A DNA stretch of 48,905 nt from contig CABXNH010000006.1 of the NCBI GenBank assembly GCA_902513495.1, positions 1-48,905 on the forward strand. Direction: 5' to 3'. A program made the translations under genes and the position numbers. The notes below the pieces were generated by a model. The model was given only the letters and a program-made list of their open reading frames with translations, did no database searches and was not told the origin of the DNA. The stretch is from an uncultured Gammaproteobacteria bacterium (GTDB taxonomy: Bacteria > Pseudomonadota > Gammaproteobacteria > PS1 > Pseudothioglobaceae). Positions 1 to 48,905 of the stretch are shown here, piece by piece; the first letter of the stretch is position 1; each line of letters opens with the position of its first letter.

Positions 1-117
1 GTAACTCCTGCAAAAGCTTTAGATGATAATAGTGTTAGAATAATAAAAAGAAGAATGGATAGTGCAAGAAATCTTTTAACCTCAATATTTATTAAGCTTA
101 GTAACGTCATCATTACC

Positions 118-388
118 CTATTGTTTTTTATTAATGGCGTTACTAAAGCTGTCATCAAAGGCTGTGGCGGCAATATTAAGGTAATAAGCCTGTAGATGAA
201 GTCAAGTCGTCTGTAGGATTAATGGTAATCTCTGTGGTACCCGTTCCAGTGACTCTAGTATCAAAACCCGTTGAAACATAAACTTCATTGGAAATGCTAG
301 AAGCCGCCCATACAGAACCACTCCAACTCAAAATAAATAACAATAGACTATTAACAAAATAAACAACTGTTTTACGCAACAAATTCAT
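118..388 (-). pseudogene. Remnant of a secreted Ig-like/adhesin repeat protein, frameshifted
   Basis: An ATG at 388 opens a Sec signal peptide (Lys/Arg start, hydrophobic core, cleavage after VWA near residue 28). The following residues, including VTGTGTTEITINP, closely match residues 233-245 (VTGTGTTQITINP) of the large adhesin encoded at 5193-8588. The frame stops at 176 after SSTGLLP. Skipping one base restores the match: AYYLNIAATAFDDSFSN parallels EYYVQIAATGFDDSSGN of the adhesin, then stops at 118-120. I therefore read it as a degraded copy of one Big_5/SwmA-like domain fused to a signal peptide. The intact adhesin has no Sec signal, so the remnant comes from a different paralogue or a fusion. 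An expressed 70-residue secreted peptide is possible but less likely. Confidence 0.6.
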
Positions 389-728
389 TACTATATAATC
401 GTGCTTTTATAGTATGCTGGGAAATACGATAGTATGCTGGGAAATACGCCATAAACAAAAAATCGTGCTTAATCAATTTAATATAATTGGCATATTATTC
501 TATGTTGATTTTATAAAGTACTCCTCCAAGTTAAATGTCAGTATATTTAGTAATTTCAAAAAAATAATTGACATAAGTCAATTATCTGAAAAATAAATGA
601 TGAATATATTTTCTTCTTTAAACTGGCAATTAAAGTTCAATATTTTTTTTACCTATATATAACTAGTTCCTGATGAAAGCACTGTAAATTTTACCTTAAA
701 TTAACCCAGTTTCAGGAGCGAGGGCGCG
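389..728. other. AT-rich gene-free stretch
   Basis: This 340-bp stretch lies between the secreted-protein remnant and the truncated integrase. It holds a perfect 20-bp tandem duplication (409-448). A 60-codon plus-strand frame at 414-596 is AT-rich, has no credible ribosome site and starts inside the duplication, so I do not call it. No promoter or RNA gene is evident. Confidence 0.5.
409..448. repeat. Perfect 20-bp tandem duplication
   Basis: Positions 409-428 and 429-448 are identical 20-bp units beginning ATAGTATGCTGG, placed just upstream of the ATG of the secreted-protein remnant. The word AATCGTGCTT also occurs on both sides (about 397-406 and 461-470). This looks like slippage or a short recombination scar. 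Confidence 0.85.
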
Positions 729-1652
729 CTAAAAAAATTCTGCTATCTCAAGCAGAGATGCCCCAGATTGAGCCAAATAGGAGGCACAGGAATGACGAAG
801 GTCGTGGAATCTAAAGTCCTTAATATCGGCATCCTCGAGTGCTCTTTTCCAAGGTTTAGTAAAGCAATAAGAAACATCTTCTTTAACCTTTGAAGCAAAG
901 ATTAAGCTACTGTCTTTGGTATCAAATAGTTGTAACTCTCTAATCACAGAATCGGTCAGAGGCAGAACTTTAGGCTGACCATTTTTAGTGGTAGCGACAT
1001 AAGCCGTTCTTCTATCAAAATCGATGTCATTCCACCTCAGTTTAGTGAGTTCTCCCTTCCTTGCTCCTGTTGTAATTGCAAGTAGTACTATTAGGTATAA
1101 CTTGTCCCAGTGAGAGGCTCTACAAGCCTTGAATAGACGAGTTCTTTCAGCTTCTGATAAGAACCTTGTTCTCTCATTATTCTCTTCGAGATAAGGCACA
1201 AGTTTAGCTGGATTTGTCTTAATATAACCTCGACGACACCCATACGTTAAGACTCCTGAAATAGCTGCTTTGTGTCTATTGATTGAAGCATTTGAAAGAT
1301 GAGAGGGAAGGATGTTTAATGAATCTGTAATATTGTTAGTTTTGATGTCTTTAATTAGAACATCTCCAAGAGTTTCAAGCCAAACTCTTAGCTTTCTAGA
1401 CTGTTCAACTTTATCCTTGCCTTTGTAATCAATATTAAGGTATTCACTAATTAATAAGGACAGTTTTATGTCTTTCTTATTTTTATAGCCGTAAGCTTCA
1501 AAAAATTCTCTATTGCTGTCAATACTTTGGGCAAATTGGATAGCCAATTTCTTATTAGTAAAAGTTTTTGAGATAGGTTTTGTGCCAGACTTACGAATTA
1601 GAACACGATAAACAATACCCTTTGAGCGGGTAAACTTTTGTATTGTTGCCAT
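729..1652 (-). pseudogene. Tyrosine recombinase/integrase, C-terminally truncated
   Basis: A site-specific tyrosine integrase of the phage/island type, related to tRNA-targeting integrases. A core-binding region (about residues 60-140) precedes the catalytic domain. Visible catalytic residues are Arg198 (GARKGE), probable Lys223 in the beta-hairpin (TTKNG), and His283 and Arg286 (HDLRH). The reading frame stops at residue 307 right after EIAEFF. There family members continue with a Gly-His-Lys/Arg box and, about 30 residues on, the nucleophilic Tyr. Neither is found in any minus-strand frame downstream to 660, so the break looks like a deletion or rearrangement junction near 729-735, not a simple frameshift. 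The protein should be catalytically dead. It starts 100 bp from tRNA-Pro and reads away from it. The ATG at 1652 gives a normal N-terminus. Confidence 0.8.
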
Positions 1653-1752
1653 AGTAACTCCATATAAGTGTACATAAACTGTACATTTATGAAGTAAGTT
1701 GCTGTAATCTCATCGTCTGTAAAGCTCTGAATACAGCTAAAATGTTAGCGTT

Positions 1753-1829
1753 CGGGGCGTAGCGCAGTCTGGTAGCGCACTTGACTGGGGGTCAAGTGGT
1801 CAGAGGTTCAAATCCTCTCGTCCCGACCA
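1753..1829 (+). tRNA. tRNA-Pro (anticodon GGG), CCA encoded
   Basis: A 77-nt cloverleaf. Acceptor arms CGGGGCG and CGTCCCG pair with one G-T wobble. The anticodon stem is CTTGA/TCAAG around loop CTGGGGG, giving anticodon GGG. The T-arm carries GGTTCAAATCC, and CCA is encoded at 1827-1829. All canonical features are present, so it should be functional. Its 3' part (1792-1828) is repeated imperfectly at 3618-3654, which marks it as an integration target. Confidence 0.97.
1792..1828 (+). repeat. Candidate att site in the 3' end of tRNA-Pro
   Basis: This 37-bp segment, from the anticodon 3' strand to the discriminator region, matches 3618-3654 at 35 of 37 positions (differences at 1799 and 1820). 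Integrases commonly target tRNA 3' ends, so the pair is best read as the flanking direct repeats of a 1.8-kb inserted block. Confidence 0.75.
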
Positions 1830-1850
1830 ATACCTTTAATTTTGAAATTA

Positions 1851-2903
1851 TTAGCTTAAATATAATAAAAATAGATAGCCGGAACCCATTGAACCAACCC
1901 CTGCAATAATCAGATAAAGTATAACAAGTCGAGCTTTCGCAAGCGAATAAATTGCAATCGCTGCTGGAATGCTAGTAACACTTCCTGCCAGCATAAAGGT
2001 CAATCCAACTGCCGGAGACATACCCAGCTCTATTAAACCACTTATAAGGGGAATTGCAGCGTAGCCGTTTAGATAGGCTGGAATACCCAAGAATACAGCA
2101 AGAGGCAGAGAGTAAGTATTTTCCGAACCTAGCCAGCTAACTATTAAGTCGCTAGGCACATAAACAAGCAATAAACTTTCAAGTAAAAATGCGAATGTGA
2201 GCCAACGTGTCAGAAAAATACCTATTGACAGCGTTTCATTGATGAATGTCTGGCGTCCCTTAAGGTTCTGCCAAAACTTGTATAAAATGACGGTTTCATC
2301 TTCGCTGGAATATGAGCTGGAGCAGCTTGGTTTAGCGATGTCTTTCAAAGCATCATTTAGATAACCGGCTTTGCTAAGCAGTAAAGCACTGTAACCTGCC
2401 AGTAACCCCATTGCAACAGCTGATAGAGTCTTTATAAAGGCGAACTCAACACCGAGCTCAGCCGAAGTCAAGATAAACATTTCTGGATCCATAATCGGCG
2501 AAGCTATACAAAAAGCCAGCACTGGCGCGATAGGGACGCCAGCTGCCAAAAGACCTGCCACAAGTGGAATCACCCCACAAGAACAAAAAGGTGACAATGC
2601 GCCAAAAATAGAAGCTACTAAAATTGTCTTTACTGGATTACCTTGAAAAGTACTGGCAACAATTTGATCAGCACCGCTTGCCTTTAGATACGCAGCCACT
2701 ATCACTGATAGAATAATAAAAGGCGAAATACGGATCAAAGCACTAAGCGTTGAAAAAAAACTATCAATTGCCTGCGAAGGCGAAATGAAGCATAGAGCTA
2801 TAATAATTACTAAAGAGATACCTATTGGAAAGCCTAGTAATGAAGCTATCTTATTGACGAAAAGCTTTAATTTTTTTTGTTTTGTTTTCTTTACTGTCTT
2901 CAT
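1851..2903 (-). CDS. arsP: ArsP-type permease (COG0701/DUF318), probable organoarsenical exporter
   Basis: A polytopic inner-membrane permease of 350 residues with about eight to ten hydrophobic segments. The family hallmark SPFCSCGVIPL lies at residues 104-114, with the Cys107-x-Cys109 pair followed by a hydrophobic stretch and SPIMDPEMF. Characterised ArsP proteins of this family export trivalent methylarsenite and aromatic arsenicals. An ArsR-type repressor gene lies 10 bp upstream on the same strand (2914-3207) with a palindrome ahead of it, so the two form a small operon. The substrate is inferred: related COG0701 permeases without known substrates exist, and no arsenate reductase or ArsM is present here. 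The block is bracketed by a tRNA-derived repeat, which suggests horizontal gain. The Lys-rich start (MKTVKKTKQKK) is normal for this topology. Confidence 0.75.
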   Translation of the reverse strand: MKTVKKTKQKKLKLFVNKIASLLGFPIGISLVIIIALCFISPSQAIDSFFSTLSALIRISPFIILSVIVAAYLKASGADQIVASTFQGNPVKTILVASIFGALSPFCSCGVIPLVAGLLAAGVPIAPVLAFCIASPIMDPEMFILTSAELGVEFAFIKTLSAVAMGLLAGYSALLLSKAGYLNDALKDIAKPSCSSSYSSEDETVILYKFWQNLKGRQTFINETLSIGIFLTRWLTFAFLLESLLLVYVPSDLIVSWLGSENTYSLPLAVFLGIPAYLNGYAAIPLISGLIELGMSPAVGLTFMLAGSVTSIPAAIAIYSLAKARLVILYLIIAGVGSMGSGYLFLLYLS

Positions 2904-2913
2904 TAATTTCTTA

Positions 2914-3207
2914 TTAACTTTCTGGCACTGTACAACATTCAGAAGTTAATAAGTCAATCGCTGAATCTAATCTTTCAAAATTTGCAGAACAATAAACCTC
3001 TCTACCATTTTTTGCTTGAATAATCAGTCCTGCATCCACTAATCTATTAAGATGAAAGTTTAGTGTTGATGGAGCAATAGCTAACTGTTTGCCCACTTCT
3101 CCAATAATAATTCCTGAACTACCGTATTTCATAATGAACTTATATACGGAAAGTCTTTTTGTGTGACCAAGTTCTGCCAATATTTTTACTAATTCAATTT
3201 CACTCAT
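2914..3207 (-). CDS. arsR: ArsR/SmtB-family repressor, probable arsenical sensor
   Basis: A winged-helix repressor of 97 residues. The helix-turn-helix spans about residues 33-58 (GEVGKQLAIAPSTLNFHLNRLVDAGLI), followed by a wing (AKNGREVYC). The classical ELCVCDL metal-binding helix is absent. The only cysteines are Cys73 in the wing region and the vicinal C-terminal pair Cys91-Cys92. ArsR proteins with a C-terminal Cys pair are known to sense trivalent arsenicals, including forms selective for methylarsenite. That matches the adjacent ArsP-type permease. Stop and start are 10 bp apart, so the two genes should be cotranscribed. A 9-bp inverted repeat at 3231-3258 lies just upstream of the ATG and is the likely autoregulatory operator. 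Confidence 0.8.
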   Translation of the reverse strand: MSEIELVKILAELGHTKRLSVYKFIMKYGSSGIIIGEVGKQLAIAPSTLNFHLNRLVDAGLIIQAKNGREVYCSANFERLDSAIDLLTSECCTVPES

Positions 3208-3230
3208 AGAACTTAATTATACATAAAAAA

Positions 3231-3258
3231 CTATATAACTAGAAATATAGTTATATAG
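3231..3258. promoter_or_regulatory. Inverted repeat, candidate ArsR operator
   Basis: Perfect 9-bp arms CTATATAAC (3231-3239) and GTTATATAG (3250-3258) are separated by 10 bp, with internal ATAACTA/TAGTTAT symmetry. The repeat is centred about 38 bp upstream of the arsR ATG. Size and position fit an ArsR-family operator overlapping the promoter. Binding is inferred. Confidence 0.55.
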
Positions 3259-3317
3259 ATTAAATTAAATTGAGAGACAGTGCGTTAATAAGGGTAAAAG
3301 TTGACTTAAACTGGGAA

Positions 3318-3563
3318 TTATTTTAATAAACTCTCTAGCTCATTGATTGAAATTTGTAAAGCATCACCGAACCACTTGATATCAGAAAATGTTAAATCCC
3401 CAGGATGTGACTCCATTTGGGATACGTTGGCCACGTCTGTTTGCATTTGTAAGGCAAGTTGATTTTGAGATAAACCTAGACGCTTTCTTTTTTCGATAAA
3501 TAGGTTTCTAATGGCTTGGTGTCTGTGGCTATTAAAGAGGTCTTTTTGGCTATGAAAATCCAT
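3318..3563 (-). CDS. Small XRE-family helix-turn-helix protein
   Basis: An 81-residue protein made almost only of a Cro/CI-type HTH (about residues 18-75). Helix 2-turn-helix 3 is visible in LSQNQLALQMQTDVANVSQMESHPGDLTFSDIKWFGDALQIS, split here by its family pattern: LSQNQLALQMQ, then TDVANVSQMES. It is a DNA-binding regulator with no sensor domain, the kind common in mobile elements and toxin-antitoxin loci. No partner toxin gene is visible beside it: the neighbours are arsR (110 bp away) and the tRNA-derived repeat 55 bp upstream of its start. It is the last gene inside the tRNA-repeat-bounded block. Its target is unknown. Confidence 0.75.
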   Translation of the reverse strand: MDFHSQKDLFNSHRHQAIRNLFIEKRKRLGLSQNQLALQMQTDVANVSQMESHPGDLTFSDIKWFGDALQISINELESLLK

Positions 3564-3617
3564 GAAATAAATGCTAAAAACAAAAAAAAACTATTATAGT
3601 TCAAAATGGGTTATTTA

Positions 3618-3654
3618 TCAAGTGATCAGAGGTTCAAATCCTCTCATCCCGACC
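3618..3654 (+). repeat. Partial copy of the tRNA-Pro 3' end (distal att site)
   Basis: Matches tRNA-Pro positions 1792-1828 at 35 of 37 bases, in the same orientation. It lacks the 5' half of a tRNA and has CCC where the encoded CCA would end, so it is not a gene. It most likely marks the far end of the block inserted at tRNA-Pro. Confidence 0.75.
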
Positions 3655-3771
3655 CTTTATTTTGAATAGTATGTAAATCTGTAATATTTGTTAAGCGTTT
3701 TTTCAAGAGACTTAAGTTTCTGGTCTAGATCCTATAAATTCGTAAACATAATTTAATTCTTGTCGTTTCGA

Positions 3772-3840
3772 CTAGATTTTCCTTTTAATATTGTAAACCA
3801 GGTTATTCTTCATTGTATTCAGTACACTATTTAAAATATG
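3772..3840 (-). pseudogene. Remnant of an adhesin C-terminus next to the MATE gene
   Basis: Read on the minus strand, 3840-3787 encodes HILNSVLNTMKNNLVYNI, which matches the last 18 residues of the adhesin at 5193-8588 (HILNSVLNTIENNLVYDI) at 15 positions. The frame then runs KRKI to a stop at 3772-3774. Upstream (above 3840) the similarity stops and an in-frame stop appears, so only the tail of a former paralogue survives. It overlaps the start codon of the MATE gene. Confidence 0.7.
3787..3840. repeat. 54-bp direct repeat flanking the MATE gene, left copy
   Basis: Pairs with 5196-5249 (48 of 54 bases identical, same orientation). Both copies correspond to the 3' coding end of adhesin-type genes on the minus strand. 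The left copy ends exactly at the MATE start codon. Confidence 0.85.
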
Positions 3841-5181
3841 GATTTATTCAATATGAGCCCCGGTTCAAAAACGCTTTCTCATAAAAGAGTACTTGGTGTT
3901 GCAATTCCAATCGTTTTAGCAAATGCCACCATTCCAATCCTTGGAGCGGTTGACACCGCAGTTGTTGGACAGATGGGTCTGGCTGCTCCAATTGGCGCTG
4001 TTGGAATAGGTGCTATTATTATTTCAGCCATTTATTGGCTCTTTGGCTTTCTGAGAATGGGAACCACGGGACTTGCTGCTCAGGCCATTGGTTCGAATGA
4101 CCATTCAGAAACGTCAGCCCTCCTAGTAAGAGGAATCCTTATTGGACTGAGTGCAGGATTAGTTCTAATCATGACTCAAATTCCTCTTTTTGGTGGTGCT
4201 CTCGGGTTGGCGCCAGCCTCCTTTGAGGTTGAGTCTTTGGCACAAGAGTATTTAAAGATAAGAGTCTATAGTGCGCCAGCAGCGATTGCTATCTTTGGGA
4301 TTGCTGGTTGGCTAATTGCTAAAGAGATGACACGAGCTGTCTTGCTTCTTATGTTGCTTATTAATAGTATCAACATAACTTTAGATTTTGTCTTTGTTCT
4401 GAAACTAGGCTGGGGAGTTGAAGGGGTCGCATTTGCAACACTTGTTGCAGAGTCGATTGGACTATTTTTTGGATTATGGCTTGCTAGAGAGGGCTTCAAA
4501 GATGGTTATTGGAGAAACTGGAGTCAAATATTTGATAGAGCTAGGCTAATTAAAATGGCCAAAGTGAATAGTGATATTTTGATTCGATCGGTTCTTTTAG
4601 AGATTGCCTTTGTGAGTTTTCTATTTCTTGGTTCGAGCTTTGATGATGCGACCTTGGCTGCGAACCAGGTACTCATTCAGTTTTTAAATATAACTGCTTA
4701 TGCTATGGAAGGTTTTGCTTTTGCAGCAGAAGCGCTCGTGGGTCAGGCGCTTGGTGCTCGAAAAAGATTAATGTTTCGAAAGTCAGCCATTATGACGAGT
4801 CAATGGGGCTTTGGGTCCGTTGTTGTCATGGCGATTATTTTTGCAGTTTTTGGAAGTAATATTATTGATGTCATGACTACTGCTGAGAATGTAAGAGAGG
4901 TGAGCCGTGAATATTTACCTTGGATGGTTCTAGCGCCTCTCGTTGGCGCTGCTGCCTGGATGCTGGACGGTATTTTTATTGGCGCAACGAGGACAGCCGA
5001 TATGCGCAATATGATGTTTATATCATTTTTTATCTATATGATAGCGCTGGCAATTCTGTTGCCTCGATATGAGAACCATGGGCTTTGGGCTTCGCTCATT
5101 ATATTTTCAATAGCAAGGGGCGTTACATTGGGTTTAAAGTATCCAAAGCTGGAGGCTTCGGTGGAGAATCAGTCAACCTAA
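3838..5181 (+). CDS. MATE-family multidrug/toxin exporter (DinF-like)
   Basis: A 447-residue inner-membrane antiporter with about twelve hydrophobic segments in two homologous bundles. The MATE signature near residues 20-45 (PIVLANATIPILGAVDTAVVG) and the central repeat (ASLIIFSIARG at the end) are visible. MATE/DinF proteins expel cationic drugs or metabolites using H+ or Na+ gradients; the substrate here is unknown. The first ATG (3838) lies inside a 54-bp repeat copied from an adhesin 3' end and has no clear Shine-Dalgarno. A second in-frame ATG at 3853 (MSPGSKTLS) is an equally good start. The gene is flanked by direct repeats and ends 12 bp from the convergent adhesin gene. This suggests that it arrived in, or displaced, a former second adhesin locus. 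Confidence 0.88.
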   Translation: MDLFNMSPGSKTLSHKRVLGVAIPIVLANATIPILGAVDTAVVGQMGLAAPIGAVGIGAIIISAIYWLFGFLRMGTTGLAAQAIGSNDHSETSALLVRGILIGLSAGLVLIMTQIPLFGGALGLAPASFEVESLAQEYLKIRVYSAPAAIAIFGIAGWLIAKEMTRAVLLLMLLINSINITLDFVFVLKLGWGVEGVAFATLVAESIGLFFGLWLAREGFKDGYWRNWSQIFDRARLIKMAKVNSDILIRSVLLEIAFVSFLFLGSSFDDATLAANQVLIQFLNITAYAMEGFAFAAEALVGQALGARKRLMFRKSAIMTSQWGFGSVVVMAIIFAVFGSNIIDVMTTAENVREVSREYLPWMVLAPLVGAAAWMLDGIFIGATRTADMRNMMFISFFIYMIALAILLPRYENHGLWASLIIFSIARGVTLGLKYPKLEASVENQST

Positions 5182-5192
5182 AAGTCAGTAAT

Positions 5193-8100
5193 TTAAATAT
5201 CGTAAACCAGATTATTCTCAATCGTATTCAGTACACTATTCAAAATATGCACGACCGATGAGTTGTCAAGGCTTGTTGACTCGTTGTTATGAATCTCTGA
5301 AGTGTGATACCCTTGTGGGCTTTCGGGTAGTTCCGAGAAGAGGGCTTCGTTGCTTTCTAAGTCCTCAAGATCAGCCAATACTTCAAGACTAATCTTGTCA
5401 TTTTCTATGCTTGATAAAGAGCTCTGCTGATCACTTTGCGAGTTTTGTGTTTGAGTCACCAAGCTCTCAGTATCAATTAATTCAAAGTCGCTCTGTTTCA
5501 TGTCACTGTACTTAATTAACATGTCTTTGACGTGCTCCATTGCCTCGGCCCTTTCAACGTAAACACCGCCAACCTGTTCGATGACTTGTTTTACCTCGCT
5601 CGAACTTGCCTGCCTTAGGTCGAGCTCAATATCGGCGAGATTTATGCGCATCTGTTCGGTAATGGTAATGCCGTCACCCGGATTGTAGTTTGCGTCTAGT
5701 GATTGCAGAAAGATTGCCATATTTTCTAGGTAGTCATCACTCAGATTAGAGCGCTCAACGTCAGCAATGTCCTGCAAGAAAGTTCTCCCAGAGATAACGT
5801 CCTCGGCGGTTGCTGTACCCAATACCACGCCACCCACCTTGAAGGTGATGTCGTCACCGTCTTGGTAGTTAAATAGACCCTCTTGGTTTGTTAGGCCGCT
5901 CATCCCGGAAGAGGTAACATACTCAATCCCCCTGACAACTCCGTCAATCAAAACAGAGGCCGTCGTTGTAGTCGTTGCGCTAACATTCGATTCGGTAACT
6001 GTGACCGAGCCATTAGCCGTGAAATTAAACGGTCCAGTATTCGTCAGGGTGAAGATTTGCGCCTCACCGGATACAACATTACCAATAGTAAAAGCATTAC
6101 TCGAGACCGTAACAGCATCGCCATCACTATCGGTAACCGAGGTACTATCTGGTAGGGATGAGATAGTGATATCTCCCAGACTTTCGCTGCCATCGGTATC
6201 GTTAAGCGTGGCGGTTGCTGAAAACTTCCTTTCGAAGTCTGTTGAATCTGAAACGACAACGGAACTAAAATTATTGTAAGTGATGTTACCGCTACCTCCT
6301 GTTCCATTGAAGTAAATTTTGTTTCCACCGCTAGTACTGCTATAAATAGCAGAATTAATCACCAACGTATCTGTTCCGCCGTCACCAGTTACCGATGTAT
6401 TTGTTGCGCCGCCCCAGCCCTTAATATAGATAATGTCATTACCGCTACCACCACTGATTGAGCCAGCGTTCGAACTTGCTGAGTCTCTTACCTCGATATA
6501 GTCAGCTGAACTGGTTCCTTGTGTTGTCGTATTCGCAGGTGCAGTACTCACAATGGCGTTCAATCCACTCGCTCCTGATGGTACAGAGACGCTCGTAGCC
6601 CCTGAAAAACCACTTATTGAGAGCGCCAAGGTTGCCGCAGAGGCTGTGGTGTCAATAACAATGGCACTGGTGTCCGCAATATTATTACTACTTGGCAGAG
6701 TTGTACTAGTCATAGCGTTGCCAGCGCTATCCGTCACCGAACCAATCGCAAAACTACTGACGGTTAAATCGCTACTATTATCACCCACACCAACCGAATA
6801 GGTTCCTGTTAGCGTGGTGCCGGCAGATGCCGCTGTTAATACAACAGTGTCACCCGTATCTAGCGTTACGGTAATGGTGTCACCTGACTGGACGCTCTCA
6901 GAAGTTGTGGCGGTGATGTTAATGGTAGGGATTGAATATTCATTAACAACATCAGAGCCTCCATCCACAATAAACATTTTTGTTTCGTCATTGTTAAAAC
7001 TTATTGCGTGTGGCCTCCATCCTTGAGAACTGATATCAAGACTACCAACAAAAGAGGCGGTGGATACATCAAAGCCCGTACTTAAGGTGTATTCATTTAC
7101 TTCATCATCTTCTTCACCTGTAATAAACATCTTCGTTCCGTCATTATTAAAGTTTATTCCTCTTGGTGAAGTCATTTGAGAGCTTACAGAAAAACTATCA
7201 ACAAAAGAGGCCGTGGATACATCAAAACCTGTACTTAATGTATATTCATTAACATCTTGACCAAGATGACCAGTAATAAACATCTTGGTTCCATCATCGT
7301 TAAAGGTTAATCCAACTGGGGATTCTTCCTGGCTACTGATAGAAAAGCTATCAACAAAAGAAGATGTAGATACGTCGAAACCTGTGCTTAATGTATATTC
7401 ATTAACATCATCACCAGCTGCACCTAAAATAAACATCTTGGTTCCATCATTGTTAAATGCTAATCCCCTTAACCCGTTTTCTTGAGAACTGACATCAAAA
7501 CTATCAACAAGAGAGGCGGTGGACACATCAAACACTGTACTTAATGTATATTCTTTAACATCATCATCACCAAAGCCAGCAACAAACATCTTGCTTCCAT
7601 CATTGTTAAATGCTAATCCATATGGATACTCTTCAGTGAGAGAAAAACTATCAACAAATGTAGCTGTCCCGTAACTGCCATCAGCTGTGGTTGAGGTAAA
7701 GCTTGTCACTGTTGGTGCGGTGGAGTCAGCAGTACTCGTAAAAGAAAGACTGGTTTTATCAGTTATCCCTGCATAGGAATTACCCGATGAATCATCAAAA
7801 CCAGTGGCAGCTATTTGGACGTAGTACTCGGTAGAAGAGTCAAAATCACTGGAGGGATTGATGGTGATCTGCGTGGTGCCGGTGCCGGTCACTTGACTAC
7901 TGGTAACCGCAATCGTCTCCACGGTTGAATCATCGGACGCTTTATAAATCACAATATTACCGCTCTCAACATCCACCGCCTCGGAGAAGTTCAGGACGAT
8001 ATTGCCGCCAACAGCAACCGCTGTGGCGTTATCGGCAGGCGAGGCGCTACTTAGACTTGGTGCGGTGGTGTCAGTCGTCGTTGTATCATCAGTCGTCGTT

Positions 8101-8588
8101 GTATCATCAGTCGTCGAGGTAGTCGTTGTAGTCTTTGTTGTATTGCTAACAGCTAGTAATACTGTCTCATCGACTTGGTCGATGGCATCGGAGATTGTTT
8201 CGAAAGAGGTTGTAGGGATCAGCTCTTCGGCGCTTCGTTCGATGGTTGAGATTCCTTCAATTACCTCATCATCGATAAATAATTCTGCAGTGTCACGCTC
8301 TTGGTTGTACTCAATTCTAAATTCAGCTAGGGTGAGTTCAACTAAATCAGAATTGTCTACATTAATTGTCGTTGTTAATGGTACTTCAGGGGTAATTGGA
8401 AGAGACACCTTTTTAGTTGTTTCACCAGGCAAAAAGAGCAGACTCTGGGAAAAAGTATTGGGGTGATCCGAGATCGCAACCTCGACTGAGAAGGCCTCTT
8501 CTGATGGCTCTGAGATCGCAAAAGACAGGCTGGTGTTGCCGTCTTTGACGGCAACTTCATTTATATTCAGTTTTATTTTTTCAGCCAT
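5193..8588 (-). CDS. Large repeat-rich protein, presumed type I secretion substrate/adhesin
   Basis: 1131 residues with no Sec signal peptide. In order: Calx-beta-like domain (about 1-110, ending in AELFIDDEV); a Thr/Asp-rich linker (151-176); a Big_5/SwmA-like domain (about 177-287); five tandem repeats of about 48 residues (311-552) of the form GLAFNNDGTKMFI...DVNEYTLSTGFDVSTASFVDSF, like propeller blades; an Ig-like segment (555-640); a region with one RTX-like motif GGSGNDIIYI (713-722); a domain around 878-985 (IDGVVRGIEYVTSS...GLFNYQDGDDITFKVGG) seen in many secreted proteins; and an acidic Ser/Asn-rich tail. It directly follows, in the same direction, ABC, HlyD and TolC-like genes, so it is the likely cargo, exported through a C-terminal signal. 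No LapA-type retention module or LapG cleavage pair is recognisable. Role in adhesion is inferred from domains. Confidence 0.8.
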   Translation of the reverse strand: MAEKIKLNINEVAVKDGNTSLSFAISEPSEEAFSVEVAISDHPNTFSQSLLFLPGETTKKVSLPITPEVPLTTTINVDNSDLVELTLAEFRIEYNQERDTAELFIDDEVIEGISTIERSAEELIPTTSFETISDAIDQVDETVLLAVSNTTKTTTTTSTTDDTTTTDDTTTTDTTAPSLSSASPADNATAVAVGGNIVLNFSEAVDVESGNIVIYKASDDSTVETIAVTSSQVTGTGTTQITINPSSDFDSSTEYYVQIAATGFDDSSGNSYAGITDKTSLSFTSTADSTAPTVTSFTSTTADGSYGTATFVDSFSLTEEYPYGLAFNNDGSKMFVAGFGDDDVKEYTLSTVFDVSTASLVDSFDVSSQENGLRGLAFNNDGTKMFILGAAGDDVNEYTLSTGFDVSTSSFVDSFSISSQEESPVGLTFNDDGTKMFITGHLGQDVNEYTLSTGFDVSTASFVDSFSVSSQMTSPRGINFNNDGTKMFITGEEDDEVNEYTLSTGFDVSTASFVGSLDISSQGWRPHAISFNNDETKMFIVDGGSDVVNEYSIPTINITATTSESVQSGDTITVTLDTGDTVVLTAASAGTTLTGTYSVGVGDNSSDLTVSSFAIGSVTDSAGNAMTSTTLPSSNNIADTSAIVIDTTASAATLALSISGFSGATSVSVPSGASGLNAIVSTAPANTTTQGTSSADYIEVRDSASSNAGSISGGSGNDIIYIKGWGGATNTSVTGDGGTDTLVINSAIYSSTSGGNKIYFNGTGGSGNITYNNFSSVVVSDSTDFERKFSATATLNDTDGSESLGDITISSLPDSTSVTDSDGDAVTVSSNAFTIGNVVSGEAQIFTLTNTGPFNFTANGSVTVTESNVSATTTTTASVLIDGVVRGIEYVTSSGMSGLTNQEGLFNYQDGDDITFKVGGVVLGTATAEDVISGRTFLQDIADVERSNLSDDYLENMAIFLQSLDANYNPGDGITITEQMRINLADIELDLRQASSSEVKQVIEQVGGVYVERAEAMEHVKDMLIKYSDMKQSDFELIDTESLVTQTQNSQSDQQSSLSSIENDKISLEVLADLEDLESNEALFSELPESPQGYHTSEIHNNESTSLDNSSVVHILNSVLNTIENNLVYDI
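5196..5249. repeat. 54-bp direct repeat flanking the MATE gene, right copy
   Basis: The intact coding version: on the minus strand it encodes the last 18 residues and stop region of the adhesin. It matches 3787-3840 at 48 of 54 positions. Confidence 0.85.
6933..7658 (-). repeat. Five tandem repeats of about 144 bp inside the adhesin gene
   Basis: Each unit encodes about 48 residues with core F-N-N-D-G-T-K-M-F and the tail NEYTLSTGFDVSTASFVDS. Copies two to four are the most alike, while the first and last have diverged (copy 5 has NDETKMF). The near-identical units make copy-number change by recombination likely. Confidence 0.9.
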
Positions 8589-8606
8589 TGTAGTTTTGCA
8601 TTATAG

Positions 8607-9920
8607 TTATCTTTTAGAGGGGTGCTGGTTTATATCAAAGTGTTTAAGTAATAGCCCCATACCGTGAAGCACTCTGTATTTTGAATACACTAAGTCGTAT
8701 CGGTTTTCGATTTCTAATATTTCTGTTTCAAGCTTTTGATTGCTGCGTTGAATTAACTTTTCAAACGATATGGTTTCAACCTCTGATCGTTCTACATAAG
8801 AGTTAGTGATAGCCGTACTACTTTTTTTTGCTTCTGAAAGATATCTTTGAGATAGGCTCATAGTTTCGAAGGCGGCGTAAGAAAGCTTCAGACTAGAATT
8901 TACCTCGCGCTCTTTGATTTCACAAAGAGTTTTAGCCTGAGATACTTGGTTTTTGTATTTTTCATTGTAGTGAGTATTGTTATTTTTGCCCAGTAAGTTA
9001 TAGTTAATATTAAACATTGCTGAGACTACACGTTCGCGTTTTTGGGTATTTTTCATGTTCTTTTGCCAGTCAGCTGAGAGCACAAATTCAAGCTCGGGAT
9101 AGTCCCTTGAAAAAGAGCCGTCATATTGAGCTTTGGTTTCTTTAATGTGCTCTTTGCAGGCAGCAATGACGGGGTGGTTTTGTTTGGCTAATTTCAAAGC
9201 GCTTTGTAAGCTTTGAGGTAGCTTGTTTTTATCAATATCCTCATACTTCATCATCGATAAAGGAGGAAAACTCCCTATAGATTGTTCGTATAGACTGATT
9301 GTGTCTTTTAAGTTGTTGATAGCATTAATGTTATTATTTCTAGCTATCTGATAAGACATTTGGACCACGGAGTGTTCAGTAGCATTTAAGACACCTGAAT
9401 CTAGCTTGTCGGAAGACATCTCAATATAAAGTATTAGGTCACCCAAAAATTTATTTGATAAGGCGGCAATTTCATCCAGCTTTAGTATTTCTAGGAATAG
9501 CTCGATTGTTTCAAGGGTGACGTTTTGTTGTGTTGATGTGAGCATAAACTTCTTGGCGTCATATGAGGCCCTATATCGATCAGTTTCAGATTCAGCGTAG
9601 TAACCATCAAAGAGTTTGTGTGTGAGCTTTATACCGGCATTGTATTTATCAAAATCCTTGTCGCTAATCAATGTGTAGTCAAAATTCCTTTGCCCTCCAG
9701 CACCTCCGTACAGGTCTAAGGATGTATTGGGGAACTTTTGTGAGGAAAGTAAATCTTCATACTCAGAATTTAATTCATATTGAATCTTTTTTATTTCAGG
9801 GTTAGTTTCAACCACCTGATGAACCAAGTTCTTGAGCTCTAGCGCCTGGATAAAACTGACCTGGAGCGTTACAAAAATAAATAATACCGTTTTAATTTTT
9901 GTCATTTTTCTATCTCTCAT
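8607..9920 (-). CDS. TolC-family outer-membrane efflux protein of the type I secretion system
   Basis: A 437-residue outer-membrane channel protein. The second Met (position 9905) begins a clean signal peptide, MTKIKTVLFIFVTLQVSFIQA. Starting there avoids the 11-bp overlap with the upstream hlyD-type gene, so it may be the true start. The mature part shows the two-fold OEP pattern: amphipathic helices broken by short strands, beginning with LKNLVHQVVETNPEIK and later LPQSLQSALKLAKQNHPVIAACKEHI. It would form the trimeric outer-membrane exit duct. It is the third gene of a four-gene minus-strand operon: ABC, HlyD, TolC, substrate. A dedicated TolC next to its cargo is typical of LapBCE-type adhesin exporters. 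Confidence 0.85.
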   Translation of the reverse strand: MRDRKMTKIKTVLFIFVTLQVSFIQALELKNLVHQVVETNPEIKKIQYELNSEYEDLLSSQKFPNTSLDLYGGAGGQRNFDYTLISDKDFDKYNAGIKLTHKLFDGYYAESETDRYRASYDAKKFMLTSTQQNVTLETIELFLEILKLDEIAALSNKFLGDLILYIEMSSDKLDSGVLNATEHSVVQMSYQIARNNNINAINNLKDTISLYEQSIGSFPPLSMMKYEDIDKNKLPQSLQSALKLAKQNHPVIAACKEHIKETKAQYDGSFSRDYPELEFVLSADWQKNMKNTQKRERVVSAMFNINYNLLGKNNNTHYNEKYKNQVSQAKTLCEIKEREVNSSLKLSYAAFETMSLSQRYLSEAKKSSTAITNSYVERSEVETISFEKLIQRSNQKLETEILEIENRYDLVYSKYRVLHGMGLLLKHFDINQHPSKR

Positions 9921-11718
9921 GAAGTGAATTATGTTTTGCCCGTAAAACAGGTTTCAGTAGGTAATCGAGTACACTCTTTTTGCCGGTTACTATATTCACA
10001 CTTGCCGTCATTCCAGGGATTATTTCTAAGCGCTCATTTTCAGAATCGAGATAGTTTAGCTCGGTTCTGACTTTAATTAGATAGTAACTTTCATTTTCAT
10101 TAACTATCGTGTCCGCACTGATGTATTCTAGGTTCCCATTGAGTCCTCCGTAAATCGCGAAATCGTAGGCACTAAACTTAACAATGACGTCCTGACCAGG
10201 GCTTAGAAATCCAATATCTATCGGCCTAATCTTTGCCTCAATCAAGAGCGCATCATCGATAGGAACAATCTCGATTAAGTCTTCACCGGGGCTAATAACT
10301 GAAGATATAGTGCTCGTCAAAACGCGCTGAACAATGCCGTTAACAGGGGAACGAATCAAGGTTCTGTTGAGCCTATCTAGGGCGACCACTTCAGACTGCT
10401 TCAGTATTTCAATTTCAGCCAAAGTGCTCTTTAGTTTTTCCTGTGCTTTATTTCTCATCGAGAGGTTAGAATTGTCGCGCTCATTGAGCGCTTCAGTCTT
10501 AAGGGTTTCGATTTGTTTTGCTTTGATTTCTGATTGAAATAATTCACCTTTGATCGTGTTTAACTCTTTCTCTAGGGAGATCAGTTCGACTTTGGAGACT
10601 AGGTCCTTGTTTTGCAAGTATTTATATATCTCATTTTTGATTACCAGGTTTGAATTGTCGCGCTCATTGAGCGCTTCAGTCTTAAGGGTTTCGATTTGTT
10701 TTGCTTTGATTTCTGATTGAAATAATTCACCTTTGATCGTGTTTAACTCTTTCTCTAGGGCGATCAGTTCGACTTTGGAGACTAGATTATTGTCTTGCAG
10801 TGATCTATATATTTCGATCTCTTCTTCAGCCAGCTCTATATTTTTTCTCAGGTTCTCAGCCTTGCCCGTATATTCAGTAAAGCTGTTATCAAGCTTCTTG
10901 ATTTGGTTCTTGTAGGTTAGCTCGATGGACTCTTTTTCTTTTTGTCTGGTTGCAAAAAAGTCCATCTCTTGCTTTGTTATGACGGGCAATTCATTACTCA
11001 GATCCTCAGAAAATACTAATGGTTCATCGCTCAGTTCACTGGAAAAGCTCTCCTTTTGAGCCTCTAAGATGAGTAATTTTTTTCTAATTTCCTCAAGCTC
11101 TTTTTCGGCCAGTTCTAATTTTTTCCTGAGGTTGTCGGCTTTTCCGGTGAATTCAGCAAAATTATTATCAAGTTTCTCGATGCGGTTTTCGTAAATCAGC
11201 TCTATCGAGTCTTTTCCCTCTTGTCTAGTGGCGAAAAAATCCATTTCTTGTTGTGCAATAACTGGAATCTCATTGATCAGATCAGCCGAAAATACCAATG
11301 GCTCGTCTTTGAGTTCACTTGAAAAGCTTTCTTTTTGGGCTTCCAGTATCAACAATTTTTTTCTAATTTCCTCTAAATTCGATTTAAATTTCGTATCGTC
11401 AATAACCAACAGGATGTCATCTTTTGATATCCTGTCTCCAGAACTTATCAAAACATCAGAAATGATTCCTCCCTCAAGGCTTTGCAATTTCTGTAGCTGT
11501 TTTGATGAAATGACCTTCCCATCACCCTTGGTGATTTCGTCAACCTGTGCATTCGCAGCCCAGTAAATAGCAAAAGCAAAAAATACAAAGATGATGAATA
11601 TTAATTTTCTGGCTCCCTTGGGGGATGACAACAAAAGTGCAGTGCTTTTTTGCGAAATAAAGTCAAAGTCTTGCTGATCGACAAGCTCTAAATTATCCTT
11701 CTTCATTTGTTTAGGCAT
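9910..11718 (-). CDS. HlyD-family membrane fusion protein with expanded coiled coil
   Basis: Periplasmic adaptor of the type I system. I place the start at the ATG at 11718 (MPKQMKKDN), preceded by AGAGGGG and overlapping the ABC gene by 8 bp. A longer frame reaches back to 11775. Numbering from that longer frame, one membrane helix lies at about 57-77, a lipoyl half-motif at about 85-125, coiled coil at about 130-460, and a second lipoyl half plus beta-barrel (IRSPVNGIVQ...PGEDLIEIVP) at about 470-600. The coiled coil contains two in-frame tandem duplications: about 93 residues (134-226 and 227-319) and 61 residues (322-382 and 383-443). At about 602 residues it is well above the roughly 400-480 usual for HlyD/LapC. 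The hairpin should therefore be unusually long, perhaps to fit its own TolC partner. Confidence 0.88.
   Translation of the reverse strand: MPKQMKKDNLELVDQQDFDFISQKSTALLLSSPKGARKLIFIIFVFFAFAIYWAANAQVDEITKGDGKVISSKQLQKLQSLEGGIISDVLISSGDRISKDDILLVIDDTKFKSNLEEIRKKLLILEAQKESFSSELKDEPLVFSADLINEIPVIAQQEMDFFATRQEGKDSIELIYENRIEKLDNNFAEFTGKADNLRKKLELAEKELEEIRKKLLILEAQKESFSSELSDEPLVFSEDLSNELPVITKQEMDFFATRQKEKESIELTYKNQIKKLDNSFTEYTGKAENLRKNIELAEEEIEIYRSLQDNNLVSKVELIALEKELNTIKGELFQSEIKAKQIETLKTEALNERDNSNLVIKNEIYKYLQNKDLVSKVELISLEKELNTIKGELFQSEIKAKQIETLKTEALNERDNSNLSMRNKAQEKLKSTLAEIEILKQSEVVALDRLNRTLIRSPVNGIVQRVLTSTISSVISPGEDLIEIVPIDDALLIEAKIRPIDIGFLSPGQDVIVKFSAYDFAIYGGLNGNLEYISADTIVNENESYYLIKVRTELNYLDSENERLEIIPGMTASVNIVTGKKSVLDYLLKPVLRAKHNSLHER
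10447..10812 (-). repeat. 183-bp in-frame tandem duplication in the hlyD-type gene
   Basis: Copies 10630-10812 and 10447-10629. A core of about 130 bp (about 10470-10599 against 10653-10782) is nearly identical at nucleotide level, with the one clear difference in the AGGGAGATC/AGGGCGATC word. Both encode VSKVELI, then LEKELNTIKGELFQSEIKAK. The high identity points to a recent duplication. Confidence 0.9.
10819..11376 (-). repeat. 279-bp in-frame tandem duplication in the hlyD-type gene
   Basis: Copies 11098-11376 and 10819-11097 each encode about 93 residues beginning LEEIRKKLLILEAQKESFSS. The two differ at many positions (for example IPVIAQQEMDFFATRQ against LPVITKQEMDFFATRQ), so this duplication is older than the neighbouring 183-bp one. 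Confidence 0.9.
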
Positions 11719-13888
11719 CGTCACCCCTCTTTTGGCTCGATTTAAGAATTTTCTCTTTTGAGCCAAAGTTAACAAGATTGCCGTTACTCACAATCAGAAT
11801 GTTTTGAACTAAGTCCAGTAGCGACTTTCGATGCGTCACAAGTATCAAGGTTTTGCCTTTGGAGAATGCAGCAAGGCTCTCCTTTAGTATTCCCTCGATA
11901 GCGTTATCGATCGCGCTTGTGGGCTCATCTAGCAAAACGAACTGCGAGTCGGATAGCAGAGCTCTCGCAATAGCAACGCTCTGGCGCTGACCGTGGGATA
12001 GCCTTTCTCCACCCTCGCCGACGTTTATATCAAAGCCCTGGGGGTGATTGTTTATGAATGTTGACAAGCCTGACATTTTTGCCACCGAGAGTATCTCCTC
12101 GTCAGTTGCTAAAGGTTTTGAGCAGATGATGTTGTCTCTCAGGGTTCCGTAAAATAGGGTCGGTGACTGGTTCACATAGCTGATATTATTTCTTAAATCA
12201 AGCGGGTCAATCTGGTTGATATCAAGGTCGTCAATTCTGATCTCTCCAGAGTCTACATCGTAGAGCTTGAGTAGCAACTTCAGGATGCTTGTTTTGCCTG
12301 AACCGACGGGTCCCAATATCGCTAGGTGTTCTCCTGCATTGATCTCAAAGGACAAGTCTGAGAGTACTTTTTTTTGCTCTCCAGGGTAAGTAAAATTGAC
12401 CTTATTAAAGGACACCTTGCCAGCGAATTGCTTAGGATGAATGTATTTTTTACTGGCCTTTCTTTCGTCGTCTTGCTGCATAATTTTGTCGAGCGTTCTG
12501 AGTGCAGCTTTGGCATGATAGTACTTAGTTACAATGGCCGAGGCCTGGGTCATCGGGCCTGAGATTCTATTTGCAATCATAACCGCCGCGATGAGTCCGC
12601 CCAAACTAAGGACGCCCTCTGATATCGCGTAGACACCTGCAACAACGATGGCAATCGTTGTGCCCTGTTGAATCAATTGTGAAAAGATTGTGCTAGAGTT
12701 GGCGATTAGTCTTGACTTGATATTCCATTCAGCGACATAGCCAGTAATGCTTTCCCATTTCAGTTGCATTCTTCCCTGAAGGCCTAATGTTTTAATAGTC
12801 TCCAGGGCGCTTAATCCCTCAACCAGGTCAGCGTGTTTTTGCGAAGAGGCTCTCATTGTTTTATCCACTGAGCTCTTCAATAAGGGCTGAATGATGAGTG
12901 AATAGAGGATTACAAGGGTGACACTGATTAGTGGAATATAGACAAGGTTTCCTGCAAAATAATAGATCACAAAAATAAAGAGAATTACGAAAGGAATATC
13001 AATGAGAGCCGTGATTGTGGCGGAGGCAATAAAATCTCTAATCGTCTCAAAGTCCCTCAGATTGTTGGCGAAACTACCTATCGAGCGAGGTCGGTCAGCC
13101 ATACGCATTCCCATAACCTTCTCGAAGAGGGTAGACGAGAGCAGGAGGTCTGACTTTTTGCCTGCAATATCAATGAAATAAGCCCTCAACATTTTAATAA
13201 CAAAATCAAAAAGGTAGACAACGATGAGGCCTGCTGTTAGAACCCATAAGGTCTCTATCGCCTTGTTGGGGACGACGCGGTCATATACATTCATGATGAA
13301 GAGTGGCGCGGCTAGGGCAAACATGTTCACCATAAATGAGGCCAAAAGGACATCTCGATAGATCCTCCAGGAGCGTATCAGGGTTCCCCAAAACCAATGC
13401 CTCGAACGAATATTTAAGAGTTCAGGGCTGCGCTCGTCAAAGTCATGCTCTTTAGAAATTAAAAACAAGTTTCCTGTGTATCGATCCCTAAGCTCTGCAA
13501 TTGGGGTTTCCACCTTGCCTCCGCTCTCTTCGAGATAGAGTGTTGCATTTTTTTCATTGATTGAGAGTAGGACTGCGCTTTGGTTGTTCTTTAAATTAAT
13601 GACAACAGGCAGAACCAGCGGAGAGACTTTGTCTAGGCTGCGCTTTACGAGCTTGACAACAAGCCCCGCTCTTTGACCAGCCCTTACAAATAGTTCAGGA
13701 GTCAGCTTGCCCTCTACCAACGGCAGGCTGGCAGTGAGTGTTGCAGCACTTGTATTAATGTCAAAGTGCTTTGACATTAACAGCAAAGAGCTGAGCAACG
13801 AGTCAGAATTCGAATTTTCTATTTCATCATCAAGCAAAATAACCAACCCTAAATTAAAATATAAAACTGAGCACAACAAAATCTTCAT
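11711..13888 (-). CDS. Type I secretion ABC transporter (LssB/LapB type)
   Basis: A 725-residue inner-membrane ATPase. An N-terminal C39-like domain (about residues 30-150, DSLLSSLLLMSKHFDIN onward) lacks a peptidase catalytic Cys and so should dock cargo without cutting it. The membrane domain follows at about 170-450, then the nucleotide-binding domain with Walker A GPVGSGKTS, signature LSHGQRQSVAIARALL and Walker B FVLLDEPTSAID. This arrangement is typical of LapB/LssB exporters of large RTX adhesins. The longest frame begins with TTG at 13891; I use the ATG at 13888. The first 20 residues are hydrophobic and atypical for the family, so the real start may lie a little downstream. It is the first gene of the secretion operon, with an interrupted palindrome (13949-13980) about 60 bp upstream. 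Confidence 0.92.
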   Translation of the reverse strand: MKILLCSVLYFNLGLVILLDDEIENSNSDSLLSSLLLMSKHFDINTSAATLTASLPLVEGKLTPELFVRAGQRAGLVVKLVKRSLDKVSPLVLPVVINLKNNQSAVLLSINEKNATLYLEESGGKVETPIAELRDRYTGNLFLISKEHDFDERSPELLNIRSRHWFWGTLIRSWRIYRDVLLASFMVNMFALAAPLFIMNVYDRVVPNKAIETLWVLTAGLIVVYLFDFVIKMLRAYFIDIAGKKSDLLLSSTLFEKVMGMRMADRPRSIGSFANNLRDFETIRDFIASATITALIDIPFVILFIFVIYYFAGNLVYIPLISVTLVILYSLIIQPLLKSSVDKTMRASSQKHADLVEGLSALETIKTLGLQGRMQLKWESITGYVAEWNIKSRLIANSSTIFSQLIQQGTTIAIVVAGVYAISEGVLSLGGLIAAVMIANRISGPMTQASAIVTKYYHAKAALRTLDKIMQQDDERKASKKYIHPKQFAGKVSFNKVNFTYPGEQKKVLSDLSFEINAGEHLAILGPVGSGKTSILKLLLKLYDVDSGEIRIDDLDINQIDPLDLRNNISYVNQSPTLFYGTLRDNIICSKPLATDEEILSVAKMSGLSTFINNHPQGFDINVGEGGERLSHGQRQSVAIARALLSDSQFVLLDEPTSAIDNAIEGILKESLAAFSKGKTLILVTHRKSLLDLVQNILIVSNGNLVNFGSKEKILKSSQKRGDDA

Positions 13889-13924
13889 CAATAATTACTG
13901 ATGAGAATCTTTGGCCTTTTTTTT

Positions 13925-13997
13925 AATAGGGCTAGTGACCGACCTATGTTTAATTTATAGGGACACCCTAAAAAATTAAATTAACCCTATTATAGGT
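13925..13997. promoter_or_regulatory. Nested inverted repeats upstream of the secretion operon
   Basis: A strong interrupted palindrome lies at 13949-13980: TTTAATTT and AAATTAAA outer arms, with TAGGG/CCCTA inner arms around ACA. It is enclosed by AATAGGG (13925-13931) with CCCTATT (13985-13991) and by ACCTAT (13942-13947) with ATAGGT (13992-13997). It lies between the end of the pirin gene and the start of the ABC gene on the same strand. It could be the pirin terminator, an operator, or both. Confidence 0.5.
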
Positions 13998-14113
13998 AGG
14001 TGAATTACTTAAAGAGAGGTTTATTCTTTTCTATTGAAGTATATTCATGCATATTAAAACCTAGATAGTAAGATATCAGAAATAACAGGCGAGAGATTTA
14101 TGGAGTAATTTGA

Positions 14114-14992
14114 CTAGTCCAGGTGACCAAACATTCCGCTATTGAAGTCGTCGATGGTTTGCCTAATCTCGTCATTGGTATTCATTACAAATGGACCGTA
14201 GGAGGCGATAGGCTCATCGATCGGTTCACCGCTCAGAACAAGTACCTCAGCATCGTCGTCAGCCCTTAATGTAAATTCTTTCCCTATATTTTCAAAGAGA
14301 ACAAAGTGGTTTGTTGGCGCTCTCTCAGTATTGTTAATGGTGACATTGCCTTTAATAATTAAAAGTCCTGTATTGTGACTCTCTTTAAAGCTTAGGCTTG
14401 TGCCTTTCCCTTTGTTGAGCTTGACATTGAATAGGTACAGCGGCGTAAAGGATGAAGCGGGACCTTTAATTTTTTCAAATTCACCAGCAATAATGTCGAT
14501 AGATCCAATGCCGTTTCCAAGATCTACTTTAGCCAAATCCTTGTTTTCAATGTTTTGATACTTTGGCTCTGTCATCTTGTCTTTGGCGGGCAGGTTGACC
14601 CAGAGCTGAACCATCTGCATTTCTCCACCTTTTTTACTGAAGTTTTTCTCGTGATACTCCTTGTGAAGGACCCCTCTGCCGGAGGTCATCCACTGGATCC
14701 CGCCTTCTTCAATAACGCCGCCAGCGCCAGTGCTGTCGTTGTGCTCAACTTTCCCTTTGTAGGCAATGGTGACCGTTTCTATGCCCCTGTGGGGGTGAGA
14801 ACCAACACCAAGAGGTTTACCACTATTAGGTGGAAAGTAATGAACCGGAGCGTAATCCATTAACAGAAAGGGACTCATACGTTTCATGGTGAGGGGTTCT
14901 CTTCTTCCTAAAATCCCATAAACCCTGAAACCGTCTCCTACGTAATGGAGGTTGTTAGGTGGAAGGATTGCTTCGATTGATCTGAGTGCCAT
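14114..14992 (-). CDS. Pirin family protein
   Basis: A 292-residue bicupin. The N-terminal cupin carries the metal-binding pattern: His residues in SHPHRGIETVT (about 68-78), His in KVEHNDSTG, and later His/Glu in GRGVLHKEYHE. The pirin N-terminal signature GFRVYGILGRREP is near residue 22, and the C-terminal pirin domain ends with the usual SGEPIDEPIASYGPFVMNT. Bacterial pirins bind Fe or other metals; some have quercetinase activity and others modulate pyruvate dehydrogenase or stress responses, so the role here cannot be fixed. It stands alone, divergent from the glutamine amidotransferase gene at 15208 and upstream of the secretion operon on the same strand. ATG 14992 places the first conserved block (LPPNNLHYVGDG) at residue 10, as expected. 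Confidence 0.9.
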   Translation of the reverse strand: MALRSIEAILPPNNLHYVGDGFRVYGILGRREPLTMKRMSPFLLMDYAPVHYFPPNSGKPLGVGSHPHRGIETVTIAYKGKVEHNDSTGAGGVIEEGGIQWMTSGRGVLHKEYHEKNFSKKGGEMQMVQLWVNLPAKDKMTEPKYQNIENKDLAKVDLGNGIGSIDIIAGEFEKIKGPASSFTPLYLFNVKLNKGKGTSLSFKESHNTGLLIIKGNVTINNTERAPTNHFVLFENIGKEFTLRADDDAEVLVLSGEPIDEPIASYGPFVMNTNDEIRQTIDDFNSGMFGHLD

Positions 14993-15207
14993 TAAAGGTA
15001 ATCGGTAATTAAAGTTGATTAAATTATAGTTGTAATATCATAATTACCCTTAACATTTATTGGAAGTCATCTTTTTAGTTTATTTAATAATAAGAGAGTC
15101 AGTATTTTTTAAATTGAATTTATTTAAATCTTGTCAATAAAATAATAACGGTTTGCTGCAAAAACAATAAATTAAAATACAAATATTTATCTGAAAACGC
15201 TTTTTTT

Positions 15208-15930
15208 TTGAAAAAGAATATTCTTGTTTTTAAACATATGGCTTCTCAAAATCCAGGAATTTTTAGGGATTTTGCGGAAAGTAGAAACATTTCATTCCAT
15301 GAAATAGATCTTCATGCTGGAGACCCAATTCCAAAATTAGATGACTATGACGGGCTCTGGGTAATGGGCGGCTCTATGAATGTGTGGGAGGAAGAGAAAT
15401 ACCCTTGGCTTATCGAAGAAAAGAAGGCGATTCGTCATGCAGTTGAGGACCTTAGGATGCCATTCCTCGGGATATGCTTGGGACATCAACTTGTCGCTGA
15501 GGCGCTTGGAGGTCAGGCAAAAAAAACAGATCGCCATGAGGTTGGTCTCTTTGAAATAAAGCCAACAACAGATGGGCGTGATCACCCGCTTCTAAAGAAC
15601 TTTGATTTTTCAGATCAATGGGTAAACGTTCACCTTGCGGAGGTCACAAAGCCTCCTGAAGGGTCAGTCATCCTAGCCTCCTCTAGCCAGTGCGACAATC
15701 ATATTATGCAGGTCTCTGAGAATGCTTTTTCATGCCAGTTTCATCCTGAGGTTTGCAGCCATACTTTTGATGGTTGGATGTGTATTCCAGGAATCCCCTC
15801 AAGTCTTGAGAATCTTATAGGTAAGGAAGGGCTTGCAAATTTTCAAGATGAAACGATAAAGAATCTTTCTGCAAACAATAATGCTTCGCACACCTTATTT
15901 AATAATTGGTGTGATCTGGTTTTTAATTAA
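15208..15930 (+). CDS. Class I glutamine amidotransferase domain protein (GMP synthase-like)
   Basis: A 240-residue stand-alone class I amidotransferase, related to the GuaA N-terminal domain and to YfeJ-like proteins. The nucleophile elbow is GICLGHQL (Cys near residue 93). The catalytic His-x-Glu sits in SCQFHPEV (near 178), and the oxyanion strand is GLWVMGGSMNVWEE. It should release ammonia from glutamine or hydrolyse a gamma-glutamyl compound; the acceptor is unknown. The start is TTG at 15208 within a T-rich stretch. The first ATG (15238) would remove the conserved first strand (ILVFKH), so TTG is preferred. No partner synthetase is adjacent. A CWC-DUF5522 gene and a PLP decarboxylase follow on the same strand. 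Confidence 0.85.
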   Translation: MKKNILVFKHMASQNPGIFRDFAESRNISFHEIDLHAGDPIPKLDDYDGLWVMGGSMNVWEEEKYPWLIEEKKAIRHAVEDLRMPFLGICLGHQLVAEALGGQAKKTDRHEVGLFEIKPTTDGRDHPLLKNFDFSDQWVNVHLAEVTKPPEGSVILASSSQCDNHIMQVSENAFSCQFHPEVCSHTFDGWMCIPGIPSSLENLIGKEGLANFQDETIKNLSANNNASHTLFNNWCDLVFN

Positions 15931-15985
15931 TTGCATTCAAATAGAATCAATGTCAAAATTAAGTTTTTGATAGGCTTGATGTATT

Positions 15986-16330
15986 ATGACTGCAAAAAAT
16001 TGCTCTCAGTGTGACCAGCCCTTTGGTTGTGGCGCTGGAACAGGTAACTGCTGGTGCGTTAGCTTTCCACCCATCATGTCTCCGAGTGCTGAACAGGACT
16101 GTTTTTGTCCGTCATGCCTCGGTGAGGCAATCAATCAGAGGATTGACTCTGTTGTTAAAGAAAAGGGTATGGAAAATTTTCAAAAGTTTGTGGAGCCTTA
16201 TCGCACCCAAACAAGGCTTATCAAAAATGTTGACTTTACCATTGAAGATGGACTCCATGTTTTTAGTAAGTGGTACCTCATTAAACAAAAAAAATGCTGC
16301 AATAATGGTTGTAGTAACTGTCCATACTAA
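15986..16330 (+). CDS. Small protein fusing Cys-rich CWC and DUF5522 domains
   Basis: 114 residues. The N-terminal half has the cysteine-rich CWC pattern (CSQCDQPFGCGAG, then NCWCVSFPPI, then CFCPSCL), with seven to eight cysteines probably binding zinc. After a short helical linker (INQRIDSVVKEKGMENF) the C-terminal 45 residues have the DUF5522 pattern: VDFTIEDGLHVFSKWYLIKQ ending in CCNNGCSNCPY. Both halves are of unknown function and are often separate small proteins. Having both in one chain is the notable point. The gene lies 55 bp after the amidotransferase and 12 bp before the PLP decarboxylase on the same strand, so cotranscription with the latter is likely. An overlapping frame at 16011-16334 is a shadow. 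Confidence 0.8.
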   Translation: MTAKNCSQCDQPFGCGAGTGNCWCVSFPPIMSPSAEQDCFCPSCLGEAINQRIDSVVKEKGMENFQKFVEPYRTQTRLIKNVDFTIEDGLHVFSKWYLIKQKKCCNNGCSNCPY

Positions 16331-16342
16331 TTAAAATAAACT

Positions 16343-17704
16343 ATGCATAAATTTGACGACCAAGCCTCCAAGGTATTACTTAAGGTTCTATCGCACACTA
16401 TCGAAAGATTAAGTATGGATCCGCCCACTCTTGATTATCCAAGGTCGGTTGATTTTTTTGAAAAAAATGCCCCCAGCTTAATAACTAAAGCTGGCAATTC
16501 CATTGATACTGTTTTTGACCAGTATAAAAATGTTATAGAGCAGAGCATCATTTCTGTCGACTCCCCAAGAAATCTCTCGTTTATACCAGCCGCACCAACA
16601 AAGGCATCGATGATATTTGATTTAGTTGTGTCAGCAGGTTCTCTTCGGGGAGAGTCTTGGTCGGAGTCTAGTGGCGTAGTATGGGCTGAAAATCAGGTCC
16701 TAAGATGGATCGCGGATTTGGTTAAATTTCCGCAAACTGCTGGAGGGTGCTTTATTTCTGGCGGAACTAATGGCAACCTTTCAGCTCTTGTTGTTGCAAG
16801 AGAAGAGTTCCGTAAATCTAACCCAGGTAACAATCTAAAGCTTGCAATTATATGTTCAGACCAAACACACTCCTCAGTTAAAAGTGTTGCAAAGGTAATG
16901 GATTGCGAAGTTATAGTTGTCCCTACTAATGACAAGTATCAACTTAACGCTAATCAAATTAGTAAAAAGTTGGGTTCGGACGCCAAGTATTCAAACTTAG
17001 CTGTGTTCGCAGTTGTTGCAACTGCAGGCACTACGAATTTAGGAATAATTGACGATATAGATAGTATAGCTAGGTATACAAAGCAAAATAATTTCTGGTT
17101 ACATGTGGACGGTGCGTACGGCGGGGCAGGGCTGCTATCACCCAAGGTTCGCAAACTATACAAAGGAATAGAGAAGGCAAACTCGTTCATAGTGGACCCC
17201 CACAAGTGGTTATTTGCCCCAGTAGATTGTGCGGCAGTTATATATAGAGATCAGTCTATGGCCGCAGAGGCGCACTCTCAGTCAGCAAGCTATTTAGATG
17301 TACTTCATGAAAACGAAGAAGGAGGTAACCCATCTGACTATGCCTTTCATCTCAGCAGGAGGGCTCGCGGCCTGCCTCTTTGGTTTTCATTATCAATATA
17401 TGGAGTGAAAGAATACCGAGAATCCGTTGAGCATTCCATAGAGATAGCTAAATATGCTGCAGACAGAATACAGGAATTGGATTACCTTGATTTATTTATT
17501 GAGCCGGTATTGTCGGTGGTTGTGTTTGAGCGTTCAGGATGGTCGTGGGAAGATTACAAAATTTGGTCAAAGCAGCAACTGAGGAATCAACTTTGTTTTG
17601 TTGTTCCATCTATGGCAGACGAGAAACCAGTACTGCGTTTTGCTTTTTTAAATCCTGAGACCTCAAAAGAAATAGTTGATGAAATTTTATTGAGCCTTGA
17701 ATAG
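16343..17704 (+). CDS. Group II PLP-dependent amino-acid decarboxylase family protein
   Basis: A 453-residue fold-type I PLP enzyme of the aromatic-amino-acid/diaminobutyrate/glutamate decarboxylase family. Visible signatures: SGGTNGNLSALVVAREE (about 138-154, phosphate binding), HVDGAYGGAGLLS (Asp to the pyridine nitrogen, about 253-265), and the Schiff-base lysine in VDPHKWLFAPVDCAAV (Lys near 289). The N-terminal MDPPTLDYPRSVDFF and FIPAAPTKASMIFDL blocks are also typical. It would remove CO2 from an L-amino acid to give an amine; the specificity cannot be read from sequence alone. It is 12 bp after the CWC-DUF5522 gene and 25 bp before peptide deformylase. No polyamine genes are beside it. 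Confidence 0.85.
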   Translation: MHKFDDQASKVLLKVLSHTIERLSMDPPTLDYPRSVDFFEKNAPSLITKAGNSIDTVFDQYKNVIEQSIISVDSPRNLSFIPAAPTKASMIFDLVVSAGSLRGESWSESSGVVWAENQVLRWIADLVKFPQTAGGCFISGGTNGNLSALVVAREEFRKSNPGNNLKLAIICSDQTHSSVKSVAKVMDCEVIVVPTNDKYQLNANQISKKLGSDAKYSNLAVFAVVATAGTTNLGIIDDIDSIARYTKQNNFWLHVDGAYGGAGLLSPKVRKLYKGIEKANSFIVDPHKWLFAPVDCAAVIYRDQSMAAEAHSQSASYLDVLHENEEGGNPSDYAFHLSRRARGLPLWFSLSIYGVKEYRESVEHSIEIAKYAADRIQELDYLDLFIEPVLSVVVFERSGWSWEDYKIWSKQQLRNQLCFVVPSMADEKPVLRFAFLNPETSKEIVDEILLSLE

Positions 17705-17729
17705 CTTACTTCTTCTATGTGAGAATTAA

Positions 17730-18302
17730 ATGATTAGAAAGATAGTACAAATAGGTAACCCGGCTCTTCGTCAGATTGCTAATCCTGTCGATGTCAAGCA
17801 GATTCAATCCGATGAGATACAAACTCTGGTTGATGATCTTATTGAAACCATGAGGCATGCCAACGGGGCAGGGCTTGCTGCCACTCAAATCGCTGTTCCG
17901 CTCAGAATATGCATTATAGAGGTCAACAAAAATCCTCGCTATCCTTACAAGCCAGACATACCATTGACGGTCTTAATCAATCCTAAAGTGACTTTTTTGA
18001 CTGAAGAAAGAGTCAACGTTTATGAGGGCTGTTTGTCAGTCCCCAACATGAGAGGAAGGGTCGATCGGTGCCCTGAAATTCAAATTGATGGCTATGACCG
18101 TGAAGGAAATGATGTCAGCTTTATATCAAAAGGGATCAGCGCTGGAACCTTCCAGCACGAGCTCGACCATCTCGACGGGCTCATCTATACAGACCGCATG
18201 AAAGATGCCAGCTCTTTGAGCACAATTGATGAGTTTTCTAGTTACTTCGAAGAAGAATTCAAGAAACAAGTGATCAGCATTGTTGAGAGATACGGCAGCT
18301 AA
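17730..18302 (+). CDS. def: Peptide deformylase
   Basis: A 190-residue Fe/Zn enzyme that removes the formyl group from nascent polypeptides. The three family motifs are all intact: GAGLAATQI (about 47-55), EGCLSVP (about 104-110, metal-ligand Cys) and HELDHLDG (about 149-156, two His ligands and the catalytic Glu). A short insertion NKNPRYPYKPDIPLTVLINP precedes motif two, as in many proteobacterial paralogues. The usual fmt partner is not adjacent, which suggests a second, non-operonic copy. The TAA is followed by an A/T-rich tract (18303-18318). Confidence 0.95.
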   Translation: MIRKIVQIGNPALRQIANPVDVKQIQSDEIQTLVDDLIETMRHANGAGLAATQIAVPLRICIIEVNKNPRYPYKPDIPLTVLINPKVTFLTEERVNVYEGCLSVPNMRGRVDRCPEIQIDGYDREGNDVSFISKGISAGTFQHELDHLDGLIYTDRMKDASSLSTIDEFSSYFEEEFKKQVISIVERYGS

Positions 18303-18480
18303 AAAACCCTTTTTTTACAAGTGCAGTTCAATTTGAAACATAGCTAAAAAAAGAATTTTCTCTCTCTACCAAGTAAGTAATTGTTATTTCATAGGTATCT
18401 TTAAAAAGTTTCTATTTTTTAGCTTATTTAAAGATAATTTTTCTAGATTTAAATATATTCTTTCTATATACTCACTACTC

Positions 18481-18503
18481 GTAGGGATAAAAATTTCCTA
18501 CAA
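18481..18503 (+). promoter_or_regulatory. Hairpin in the amtB leader
   Basis: GTAGGGA (18481-18487) can pair with the 3' strand TTCCTAC (about 18495-18502) across a short A-rich loop. It lies about 50-70 bp before the amtB start. TATACT-like sequence at about 18466-18471 could be the -10 of the amtB promoter, but no good -35 or sigma-54 site was found. The function is undefined. Confidence 0.35.
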
Positions 18504-18551
18504 GTAAAAAAAAGGAGAGAGATTCTTTAAACTAAAAAAGGAGATAATGTT

Positions 18552-19955
18552 TTGGAAGATCAAATATTAGCTTTAACGGCAGAGTTAGCTGCTGTCAAAA
18601 GTGCGGCTCAGGTCACAAACACGATGTTTGCTGAAGCGTACTACTACTTAACAATCCCTTTGATGGTTCTTATTCATGCTGGCTTCCTTCTCTATGAGAT
18701 GGGTGCTACTCGTGTGAAGAACGTTCTATCATCGGGTACGAAAAACTTACTCGCGTTCGCGTTTACAATCGTCACGTTCTATCTGTTTGGTTGGTGGTTC
18801 TATTGGGCCTTACCAACGTTCCCGTATGACCTCGCCTCTGGCGCTGGCTACATGGAGATTTCAGGTATCGAATATGCAAGTGCTATAGCATTACCATGGG
18901 GCGATTCTGCTCAATACATGGGTCCAAATATGGCTGATCACGCATCAGGTGTATTCTGGGGTGCTTTCGCTCTGTTTGCTGCGACCACTGCATCGATTGC
19001 TTCTGGCGCTCTAATCGAGAGAATACAAACCGTTGGCTTTGTAATCTGTGCGATTGTGCTAGGATCTTTTGCATGGGTTGTTGCTGCTGCATGGGGTTGG
19101 CACGCAGACGGATGGTTAGTCACTGAGTTTGGTTTTCATGACTTTGGTGCTGCTGGTCTTGTACACGCTGTCGCAGGATTCTTCGCGCTTGGTATCCTAA
19201 TTAATTTAGGTCCACGTGTTGGAAAATTCAACGCTGATGGCTCTGCAAACCACATCGCTGGTCACAACATGCCGCTTACAGTCACCGGCTTAATGCTGAT
19301 TATTGTTGGTTTCTTCGGATTCCTCATGGCCTGTATCATTCTGCCTGGTGAAGGCTGGAGTTGGTATGCTGATCAGGGTACAACCATTTATGGTACGCCA
19401 ATGACGCTTTCTGCTCTAGCATTCAACGTATGTTTGGCTGCTTCGGGCGGTATTATCGGTGCCTGGATCATAACTAAAGATCCGTTCTGGATGATGTCTG
19501 GCTGTCTTGCAGGTATTATTTCAGTCGCCTCAGGTCTTGACATCTACTTTGGCTCTACTGTAATAGTTATTGCAATGGTTGCCGGTATGATCTTGAAGCC
19601 TTGTGCAGACTGGTTAGAGGGCTTCGGTATTGATGACGCTGTTGGCTGTGTTACGGTTCACGGAACGATTGGTCTATTCGGCGTTGTGATGCTTGGTGTC
19701 TTGGGTTCTGGTGCGCCAGGACTGGGTGCTTTTGCGCCAGAGGATACTGTCGCAATTAGCCTGTTTGGTCAGATCGTTGGTGCAATAGTCATGTTCTTGC
19801 TTGGTTTTGTTCCAGGATACATTGTATCTTGGTTAGTCCATAAAGCAGGTATGTTACGTATCCCAGATGCAGTTCAAATCAAAGGTCTTGACGCTGTCAA
19901 GGTTCCTGCTCAGGCATACCCTGAGTCAATGGTTAGTCCTAATTCTGATTCTTAA
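18552..19955 (+). CDS. amtB: Ammonium/methylammonium transporter AmtB
   Basis: A 467-residue Amt/Mep/Rh channel with about eleven membrane helices. The N-terminal helix block is MFAEAYYYLTIPLMVLIHAGFL, then FLLYEMGATRVKNVLS. The family signature DFGAAGLVHAVAGFFAL carries the first pore His, with the second in the DAVGCVTVHGTIGLFGV region. It conducts ammonium and, in most homologues, methylammonium, which suits the methylamine genes downstream. The start is TTG at 18552, supported by GGAGA at 18540-18544 with a 7-nt spacer. The ATG at 18547 is out of frame and hits a stop within eight codons. No glnK precedes it. A small membrane protein gene follows 14 bp downstream. Confidence 0.95.
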   Translation: MEDQILALTAELAAVKSAAQVTNTMFAEAYYYLTIPLMVLIHAGFLLYEMGATRVKNVLSSGTKNLLAFAFTIVTFYLFGWWFYWALPTFPYDLASGAGYMEISGIEYASAIALPWGDSAQYMGPNMADHASGVFWGAFALFAATTASIASGALIERIQTVGFVICAIVLGSFAWVVAAAWGWHADGWLVTEFGFHDFGAAGLVHAVAGFFALGILINLGPRVGKFNADGSANHIAGHNMPLTVTGLMLIIVGFFGFLMACIILPGEGWSWYADQGTTIYGTPMTLSALAFNVCLAASGGIIGAWIITKDPFWMMSGCLAGIISVASGLDIYFGSTVIVIAMVAGMILKPCADWLEGFGIDDAVGCVTVHGTIGLFGVVMLGVLGSGAPGLGAFAPEDTVAISLFGQIVGAIVMFLLGFVPGYIVSWLVHKAGMLRIPDAVQIKGLDAVKVPAQAYPESMVSPNSDS

Positions 19956-19969
19956 TAAGGAGAAATAAT

Positions 19970-20146
19970 ATGGGATATTTTGCTGAATCTTTTGCAGAAC
20001 TTTATAATGCCGATGGTTGGATTGACATGGGTATGTTTATTGGTGCTGGCTCATCAGCTGCTGGCTGGTGGACGGTTATTGCATCAGTAATGTTGATAGC
20101 GGTTTTAGCTAAAGGCAATGCTGACGAGCAAGAACACTACAAGTAA
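19970..20146 (+). CDS. Small membrane protein (58 aa) cotranscribed with amtB
   Basis: A short gene with a strong ribosome site (AAGGAG, 19957-19962; ATG 19970). The product begins MGYFAESFAELYNADGWIDM, has one membrane segment at about residues 22-47 (FIGAGSSAAGWWTVIASVMLIAVL) and ends in the polar tail KGNADEQEHYK. I do not recognise a family. It sits 14 bp after amtB and is followed by a terminator, so it belongs to the amtB transcript. By position it could be a small regulator or accessory subunit of the channel, but this is inference. The good ribosome site, tight spacing and shared terminator make it a credible gene despite its size. Confidence 0.8.
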   Translation: MGYFAESFAELYNADGWIDMGMFIGAGSSAAGWWTVIASVMLIAVLAKGNADEQEHYK

Positions 20147-20170
20147 CCAACTGTAAAAGTAATAAAACGA

Positions 20171-20203
20171 AAAAGGGCGGTATGCAAATACCGCCCTTTT
20201 TTT
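20171..20203. terminator. Bidirectional rho-independent terminator
   Basis: The GC-rich stem GGGCGGTA/TACCGCCC (20175-20182 and 20189-20196) around loop TGCAAA is flanked by AAAA and by a T-run (20197-20203). It lies between the convergent amtB operon and sucAB, so it can serve both. Confidence 0.95.
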
Positions 20204-20220
20204 AATTAAAATTGAATCAA

Positions 20221-21345
20221 TTAAACTTTAAGCAACAACCTTGCTGGATCCTCTAAAGCCTCTTTAATTGAGATTAAGAACTGAACCGCCTCTTTTCCAT
20301 CAATGATTCGGTGGTCATAAGACAGTGCGAGGTACATCATTGGTCTGATGACAATTTCACCATTAACGACAACGGGGCGCTCCTGCGTTTTGTGCATTCC
20401 TAAGATAGCGCTCTGAGGTGAGTTAAGGATGGGGGTGGACAGGAGTGACCCAAAGACGCCGCCATTGGATATGGTAAAGGTGCCGCCACTCATCTCTTCA
20501 ATCCCTAGTGTCCCATCTTGCGCTCTAACAGCAAAATCCACAATCCCTTTCTCGATGTCGTGCATCCCCATTTTATGGGCATCACGAAGGACAGGGACAA
20601 CTAACCCGCGGTCAGAAGAGACAGCCACAGAAACGTCACAGAAGGCGTGGTAGACGATGTCGTCACCATCTATATAGGCATTCACCGTTGGAAACTTTTT
20701 GAGTGACTCGACAGCCGCCTTAACAAAGAAAGACATAAACCCTAACTTAACAGCGTACTTCTTCTCAAAGGCCTCTTTGTAGCTCGCTCTCATCGCCAAG
20801 ATTTCACTCATATCAATTTCATTGAAGGTTGTCAGCATCGCGGTATTTTGAGTGGCTGAGTGAAGCCTGTTTGCGATCGTTTTACGGATACGAGTCATTG
20901 GGACTCTCTCCTCCATTCGATTACTCATCGGTTGAGATGGTTGCGTCTCGGGAGTAGCAACCGGTTCCGCTTTTGGGGTCTCTGGTGGAGCTACTGGCTC
21001 CTCTCTTGATTCTTCTTTAGCGGCCTCAGTAGGGCTTGCTTGAATTGTTTCCGGGGTCTCTTCTTGTGTCGCTTTTTCTTGTTCTGGGGCGGCTTCGCTT
21101 GACGCTTCAGACTCATCATTTAAGAGACCAAGAACCTGCTCCTCGTTGACTGTTTCTCCCTCTTTAGCTAAGATTTCAGTTAACACACCTGCCTCTTCAG
21201 CTGGAACCTCTAGAACGACTTTATCCGTTTCAATTTCAACGATAACATCATCGAGTTCTACATAGTCACCAGGCTTTTTATGCCAGGCTGCAACGGTCGC
21301 TTCGCTTATCGATTCAGGAAGGACTGGTACCTTTACTTCTTTCAT
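20221..21345 (-). CDS. sucB: Dihydrolipoyl succinyltransferase (E2 of 2-oxoglutarate dehydrogenase)
   Basis: A 374-residue acyltransferase of the TCA cycle. The lipoyl domain spans residues 1-78 with lipoyl-lysine Lys42 in the ETDK motif. A Glu/Ala/Pro-rich linker covers about 80-140. The catalytic domain runs from about 145 to the end, with the active-site pattern [16 protein letters not shown] near 345-360. The peripheral subunit-binding domain normally found between linker and catalytic core is not recognisable: the linker runs directly into [14 protein letters not shown]. The start ATG at 21345 overlaps the sucA stop by 4 bp, so the two are translationally coupled. No lpd gene is in the window. 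Succinyl- rather than acetyl-transfer is assigned from pairing with sucA. Confidence 0.93.
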
Positions 21346-24038
21346 TTCTTAATACTCCTAGCTTTGTTGAGAGGCTGAATGCCTAGGGCTGTTTCAATGA
21401 CTTGGTTTTGATTCATGTTGTGTTGTCTGACACTGCCTTCAGCTGGGGCTGCGTAGAGGTCTCGAGCGACAACATGAAGGGTTTGATTTTTAATAATACT
21501 TTCCATAAAGTTATGCCTTGAAGTGTACCATGCGCCCTGGTTAATTGGCTCTTCTTGGCACCATACAACATCTTTGGCCTTTGGAAATTTGGCGAGCTCA
21601 TTCATCAGCTGTTCTGCTGGAAACGGATACAGCTGCTCCAACCTAAGAATAGCAACGTTATTAATTTGATCATCCTGACGACGCGTTAATAACTCATAAA
21701 AAACTTTACCACTACACATAATAACGCGATCAACCTTGTTGGGCTTGATGTTGTCATACTGCTCCTCATAAACATCCCTAAATTTGCCTTCAGTAAACTT
21801 AAAGAGAGGCGAGGCAGCAAGAGGATTTCTGAGTAAGCTTTTTGGCGACATGATAATGAGAGGGCAGCGAAACTTTCTGAGAACTTGTCGTCTCATTAAA
21901 TGAAATATTTGAGAGGCGGTTGAGGGAACACAAACCTGCATATTGTGACTCGCACAGAGCTGAAGAAAGCGCTCCAGTCTGCCTGAGGAGTGTTCAGGTC
22001 CTTGCCCCTCAAGGCCATGCGGAAGAAGCATCACAAGGTTCGATAGGCGGCCCCATTTTGCCTCAGCTGAAGCAATAAACTGGTCAATGATTGCTTGAGC
22101 ACCATTCACAAAGTCACCAAACTGTGCTTCCCATATAACCAGGGACTCAGGGTTTGCAGTGGCGTAACCGTATTCAAACCCAAGCGCCGCTTCTTCAGAC
22201 AGAATAGAGTCGTATATCTGGACCCTTCCTTGCTTGTCACTGATGTTCTTAAGTGGGGTGTAATCCTCATTGGCGAGCTGGTTATGTAGTACCGCGTTTC
22301 TATGGAAGAAGGTTCCTCTGCCGCAGTCTTGACCGGTCAGCCTGATGGATACGCCGTTCTCAGTCAGGCTAGCATAGGCCATCGTCTCAGCAAATCCCCA
22401 GTCAGCGTTGATTTTATCGTTAGCCATCTTTTGTCTTTCTGAGAGCATTTTTTTAACGCGTGGATGAACCTCAAACCCATCCGGCACATGTTGAAGCTTT
22501 TTATTTAATTTTTGAATATGCTTTTGACTGATGGCGGACTCATAGGGATCAAGCCATGTCGAGTCAAAGTAGTCCTCCCAAAGCATTTCCCACGCTCTTT
22601 TGTTTTTTGGTTTGATGATATTGTAGGCAACCCTTTCACCGTCTTTGAGTTGCTGTCTGTAGTCCTTCACCATGGCGTCAACTTCAGCTTGATTAATGAC
22701 GCCTTGCTTCATCAGAGTGTTTGCATAGTTGGCGCGCGTTGTAGGGAGCTTTCTGATGGCCTCATACATTAGCGGCTGAGTGACAGCAGGTTCATCAGCC
22801 TCGTTGTGTCCGTGCCTTCTGTAACACATCAGATCAATGACGACATCCTTCTTGTAGCGCATTCTGTAATCGAGCGCTAGCTTGGTGATATAGCTGACCA
22901 TTTCAGGGTCTTCTGCGTTGACATGAAAGACTGGGGCATTGATCATTTTAACGACGTCCGTACAATAATCAGTTGACCTAGCGTCATCCTGTTTAGACGT
23001 TGTAAATCCAATCTGATTATTAATAATAATGTGGACGGTGCCCATCGTTCTATAGCCGCGTGATTGAGACATATTTAATGTCTCCATGACAATGCCTTGC
23101 CCTGAAAAGGCTGCATCACCATGAATAAGGACTGGCAGAATTTTCTGTCGATCCTCGTCATCAATCTTATCTTGGTGGTATCTGGCATACCCTTCAATAA
23201 CGGGGTTAACGAGCTCAAGGTGAGAGGGGTTAAACATGAGCGCGAGGTGAACGTCATTCTTTTCTGTTTGAATGTCTGAGGAAAACCCTTGGTGATATTT
23301 GACGTCACCCGTTTGATTTTTACTTAGACCCAGATCGCCAGCGAACTCTTGAAATAACTTTTCGGCCTTCTTGCCCATGATATTGATTAGAACGTTCAGT
23401 CGACCTCGGTGCGCCATACCTAAACAAATTCTTTTCATTGAGTGGTTTCCAGAGTGCTCAATCAGTACATTTAATAGTGGGATAAGGGTGTCACTCCCCT
23501 CCAGAGAAAAGCGCTTTTGGCCGACATACTTATTATGAAGAAACTTTTCAAAAACCTCTGCAGCGGTGATTCTTTGAAGGAGCCATTTTTTGTATTCAGG
23601 TGTATCCTCTTGCTCCAAAGACATCGTTTCAATTTTTGTTTGGATCCACTTCCTCTCTTCAAGATTGGGAATGTGCATATACTCAACACCAAGACTGCTG
23701 CAATACGTTTTATTGAGTGACTCAAAAAGCTCTCTCAAAGTATTGCAATTGGGGCCTTGGTAGGACCCCATGTCAAACGTTGTATCTAGGTCTGCCTCAC
23801 TCAGCCCAAACTCTTCAAGAGTGAATGGCGGCGTTGAGTGATGCCTTGGTCTCTCGAGTGGATCTAAGGTGGCCCTTAAGTGTCCAGAAAATCGAAAGGC
23901 ATAGATAAGCCTAAGAACGCCGAGCTGAGCTGCGCTTTGGGCGGGTCTTTTCGGAGTACTATTGGATTCAAAATTAGATTCGCCATAATGAATAAAGCGA
24001 CTGACCACGTCTTCATGAGACTGAGAATTATTGTTCAT
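21342..24038 (-). CDS. sucA: 2-oxoglutarate dehydrogenase E1 component
   Basis: An 898-residue thiamine-diphosphate enzyme that decarboxylates 2-oxoglutarate in the TCA cycle. Typical blocks: [19 protein letters not shown] (about 205-222), [22 protein letters not shown] (about 305-326), then [12 protein letters not shown] for ThDP/Mg binding, and the transketolase-like half with [10 protein letters not shown], then [22 protein letters not shown] near 680. The N-terminal tail (about the first 35 residues) is short and lacks the clear E2-anchoring motif of enterobacterial SucA. That is notable given the missing subunit-binding domain in the paired SucB. It is the first gene of the minus-strand sucAB operon, divergent from the betaine methyltransferase gene. 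Confidence 0.96.
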
Positions 24039-24415
24039 TATTGCTATCGATTATGGGGGGAGTGCAACGTGAATTTAGGTGTTTCTTGTGCAGGTAAGGT
24101 TCGCTAATAGCGCTGTTCATTAGCATGCAATTTTGCACTTGCTGTGTCATTAAAATAGTCACAATTTGTGAGTTTATTTTTTTAACTCAAATTATATAGA
24201 GATTAGCCCCACCACTTTGCTTAATTATTGAAAAATTTGCATTACAAATAGTACGGTAATTTTTTTCTAAATAAGCGCTATACATAGAAAATTATTTTAT
24301 GAATATTATTGTCTAAAGATTGAACATTTAAAAAGTATGAATAATTCAAGACATTGTATAATTATCAGTAAACTTCGAGCTATCATTCATTTGACCTCTA
24401 GCACCTAACGAACTC
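24039..24415. other. Divergent intergenic region between sucA and the betaine methyltransferase gene
   Basis: 377 bp, very AT-rich toward the right. It must hold the sucAB promoter (leftward) and a promoter for the methyltransferase gene. Short symmetry TGCAA-TT-TTGCA occurs at 24126-24137. No convincing -35/-10 pair, structured RNA or small gene could be identified by eye. Confidence 0.5.
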
Positions 24416-25432
24416 ATGAACAATTTCCTAAAAATATTGCAAGACAAAAGCCACATCCTGGCTGACGGGGCTACAGGAACCAATTTATTTGGGATGGGCC
24501 TGGAGACGGGTGATCCACCTGAGCCATGGAATATTGAACATAAGGATCGAATTCGATCTTTGCATCAAGGTTTTGTGGATGCCGGCTCTGATTTGTTTTT
24601 AACAAACAGCTTCGGCGGAACCTCCTTTAGGCTCAAGCTGCATAACCTCGAGAAACAGGTCTTTGAGTTCAACAAAGCTGCTGGCATTGTCGCCAGAGAG
24701 GTGGCTGATAACGCTGATCGCTTAGTGATTGTTGCAGGAGCGATGGGACCCACAGGTGAGATGATTGAGCCCCATGGACTGATGACGCCTAAGGAAGCAA
24801 CGGCCGCTTTTAAAGCCCAAGCGGAGGGCCTTGCTGAGGGCGGAGTGGACGTGTTGTGGCTGGAGACGATGTATGCGATGGAGGAGCTGGAGGCTGCACT
24901 AGATGCGGTAAAAGACATTGGGCTCCCTGTCTGCGCAACAATGAGTTTTGATACTGCCGGTAAAACCATGATGGGGATTACCCCTTCTAATCTTGCCAAA
25001 AGATCCAAAGATTTTAATTTAACCGGTTTTGGCGCTAATTGCGGTATTGGTGCGCCGGACCTATTGGCTACAATCAATGACATCTCCAAGAGTGTTGATC
25101 CTGGAACGGTCGTCATCTCGAAGGCGAACTGCGGCATCCCAGAGTTTGTCGATGGCAGTATCGTTTATTCTGGTACCGAAGAGTTGATGTCTCAGTATGT
25201 AAAGATTGCAATGAATTCAGGTGCAAAGATTATTGGTGGTTGCTGTGGAACAAGTTTTGATCATGTCCGCGCCATGAGAAAGGCAATGGATGAACACGTC
25301 GTCACTTCAGCGCCAACCCTGGAAGAGATCGAAGAGAAAGTGGGTAAAATGTCAGAGGGCTCAAGATCTATTTTTAAGGGCGATGATTCAAAACCTAAAA
25401 AACAGAGAAGAAGCCGCCGTTCAAGAACTTAA
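24416..25432 (+). CDS. Betaine-homocysteine S-methyltransferase family protein
   Basis: A 338-residue zinc methyltransferase of the homocysteine-binding family (Pfam S-methyl_trans). It begins with ILADGATGTNLFGMGLETGD, and has NSFGGTSFRL (about 62-71), GANCGIG (first zinc Cys, about 207-213) and GGCCGTS (two zinc Cys, about 282-288). Such enzymes move a methyl from glycine betaine (giving dimethylglycine and methionine) or from S-methylmethionine. Betaine is favoured by the neighbourhood of methylated-amine genes, and related marine proteins have been assigned that role. The tail ends in a basic stretch (KPKKQRRSRRSRT). No ribosome site stronger than CTAACGAACTC is seen before the ATG. An XRE-cupin regulator gene follows 90 bp downstream. 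Confidence 0.82.
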   Translation: MNNFLKILQDKSHILADGATGTNLFGMGLETGDPPEPWNIEHKDRIRSLHQGFVDAGSDLFLTNSFGGTSFRLKLHNLEKQVFEFNKAAGIVAREVADNADRLVIVAGAMGPTGEMIEPHGLMTPKEATAAFKAQAEGLAEGGVDVLWLETMYAMEELEAALDAVKDIGLPVCATMSFDTAGKTMMGITPSNLAKRSKDFNLTGFGANCGIGAPDLLATINDISKSVDPGTVVISKANCGIPEFVDGSIVYSGTEELMSQYVKIAMNSGAKIIGGCCGTSFDHVRAMRKAMDEHVVTSAPTLEEIEEKVGKMSEGSRSIFKGDDSKPKKQRRSRRSRT

Positions 25433-25449
25433 AGCTCAAAATTCAATAA

Positions 25450-25471
25450 TTAATGAGAATTTAATCATTAA
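25450..25471. promoter_or_regulatory. AT-rich inverted repeat before the XRE-cupin gene
   Basis: TTAATGA (25450-25456) and TCATTAA (25465-25471) are perfect inverted arms with an 8-bp spacer, about 50 bp upstream of the GTG start. It may be the regulator's own operator or a weak end signal for the preceding gene. Confidence 0.35.
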
Positions 25472-25522
25472 ATAAGTTTCCTTGTAGTATAATTTTTTTT
25501 ATTCTAAGTAAATTATTTTTTC

Positions 25523-26173
25523 GTGGCAACTTCAAAACAAACGATGCCTAAAGAGAAGGGCGTATCGATCATTGACAAAAACCTCCCTTCTTTTGGGAGT
25601 GATAAGCAGCTCGAGGCCTCGATAGGTAAACAGGTTCGCATAGCCAGAAAAAATGCCGGCGTCACTCTGCAGCAGCTCTCAAAGCAATCTCTTTTGTCTG
25701 CCAGTATGCTCTCTAAAATTGAAAACGGCCAGATCAGTGCCTCACTCAAAACAATTCAACTCATTTGTCACGCACTCAACATCTCGATTACCTCGCTCTT
25801 CAAGCAGCACGACAAAGATGTTGAGCCAACTTTCATCAAGTCAGGGAACGGCTTGACGATTGAAAGGGCTGGTTCAGATGAGAGTCGACACTATCAATTA
25901 TTGGGGCACACAGTCGGCGGCTCTCTCAACGTTGAGCCTTGCTTGATTACGATTACATCAAGAGATTATGAATTTCCAGAATTTCAACACAAAGGCGTTG
26001 AGTTTATTTATATGCTTAAAGGTCAGATGGATTATTATTATGGCACTAAGATCTATCACTTTAAAAAAGGAGACTCCCTGTACTTTGACTCTGACAAGCC
26101 TCACGGCCCTAAAAAAATAATCACTGACGAGTGCCAATTCCTTACGATTATTTGTACGAATAATTCTGATTAA
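25523..26173 (+). CDS. XRE-cupin transcriptional regulator
   Basis: 216 residues. The N-terminal HTH (about 30-90) reads VRIARKNAGVTLQQLSKQSLLSASMLSKIENGQISASLKTI, given here as two adjoining blocks: VRIARKNAGVTLQQLSKQS and LLSASMLSKIENGQ. The C-terminal cupin (about 140-210) contains FQHKGVEFIYMLKGQMDYYYG and DSLYFDSDKPHGPKK. This PuuR/SinR-cupin architecture usually senses small amines, amino acids or their gamma-glutamyl derivatives. The start is GTG at 25523, with no close alternative before the helix except ATG 25544. It lies directly upstream of the gmaS promoter, so it is the obvious candidate regulator of methylamine assimilation, or of the upstream betaine methyltransferase. The ligand is unknown. 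Confidence 0.85.
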   Translation: MATSKQTMPKEKGVSIIDKNLPSFGSDKQLEASIGKQVRIARKNAGVTLQQLSKQSLLSASMLSKIENGQISASLKTIQLICHALNISITSLFKQHDKDVEPTFIKSGNGLTIERAGSDESRHYQLLGHTVGGSLNVEPCLITITSRDYEFPEFQHKGVEFIYMLKGQMDYYYGTKIYHFKKGDSLYFDSDKPHGPKKIITDECQFLTIICTNNSD

Positions 26174-26322
26174 TTTAAATACGTAGCCTAGAACACAATT
26201 TTTTTGTTCACAATAAACTTCCTCAAGTAAGCGATCAAATCAGTTTTTTTTTTATGTTTTTTTGTTCTTTTTTAGAAGAAAAATTACACTTCATTAAATT
26301 TCTTTAAAATAAAAAAAATTTC

Positions 26323-26352
26323 TTGACAATGGATTATCATTAGGAGTATACT
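26323..26352 (+). promoter_or_regulatory. Sigma-70 promoter of gmaS
   Basis: TTGACA (26323-26328), an 18-bp spacer and TATACT (26347-26352): both hexamers at or one mismatch from consensus. Transcription would begin near 26358-26360, exactly before the first strand of the predicted leader structure. Confidence 0.8.
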
Positions 26353-26360
26353 CCACCCAT

Positions 26361-26443
26361 AATTTACTGAAACACTCATTTTTTGAGTGGATATTTGAGT
26401 TACCTAAATAGACACTTATAGGTATCTATATAGTCAGTAAATT
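26361..26443 (+). ncRNA. Candidate structured leader RNA (three-way junction) of gmaS
   Basis: Closing stem P1 is a perfect 10-bp pairing, AATTTACTGA (26361-26370) with TCAGTAAATT (26434-26443). It encloses P2, CACTCA/TGAGTG (26373-26378, 26384-26389, loop TTTTT), and P3, TACCTA/TAGGTA (26401-26406, 26419-26424). The structure begins at the predicted transcript 5' end and is followed, 58 nt on, by a terminator-like hairpin. The layout resembles a riboswitch or attenuator. It does not show the conserved words of the known glutamine (glnA) or glycine riboswitches as I know them. Hand-folded only. Confidence 0.45.
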
Positions 26444-26501
26444 GATCTGGTTTTTATTTGGGTTTATTGTTTACAAATCTAAATAAAACCTGCTAGGGGG
26501 C

Positions 26502-26534
26502 AAATCTTTATTAAAGATTTTTTATTATTTTTTC
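26502..26534 (+). terminator. AT-rich hairpin with T-run in the gmaS leader (possible attenuator)
   Basis: AAATCTTT (26502-26509) pairs with AAAGATTT (26513-26520) and is followed by TTTATTATTTTTTC, immediately before the ribosome site. An upstream AAATCT (26475-26480) could compete for the 3' arm, giving an anti-terminator option. The stem has little GC, so termination strength is doubtful. Confidence 0.4.
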
Positions 26535-26545
26535 GGAGAGATTAA

Positions 26546-28024
26546 ATGACAGATTTAGAACAACACGTTAATGAACCTGGACGCGATAAACTTGTTAAAG
26601 AAGTTAAAGCTAAAATCGACGCTTTGGGTGTTACATATGTATATTATCAATTTGTATCGGTTACTGGACGCATTGTCGGTAAAGGTATTCCCGCTCGTCA
26701 CTGGGAGCGATTAGCTGAAAAAGGGTTTCAGTTGGTATACGGATCTACTGCAAACTTATTTATCGACCGTCACGGTGACTACATCGGATATGGTCCAGAA
26801 GCATCAGAGCTTGTCGGTATCCCAGATCCAGAAACTTTTTGTCAACTACCTTGGGACAAGAGAGTAGCGCGCGTGTTCTGTAGACTCTATAGAAACCGTG
26901 AAGAGCGTGAAAATCCAGGGGCAGCATTAACCTCTGACTGTCGTGGTAACTTACACAGACAACACAAAGAATTCCAAGACCAATATGGTTTAGATATGCG
27001 TTGCGGAACTGAGCCAGAAATGATGTGGCTTAAGCGTGGTGATGATGGTGCACCAAATGGCGGTGTTACCAAGCCAAACTGTTACCACATCGATCAGTTT
27101 GAAGAGCTTCGACCAGTATTCATGAAGGTGATTGAATATTCAGAGCAAATGGGTCTTGATATTATTCAGGGTGACCATGAAGATGCGCCAGGCCAGTTAG
27201 AGCTTAATACGCAGTTTGATGACGTCCTCAGAAATGCCGACCGTCTAACAACGTATCGTCAGATTTGTGCGCAAGTGGCACGTGAATTTGGCCTCATTGC
27301 TTGCTTTATGAGTAAACCTTTTATGGGTGTGTCGGCTTCAGGTTGTCACCACAACATGTCTCTATGGAAGGGCGGAAAGGATGTCTTTCATCCAGAAATT
27401 GCTTCTGGCGATGGTGAGCTTCCTGGTATGGCTGGTTGCTTTACTTACAGAGAGGGTGGCGAAAATACATTTATGCCGGACCCATCGATCGATGAGAAGA
27501 TGCCAGGTCCTATTGGCCTGAACTCAATTGGTGGTGTTATTAAACACTTACCAGCACTAACTTCAATTGGCTCTTCTACAGTTAACTCTTATCGCCGTTT
27601 ATGGGATACAGGTTTCTGGGCACCAATCTTTGCGGACTGGGGCTACCAGAACCGTACCTGTGCACTTCGCGTTTCAGCGCCAGGGCGTTTCGAGTACCGC
27701 TCGGTTGACTCGATGGTCAACCCTTACTTAATGGGCTCAGCTCTATTAAAAGCAATGGGTGATGGTATTGATAACAATATCGATGCGGGTGAACCCGAAG
27801 AGAGAAATATTTATGCAGCTATGGAGGCGGGTAAAGACGTTACCAAGCTTCCTATGTCATTAGGTGATGCGATGACTGAACTTGCAAATGATGAGGTCAT
27901 TAAATCTGCTATGCCAGATGAAATGTACAAGGTTTACCACCATTACAAGACGGATGAGTGGGAGCGTTTCAATCACACAGTTACAGATTGGGATATGGAG
28001 ACTTATTTGGATTGCTTGCCATAG
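26546..28024 (+). CDS. gmaS: Gamma-glutamylmethylamide synthetase (glutamine synthetase family, GlnT type)
   Basis: 492 residues. A glutamine-synthetase fold protein that ligates methylamine to glutamate with ATP, giving gamma-glutamylmethylamide, the first step of the indirect methylamine pathway. An N-terminal beta-grasp region (about 30-110) precedes the catalytic domain with CGTEPEMMWL (metal Glu), GDHEDAPGQLELN (about 211-223) and the ATP-site run ASGCHHNMSLW (about 269-279); further Arg/Glu ligands lie in CALRVSAPGRFEYRSVDSMVNPYL. The fusion of GS features with this long form matches GMAS/GlnT, not housekeeping GlnA. Synteny with mgsABC directly downstream strongly supports the assignment. 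It has its own promoter and leader upstream and a terminator-like hairpin downstream, which should raise its transcript over the mgs genes. It should act in the cytosol. Confidence 0.93.
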   Translation: MTDLEQHVNEPGRDKLVKEVKAKIDALGVTYVYYQFVSVTGRIVGKGIPARHWERLAEKGFQLVYGSTANLFIDRHGDYIGYGPEASELVGIPDPETFCQLPWDKRVARVFCRLYRNREERENPGAALTSDCRGNLHRQHKEFQDQYGLDMRCGTEPEMMWLKRGDDGAPNGGVTKPNCYHIDQFEELRPVFMKVIEYSEQMGLDIIQGDHEDAPGQLELNTQFDDVLRNADRLTTYRQICAQVAREFGLIACFMSKPFMGVSASGCHHNMSLWKGGKDVFHPEIASGDGELPGMAGCFTYREGGENTFMPDPSIDEKMPGPIGLNSIGGVIKHLPALTSIGSSTVNSYRRLWDTGFWAPIFADWGYQNRTCALRVSAPGRFEYRSVDSMVNPYLMGSALLKAMGDGIDNNIDAGEPEERNIYAAMEAGKDVTKLPMSLGDAMTELANDEVIKSAMPDEMYKVYHHYKTDEWERFNHTVTDWDMETYLDCLP

Positions 28025-28053
28025 GCTAGATTTATTTAAGTTTTTATTTAGAG

Positions 28054-28079
28054 TGCCCACCTAGCGGTGGGCAATTTTT
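28054..28079 (+). terminator. Rho-independent terminator-like hairpin between gmaS and mgsA
   Basis: The perfect 8-bp stem TGCCCACC/GGTGGGCA (28054-28061 and 28066-28073) with loop TAGC is followed by ATTTTTA. It is placed 30 bp after gmaS and 26 bp before mgsA. It probably lets part of the transcription read through and makes gmaS more abundant than mgsABC. Confidence 0.8.
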
Positions 28080-28099
28080 AGGGAAAGGGAGATTATTTT

Positions 28100-29038
28100 A
28101 TGTGCGGAATAGCAGGAATTATTCACAAGAATGCCGGCAAAGATGTAAACATTGGTGAGCAAATGACATCAATGCTTCAAGCTTTGAAACATAGGGGTCC
28201 AGATTCAACTGGCTACGCTATGTATGGCGACGATAATGGTAACCAAGTTATCAGATTCAAGGTTGCTGAGGCGGCTGATCTTGAAGGCAGTTTTGATATA
28301 CACGCTGAGATTGAAGGCAGAATTAAGTTGGTCAATTCAAGACTCAAAGATCTAGGCGCTAAAGTTGTCAAGAAAGATAGCGCTACAGAATATTCACATC
28401 GCTATGAGATTCAGTTCTCGGGTGATATGAAAAAGTTAGCAGACTTTGTTGAGGACATTGAAGGCGTTGAAATTTTATCAATTGGTAACTCTCTTGAGTT
28501 AATTAAGGACCTGGGTGATGCAACAGTCGTTTCTGAGCAGTATGGCCTAAATGACTTTAACGGTACCCATGGTATTGGGCACACAAGAATGGCAACTGAG
28601 TCAGACGTTGACATTCGTTCTGCCCACCCATACTGGGCATATCCATTTAGTGACGTTGCGGTAGTTCACAATGGACAGCTAACTAATTACTGGACGAACA
28701 GGCGTGCACTTGAACTTAAAGGTCATCGCTTTTCTTCTAACTGTGACTCAGAACTGATTGCAGTTTACATTGCAGATAGAATGAATCAAGGTCAAGACCT
28801 AGAAACAGCGATGAAAGACTCTGTTGAATATCTTGATGGAGTTTTCACTTATCTTGTAGCTACTAAAGATCAACTTGGCATGGCTAAGGATGTTATGGCT
28901 GCAAAACCAATGGTTGTGTATGAAGGTGACGATATGATTGCTCTGGCTTCTGAAGAAGTTGCGATCAGAACGTTATTTGATCATCACATTGATACATTTG
29001 ACCCATATCACGGAGAGGTAAAAGTATGGCAAAACTAA
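28100..29038 (+). CDS. mgsA: N-methylglutamate synthase subunit A (class II glutaminase-like domain)
   Basis: 312 residues. It begins with the N-terminal nucleophile MCGIAGIIHKNAG (Cys2 after Met removal), and shows KHRGPDSTGY, GHTRMATESDVDIRSAHPYW and VVHNGQLTNYW, all of the class II glutamine amidotransferase fold found in the GltB N-terminus. In N-methylglutamate synthase this subunit acts on gamma-glutamylmethylamide and releases methylamine for transfer. An insert at about 50-150 (LEGSFDIHAEIEGRIKLVN onward) interrupts the usual glutaminase fold, as in MgsA/GlxB proteins. The ribosome site AAAGGGAG precedes the ATG. It overlaps mgsB by 13 bp. Confidence 0.9.
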   Translation: MCGIAGIIHKNAGKDVNIGEQMTSMLQALKHRGPDSTGYAMYGDDNGNQVIRFKVAEAADLEGSFDIHAEIEGRIKLVNSRLKDLGAKVVKKDSATEYSHRYEIQFSGDMKKLADFVEDIEGVEILSIGNSLELIKDLGDATVVSEQYGLNDFNGTHGIGHTRMATESDVDIRSAHPYWAYPFSDVAVVHNGQLTNYWTNRRALELKGHRFSSNCDSELIAVYIADRMNQGQDLETAMKDSVEYLDGVFTYLVATKDQLGMAKDVMAAKPMVVYEGDDMIALASEEVAIRTLFDHHIDTFDPYHGEVKVWQN

Positions 29039-29871
29039 AACAAGACAAGTCTCATGAAATGGGACTCCACCAAGAGCAATTAAAAGGAAAAACTCAGCAG
29101 CGATTTTTCTCAGTTGATGAGAGTGAAAAAAATCTTACGTATTTTCATTCTTTTGATGTAGATACTAGCAAGAGTGCAACGATTGATGCTTTAGATATGA
29201 CGCCAAGAGAAATTAATCGCGAAATAAGAGAGTTAATGGAGAGCGGTGTTGGTGATATTACTGTAGACAATCCGATGTCAAGGCATGGCGTTGGAGTTGG
29301 CATCTTGAATCGACTCAACTTAACGTTTTCAGACAGTTTGGGTTATTTTGGATGCGGTTTGATTGATGGTCCTAATGTTCACATCAAAGGGCGCGTGGGT
29401 TGGTCATGTGCTGAAAACATGATGGCTGGCACTGTTGTTATTGATGGCAATGCAGGCTCAACATTTGGTGCTGCGATTCGTGGCGGCGACCTGGTCTGTA
29501 GAGGGAGCGTTGGTGCTCGTACAGGAATTGACCAGAAAGGCGGTACGATTATTGTTGGCGGCAAAACAGGTGCATTCTCTGGATTCATGATGCAGCGTGG
29601 TCGAATGATCATTTGTGGCGATGCTGGAATGAACTTAGGTGACTCAATGTATGACGGTACGATTTATGTTGGTGGTGAAGTTGAAGACCTTGGTGTGGAC
29701 TGTGTTCCAGGTGAGATGACTGAGCTAGATGTTCGCTACCTATCTTCAAAGCTAGAGATGTATGGAATCAAAACACCTAATGGTGTTGAAAAGATGAATA
29801 AGTATGTTTCTGGTAAACAATTATGGAACTACGATAACTTAGAGCCTAGTGAGAAGAAATTGGTTCTTTAA
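29026..29871 (+). CDS. mgsB: N-methylglutamate synthase subunit B (GXGXG domain)
   Basis: A 281-residue subunit equivalent to the C-terminal GXGXG beta-helix of glutamate synthase. After a variable N-terminus (about 1-90) the right-handed helix repeats are plain: IKGRVGWSCAENMMAGTVV, then GNAGSTFGAAIRGGDLVCRG, GARTGIDQKGGTIIVGG, and later GRMIICGDAGMNLGDSMYDG. It is structural and helps form the ammonia or methylamine channel between glutaminase and synthase subunits. Start ATG 29026 with GGAGAG just upstream; the 13-bp overlap with mgsA implies translational coupling. The next gene, mgsC, is 36 bp away. Confidence 0.9.
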   Translation: MAKLKQDKSHEMGLHQEQLKGKTQQRFFSVDESEKNLTYFHSFDVDTSKSATIDALDMTPREINREIRELMESGVGDITVDNPMSRHGVGVGILNRLNLTFSDSLGYFGCGLIDGPNVHIKGRVGWSCAENMMAGTVVIDGNAGSTFGAAIRGGDLVCRGSVGARTGIDQKGGTIIVGGKTGAFSGFMMQRGRMIICGDAGMNLGDSMYDGTIYVGGEVEDLGVDCVPGEMTELDVRYLSSKLEMYGIKTPNGVEKMNKYVSGKQLWNYDNLEPSEKKLVL

Positions 29872-29907
29872 TCGGACTTTTACTAAAATTAAATTAAAGG
29901 AAATATT

Positions 29908-31245
29908 ATGAGTGATACAGATGATCAATACAAATTAGGAAAAAGTTTCATCTTCCCTAAGGAAGTAATGAACGATATCCATATTAAGTCTGATTTGGGT
30001 CGATACAGAATGAGAGGATTCTCTCTATTCAAAAAGATACCAACTTGGGACGATTTAACTTTTATGCCTGGAACGTTAACGCGATTTGTTATTGAAGGCT
30101 ATAGAGAGAAATGTTTAACAAAGACCATTATTGGGCCTGAGGCTCCAAGACCGTTAGAGTTAGATATTCCAATCTACATTACGGGTATGAGTTTTGGTGC
30201 GTTAAGTTATGAAGCAAAAACAGCTTTAGCTCGCGGCGCCACAATGGCTGGCACAGCGACATGTTCTGGTGAAGGTGGCATGATCCCTGATGAAAGACGC
30301 TATTCAAGTAAATGGCTCTATCAGTGTATCCAGTCACGTTATGGTTTCAATCCAAATCATTTACGTCTTGCTGATGCAGTAGAGTTTTTTATTGGGCAAG
30401 GCTGTAAGGTCGGTTTAGGTGGACACTTAATGGGTCAGAAGGTAACCGATCAGGTTGCAGAGATGCGTTCACTTCCTGCGGGTATCGATCAGCGCTCTCC
30501 AGCGAGACACCCTGACTGGTTGGGGCCAGACGATTTGGCGCTTAAGATTGAAGAGATTCGTGAGGCGACTGATGGTCAAATTCCAATTCAATTGAAGTTA
30601 GGTGCCGCAAGGGTATACGACGACGTTCGTATGGCTGCAAAAACTGGTTGTGATAGTATCTATATTGATGGTATGGAAGGTGGAACAGGCGCTGGACCTC
30701 ACCTCGCTACAGAGGAGACGGGTGTCCCAGGAATTGCTGCAATTCGTCAAGCAAGAAGAGCTATCGATGATGTTGGTATGACGGGTCGAATTTCATTGAT
30801 CTATGCTGGTGGAATTCGTAATGGTGGTGACGTAGCTAAGGCTGTCGCACTCGGTGCTGACGCAGTTGCAATTGGCCACTCAGCAATGATGGCACTGAAC
30901 TGTAACAGGGATACCCCAGAAGCTGACTATGAAGGTGAAATGGGCGTTAAACCAGGTGAGTGTTATCACTGTCATACGGGTCGCTGTACAGTTGGTGTTG
31001 CAACGCAAGATCCTGAGCTAAGAAAGCGTTTGGATCCCGATGCAGCATCCGAGCGTGTCTACAATTTCCTACATACATTAGCCATTGAGTGTCAAATGAT
31101 GGCGCGTGCATGTGGTAAGACAAATGTACACTCTCTTGAGCCAGAAGATTTGGCTGCTTTGACTATGGAGGCATCAGCATGTGCACAGGTTCCTATTGCA
31201 GGTTCTCAGCACACAGTTGGTCGTCCTGATATGACACGCTTTTAA
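29908..31245 (+). CDS. mgsC: N-methylglutamate synthase subunit C (FMN glutamate-synthase domain)
   Basis: A 445-residue subunit equal to the FMN-binding central domain of glutamate synthase. It shows ITGMSFGALSYEAKTALARG (about 90-109), GEGGMIPDERR, IQLKLGAARVYDDVRMAAKTG, YIDGMEGGTGAGPH (about 250-263) and YAGGIRNGGDVAKAVALGADAVAIG for FMN phosphate. The cysteine cluster CYHCHTGRCTVGVA (about 352-365) should bind the 3Fe-4S centre. Together MgsABC make N-methylglutamate from methylamine and 2-oxoglutarate. In Methyloversatilis/Rhizobium-type clusters the same three genes follow gmaS, as here. AAGGAAATATT precedes the ATG. The 128-residue unknown gene follows after 14 bp. Confidence 0.93.
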   Translation: MSDTDDQYKLGKSFIFPKEVMNDIHIKSDLGRYRMRGFSLFKKIPTWDDLTFMPGTLTRFVIEGYREKCLTKTIIGPEAPRPLELDIPIYITGMSFGALSYEAKTALARGATMAGTATCSGEGGMIPDERRYSSKWLYQCIQSRYGFNPNHLRLADAVEFFIGQGCKVGLGGHLMGQKVTDQVAEMRSLPAGIDQRSPARHPDWLGPDDLALKIEEIREATDGQIPIQLKLGAARVYDDVRMAAKTGCDSIYIDGMEGGTGAGPHLATEETGVPGIAAIRQARRAIDDVGMTGRISLIYAGGIRNGGDVAKAVALGADAVAIGHSAMMALNCNRDTPEADYEGEMGVKPGECYHCHTGRCTVGVATQDPELRKRLDPDAASERVYNFLHTLAIECQMMARACGKTNVHSLEPEDLAALTMEASACAQVPIAGSQHTVGRPDMTRF

Positions 31246-31259
31246 TTTAAGGAGTTATT

Positions 31260-31646
31260 ATGAGTAAAGATGAACAAGCATTCGTAGTCGGAGATAAAGG
31301 TCTTGATACCGCTCGCGAAGAAGAAATTGGACAACACATTGGTTATAGATATGATGTAAACCTTGTTCCTGACCTTAAGTACATTACCCCGTTTTTACAG
31401 AAATACATTGACAAAATGGGATGGCAGGATCTTAACTGGCTAGAGGATGTTCATATGGGTTATGAGGAAGATAAAGCCGCTGTATTTGATAGAAATGTCA
31501 ATGGCTGGGTCACGATTCCAGACTCAATCGAACTTCCAGACAATCAGCAAGAGCGCGACATGATTGCAAGAGAGCTTTTGATTAAGTACCAAATGTCAGA
31601 AAACCATCCAATGGTTGATCTTAATAACGCTTACCGTAAGTTCTAA
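31260..31646 (+). CDS. Unknown 128-residue soluble protein at the end of the mgs operon
   Basis: I do not recognise a family. The protein is acidic and soluble, without signal peptide, membrane segment or cysteines. Its middle is rich in aromatics and charges (LKYITPFLQKYIDKMGWQ, then LEDVHMGYEEDKAAVF) and it ends NHPMVDLNNAYRKF. The gene has a clear ribosome site (AAGGAG, 31250-31255) and sits only 14 bp after mgsC, so it is cotranscribed with gmaS-mgsABC. By position it could be an accessory factor of N-methylglutamate synthase or a small enzyme of the pathway. Known gmaS-mgsABC clusters that I can recall do not list such a gene. Tandem hairpins (31667-31748) follow it. Confidence 0.85.
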   Translation: MSKDEQAFVVGDKGLDTAREEEIGQHIGYRYDVNLVPDLKYITPFLQKYIDKMGWQDLNWLEDVHMGYEEDKAAVFDRNVNGWVTIPDSIELPDNQQERDMIARELLIKYQMSENHPMVDLNNAYRKF

Positions 31647-31666
31647 ATACTGTAAGTGATTTAAAA

Positions 31667-31748
31667 GGGGAGGTTTTGAGAGATCTAATCTCTTTAATTC
31701 CTCTCCTTAGTTTATCGGCGCCTCACCCCCTGAGGTGCTGAATAAACT
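31667..31748 (+). terminator. Tandem hairpins after the mgs operon
   Basis: Hairpin one: GGGGAGG (31667-31673) with CCTCTCC (31700-31706), enclosing AGAGAT/ATCTCT. Hairpin two: AGTTTAT (31709-31715) with ATAAACT (31742-31748), enclosing GCGCCTCA/TGAGGTGC around CCCCC. Neither has a clean T-run, so they may protect the mRNA 3' end as much as terminate. They lie upstream of the tdm promoter and so outside its transcript. Confidence 0.5.
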
Positions 31749-31806
31749 AGAATTTGATAGCTATTGAATATAGAATTTAATTCATCTCTAAGTGAGATTT
31801 TTCAAA

Positions 31807-31834
31807 TTGAGATTTTCTATATTCTATGTATACT
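31807..31834 (+). promoter_or_regulatory. Sigma-70 promoter of the tdm gene
   Basis: TTGAGA (31807-31812), a 16-bp spacer and TATACT (31829-31834). The start point would be near 31841, leaving a leader of about 22 nt before the ATG at 31864, with GTGAGG as ribosome site. The -10 hexamer equals that of the gmaS promoter. Confidence 0.65.
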
Positions 31835-31863
31835 CGATTCTTATTAAGTGAGGTTTTTAGTAA

Positions 31864-34161
31864 ATGAGAGTTTCAAATATTAGATACAGTGGTGATTGTG
31901 AAACCTACCAAATTCTAGGTGGTGAGGCAATCTCGATTGATTTAAAAAGTGGTGATTCAGTTGAAATAGTTGACGTTGAGGGAGATCAACAGTGTAGTGT
32001 TCTTGCGTTTGATTCTAAAAAGTCATCAGCCCTATCTTCCCTAAGTTGGGATACAAAGCCTAATCATTCTACTTCCATTTCCTCAGGTGATTGCTCTGAG
32101 ATGCTTAAAGCGATCCTTGATGGTAAAAAAATTAAATCAAAAGATTTTCATGCAACAGAGCTGTTTTCTGAGTCCAGTCCTGCAGATACCCGACAATCCT
32201 TTCATATTAATGATGACCTGTTATGTGTGTTTGATGCAGAGGGCGGCCCAATGCTTGTGGATCAACAAAATTCACCTACAGAAATTTTAATCAACGTCTC
32301 TCGTTCAAATCCAACGATTCCATCTGAGCGTTTACCAGAGCCGTTGGCAAAACCAACAAAAGAGATCAGAGTTAAAGATAGTTCTGCAGTTGCCTACAAA
32401 GTAAAGGCGGGCGAGTACATTCAAATTATTGATGTAGAGGGTCAGCAGTGCTCAGATTTTCAGGCGTTTTTAGAGGAAGACCTTAATAATAATTCAGAAC
32501 TCTGCCTTGATCCAACGGTTACTCGGTCCCAGATGCTAGCCAGTTACCCGGCACCTGGAACGCACGATAAGTTTTATAATCAAAACTCCGTTCCCCTTGT
32601 AGAGGTTATTCAGGATACGGTTTGTCGACACGACACATTTGGATTGGCCTGTAACGCTAAGTACTATGAAGATCGCGGCTTTCCTGGCCATATAAGCTGT
32701 ACGGATAACTTTAATTCTTCTCTAGCAGAGTTCGGCGTAGCACCAAGAAGAAACTGGCCAGCCGTTAATCTCTTTTTTAATACAGCGATAGAAGAGTGCC
32801 ACTCGCTCAGCTCAGACGTTTCTTGGTCAAGACCAGGAGATTATGTTTTATTGAGGGCGGTTGCTGATTTGGTATGCGTGTCCTCAGCGTGCCCAGATGA
32901 TACAACTTCAGCAAATGGCTGGAACCCAACAGATATTCATGTTAGGATTTACGACAAGTCCAATAATTTTCCATCGGCAACGGCTTTTAGACCTGACCCA
33001 CAATCAATTCCGACTATGACAAAAGAAACTGGTTTTCATAAAAATACTTCGAAACTAACTAAAAACTTTGACAACTATAACGGCTATTGGCTACCACTTG
33101 AGTTTACCAACTTGGGAGTAATCAAAGAGTATTGGCAATGCCGTGAAGGGGTTGTGATGATTGACCTGGCTCCACTGAGAAAATTTGAAGTCTACGGGCA
33201 GGATGCTGAAGCATTAATGCAATACGCAATCACCAAAGATGTTCGTAAACTTGCTATTGGTCAGGTTGTCTACTCCGCTATGTGCTATGACAACGGCTGC
33301 ATGGTCGATGACGGAACCCTTTTCCGTCTTTGTGAAAATAATTTCCGATGGATCGGCGGCTCAGATGATGGCGGCAAATTACTCAGAAAAATTGCTGAAG
33401 ATCGCGGCCTAGATGTGAGAGTTAAGTCTTCTACCGATCAGCTTCATAATGTTGCAGTTCAGGGGCCGAAAAGCCGAGAGACTCTAGCAAAAATCATCTG
33501 GACACCTAAATTACAAACTAATATCGAAGACCTTAAATGGTTTCGATTCACGATTGGAAGGATTGGCGGAGAGTTTGGTATTCCGGTCATGGTTTCAAGG
33601 ACCGGTTATTCAGGAGAGTTAGGGTATGAAGTTTTTGCCCACCCGAAGGATTGTGAGTCAGTTTGGGATGCAATTGCTGAGGCTGGAGAAGAGTTCGGGA
33701 TTTGTCCTTTAGGATTAAATGCCCTCGACATGCTTCGCATTGAAGCAGGATTAATCTTTGCTGGCTATGAGTTTTGTGACCAGACCGACCCGTTTGAGGC
33801 TGGGATCGCTTTCACTGTTCCTTTGAAAACAAAAGAGGATGATTTTTCTGGAAAAGAATCTTTAATTCTTCGTAAGAATTCCCCACAAAGGGTTCTTGTT
33901 GGGTTAGAATTAGATTCTAATGAAGTTGCACTCCATGGAGATGGGGTGTATATTGGGAAACAACAGGTTGGAATTATTACAAGTGCAACGCGTTCGCCAA
34001 TACTCAAAAAGAACATTGCGCTATGTAGAATCTCAGTTTCTGCGTCAGAAATTGGCAACGAGGTTGAGGTTGGAAAGCTCGATGGACACCAAAAGCGTAT
34101 ATCCGCAAAGGTTGTCCGATTTCCGTTTTACGATCCTGAAAAAACTCGCGTAAGAATGTAG
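31864..34161 (+). CDS. tdm: DUF1989-GcvT fusion, probable trimethylamine N-oxide demethylase
   Basis: 765 residues. Two DUF1989-like stretches form the N-terminal part: a degenerate one (about 1-140, SGDSVEIVDVEGDQQCSVLAF) and a fuller one (about 170-370, VKAGEYIQIIDVEGQQCSDFQAF to SACPDDTTSANGWNPTDIHV, with several Cys/Asp/His suited to metal binding). A GcvT tetrahydrofolate-binding domain (about 395-765) follows, with LTKNFDNYNGYWLPLEF, SRTGYSGELGYEVFAHP and LGLNALDMLRIEAG. This order matches Tdm of Methylocella and roseobacters, which splits TMAO into dimethylamine and formaldehyde, with the C1 unit available to folate. It has its own promoter and precedes a TmoXVW-like importer and folD, the neighbourhood expected for Tdm. 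A related DUF1989-GcvT demethylase with another substrate remains possible. Confidence 0.78.
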   Translation: MRVSNIRYSGDCETYQILGGEAISIDLKSGDSVEIVDVEGDQQCSVLAFDSKKSSALSSLSWDTKPNHSTSISSGDCSEMLKAILDGKKIKSKDFHATELFSESSPADTRQSFHINDDLLCVFDAEGGPMLVDQQNSPTEILINVSRSNPTIPSERLPEPLAKPTKEIRVKDSSAVAYKVKAGEYIQIIDVEGQQCSDFQAFLEEDLNNNSELCLDPTVTRSQMLASYPAPGTHDKFYNQNSVPLVEVIQDTVCRHDTFGLACNAKYYEDRGFPGHISCTDNFNSSLAEFGVAPRRNWPAVNLFFNTAIEECHSLSSDVSWSRPGDYVLLRAVADLVCVSSACPDDTTSANGWNPTDIHVRIYDKSNNFPSATAFRPDPQSIPTMTKETGFHKNTSKLTKNFDNYNGYWLPLEFTNLGVIKEYWQCREGVVMIDLAPLRKFEVYGQDAEALMQYAITKDVRKLAIGQVVYSAMCYDNGCMVDDGTLFRLCENNFRWIGGSDDGGKLLRKIAEDRGLDVRVKSSTDQLHNVAVQGPKSRETLAKIIWTPKLQTNIEDLKWFRFTIGRIGGEFGIPVMVSRTGYSGELGYEVFAHPKDCESVWDAIAEAGEEFGICPLGLNALDMLRIEAGLIFAGYEFCDQTDPFEAGIAFTVPLKTKEDDFSGKESLILRKNSPQRVLVGLELDSNEVALHGDGVYIGKQQVGIITSATRSPILKKNIALCRISVSASEIGNEVEVGKLDGHQKRISAKVVRFPFYDPEKTRVRM

Positions 34162-34294
34162 TTATTTTCAGGCAAAAGAAAGTCTTGGATTTGTAATTAA
34201 GTCTGAGGTTGTGAGTATGGTTTTTTGGCAATATTTGTTGAAAATTCCATTTTAAAGTTAGATGTTTTAAGGTTATTTTTAAATTGTTTTAGAA

Positions 34295-34308
34295 TGTTTA
34301 ATTAAACA
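34295..34308. promoter_or_regulatory. 14-bp perfect palindrome before the tmoX-type gene
   Basis: TGTTTAATTAAACA is fully self-complementary and lies 17 bp upstream of the ATG, next to the ribosome site AAAGGAG. It could be an operator controlling the importer. No convincing -35/-10 pair was settled. Confidence 0.35.
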
Positions 34309-34324
34309 AATAAAGGAGAAATAA

Positions 34325-35281
34325 ATGAATAAGTTTACAAGTAAGGTGGCTGCAGCTGCTTTGTCGTTAACTTTGGCTTCGGTATCTGGTCAGGCTCTGG
34401 CAGCTGATTCATCTAAGCCAATCGTTATACCAATTCATAACTGGTCAAGCCAAGTGGTTATGTCCTACGTGATTGGTGGTATTTTTGAGTCTATGGGTAA
34501 CAACGTATCTTACGTTCCTGCTGACTCGTCAGGTGTATATGAATCGATTCGTCTTGGAGACGTTACTATATCTCACGAAGTTTGGGAAGGAGCCTTTGGC
34601 AACGCTTACTATACAGCCATGGAGAAGGGCGGTCTAATAGAGGCTGGTACCCATTCTGCCTTGACTATTGAAGATATGGGCGTTCCTAACTTCGTAATAG
34701 AGCAAAATCTATGTCCTGGACTTCCAAATTGGGAAGCTCTTAAAGGTTGTGGATCAGTTTTTGCCACTGCCGATTCTGGTGGTAAAGGTGTTTTCTTAGA
34801 CGGTCCTTGGCACGTTGATGCTGCAACTGGAAAGAATCTATTTGAAGATCGTATTGGAGCTCTTGGTTTAGATGATGAATACACTTATAAACAAACTGGT
34901 AGTGCAGACGCCCTTTGGGCCGCTATTGATGCTGCAGAAGCTGCTAATGAAGGTATCATTATATTTAACTGGACACCTAACTTTACGGATAGTGATGGTT
35001 TTTACTTCATAGAGTTTCCTCCATACTTCTTTGGTTGCCGTGAAACAGAAGGTGGTGACGGAGCTTGTGGTTCACCTAGAGGTTGGTTGAAGAAAGCGGC
35101 GAACTATAAGTTCCCTAAGACTCATCCAAGTGCGTATAAGGCATACACTAAGATAGACTTCACGACTGGAATGATCGGTCAGATGGCTGCTCTAGTTGAT
35201 ATTGATAAGATGTCTCATGAAGATGCTGCAGCTAAGTGGCTTGCAGATAACGAGGATGTTTGGCAGGCTTTCACCAAATAA
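34325..35281 (+). CDS. tmoX: Periplasmic binding protein of a TMAO/betaine ABC importer
   Basis: 318 residues (OpuAC/ProX fold). A Sec signal peptide is cleaved after LAA near residue 27. The mature start PIVIPIHNWSSQVVMSYVIG is typical of quaternary-amine binders. Candidate aromatic-cage residues are Trp40 (HNW), Trp87 (HEVWEG), Trp162 (GPWHVD) and Trp216 (FNWTPNF). Tryptophan boxes of this kind bind the trimethylammonium head in ProX and TMAO in TmoX. The two alternatives are betaine/proline-betaine or TMAO; adjacency to tdm favours TMAO. Two cysteine pairs (CPGLPNWEALKGCG and FGCRETEGGDGACG) may form disulfides. The ribosome site AAAGGAG and a strong hairpin after the stop suggest that this gene is expressed above the membrane subunits. 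Confidence 0.75.
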   Translation: MNKFTSKVAAAALSLTLASVSGQALAADSSKPIVIPIHNWSSQVVMSYVIGGIFESMGNNVSYVPADSSGVYESIRLGDVTISHEVWEGAFGNAYYTAMEKGGLIEAGTHSALTIEDMGVPNFVIEQNLCPGLPNWEALKGCGSVFATADSGGKGVFLDGPWHVDAATGKNLFEDRIGALGLDDEYTYKQTGSADALWAAIDAAEAANEGIIIFNWTPNFTDSDGFYFIEFPPYFFGCRETEGGDGACGSPRGWLKKAANYKFPKTHPSAYKAYTKIDFTTGMIGQMAALVDIDKMSHEDAAAKWLADNEDVWQAFTK

Positions 35282-35331
35282 TCCTTTAATCTAGAGCGCT
35301 CTTTATTCGAATAGAATAAGGGGTGTTTGTC

Positions 35332-35384
35332 AAATACCCTTGCCCTCTTAATTTATAATAATGAGGGGGTAGGGGTATTTTTAT
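35332..35384 (+). terminator. Terminator-like hairpin between binding protein and ATPase genes
   Basis: AATACCC/GGGGTATT outer and CCCTC/GAGGG inner pairings across an A/T loop, followed by TTTTTATATA. A smaller CTTTATTC/GAATAAG hairpin lies just before it. Partial termination here would keep the binding protein in excess. Confidence 0.7.
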
Positions 35385-35431
35385 ATATACTTGTAGTGTT
35401 TTATTTGTTTCAAAGAATTTAGGAAGATATT

Positions 35432-36481
35432 ATGTCTGATCAGCAACCTGTAATTAAATGCGATTCCGTTTATAAAATATTTGGCAAAAATGCCGAAAAA
35501 ATGCTTCAAAATGCCAATGGCAAAGTTGTTGCTGAAGAATTTCAAAAAGCTGGCTGTGTAGTCGGAGTTAATAATGCCTCCTTCGAGGTTAACAAGGGCG
35601 AGATGCTTGTGGTTATGGGTCTTTCAGGCTCGGGCAAGTCGACCTTGCTTCGTTGTATTTCAAGACTAACCGATGCCACTGCAGGGAATATTTATATTGA
35701 GGGTGAAGATTTAACCTCAATGAGTGATAAGGAGTTGATAGAACTTCGACGCAACAAGATGGGCATGGTGTTTCAGAGTTTTGCATTATTACCCCATAAA
35801 ACCGTATTAGAAAATATTGCCTTTCCATTGCAAGTGAAAGGCAATAGCACAAAAGACAGCATGCAAAGAGCCAAAGACATGGTTGACCTTGTTGGCTTAA
35901 CTGGTCGTGAGAATTATTTCCCAAGACAACTCTCTGGTGGTCAGCAGCAACGAGTTGGAATCGCACGCTCTCTAGCTGTTGAACCCGATATTTGGTTCTT
36001 GGATGAGCCTTTTTCGGCGCTAGATCCGTTAATTCGTAAAGAGATGCAAGATGAGTTTCTAAGGCTTCAGGGTGTCCTAAATAAGACCATTCTTTTCGTT
36101 ACTCATGACTTTGATGAAGCACTAAGGCTTGCCGATCGAATTGCAATCATGAAAGATGGCATTATCGAGCAATTGGATACACCTGCAAATATCGTTCTTA
36201 ATCCAGCAACAGAATACGTTCGCAAGTTTACAGAGGATGTTCCAAGGGAGAAGGTTCTTAAAATTAAATCAGTGATGGAGCCTGTTGGCGATGAAACAGA
36301 CTTTAGTGATTTAAGGGTCTCCGAAGATGCCATTATTGAAACTGTTGCCGAAGCTGTGCTCGCTGACCCTAAATCAGTTCCCGTACTCAATGCAAATGAT
36401 GATATTGTTGGTGTTGTACATTCATCTAAAGTAATTCATGTGTTATTTGGTGAAAATTCAACACTAGAAAGCAACGCTTAA
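35432..36481 (+). CDS. tmoV: ABC importer ATPase (TmoV/ProV type)
   Basis: 349 residues, quaternary-amine transport ATPase. Walker [12 protein letters not shown] (about 65-75), Q-loop region [21 protein letters not shown], signature [16 protein letters not shown] (about 170-185), Walker [14 protein letters not shown], and H-loop [14 protein letters not shown]. The N-terminal extension ([17 protein letters not shown]) is typical of ProV/OpuAA. The C-terminal region after about 290 resembles a single degenerate CBS unit ([25 protein letters not shown]). It would power uptake of TMAO or betaine. It precedes the fused permease gene by 10 bp. The substrate is as uncertain as for its binding protein. 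Confidence 0.82.
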
Positions 36482-36491
36482 GGCTAGCACC

Positions 36492-38936
36492 ATGAACTTT
36501 ATCAATTATTTATCTGAACGCCCTAAACTGACGCAATTGGGCATTGTCCTCATTGTGTTTTTTATTCTCATGTCAATGACAGGGCTCTACCATGATTTGA
36601 TAGTAGAGCGTCATCTATTTGCCAAGTCTGTTGTTAAGGGTGACATACAATCTTCGGTTGGTTTTGCTGAATCCATGTCAATGATTCTGAATTGGCAACT
36701 TCCTCCTCAACTCGTTAGAATTCCTGAGCTGACTTTTTATCACCCTGTCATTAACACTTCCGCCACCTATGTTCTAATAGCTTTATTGGTAACTGCTGGG
36801 CTCTTATACAAAAGCTTTGCAGAGAGTGTCAATAAATCACAGTGGTTACGTGTCAATTGGTTTCAAATTATTAGCAAGGGCTTTGTTGGCATTATTGTGG
36901 GTCTTCTGCTTATACCTACTTTGTATAACTGGTTTTTTGGTGAGGTGACAAGAAGTACGTTTTGGGAAATACCATTTATGTTGCAAGATTTTTCTCAGTA
37001 CCTCATATTTGAATTTTGGTTGACACCAGTTTACGACCCAGAAATTGAAGACTATGAAGACTATGGTCGAGTTCGATTATTTACCCGAGCTATTGGCGTC
37101 ACTTTATTGTTTTTAATTAATTTAGTTCGGGAATTATTGATTGGTGGTTTTGAGACAGTCGTTTCACTTGCCAATGTTTTTAGTGATCAATCCGGCTGGG
37201 ATTGGTTGAATGAAAATAAGGATAAGTGGTACTCCAGTGTCCCTGCTATTCCTTGGACAGTATTAACTGCCGGTGCTTTTATTTTGGGTTATAAACTTCA
37301 AGGTGTGGGTCTTTCTATATTGGCTGGTTTTAGTTGTATTTACTTGGCTGTATTCGGCCAATGGGAACCCGCAATGCAGACACTCTCTTTTGTGTTGGTT
37401 GCTGCGCCGGTCTCTGTTTTATTTGGTGTTATCTGGGGTGTGCTTGCCTACAAGAGTAGAACGGTTGAGAGAGTAATAACGCCATTGCTCCTCGTTGCAC
37501 AAACGTTTCCACATTTCGCGTATTTGGTACCAATAATTGTGTTCTTTGGTATTGGTGACCATGCGGGTGCGGTTGCAACAATAATTTTTGCAACACCTCC
37601 GATGATTCGACTCACCTTGCTAGGTCTCAAAAGAGTCTCTCCAGAGGTTTTAGATGCAGGCAGGATGAGTGGTTGCCATAATTATCAACTGATGTTTAAA
37701 GTTTTGATACCTACTGCAAGGCGCGACATTTTAATTGGCGTCAACCAGGTAATTATGCAGTGCTTGGCTATGGCAGTGATTGCTTCTTTTATTGGAGCTA
37801 TGGGCCTGGGTTTTAACTTATTACTCGCTCTAAACCAACTAAGGGTAGGTCAAGCGATAGAATTAGGAGTATGTATTGTCCTGATTGCTGTAGTGTTAGA
37901 TAAATTATCTTTAGCTTGGGCCAATAAGCAAACCGACTACTTTGCCGACCTTTCTTTTGTTGAGAGAAATAAAACAGCTCTTTTGTTTGTTGCAGTTTTC
38001 TTTGCCGCTCTTTTGTTTGCTTGGTTTGGTAACTGGGTGTTTGCTGATACTGCAAAAGGTATTAATTATTTTTATTTGATTCCTCACAACAAAGGTATTA
38101 CCACTGAGCCATTTTGGCAGGCAGGCGTTGACTACATGGTTTCAAATTGGAGAGCGGATATTAAAATATTTAACAAGTGGTTACTGGTGGAAGTGTTGAT
38201 GCCAATGAAAGCGTCTTATCTGGCCATGCCAGCAATAGCAACTTTTGTTCTAACAATGGGTGTTGGTTACATTATTGGTGGCATTCGTTCTGCGATTGTC
38301 GTTGGTTCGTTTATGTTGTTTATTGCTCTAACACCCTGGTGGGAAAGAGCCTTGATAACTATGTATATGCTGACGTTTGCAGTCATTGTTTCTGTTTTTA
38401 TTGGTACGATTGTTGGTGCAATCTGTGTGCAAAATAAGAGGGCAACCAAATTCATTCTTTTGGTTTGTGACACTTTTCAAACTTTTCCGTCGTTCATTTA
38501 TCTTATTCCGGTGATTATGCTCTTTGGAGTGACTGACACTTCAGTGTTAATTGCGGTCATTGTCTACGCTGTTATTCCGCCTACTCGCTACACCGTAGAA
38601 GGCCTGAGAAATGTACCAGAATCTTTGCTTGAAGCGGGGGATATGTCGGGCGCAACAAAACTTCAGCGTATGGTTAAAATCGAGTTCCCATTAGCTTTCC
38701 CACATATTATGCTGGGCGTCAATCAGTGCGTTGTTTTTGCATTGTTTATGGTTATTATAGGTGCGTTTATTGGTACTGAAGATTTAGGCCAAGAAATAAT
38801 GCAACAACTTTTTTCTGGAGGCAATATTGGAAGTGGTCTAATGCTTGGCTTATGCGTGGCGTTTATCGGTCTTGCAGTGGATCATTTAATCCAGACCTGG
38901 GCAACTAAGAGAAGAAAGTTGCTGGGTATTGACTAG
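36492..38936 (+). CDS. tmoW: Fused double permease of the TMAO/betaine importer
   Basis: An 814-residue membrane protein holding two ProW-type permease domains in one chain. First half: about 260-470, with EAA loop PEVLDAGRMSGCHNYQ near 392-407. Second half: about 570-805, with EAA loop PESLLEAGDMSGATKLQ near 709-725. Each has the conserved FIGAMGLG or FIGTEDLG motif after its EAA loop. An N-terminal region of about 250 residues adds several more membrane helices. ProW normally works as a homodimer, so this fusion supplies both halves, as in the long permeases of related TmoW-type systems. The gene lies 10 bp after the ATPase gene. Confidence 0.82.
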   Translation: MNFINYLSERPKLTQLGIVLIVFFILMSMTGLYHDLIVERHLFAKSVVKGDIQSSVGFAESMSMILNWQLPPQLVRIPELTFYHPVINTSATYVLIALLVTAGLLYKSFAESVNKSQWLRVNWFQIISKGFVGIIVGLLLIPTLYNWFFGEVTRSTFWEIPFMLQDFSQYLIFEFWLTPVYDPEIEDYEDYGRVRLFTRAIGVTLLFLINLVRELLIGGFETVVSLANVFSDQSGWDWLNENKDKWYSSVPAIPWTVLTAGAFILGYKLQGVGLSILAGFSCIYLAVFGQWEPAMQTLSFVLVAAPVSVLFGVIWGVLAYKSRTVERVITPLLLVAQTFPHFAYLVPIIVFFGIGDHAGAVATIIFATPPMIRLTLLGLKRVSPEVLDAGRMSGCHNYQLMFKVLIPTARRDILIGVNQVIMQCLAMAVIASFIGAMGLGFNLLLALNQLRVGQAIELGVCIVLIAVVLDKLSLAWANKQTDYFADLSFVERNKTALLFVAVFFAALLFAWFGNWVFADTAKGINYFYLIPHNKGITTEPFWQAGVDYMVSNWRADIKIFNKWLLVEVLMPMKASYLAMPAIATFVLTMGVGYIIGGIRSAIVVGSFMLFIALTPWWERALITMYMLTFAVIVSVFIGTIVGAICVQNKRATKFILLVCDTFQTFPSFIYLIPVIMLFGVTDTSVLIAVIVYAVIPPTRYTVEGLRNVPESLLEAGDMSGATKLQRMVKIEFPLAFPHIMLGVNQCVVFALFMVIIGAFIGTEDLGQEIMQQLFSGGNIGSGLMLGLCVAFIGLAVDHLIQTWATKRRKLLGID

Positions 38937-39056
38937 ATTCTATCCATTCCTAATAGAACCCTTTTTAATTCAAATCTAAGTGAAATTAATTACCATTTTT
39001 ATGCGTCATTCTGTTGATAATATCTATCAATAAACAATTAATTAGGAGAGCTACAA

Positions 39057-39890
39057 ATGAAGATTATTGATGGCAAAAAGCTTGCTGAAAATCTCAGAAA
39101 AAATATTGCCAACGAAGTGAAGCAGTATTCAAGGCCTCCTGGCTTGGCGGTTGTCCTAGTGGGTGATGATGAAGCCTCCCAAGTTTATGTAAGAAATAAA
39201 TCGAGGGCGTGCGTTGAAGTCGGATTTTATTCGGATCAAATCCATAAATCAGCAAACATTACTGAAGAAGAGTTATTGTCAGAAGTCAACAGACTGAATG
39301 AAAACAAAACGATCGACGGTATTTTGGTGCAGTTGCCACTACCTCCTCATATTGACTCAAACAAAATCATTGAAGCAATTATTCCTGAGAAAGATGTTGA
39401 CGGCTTTAGTAGCGAAAACATCGGCAAATTAAGCCAAAATAAATCTTTTATTAGTCCTTGTACACCCAAAGGTGTGATGAAAATGCTTGACTCTATCAAG
39501 TGCGACTTAAGAGGGAAAGACTGCGTTATTATTGGCGCATCAAACATCGTTGGAAGGCCTATGGCGATGGAGTTTCTTAATGCAGGTGCTACCGTTCAGG
39601 TTTGTCATAAAGAAACCAAAGATATTGTACAAAAAGCGAGTTCAGCAGACGTTATTGTCGCAGCAGCTGGTGTTGCTAATCTTGTGAAAGAGGATTGGGT
39701 CAAAGAGGGTGCTGTGATTATCGATGTCGGCATCAATCGTTTAGATAACGGTACGCTAACAGGTGATGTTGACTATGATGCAGTCAAAGACAAGGTGTCA
39801 GCCATCTCCCCGGTCCCTGGCGGCGTCGGCCCGATGACGATTGCGGTACTTCTTGAAAATACGCTAACGGCCTACCAAGCCAAGCTATAA
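39057..39890 (+). CDS. folD: Bifunctional methylene-tetrahydrofolate dehydrogenase/cyclohydrolase
   Basis: 277 residues. FolD motifs: VLVGDDEASQVYVRNKSRAC (Tyr and Lys of the cyclohydrolase site, Lys near 50), DGILVQLPLPPHID (about 93-106), GASNIVGRPMAMEFLNAGATV (nucleotide binding, about 160-180) and PGGVGPMTIAVLLENT (about 256-271). It converts 5,10-methylene-THF to 10-formyl-THF with NADP+. Here that would process C1 units released by Tdm and by the sarcosine oxidase/N-methylglutamate dehydrogenase. A folD beside tdm and tmo genes is a recurrent arrangement in methylated-amine users. The TAGGAGAG ribosome site is strong. Its stop overlaps the stop of the convergent Rieske gene by 6 bp. Confidence 0.96.
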   Translation: MKIIDGKKLAENLRKNIANEVKQYSRPPGLAVVLVGDDEASQVYVRNKSRACVEVGFYSDQIHKSANITEEELLSEVNRLNENKTIDGILVQLPLPPHIDSNKIIEAIIPEKDVDGFSSENIGKLSQNKSFISPCTPKGVMKMLDSIKCDLRGKDCVIIGASNIVGRPMAMEFLNAGATVQVCHKETKDIVQKASSADVIVAAAGVANLVKEDWVKEGAVIIDVGINRLDNGTLTGDVDYDAVKDKVSAISPVPGGVGPMTIAVLLENTLTAYQAKL

Positions 39891-41057
39891 GGGAGCGTTT
39901 CTAGATCTGAATTCTTTGAGTGACAGGGCCACCCAGTGGTGAAAGCAGTGCGTTGCACTATCCATGACAGCTGAGAACTTACCGCCATCAAACATAAGGC
40001 CATTCCTGCCGCGCTGCATCCCTTCGACAACGCTAACATCTTCTTGAAATACCGTCTTCCAGAACGCGGCATTGGTTTCCAGCAGGGCGCTGAGCTGAGG
40101 CATGTCTGATGGTTTTTTTGAATAGTAAAGGGAGACATGCTCGATCGTTTTGTTGGTTTCAATCGGCTCAATAATAATCGAAAAAAAGTGGTCTCTATGA
40201 ACCCCTAGAAGGACGTTTGGATAGAGGGCAATGTATTCACTCGTTTTGTCCCATTTACTAGAGAGACCTTCAAAATCTGGAAACACCTTTCCGTCTTCAC
40301 TTTTAATTTGATTGTAGACGTGGGAGCCTTGCCCAGAGAATGCGCCCATTTCCTCGATATGGTAGTGATCCTCGATGCTCGAGGTGATGTTGAGTTCGGG
40401 GTGAACCCATGGCAAGTGGTAGCTCTCACAGTAGTTTTCAACTGCAAGCTTCCAGTTCGTCTCTAAAGTTAATGAGAAAGACGAGTTTTCACCGCCATGA
40501 TAAAGGGGCTTTTCAAATTCAGACCATCTCTTGATAGCCTTGGCAGCATAATCTTTAAACTCTGGCGCAGCGCCAGAAATGTTCACAAAAATAATGTCTT
40601 GCCAGAGCGTCGAGCGTATTTCAAATAGGCCAAGCTCTTCATTGCGGATAGATTCATGGGAGTTGGTATCGGTCCCGCCAACCATAGGGGTTGCACAGAG
40701 CTCACCTCTGAGGTTATAGCACCAGCTATGGTATGGGCAGCGAATAACGCCGCTGATGTTGGTAGGCTGCTCAATCAAAATCATTCCTCTATGGCGACAG
40801 GTATTTTGAAAGACACTAATATGATTATCTTCATCACGCACCATGATGAGCGGCATTCCAACAAAATTCACCGGCTTGACGTCACCCACATTAGGTATAT
40901 CTTTACCCGTTCCTATGGCTGACCAGTTGTCAAAAAGAATAACTTTCTTTTCTTCTTCAAAGATTGCCTCACTGACGTAGTGCTCATTAGGAAGACCCTT
41001 GGCCTTATCGGTTGAAGTGAGGACAGAGTCTAGGTTGCTGAGAGGAATAGAAGACAC
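39885..41057 (-). CDS. Rieske non-heme iron oxygenase, alpha subunit (GbcA/choline monooxygenase-like)
   Basis: 390 residues. Rieske 2Fe-2S ligands: CRHRG (Cys87, His89) and CPYHSW (Cys107, His110). Mononuclear iron site: ENYCESYHLPWVH with His214 and His219, plus a later Asp in VFQEDVSVVEGMQRG. The overall shape fits the quaternary-ammonium group of Rieske oxygenases (glycine betaine, stachydrine, carnitine or choline demethylation). The neighbourhood suggests an N-methyl substrate, and glycine betaine to dimethylglycine would feed the oxidoreductases downstream. The reductase partner is not in this window. The start is GTG at 41057. The gene lies 105 bp downstream of the LysR gene on the same strand, so cotranscription is possible. 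Confidence 0.82.
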   Translation of the reverse strand: MSSIPLSNLDSVLTSTDKAKGLPNEHYVSEAIFEEEKKVILFDNWSAIGTGKDIPNVGDVKPVNFVGMPLIMVRDEDNHISVFQNTCRHRGMILIEQPTNISGVIRCPYHSWCYNLRGELCATPMVGGTDTNSHESIRNEELGLFEIRSTLWQDIIFVNISGAAPEFKDYAAKAIKRWSEFEKPLYHGGENSSFSLTLETNWKLAVENYCESYHLPWVHPELNITSSIEDHYHIEEMGAFSGQGSHVYNQIKSEDGKVFPDFEGLSSKWDKTSEYIALYPNVLLGVHRDHFFSIIIEPIETNKTIEHVSLYYSKKPSDMPQLSALLETNAAFWKTVFQEDVSVVEGMQRGRNGLMFDGGKFSAVMDSATHCFHHWVALSLKEFRSRNAPL

Positions 41058-41162
41058 AGGTAAAAATAACTATAAAAAAACGCTATGATACTATCGCTTT
41101 AAAAAAAAGATAAGCAATAAAATTCAATCAAAAAATTGAATATTTTTCAATGATTAGAATAT

Positions 41163-42059
41163 TTACGATTTGGATTTAGAGATTAGGAAATCTCTGAGCA
41201 CTTTAACGTTCTCAGGGAGCAGTTCTTCCTTCTCACTCATGATATAAATAGCCGAAGGTGCTGGGATTGAGTTGTCTCCGAGAATGACTAACTCGCCGCT
41301 ATCAATCTTTGGCTTGCAGAGATGTTTCCAGCCTAGCGCAATGCCCATGCCATCAGAGGCTGCTTGAAGGCCAATCATATAGTTGTTGACATGAATTCCA
41401 GGGGATATTTTGCCTTTGTAGCCGAGAGCACTGAACCATGAAAACCAGTTCGACCAGTTCTTGTCTTTCGCTCTGAGGTGAATGAGTGGTGCTTGCGCCA
41501 AATCCTCTATCGACGGGTTTGGAAACTCCTTGGCATAACCAGGGCTACAAACTGGCACCAATTCATCCTGAAAGAGGGTGTGTTTTTGAGTGGATTCATT
41601 TTCAACAAAACCGTAACAGATTTTGAGGTCTACAGCTACGCCCTGAGAGTCAGGGTTATCTGTGACGTGTTGGTTGACAGGAATTTCTGGGTGCTGCTTC
41701 CAGAACTCAGCCAGTCTCGGTGGTAACCATAAAAAAGAGACCGCAGTGGTTGCGCTGATAATGACTTCTTTGTCGCTTGCAGAGCGTCTCAGATTGGCAA
41801 GGGTTGAGGATACTGCGGTGAAGCTGCTCTGAAGCACAGCGAATAAAGATTCACCGTGATCTGTTAAATTATTGCCGTGGTGTTTTCTGTCAAATAGGGA
41901 GAGGCCAAGCTCAGTTTCAAGAAACTTGATTTGGTGACTGACCGCGCCCGGGGTTACTCCCAGTTCTTCAGCTGCACCCTTGAAGCTTCGATGACGAGCA
42001 GCCGTCTCAAAGGTTGCGAGCGATGTAAGCGGCGGTAATTTATAGTATCTACGTGACAT
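41163..42059 (-). CDS. LysR-family regulator, GcvA-like
   Basis: 298 residues. The N-terminal winged HTH (about 8-67) reads LPPLTSLATFETAARHRSFK, then AAEELGVTPGAVSHQIKFLE, the usual GcvA/AmpR-type pattern. A LysR substrate-binding domain follows (about 95-295), with LPPRLAEFWKQHPEIPVNQHV and DLAQAPLIHLRAKDKNWSNW. It is divergent from the FAD oxidoreductase/sarcosine oxidase operon (349 bp apart) and upstream of the Rieske gene. It should regulate one or both in response to a methylated amine or glycine. The effector is unknown. Confidence 0.88.
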   Translation of the reverse strand: MSRRYYKLPPLTSLATFETAARHRSFKGAAEELGVTPGAVSHQIKFLETELGLSLFDRKHHGNNLTDHGESLFAVLQSSFTAVSSTLANLRRSASDKEVIISATTAVSFLWLPPRLAEFWKQHPEIPVNQHVTDNPDSQGVAVDLKICYGFVENESTQKHTLFQDELVPVCSPGYAKEFPNPSIEDLAQAPLIHLRAKDKNWSNWFSWFSALGYKGKISPGIHVNNYMIGLQAASDGMGIALGWKHLCKPKIDSGELVILGDNSIPAPSAIYIMSEKEELLPENVKVLRDFLISKSKS

Positions 42060-42408
42060 TATTTATCCCTAAATGTTGAATACAAGTATACTTAGTTTTT
42101 GAAGATTTGTGTTTAAATTGAGCTCTTAAGCACATATAAACAACCAACAATAATTAAAAGTAATAGTTGTCTAAGGCCACGTAATAGCTTAATTTAGTCG
42201 CTTTTCGTTAATGAAAACAAAAAACAGATCCCCTTTCCATGTATGTGGGAAAGTATATTATTTTTTTATAGAAGGTCTTAGAATTATTTTCACTTCGATT
42301 TGAATTTTTTAACCGTTAACGCCTTTTAATTTATTGATAATAATGCTAACTAAAAAAAAGTTATTTTATTAACCCTTTAATCTACTAAATTATCTTAAGG
42401 AGACAAAT
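42060..42408. other. Divergent regulatory region between lysR and the amine-oxidoreductase operon
   Basis: 349 bp, AT-rich. A hairpin CTTTCC (42233-42238) with GGAAAG (42248-42253), followed by a T-run (about 42260-42267), resembles a terminator pointing right. If the operon promoter lies to its left, it could be an attenuator. LysR T-N11-A type sites are too common in this AT-rich DNA to single out. The ribosome site TTAAGGAG precedes the ATG at 42409. Confidence 0.45.
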
Positions 42409-43749
42409 ATGTCATTACCGAGTCAAGTTAAATACGTTATTGTTGGTGCTGGAATTCATGGCTTGTCAACTGCATGGCGTCTGGCTGAGCGTTTAACTGA
42501 ATCAGGAGAGTCTGTCGAAGGGCAGGTCGTTATCCTAGAAAAATCTGGAATTTCTGCTGGTGCTACCGGTATTGCATGTGGCGTTGTTCGTAACAACTAT
42601 TTTCAACCTGCTATGCGTAAATTAATGGCTCACTCAGTCAGTATTTGGGAAAGTGATCCAGAGGCATTCAGTTATCACCCAGTCGGGTATATGCAAATAT
42701 CTCCTGAGAGTATGAGGGAAGATGTCAAACAAATTCATGCCGAGCAACAAGAGATTGGCTACGAGAGTGTCTTTATTGAAGGGGAGGATGAGTCTCGTGA
42801 GTACATGCTGAATCTTTTTGATGATTGGCAAGCTGAAGGCATTACTTCTGTCCTTCATGAGAAGAAGGGTGGTTACGCTAACAATACCAAAGCGATGTAT
42901 GGTCTGACTAAGAAGGTTGAAGATCTTGGCGTTAGAATTATTACTGGCGTTGAAGTCACAGGGTTTGAGACAGATGATAACAATACAGTGACAGCGGTTG
43001 AAACGAACCAAGGTTCTGTCGCTTGTGAAAAGGTAGTGATTGGTGCTGGTCCATGGGTTAGAGATTTCTGGAGTATGCTTAACCTGCCATCGCAAATTGA
43101 AGTTAAAGATTTAGAGGGTAATGTTCATAACGACGTTGATATGTGGCGTTTTTGGCAGCTTGAAGAGGGTGTACTGAGGGTCGACCCTGAGATACTCAAA
43201 ACGAATGCTGGCGATATGCCGCCGGTTCTTCATGTCGATACAGACGCCCCTTTATATTCAACTGTTGATGGATCTTTAATTACCGATCAAATGTGGGGAA
43301 TTTACTACAAGCCTGACTGGCATTTCGGTGGTATCCAGGGCGGCGCTTCTCCTTACGAAATCAAAAAGCCAGCGGAAGAAGTCGCGATTGACCCTTATGG
43401 CCCCTCTAGCCCTGAGTTTGTTTCGGGTCCTGAGTTTGCGCACATGTGGGTATCTGCCCTAGCGCATTGCCACAAAAGGTTTGAAGGCACGATGCCAAAG
43501 TACCACAAAGAGCCGTCCGGCGGTGTGGGCTGCTTCACTGCAGATAGTTTCCCAGTCATCGATACCTTCAATAATAATGTCACCATTATTGCGGACAGTA
43601 ACCACGGTTACAAAATGTTAGGTGTCGGGTGCTTAGTGGCTGAAGAGGTTTTAGGTGAAAAACAAGACCTTCTAGAGCCGTTTAGATTTAGCCGCTTTAA
43701 AGAAGGTAAATTACACCCTGTATCGAATAGTCCTTACCCTTGGAGTTAA
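42409..43749 (+). CDS. FAD-dependent amine oxidoreductase (DAO family), substrate unknown
   Basis: 446 residues. N-terminal Rossmann motif VIVGAGIHGLSTAWRLAE (about 11-28) with the second FAD segment ISAGATGIACGVVRNNYFQP (about 49-68), and C-terminal FAD contacts in TIIADSNHGYKMLGVGCLVAE. The arrangement is that of the sarcosine/dimethylglycine oxidase family, without any fused GcvT domain. It begins a five-gene operon and stops 3 bp before the beta-like subunit gene of the four-subunit enzyme. It may oxidise a methylated amine one step earlier, such as dimethylglycine, or dimethylamine, for which the window has no other enzyme. The substrate cannot be read from sequence. Confidence 0.75.
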   Translation: MSLPSQVKYVIVGAGIHGLSTAWRLAERLTESGESVEGQVVILEKSGISAGATGIACGVVRNNYFQPAMRKLMAHSVSIWESDPEAFSYHPVGYMQISPESMREDVKQIHAEQQEIGYESVFIEGEDESREYMLNLFDDWQAEGITSVLHEKKGGYANNTKAMYGLTKKVEDLGVRIITGVEVTGFETDDNNTVTAVETNQGSVACEKVVIGAGPWVRDFWSMLNLPSQIEVKDLEGNVHNDVDMWRFWQLEEGVLRVDPEILKTNAGDMPPVLHVDTDAPLYSTVDGSLITDQMWGIYYKPDWHFGGIQGGASPYEIKKPAEEVAIDPYGPSSPEFVSGPEFAHMWVSALAHCHKRFEGTMPKYHKEPSGGVGCFTADSFPVIDTFNNNVTIIADSNHGYKMLGVGCLVAEEVLGEKQDLLEPFRFSRFKEGKLHPVSNSPYPWS

Positions 43750-43752
43750 ACT

Positions 43753-45015
43753 GTGAGCAAGACAAAATATTCTGCCTTTAAAGTATTAAAAGAAGCATTA
43801 ACTGGCCACAAAGGCTGGGAGCCGACTTGGCGTGATGCTGAGCCAAAGGCTGACGGCTACGATGTGGTCATTGTTGGCGGTGGCGGTCACGGTTTGGCGA
43901 CTGCATACTACCTTGCAAAGAACCACGGAATAACGAACATTGCGGTCCTTGAAAAGGGCTGGATTGGTAGCGGTAATGTGGGTAGAAATACAACCATTAT
44001 TCGTTCAAACTATTTGCTTCCAGGTAACGAGCCCTTCTATGAATTGTCTATGCAGCTCTGGGAAAACCTAGAGCAAGACTTAAACTACAACGCGATGGTC
44101 TCTCAGCGCGGCATTATGAACCTCATTCACTCGGATGCTCAGAGAGACGCTTTCATTAGACGAGGCAACGCCATGCTTTTTGCGGATGCCGGCTGTGAAT
44201 TTATCGAAGCGAAAGAGGTTAAAGAAAGATACCCATTCCTAGATATGGATAACCCAAGATTCCCAATCAAAGCGGCACTGGCTCAGCCTCGCGGGGGTAC
44301 GGTCAGGCACGACGCTGTTGCCTGGGGTTACGCCAGAGGGGCTAGCGACCTTGGCGTTGATATTATTCAGAACTGTGAGGTCACAGGCTTTAATATTGAG
44401 AATGGAAAATGTCTCGGTGTTAAGACCAACAAAGGTGACATTAAAGCGGGCAGAGTGGGCGTTTGTGTTGCGGGCTCTTCTGGACGCGTTATGGCGAAAG
44501 CTGGCATTAAACTGCCAATTGAAAGTCATGTTCTTCAGGCATTTGTAACGGAAGGCTTGAAGCCGGTTATGGATAACGTGATTACCTTTGGTGCTGGTCA
44601 TTTTTATTGCTCTCAGTCTGACAAAGGCGGCCTTGTATTCGGCGGCGATATTGACGGCTACAACACCTATGCGCAGAGAGGAAATCTACCTGTTGTTGAG
44701 GATGTCTGCTCTGGCGGTATGGCGATTATGCCTTCGATTGGTCGTGCTCGTTTACTCAGAATGTGGGGCGGTATCATGGATATGTCGATGGACGGATCTC
44801 CATTCATTGACAACACAGAGGTTGAGGAGTTGTTCTTTAATGGTGGCTGGTGTTATGGAGGCTTTAAAGCGACTCCTGCGAGCGGCTACTGTTACGCGCA
44901 CTTACTTGCAACAAGTCATTCACATGAGGTTGCATCAGCCTACAAGCTTGATCGATTTAGGCGCGGCGCTATTATTGATGAAAAGGGCGTTGGCGCTCAA
45001 CCAAACTTACACTAA
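43753..45015 (+). CDS. mgdA: Sarcosine oxidase / N-methylglutamate dehydrogenase, beta-like subunit
   Basis: 420 residues, SoxB family. FAD-binding VVIVGGGGHGLATAYYLAK (about 38-56) and ISSGNVGRNTTIIRSNY-type second motif (here IGSGNVGRNTTIIRSNY, about 71-87). The histidine that carries covalent FMN in four-subunit sarcosine oxidases is conserved in RHDAVAWGYARG (His186). The start is GTG at 43753. The enzyme demethylates sarcosine or N-methylglutamate and hands the methyl as methylene to folate. With gmaS-mgsABC in the same window I favour N-methylglutamate dehydrogenase (MgdA), yet sarcosine oxidase (SoxB) is possible. The gene order beta, delta, alpha, gamma is the standard one. Confidence 0.75.
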   Translation: MSKTKYSAFKVLKEALTGHKGWEPTWRDAEPKADGYDVVIVGGGGHGLATAYYLAKNHGITNIAVLEKGWIGSGNVGRNTTIIRSNYLLPGNEPFYELSMQLWENLEQDLNYNAMVSQRGIMNLIHSDAQRDAFIRRGNAMLFADAGCEFIEAKEVKERYPFLDMDNPRFPIKAALAQPRGGTVRHDAVAWGYARGASDLGVDIIQNCEVTGFNIENGKCLGVKTNKGDIKAGRVGVCVAGSSGRVMAKAGIKLPIESHVLQAFVTEGLKPVMDNVITFGAGHFYCSQSDKGGLVFGGDIDGYNTYAQRGNLPVVEDVCSGGMAIMPSIGRARLLRMWGGIMDMSMDGSPFIDNTEVEELFFNGGWCYGGFKATPASGYCYAHLLATSHSHEVASAYKLDRFRRGAIIDEKGVGAQPNLH

Positions 45016-45027
45016 GGAGGACGTAAC

Positions 45028-45318
45028 ATGATCATTAATCATCCACTACTAGGTCCTCGAGATTCAGAAGAATTTGTTTACCTGGGTTCGACTGACCTGA
45101 TCAACAGGCCCACGAATTGGGAAGAGGAGGCCTCAGCTGAGGACTTCTATCAGTATCAATACATCAGAGAAAATATCGCCGGTGACCACCAAGAGCTTTG
45201 GTATCACGAGCAGGGTGACCAGTCTTGGCTGGTTGTAACCAGAAACACTTTAACACATGAGATAAAAAAGGTTGAGCTTGCTCAAGATGTCTCAAGAGCA
45301 ATGGGTCGTGGAAAATGA
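45028..45318 (+). CDS. mgdB: Sarcosine oxidase / N-methylglutamate dehydrogenase, delta-like subunit lacking zinc cysteines
   Basis: 96 residues, SoxD family by its core GPRDSEEFVYLGS (about 9-21) and the middle YQYIRENIAGDHQELWYHEQGDQSWLVVTRNT, split here as QYIRENIAGDHQELWYHEQ and GDQSWLVVTRNT. In the classical subunit the N-terminus reads Cys-Pro-x-Cys-Gly-x-Arg and binds zinc with a second Cys/His near HAxGC. Here the same place is HPLLGPR, there are no cysteines at all, and GCGRW is replaced by GDQSW. So the zinc site is lost while the fold appears kept. AAGGAGG (45015-45021) is the ribosome site. It overlaps the alpha subunit start by 4 bp (ATGA). Confidence 0.8.
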   Translation: MIINHPLLGPRDSEEFVYLGSTDLINRPTNWEEEASAEDFYQYQYIRENIAGDHQELWYHEQGDQSWLVVTRNTLTHEIKKVELAQDVSRAMGRGK

Positions 45319-48278
45319 GTCAAACACATAGAAAAGAGGGCGGTCTAATAGACCAAGATAAAACACTTACCTTTACTTTTAATGGTCAAATATTAAGAGG
45401 CTACGAGGGAGATACATTAGCATCGGCACTACTTGCCAACAACAAGCGCTTGGTTGGAAGATCCTTTAAGTATCACCGTCCACGCGGAATCGTGACGGTA
45501 GGCTCTGAAGAGCCGAACGCCATTATGGAGATTGGAAGTGGCGCTCACAAGGAGCCCAATACCCGGGCAACGGTGACTCAGCTTTACAATGGTTTAGAGG
45601 CGAACAGTCAAAACCATAGAGGACCCCTCGGTTTCGATTTAATGGCGATTACAGATTTCTTCTCGCCGATGCTAAGTGCGGGCTTCTACTACAAAACATT
45701 TATGTGGCCGAAGGCTTTTTGGGAAAAGATCTATGAGCCAGCCATTCGTAACTCAGCTGGACTCGGTATACTCTCAAAAGAGCCAGACCCGGACACCTAT
45801 GACAAAGGGTTTCGTTACTGTGACATTTTAATTATTGGGACCGGCGCTAGTGGTTTATCAGCAGCACTAACGGCTGCAAGCTCTGGCGCAAAAGTGATAC
45901 TGGCTGATGAGGACTTCCTGATGGGGGGTCGTTTAAATTCAGGAACCGCTAAGGTTAATGACATCAAAGGTAGTGAGTGGGCCAAGAGCGCGGTTGAAAA
46001 GCTGAGCGCGATGGACAACGTTACCTTGATGTCGGATACCACCATTTTTGGTGTCTATGATCACGGCATCTATGGCGCTCTTGAGAACAGGTCGTCAGAG
46101 TCTAGAGCGGACAGTAAAAAACCGAGACAGGTCAACTGGCGAATTTATGCAAAAAGATCAATTCTTTGTGCGGGCGCCATTGAGCGCTCCATCGCCTTTG
46201 GAAACAATGACCGCCCAGGCATAATGTTGGCCGGCGCTGTGAGAGCTTATATCAACCGATTTGCAGTGGCTACTGGCAACAAGGTCTCTGTCTACACAAA
46301 CAATGATGACGGCTGGCAAACGGCCAAAGACTTAAGATCAAAGGGCGTAAAGGTTGTTGCGGTGATTGATTCGCGCTCTATTAGTCCAGTCATGGGAATT
46401 CAGGGCGCAGAAATTTTTATGGGTACCGATGTTGTTGATACTAAAGGTCGAAGGGCGCTTAAATCGATTAAGCTCTCTAACGGTAAAAGTATCGATACCG
46501 ATTCACTGGCTGTTTCGGGTGGTTGGAATCCAAACCTACATTTAACCTGTCATCACAGAGGCATACCGAAGTGGAATGAAGAGATTGCCTCGTTTATTCC
46601 AGATGAGTCGACGCCTCCTGGGATGAGCGTTGCAGGTAGAGCAAAAGGAACCATGGCTCTCTCTGACGCGATGAAAGAGGGACACGACTTAGGTGCGAGC
46701 GTTGCCTCAGATCTCGGCTATGAGGCCGCTGATCTTAAGGCTGCATCGACGCCATCGGTTGCCTACCATGTGGTCGCTAACTGGGGCGTTCCAAGCGGTA
46801 AAAATCGCGCTTGGGTTGATTTCCAGAATGACGTCACCGCGAAAGATGTTCGCCTAGCGAACCAGGAAGGATTTAAATCTGTTGAGCACGTCAAGCGTTA
46901 CACCACGCTCGGTATGGCAACAGATCAAGGCAAGACGGCTAACGTTTTAGGTATCGGCATTATGGCTGAAAACATGGGTCAGACTATGGAAGAGACTGGA
47001 ACAACGATTTTCAGACCGCCATACTCTCCGGTTGCAGTCGGCGCCTTCGCTGGAAGAAGAAGAGGGATGGAGTTCTACCCAACACGCTACACGCCGAGCC
47101 ACAAGTGGTCAGAAGAGCAGGGCGCTGTGTTTGTTGAGGTTGGGATGTGGTACCGCTCGCAGTGGTTCCCTCAGCCAGGAGAGACGCACTGGCGTCAGTC
47201 CGTTGACCGTGAGGTTTTGAAGACGCGTGCTTCTGTCGGCATCTGCGATGTAACGACCCTTGGAAAAATTGATATTAAGGGCTCTGACGTCTCTGAATTC
47301 TTAAACAAGGTTTACGTCAACGCTTTTGCTAAGCTGCCTGTCGGAAAGACGAGGTATGGTCTCATGCTCAGAGAAGACGGTATGGCGATGGATGATGGTA
47401 CAACGGCGAGACTCGCTGAAGACCACTTTGTGATGACGACAACGACTGCGAATGCGGTCAGCGTTTATCGTCACCTTCAGTTCTGTCACCAGGTGCTTTG
47501 GCCTGATCTCGATGTTCACATGATTTCAGTGACCGAGCAGTACGCACAGTACGCTGTCGCAGGACCTAACTCTCGCAACTTATTACAAAAGATTGTGGAC
47601 CCAGAGCACGACATTTCGAATGAAGCGTTCCCGTTCATGGGGGCAGGCGCAATCACTGTTTGTGGCGGCATCCCTGCAAGACTCTTTAGGATCTCGTTCT
47701 CGGGTGAACTGGCTTATGAAATTGCGGTGCCAACGCGCTACGGAGACGCTCTCATGAGAGCGATGATGGAGGCAGGCGAAGAGTTTGATGTTGTTCCATA
47801 CGGCACTGAGGCGCTTGGCGTTATGAGAATTGAAAAGGGGCACGCAGCGGGACCAGAATTAAATGGTCAAACGAGTGCACATGACTTGGGAATGGGCGGC
47901 ATGGTCTCTGGCAAAAAAGACTTTATCGGTTACAAACTAGGTCAAAGAGAAGAGTTACTTAGAAATGATCGTATGCAGATGGTTGGTTTTAAGCCGGTAA
48001 ATAAAGATGACCTGGTTGAGAAGGGTCACTCTATGGCTGGCTCGCATTTGCTGGGTCTTAGAGAAGAGGCGACCACGCACAATGATCAGGGCTGGATTTC
48101 TTCATCGATCTATTCACCAATGCTAGGTTGCTACATTGGTCTTGGTTTTATTAAAGATGGTCTAAACAGAAAGGGTGAGTTTGTTCGCGCCGTTGATTTA
48201 GTTAGAAATAGTGACATAGAGGTTGAGATTTGTAGTCCACACTTCTATGATCCTGAAGGAGGGCGTTTACGTGTCTGA
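45315..48278 (+). CDS. mgdC: Sarcosine oxidase / N-methylglutamate dehydrogenase, alpha-like subunit
   Basis: 987 residues, SoxA family. In order: an N-terminal 2Fe-2S-like fold without cluster cysteines (about 15-100, LTFTFNGQILRGYEGDTLASALLANN); a pyridine-nucleotide-disulfide-type flavin domain (about 170-460, starting ILIIGTGASGLSAALTAASSGAKV) that binds NAD and FAD; a short SoxA_A3-like region near 510-590; and a GcvT folate-binding domain (about 600-985, with TGTTIFRPPYSPVAVGAFAGRR ahead of it and LFRISFSGELAYEIAVP near 795). The folate domain accepts the one-carbon unit to form methylene-THF, which fits folD upstream. It ends by overlapping the gamma-subunit start by 8 bp. Confidence 0.82.
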   Translation: MSQTHRKEGGLIDQDKTLTFTFNGQILRGYEGDTLASALLANNKRLVGRSFKYHRPRGIVTVGSEEPNAIMEIGSGAHKEPNTRATVTQLYNGLEANSQNHRGPLGFDLMAITDFFSPMLSAGFYYKTFMWPKAFWEKIYEPAIRNSAGLGILSKEPDPDTYDKGFRYCDILIIGTGASGLSAALTAASSGAKVILADEDFLMGGRLNSGTAKVNDIKGSEWAKSAVEKLSAMDNVTLMSDTTIFGVYDHGIYGALENRSSESRADSKKPRQVNWRIYAKRSILCAGAIERSIAFGNNDRPGIMLAGAVRAYINRFAVATGNKVSVYTNNDDGWQTAKDLRSKGVKVVAVIDSRSISPVMGIQGAEIFMGTDVVDTKGRRALKSIKLSNGKSIDTDSLAVSGGWNPNLHLTCHHRGIPKWNEEIASFIPDESTPPGMSVAGRAKGTMALSDAMKEGHDLGASVASDLGYEAADLKAASTPSVAYHVVANWGVPSGKNRAWVDFQNDVTAKDVRLANQEGFKSVEHVKRYTTLGMATDQGKTANVLGIGIMAENMGQTMEETGTTIFRPPYSPVAVGAFAGRRRGMEFYPTRYTPSHKWSEEQGAVFVEVGMWYRSQWFPQPGETHWRQSVDREVLKTRASVGICDVTTLGKIDIKGSDVSEFLNKVYVNAFAKLPVGKTRYGLMLREDGMAMDDGTTARLAEDHFVMTTTTANAVSVYRHLQFCHQVLWPDLDVHMISVTEQYAQYAVAGPNSRNLLQKIVDPEHDISNEAFPFMGAGAITVCGGIPARLFRISFSGELAYEIAVPTRYGDALMRAMMEAGEEFDVVPYGTEALGVMRIEKGHAAGPELNGQTSAHDLGMGGMVSGKKDFIGYKLGQREELLRNDRMQMVGFKPVNKDDLVEKGHSMAGSHLLGLREEATTHNDQGWISSSIYSPMLGCYIGLGFIKDGLNRKGEFVRAVDLVRNSDIEVEICSPHFYDPEGGRLRV

Positions 48279-48840
48279 TTACGAATTATTAGCAGAGTCA
48301 CCACTAGGTGGCGTAGAAATCGAAATGGATGGCTTCAACATCACTGAGATTACCGACAAGTCTCTCGTGATGGTTGCCCTTCCTAGAGAGAAGTTTAGCG
48401 AAGTTGAATCATCAATCGATAACTCTTGCGGTCTCAAGCTTCCAGAAATGGAGAGTTCTACTCAGTCAAAGGATTCTTCGATTACGCTTTGGCGTTTGCA
48501 AAAGAACCAAGTTTTAGCTTACTTTACCTATGAGGGTAATGACGCAGAATCGCACCTATCAGGCCGCTTATCTGCGCCAGCCTATTACACCGATCAGTCC
48601 GATACTTGGGCGATGATCAGGGTCAGCGGCGTTAGAAGTAGAGATGTCCTTGAGAGAATCTGTCCGATTGATTTAAGTCCAGAGGTGTTTCCTGTGGGCG
48701 GCGTATCGAGGACAATCATGGAGCACATCGGAACCATCATCTTTAGAGATGCAGATGACTCTTATGTTCTCTTAACGATGCGCTCATTTGGCCGCTCTAT
48801 GCTACACGCTATAGAAGTATCAGCAGAGAATGTTCTTTAA
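48271..48840 (+). CDS. mgdD: Sarcosine oxidase / N-methylglutamate dehydrogenase, gamma-like subunit
   Basis: 189 residues from the GTG at 48271. This start is supported by AAGGAGGG (48256-48263) at 7 nt and by an 8-bp overlap with the preceding gene. A longer frame from 48223 would overlap more and has no such site. The protein is the small GcvT-like SoxG subunit: it keeps the DTWAMIRVSGVRSRDVLERICPID and FPVGGVSRTIMEHIGTIIF blocks (each given in parts: VSGVRSRDVLERICPID; VGGVSRTIMEHIGTI), ending SFGRSMLHAIEVSAE. It stabilises the folate side of the tetramer. The operon appears to end here. Confidence 0.82.
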   Translation: MSDYELLAESPLGGVEIEMDGFNITEITDKSLVMVALPREKFSEVESSIDNSCGLKLPEMESSTQSKDSSITLWRLQKNQVLAYFTYEGNDAESHLSGRLSAPAYYTDQSDTWAMIRVSGVRSRDVLERICPIDLSPEVFPVGGVSRTIMEHIGTIIFRDADDSYVLLTMRSFGRSMLHAIEVSAENVL

Positions 48841-48851
48841 TTAAAAACCTG

Positions 48852-48903
48852 TAAATCCTCTTTATTCATTAATAGAATATAACTAGAATTGCTAGAGGAT
48901 TTA
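48852..48903 (+). terminator. Long inverted repeat after the last operon
   Basis: TAAATCCTCT (48852-48861) and AGAGGATTTA (48894-48903) are perfect 10-bp inverted arms around a 32-nt A/T-rich loop, starting 12 bp after the stop. It may be a terminator stem or an operator for a gene beyond the window edge. The window ends two bases later, so it cannot be resolved. Confidence 0.4.
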
Positions 48904-48905
48904 CT

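Follow-up and report, generated by a model that had tools for sequence, protein, structure and literature searches.

Does the long, folded leader in front of the gmaS gene of an uncultured gammaproteobacterium sense a metabolite, as its riboswitch-like appearance suggested in an initial annotation, or does it serve the gene in another way? The DNA analysed here, hereafter the window, comprises 48,905 nucleotides and represents contig 6 of an incomplete 1.2-Mb genome, in which genes for a betaine-homocysteine methyltransferase, an XRE-cupin regulator, gmaS, mgs-like proteins and a TMAO demethylase follow one another. The gmaS-mgs genes bring the nitrogen and carbon of methylamine into abundant ocean bacteria; a leader conserved across a genus in front of them offers a concrete and testable layer of control, and the adjoining XRE-cupin gene provides a candidate regulator of the promoter. 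The locus contains the following:

25523 to 26173, forward strand: gene for an XRE-family helix-turn-helix and cupin regulator (Pfam HTH_3 and Cupin_2 above cut-off)
26546 to 28024, forward strand: gmaS, glutamine-synthetase family (PF00120, 276 bits)
28054 to 28073, forward strand: GC-rich hairpin separating gmaS from the mgsA-like gene, with arms TGCCCACC and GGTGGGCA, followed by ATTTTT
31864 to 34161: TMAO demethylase gene, over its NCBIfam cut-off

The identification of gmaS as the gene for gamma-glutamylmethylamide synthetase is by context, the best NCBIfam model being that of type III glutamine synthetase, below its cut-off. Between 28100 and 31646 lie three genes resembling parts of glutamate synthase and a small gene without a family, which we take, from their context, to be mgs-like. 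In the genus 98.9% of 184 cells of the 28054-28073 hairpin are paired and an AU-to-GC swap is seen in 8 of 23 distinct rows, with a diversity of pair types not above that of shuffles; this hairpin may terminate transcription in part or stabilise a 3′ end, which would raise gmaS over mgs. Two inverted repeats, at about 31667-31706 and 31718-31738, precede the TMAO demethylase gene.

Homologues of gmaS were collected by a protein search of 95 genomes, repeated on the 29 genomes of the genus. Of 30 loci, the 24 that belong to the genus and retain a complete gmaS and upstream region were used; left out were L010, from another genus of the same family, whose leader does not align, L026, with an unrelated leader, L027 and L028, in which the gene is cut by a contig end, and L029 and L030, which are other glutamine-synthetase genes. 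The XRE-cupin gene lies 5′ of gmaS at all 24 leader-bearing loci and also in L010. The control region and the folded part of the leader are composed as follows:

26293 to 26352, forward strand: promoter, with an AT-rich upstream part carrying a TTTCTT repeat, a -35 box, an 18-bp spacer and a -10 box
26361 to 26370, forward strand: 5′ arm of helix P1, AATTTACTGA, its pairing tested in 24 sequences
26373 to 26389, forward strand: hairpin P2 (CACTCA/TGAGTG), from folding of the leader
26390 to 26433, forward strand: variable P1 interior with a weak P3, drifting at about the neutral rate
26434 to 26443, forward strand: 3′ arm of P1, TCAGTAAATT, a perfect 10-bp match to the 5′ arm
26452 to 26488, forward strand: 14-bp hairpin P4, with arms at 26452-26465 and 26475-26488

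The near-consensus promoter initially proposed is present: TTGACA (26323-26328) and TATACT (26347-26352), separated by 18 bp, agree with the consensus at 11 of 12 letters, and the hexamers and their spacing are the same in 24 of 24 relatives. Promoter-like sites in the window number 4, with 2.7 expected. Constraint extends beyond the hexamers, mean pairwise identity among the 24 leaders being 0.83 over the 30 nt upstream and 0.79 in the spacer. The consensus of the promoter alignment contains a direct repeat of TTTCTT, with copies TTTCTTtAAAAT and TTTCTTGACAAT at a distance of 20 bp, of which the latter overlaps the -35 region; it is kept in the genus, and the XRE-cupin protein may bind there as an activator. 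As the gene for this protein stands beside the promoter at all 24 loci, promoter control would be the simplest on-off switch, and we infer that the XRE-cupin protein probably exerts it. At up to two mismatches the promoter pattern has 324 matches in the 29 genomes as against 151 for a reversed control; one look-alike among the matches listed, in G006, has no pathway gene in its surroundings. Around the -10 box of the window, 26343-26354 (GGAGTATACTCC) form a perfect 12-bp palindrome, which is not so in most relatives, and GTATACTC occurs upstream of the TMAO demethylase gene as it does at the gmaS -10. The -10 box lies 186-212 nt from the ATG across leaders and, in the window, only 8 nt from P1, a position that would place the transcription start near P1.

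Near this expected start the perfect 10-bp closing stem claimed for the leader is borne out, AATTTACTGA pairing with TCAGTAAATT. P4, which was not among the elements singled out initially, proved to be one of the two best-supported helices. Together P1 and P4 are paired in 544 of 605 cells (89.9%) of the 24 leaders, whereas a tree-based null yields 468 +/- 21 paired cells and reaches 544 in none of 400 runs. In this null every column begins as the most frequent standard pair and receives, along the gmaS tree, as many changes as it has in the alignment. As the helices were chosen from the same sequences, the comparisons of paired cells with this null and with shuffled columns are somewhat inflated. 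Taken singly, P1 has 225 of 240 cells paired (null 186.7 +/- 12.5, 0/400) and P4, with 16 column pairs, 319 of 365 (null 282.6 +/- 16.6, 1/400). Shuffled columns reach 82.1% paired, with none of 500 as high as the observed value, and slid partners 37-53%. Double changes occur in 12 of 26 pairs: column pair 15-105, for instance, is GC in 11 leaders, AU in 8 and GU in 5, and column pair 16-104 is CG in 15, UA in 8 and UG in 1. On each of two structure-blind alignments, one of them made by L-INS-i, RNAalifold recovered P1 together with a portion of P4. The comparison of related gmaS upstream regions thus does yield the compensatory changes that had been sought, more weakly under a stricter test of coincident changes, which is only suggestive for both P1 (7 against 4.3 expected, 164/2000) and P4 (10 against 6.1, 102/2000).

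The leader of the window (26354-26545) folds at -45.8 kcal/mol, as compared with -31.2 +/- 3.7 for shuffles (z -3.9; 0/200), and over all 24 leaders the excess is modest (mean z -1.9); when single sequences were folded with 60 nt of coding sequence and the partner arm was sought in a single window, P1 exceeded a probability of 50% in only 12 of 24. Based on the pairing maintained through sequence change, selection very probably acts on P1 and P4 as RNA, and the leader is, by its alignment, a structured cis-acting element and a probable 5′ UTR.

Downstream of P4 the leader ends in a tail of short elements:

26496 to 26500, forward strand: G-tract, GGGGG in 21 of 24 leaders and GGGG in 3
26502 to 26520, forward strand: short AT hairpin, AAATCTTT/AAAGATTT, with 5 bp or more in 23 of 24
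26518 to 26533, forward strand: T-rich tract, U-rich in the RNA, leading up to the ribosome site
26535 to 26538, forward strand: Shine-Dalgarno GGAG of gmaS, within CGGAGA in 24 of 24

The succession of AT-rich hairpin, T-run and ribosome site was located where it had been claimed. Nearly all leaders end, with small differences, in GGGG(G), a spacer, AATCTT, a loop, AAGATT, the T-rich run and CGGAGAGATTAAATG; the hairpin has only 4 bp in L003, and the helix picked automatically in L011 is another one. Constraint is highest in the tail, whose identity of 0.84 exceeds that of the P1 arms (0.78 and 0.67), the P4 arms (0.71 and 0.73) and the four-fold degenerate sites of gmaS (0.49), all computed over the more distant 246 of 276 sequence pairs. 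The G-tract lies 47-52 nt from the ATG and, against an assumed 16S 3′ end, forms a duplex of -9.9 kcal/mol on average as compared with -6.7 for the genic Shine-Dalgarno, being the stronger of the two in 24 of 24; in folding with 60 nt of coding sequence it is on average 42% unpaired over the 24 leaders. The leader of L010 lacks this G-tract and the AAATCT arm, and has a different short hairpin (AATGT/ACATT), followed by a U-rich run and GAGGAG. An rplY-like gene at L040 1000-1083 in G032, a member of another genus of the same family, has a hairpin, a T-rich run and GGAGAG like those of the gmaS tail. The recurrence of this design in L010 and G032 speaks for a general ribosome-loading arrangement more than for a specific sensor.

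A covariance model of the leader matched the gmaS leader in 24 of the 29 genus genomes (weakest E 1.2e-19), and among the 95 genomes its strong matches occur once per genome, solely before gmaS and solely in the genus. In the other five genus genomes, gmaS is cut by a contig edge in G008 and a close gmaS was not found in G013, G015, G021 and G024, all of which are less than 80% complete. No more than 26 candidates in each genome were scored, under strict filters, so that weak copies could be missed; within this scope the best match in the 66 non-genus genomes has E 0.006, and 8 of the 66 have a match at E 0.006 to 0.94. There are further weak matches in G013 and G015, and extra short ones in G001 and G009, while G010, G022 and G023 have antisense matches to this leader; weak full-length matches fall on the rplJ (L10) leader in G013 and on the rplY-like gene in G032. 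Against the upstream DNA of 70 of the best 80 gmaS loci, three of which (L057, L063, L121) have less than 200 nt upstream, the model gave only matches of E 3.9 or more; the loci left out were nine of the genus (L043, L045-L052) and L110, which has no upstream DNA. Five other gammaproteobacterial gmaS loci (L058, L061, L062, L066, L099) have in common an upstream block of another kind, in which AATTGGT-type words accompany a GGTATA(c/a)CAT box, perhaps the mark of another regulator family for gmaS. By these searches the leader, a probable structured 5′ UTR, is limited to the genus.

Comparison of the leaders thus reveals a constrained promoter, two helices, P1 and P4, in which pairing is preserved, and a tail in which the sequence itself is. 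The explanation that we favour, to which we give about an even chance, is that the leader is, in this one genus of marine Gammaproteobacteria, a 5′ UTR of the gmaS-mgs methylamine operon that stabilises the mRNA and loads ribosomes, with the switching done at the promoter. The GC hairpin past gmaS, paired throughout the genus, fits this reading. The XRE-cupin protein of the neighbouring gene would switch the promoter; P1, a few nucleotides from the expected 5′ end, and P4 would shield the leader from decay; and the tail, with its G-tract, small AU hairpin, U-rich run and GGAG, would capture the 30S ribosome close to where translation begins, with protein S1 binding the U-rich run and the anti-Shine-Dalgarno finding a standby contact in the G-tract. 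The leader would thereby set a high and mostly constitutive yield of gmaS per transcript, with no sensing of metabolites. What a purely constitutive role leaves unexplained is the interior of P1, 61-74 nt long, which drifts freely.

Among the rivals, the one that survives best, with a small though appreciable chance, is a trans-acting factor that would bind the leader and control translation of gmaS; it could be a small RNA or a protein such as Hfq, CsrA or GmaS. U-rich runs and G-tracts are typical contact sites, and the tail, which has both, shows the strongest constraint in the leader and within each genome is found mostly at gmaS: TTTTTTATTTTTTCGGAGAG, at up to two mismatches, has 25 matches spread over 22 of the 29 genus genomes, and gmaS accounts for 22 of these matches; the reversed control has 4. 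The remaining three U-run and Shine-Dalgarno look-alikes are all that the genus has elsewhere, which gives little sign of a shared regulon.

A riboswitch, in which the P1 domain would bind glutamine, gamma-glutamylmethylamide or an amine and thereby control the tail, was the tempting first reading, and we consider it clearly less probable than the trans-acting factor. It is suggested by a long, structured and covarying leader on a nitrogen and methylamine gene, and by the short arm AAUCUU, which could pair with the local hairpin or with the Shine-Dalgarno region. Furthermore, a study of Ruegeria pomeroyi describes a methylamine-catabolite signal in the cells of that bacterium, where it is read by an AraC-type protein (PMC13390433). 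The interior of P1, however, argues against such a role. Its identity is 0.43 with 17% gaps, as against 0.49 at four-fold gmaS sites, and just one column inside P1 is invariant in the 24-leader alignment, so that P1 is without a conserved core. Of the two further hairpins ascribed to it, P2 is present in the window, with altered letters in most members of two clades, and the second is weaker; the three-way junction did not hold up, as it differs between clades. Folded alone, the interior gives two hairpins in most of the clades around L001/L006 and L015-L021, whereas in L023-L025 it forms a single long hairpin and in L005, L011-L013, L020 and L022 it folds otherwise. With a shape that varies and a sequence that drifts, a ligand pocket inside P1 is not expected; one could lie in P4 and the tail, which are conserved in sequence. 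Alternative pairing between interior and tail was tried as a conserved antagonist and rejected: on average such duplexes are no better than shuffles (mean z -0.40), with z at or below -2.1 just in L011, L012, L013 and L021.

Nor do known families account for the leader. On the window Rfam 15 returned no riboswitch family at cut-off and left the leader without a match, only three chance-level matches to eukaryotic families lying near it at E up to 5; this agrees with the earlier remark that glnA-type glutamine and glycine riboswitch signatures were not seen. The glutamine riboswitch (RF01739) exceeded its cut-off in none of the 29 genus genomes, the best match reaching 22 bits against 35 and lying off the gmaS contig, and the glycine riboswitch (RF00504) had no match in the window at cut-off and none in the 29 genomes at E up to 0.01. 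Models of the TPP and FMN riboswitches were without a match in the same 29 genomes at E up to 0.001, and, as far as these four models show, known riboswitches may be scarce in the genus. Strong matches to the leader model are limited to one gene of one genus, with no second target gene. The riboswitch-like designation is hence unsupported, given the unconserved P1 core, the varying junction, the lack of a conserved antagonist pairing between interior and tail and the single target gene, and we correct it to an unlikely one.

A two-state translation switch confined to the tail has a comparably low probability. Here the strongly conserved arm AAUCUU would keep the ribosome site open when paired with AAGAUU and close it when paired with GAGAUU next to the Shine-Dalgarno, the choice being made by the P1-P4 domain via some protein or methylamine catabolite; if true, this would be a genus-specific RNA control of methylamine use. 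Both pairings of the AAUCUU-type arm, the hairpin and that with GAGAUU past the Shine-Dalgarno, can form in most of the 24 leaders, L003 having lost most of the former and L004 the latter. The hairpin is strongly favoured over the Shine-Dalgarno-side pairing (mean 0.66 vs 0.05) and GAGATTA also stands 3′ of the Shine-Dalgarno of the mgsA-like gene in most rows, so that the GAGAUU pairing may be incidental. The second AAATCT that had been noted upstream is indeed in the window (26475-26480), but the alternative pairing proposed for it is not conserved, AAATCT being found in 5 of 24 leaders, partly elsewhere, and AATCT in 9.

Equally improbable in our view is the absence of any RNA function, with the inverted repeats as DNA operators and the tail as an ordinary ribosome site. 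The constrained spacer, the TTTCTT repeat, the adjoining regulator gene and the weakness of the coincident-change test would fit it, whereas the P1 arms are 63 nt apart in the window, lie downstream of the promoter and vary in spacing between leaders. Moreover P1 pairs through both G-U and Watson-Crick changes and exceeds the tree-based null, its 22 G-U cells suiting an RNA better than an inverted repeat in DNA. Least probable of all is an attenuator in which the AT hairpin and T-run (26502-26533) would end transcription and folding of the leader decide readthrough: a hairpin does precede a long T-run, and 23 of 24 leaders have a stem of 5 bp or more there, but the stem is almost all A-U rather than GC-rich, a terminator scan found no terminator-like site, no conserved antiterminator and, by eye, no conserved leader peptide were seen (no common start codon follows the G-tract in the alignment), and the T-run abuts the Shine-Dalgarno as expected of a translation element.

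The favoured 5′ UTR, which would stabilise the mRNA and load ribosomes, has parallels in several known systems. The 5′ UTR of ompA exemplifies the stabilising 5′ stem-loops of bacterial mRNAs; the gmaS leader resembles these in having a stem at its putative 5′ end, then a hairpin and the ribosome site, and differs in that its stem, of putative stabilising effect, encloses a long drifting interior. Ribosome standby sites with S1-binding U-rich tracts are another known system. The putative upstream anti-Shine-Dalgarno contact, small hairpin, U-rich run and weaker genic Shine-Dalgarno of the tail recall them, whereas the distance to the start codon is here nearly fixed at 47-52 nt. According to one report, glnA RNAs sit before glutamine synthetase and glutamate synthase genes (PMC2864571). 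With the glnA RNA (RF01739) and Downstream-peptide motif the gmaS leader has in common its place before a glutamine-synthetase-type gene in marine bacteria, but it lacks an RF01739 match at cut-off and a conserved core, and is found at a single gene. A leader RNA of gmaS is not reported in the accessible parts of PMC13390433, PMC3160333, PMC2864571, PMC12478193 and PMC5520151, the main text of the first making no mention of riboswitch, untranslated or motif, and we found little in the literature on gmaS-mgs control outside Roseobacters. In Ruegeria pomeroyi gmaS-mgs is activated at its promoter by the AraC-type TmaR, with a methylamine catabolite as the signal (PMC13390433). Control at the promoter by a regulator encoded with the pathway is the likeness to the system proposed here; unlike the AraC-type TmaR, the gene that adjoins gmaS in this genus encodes an XRE-cupin protein.
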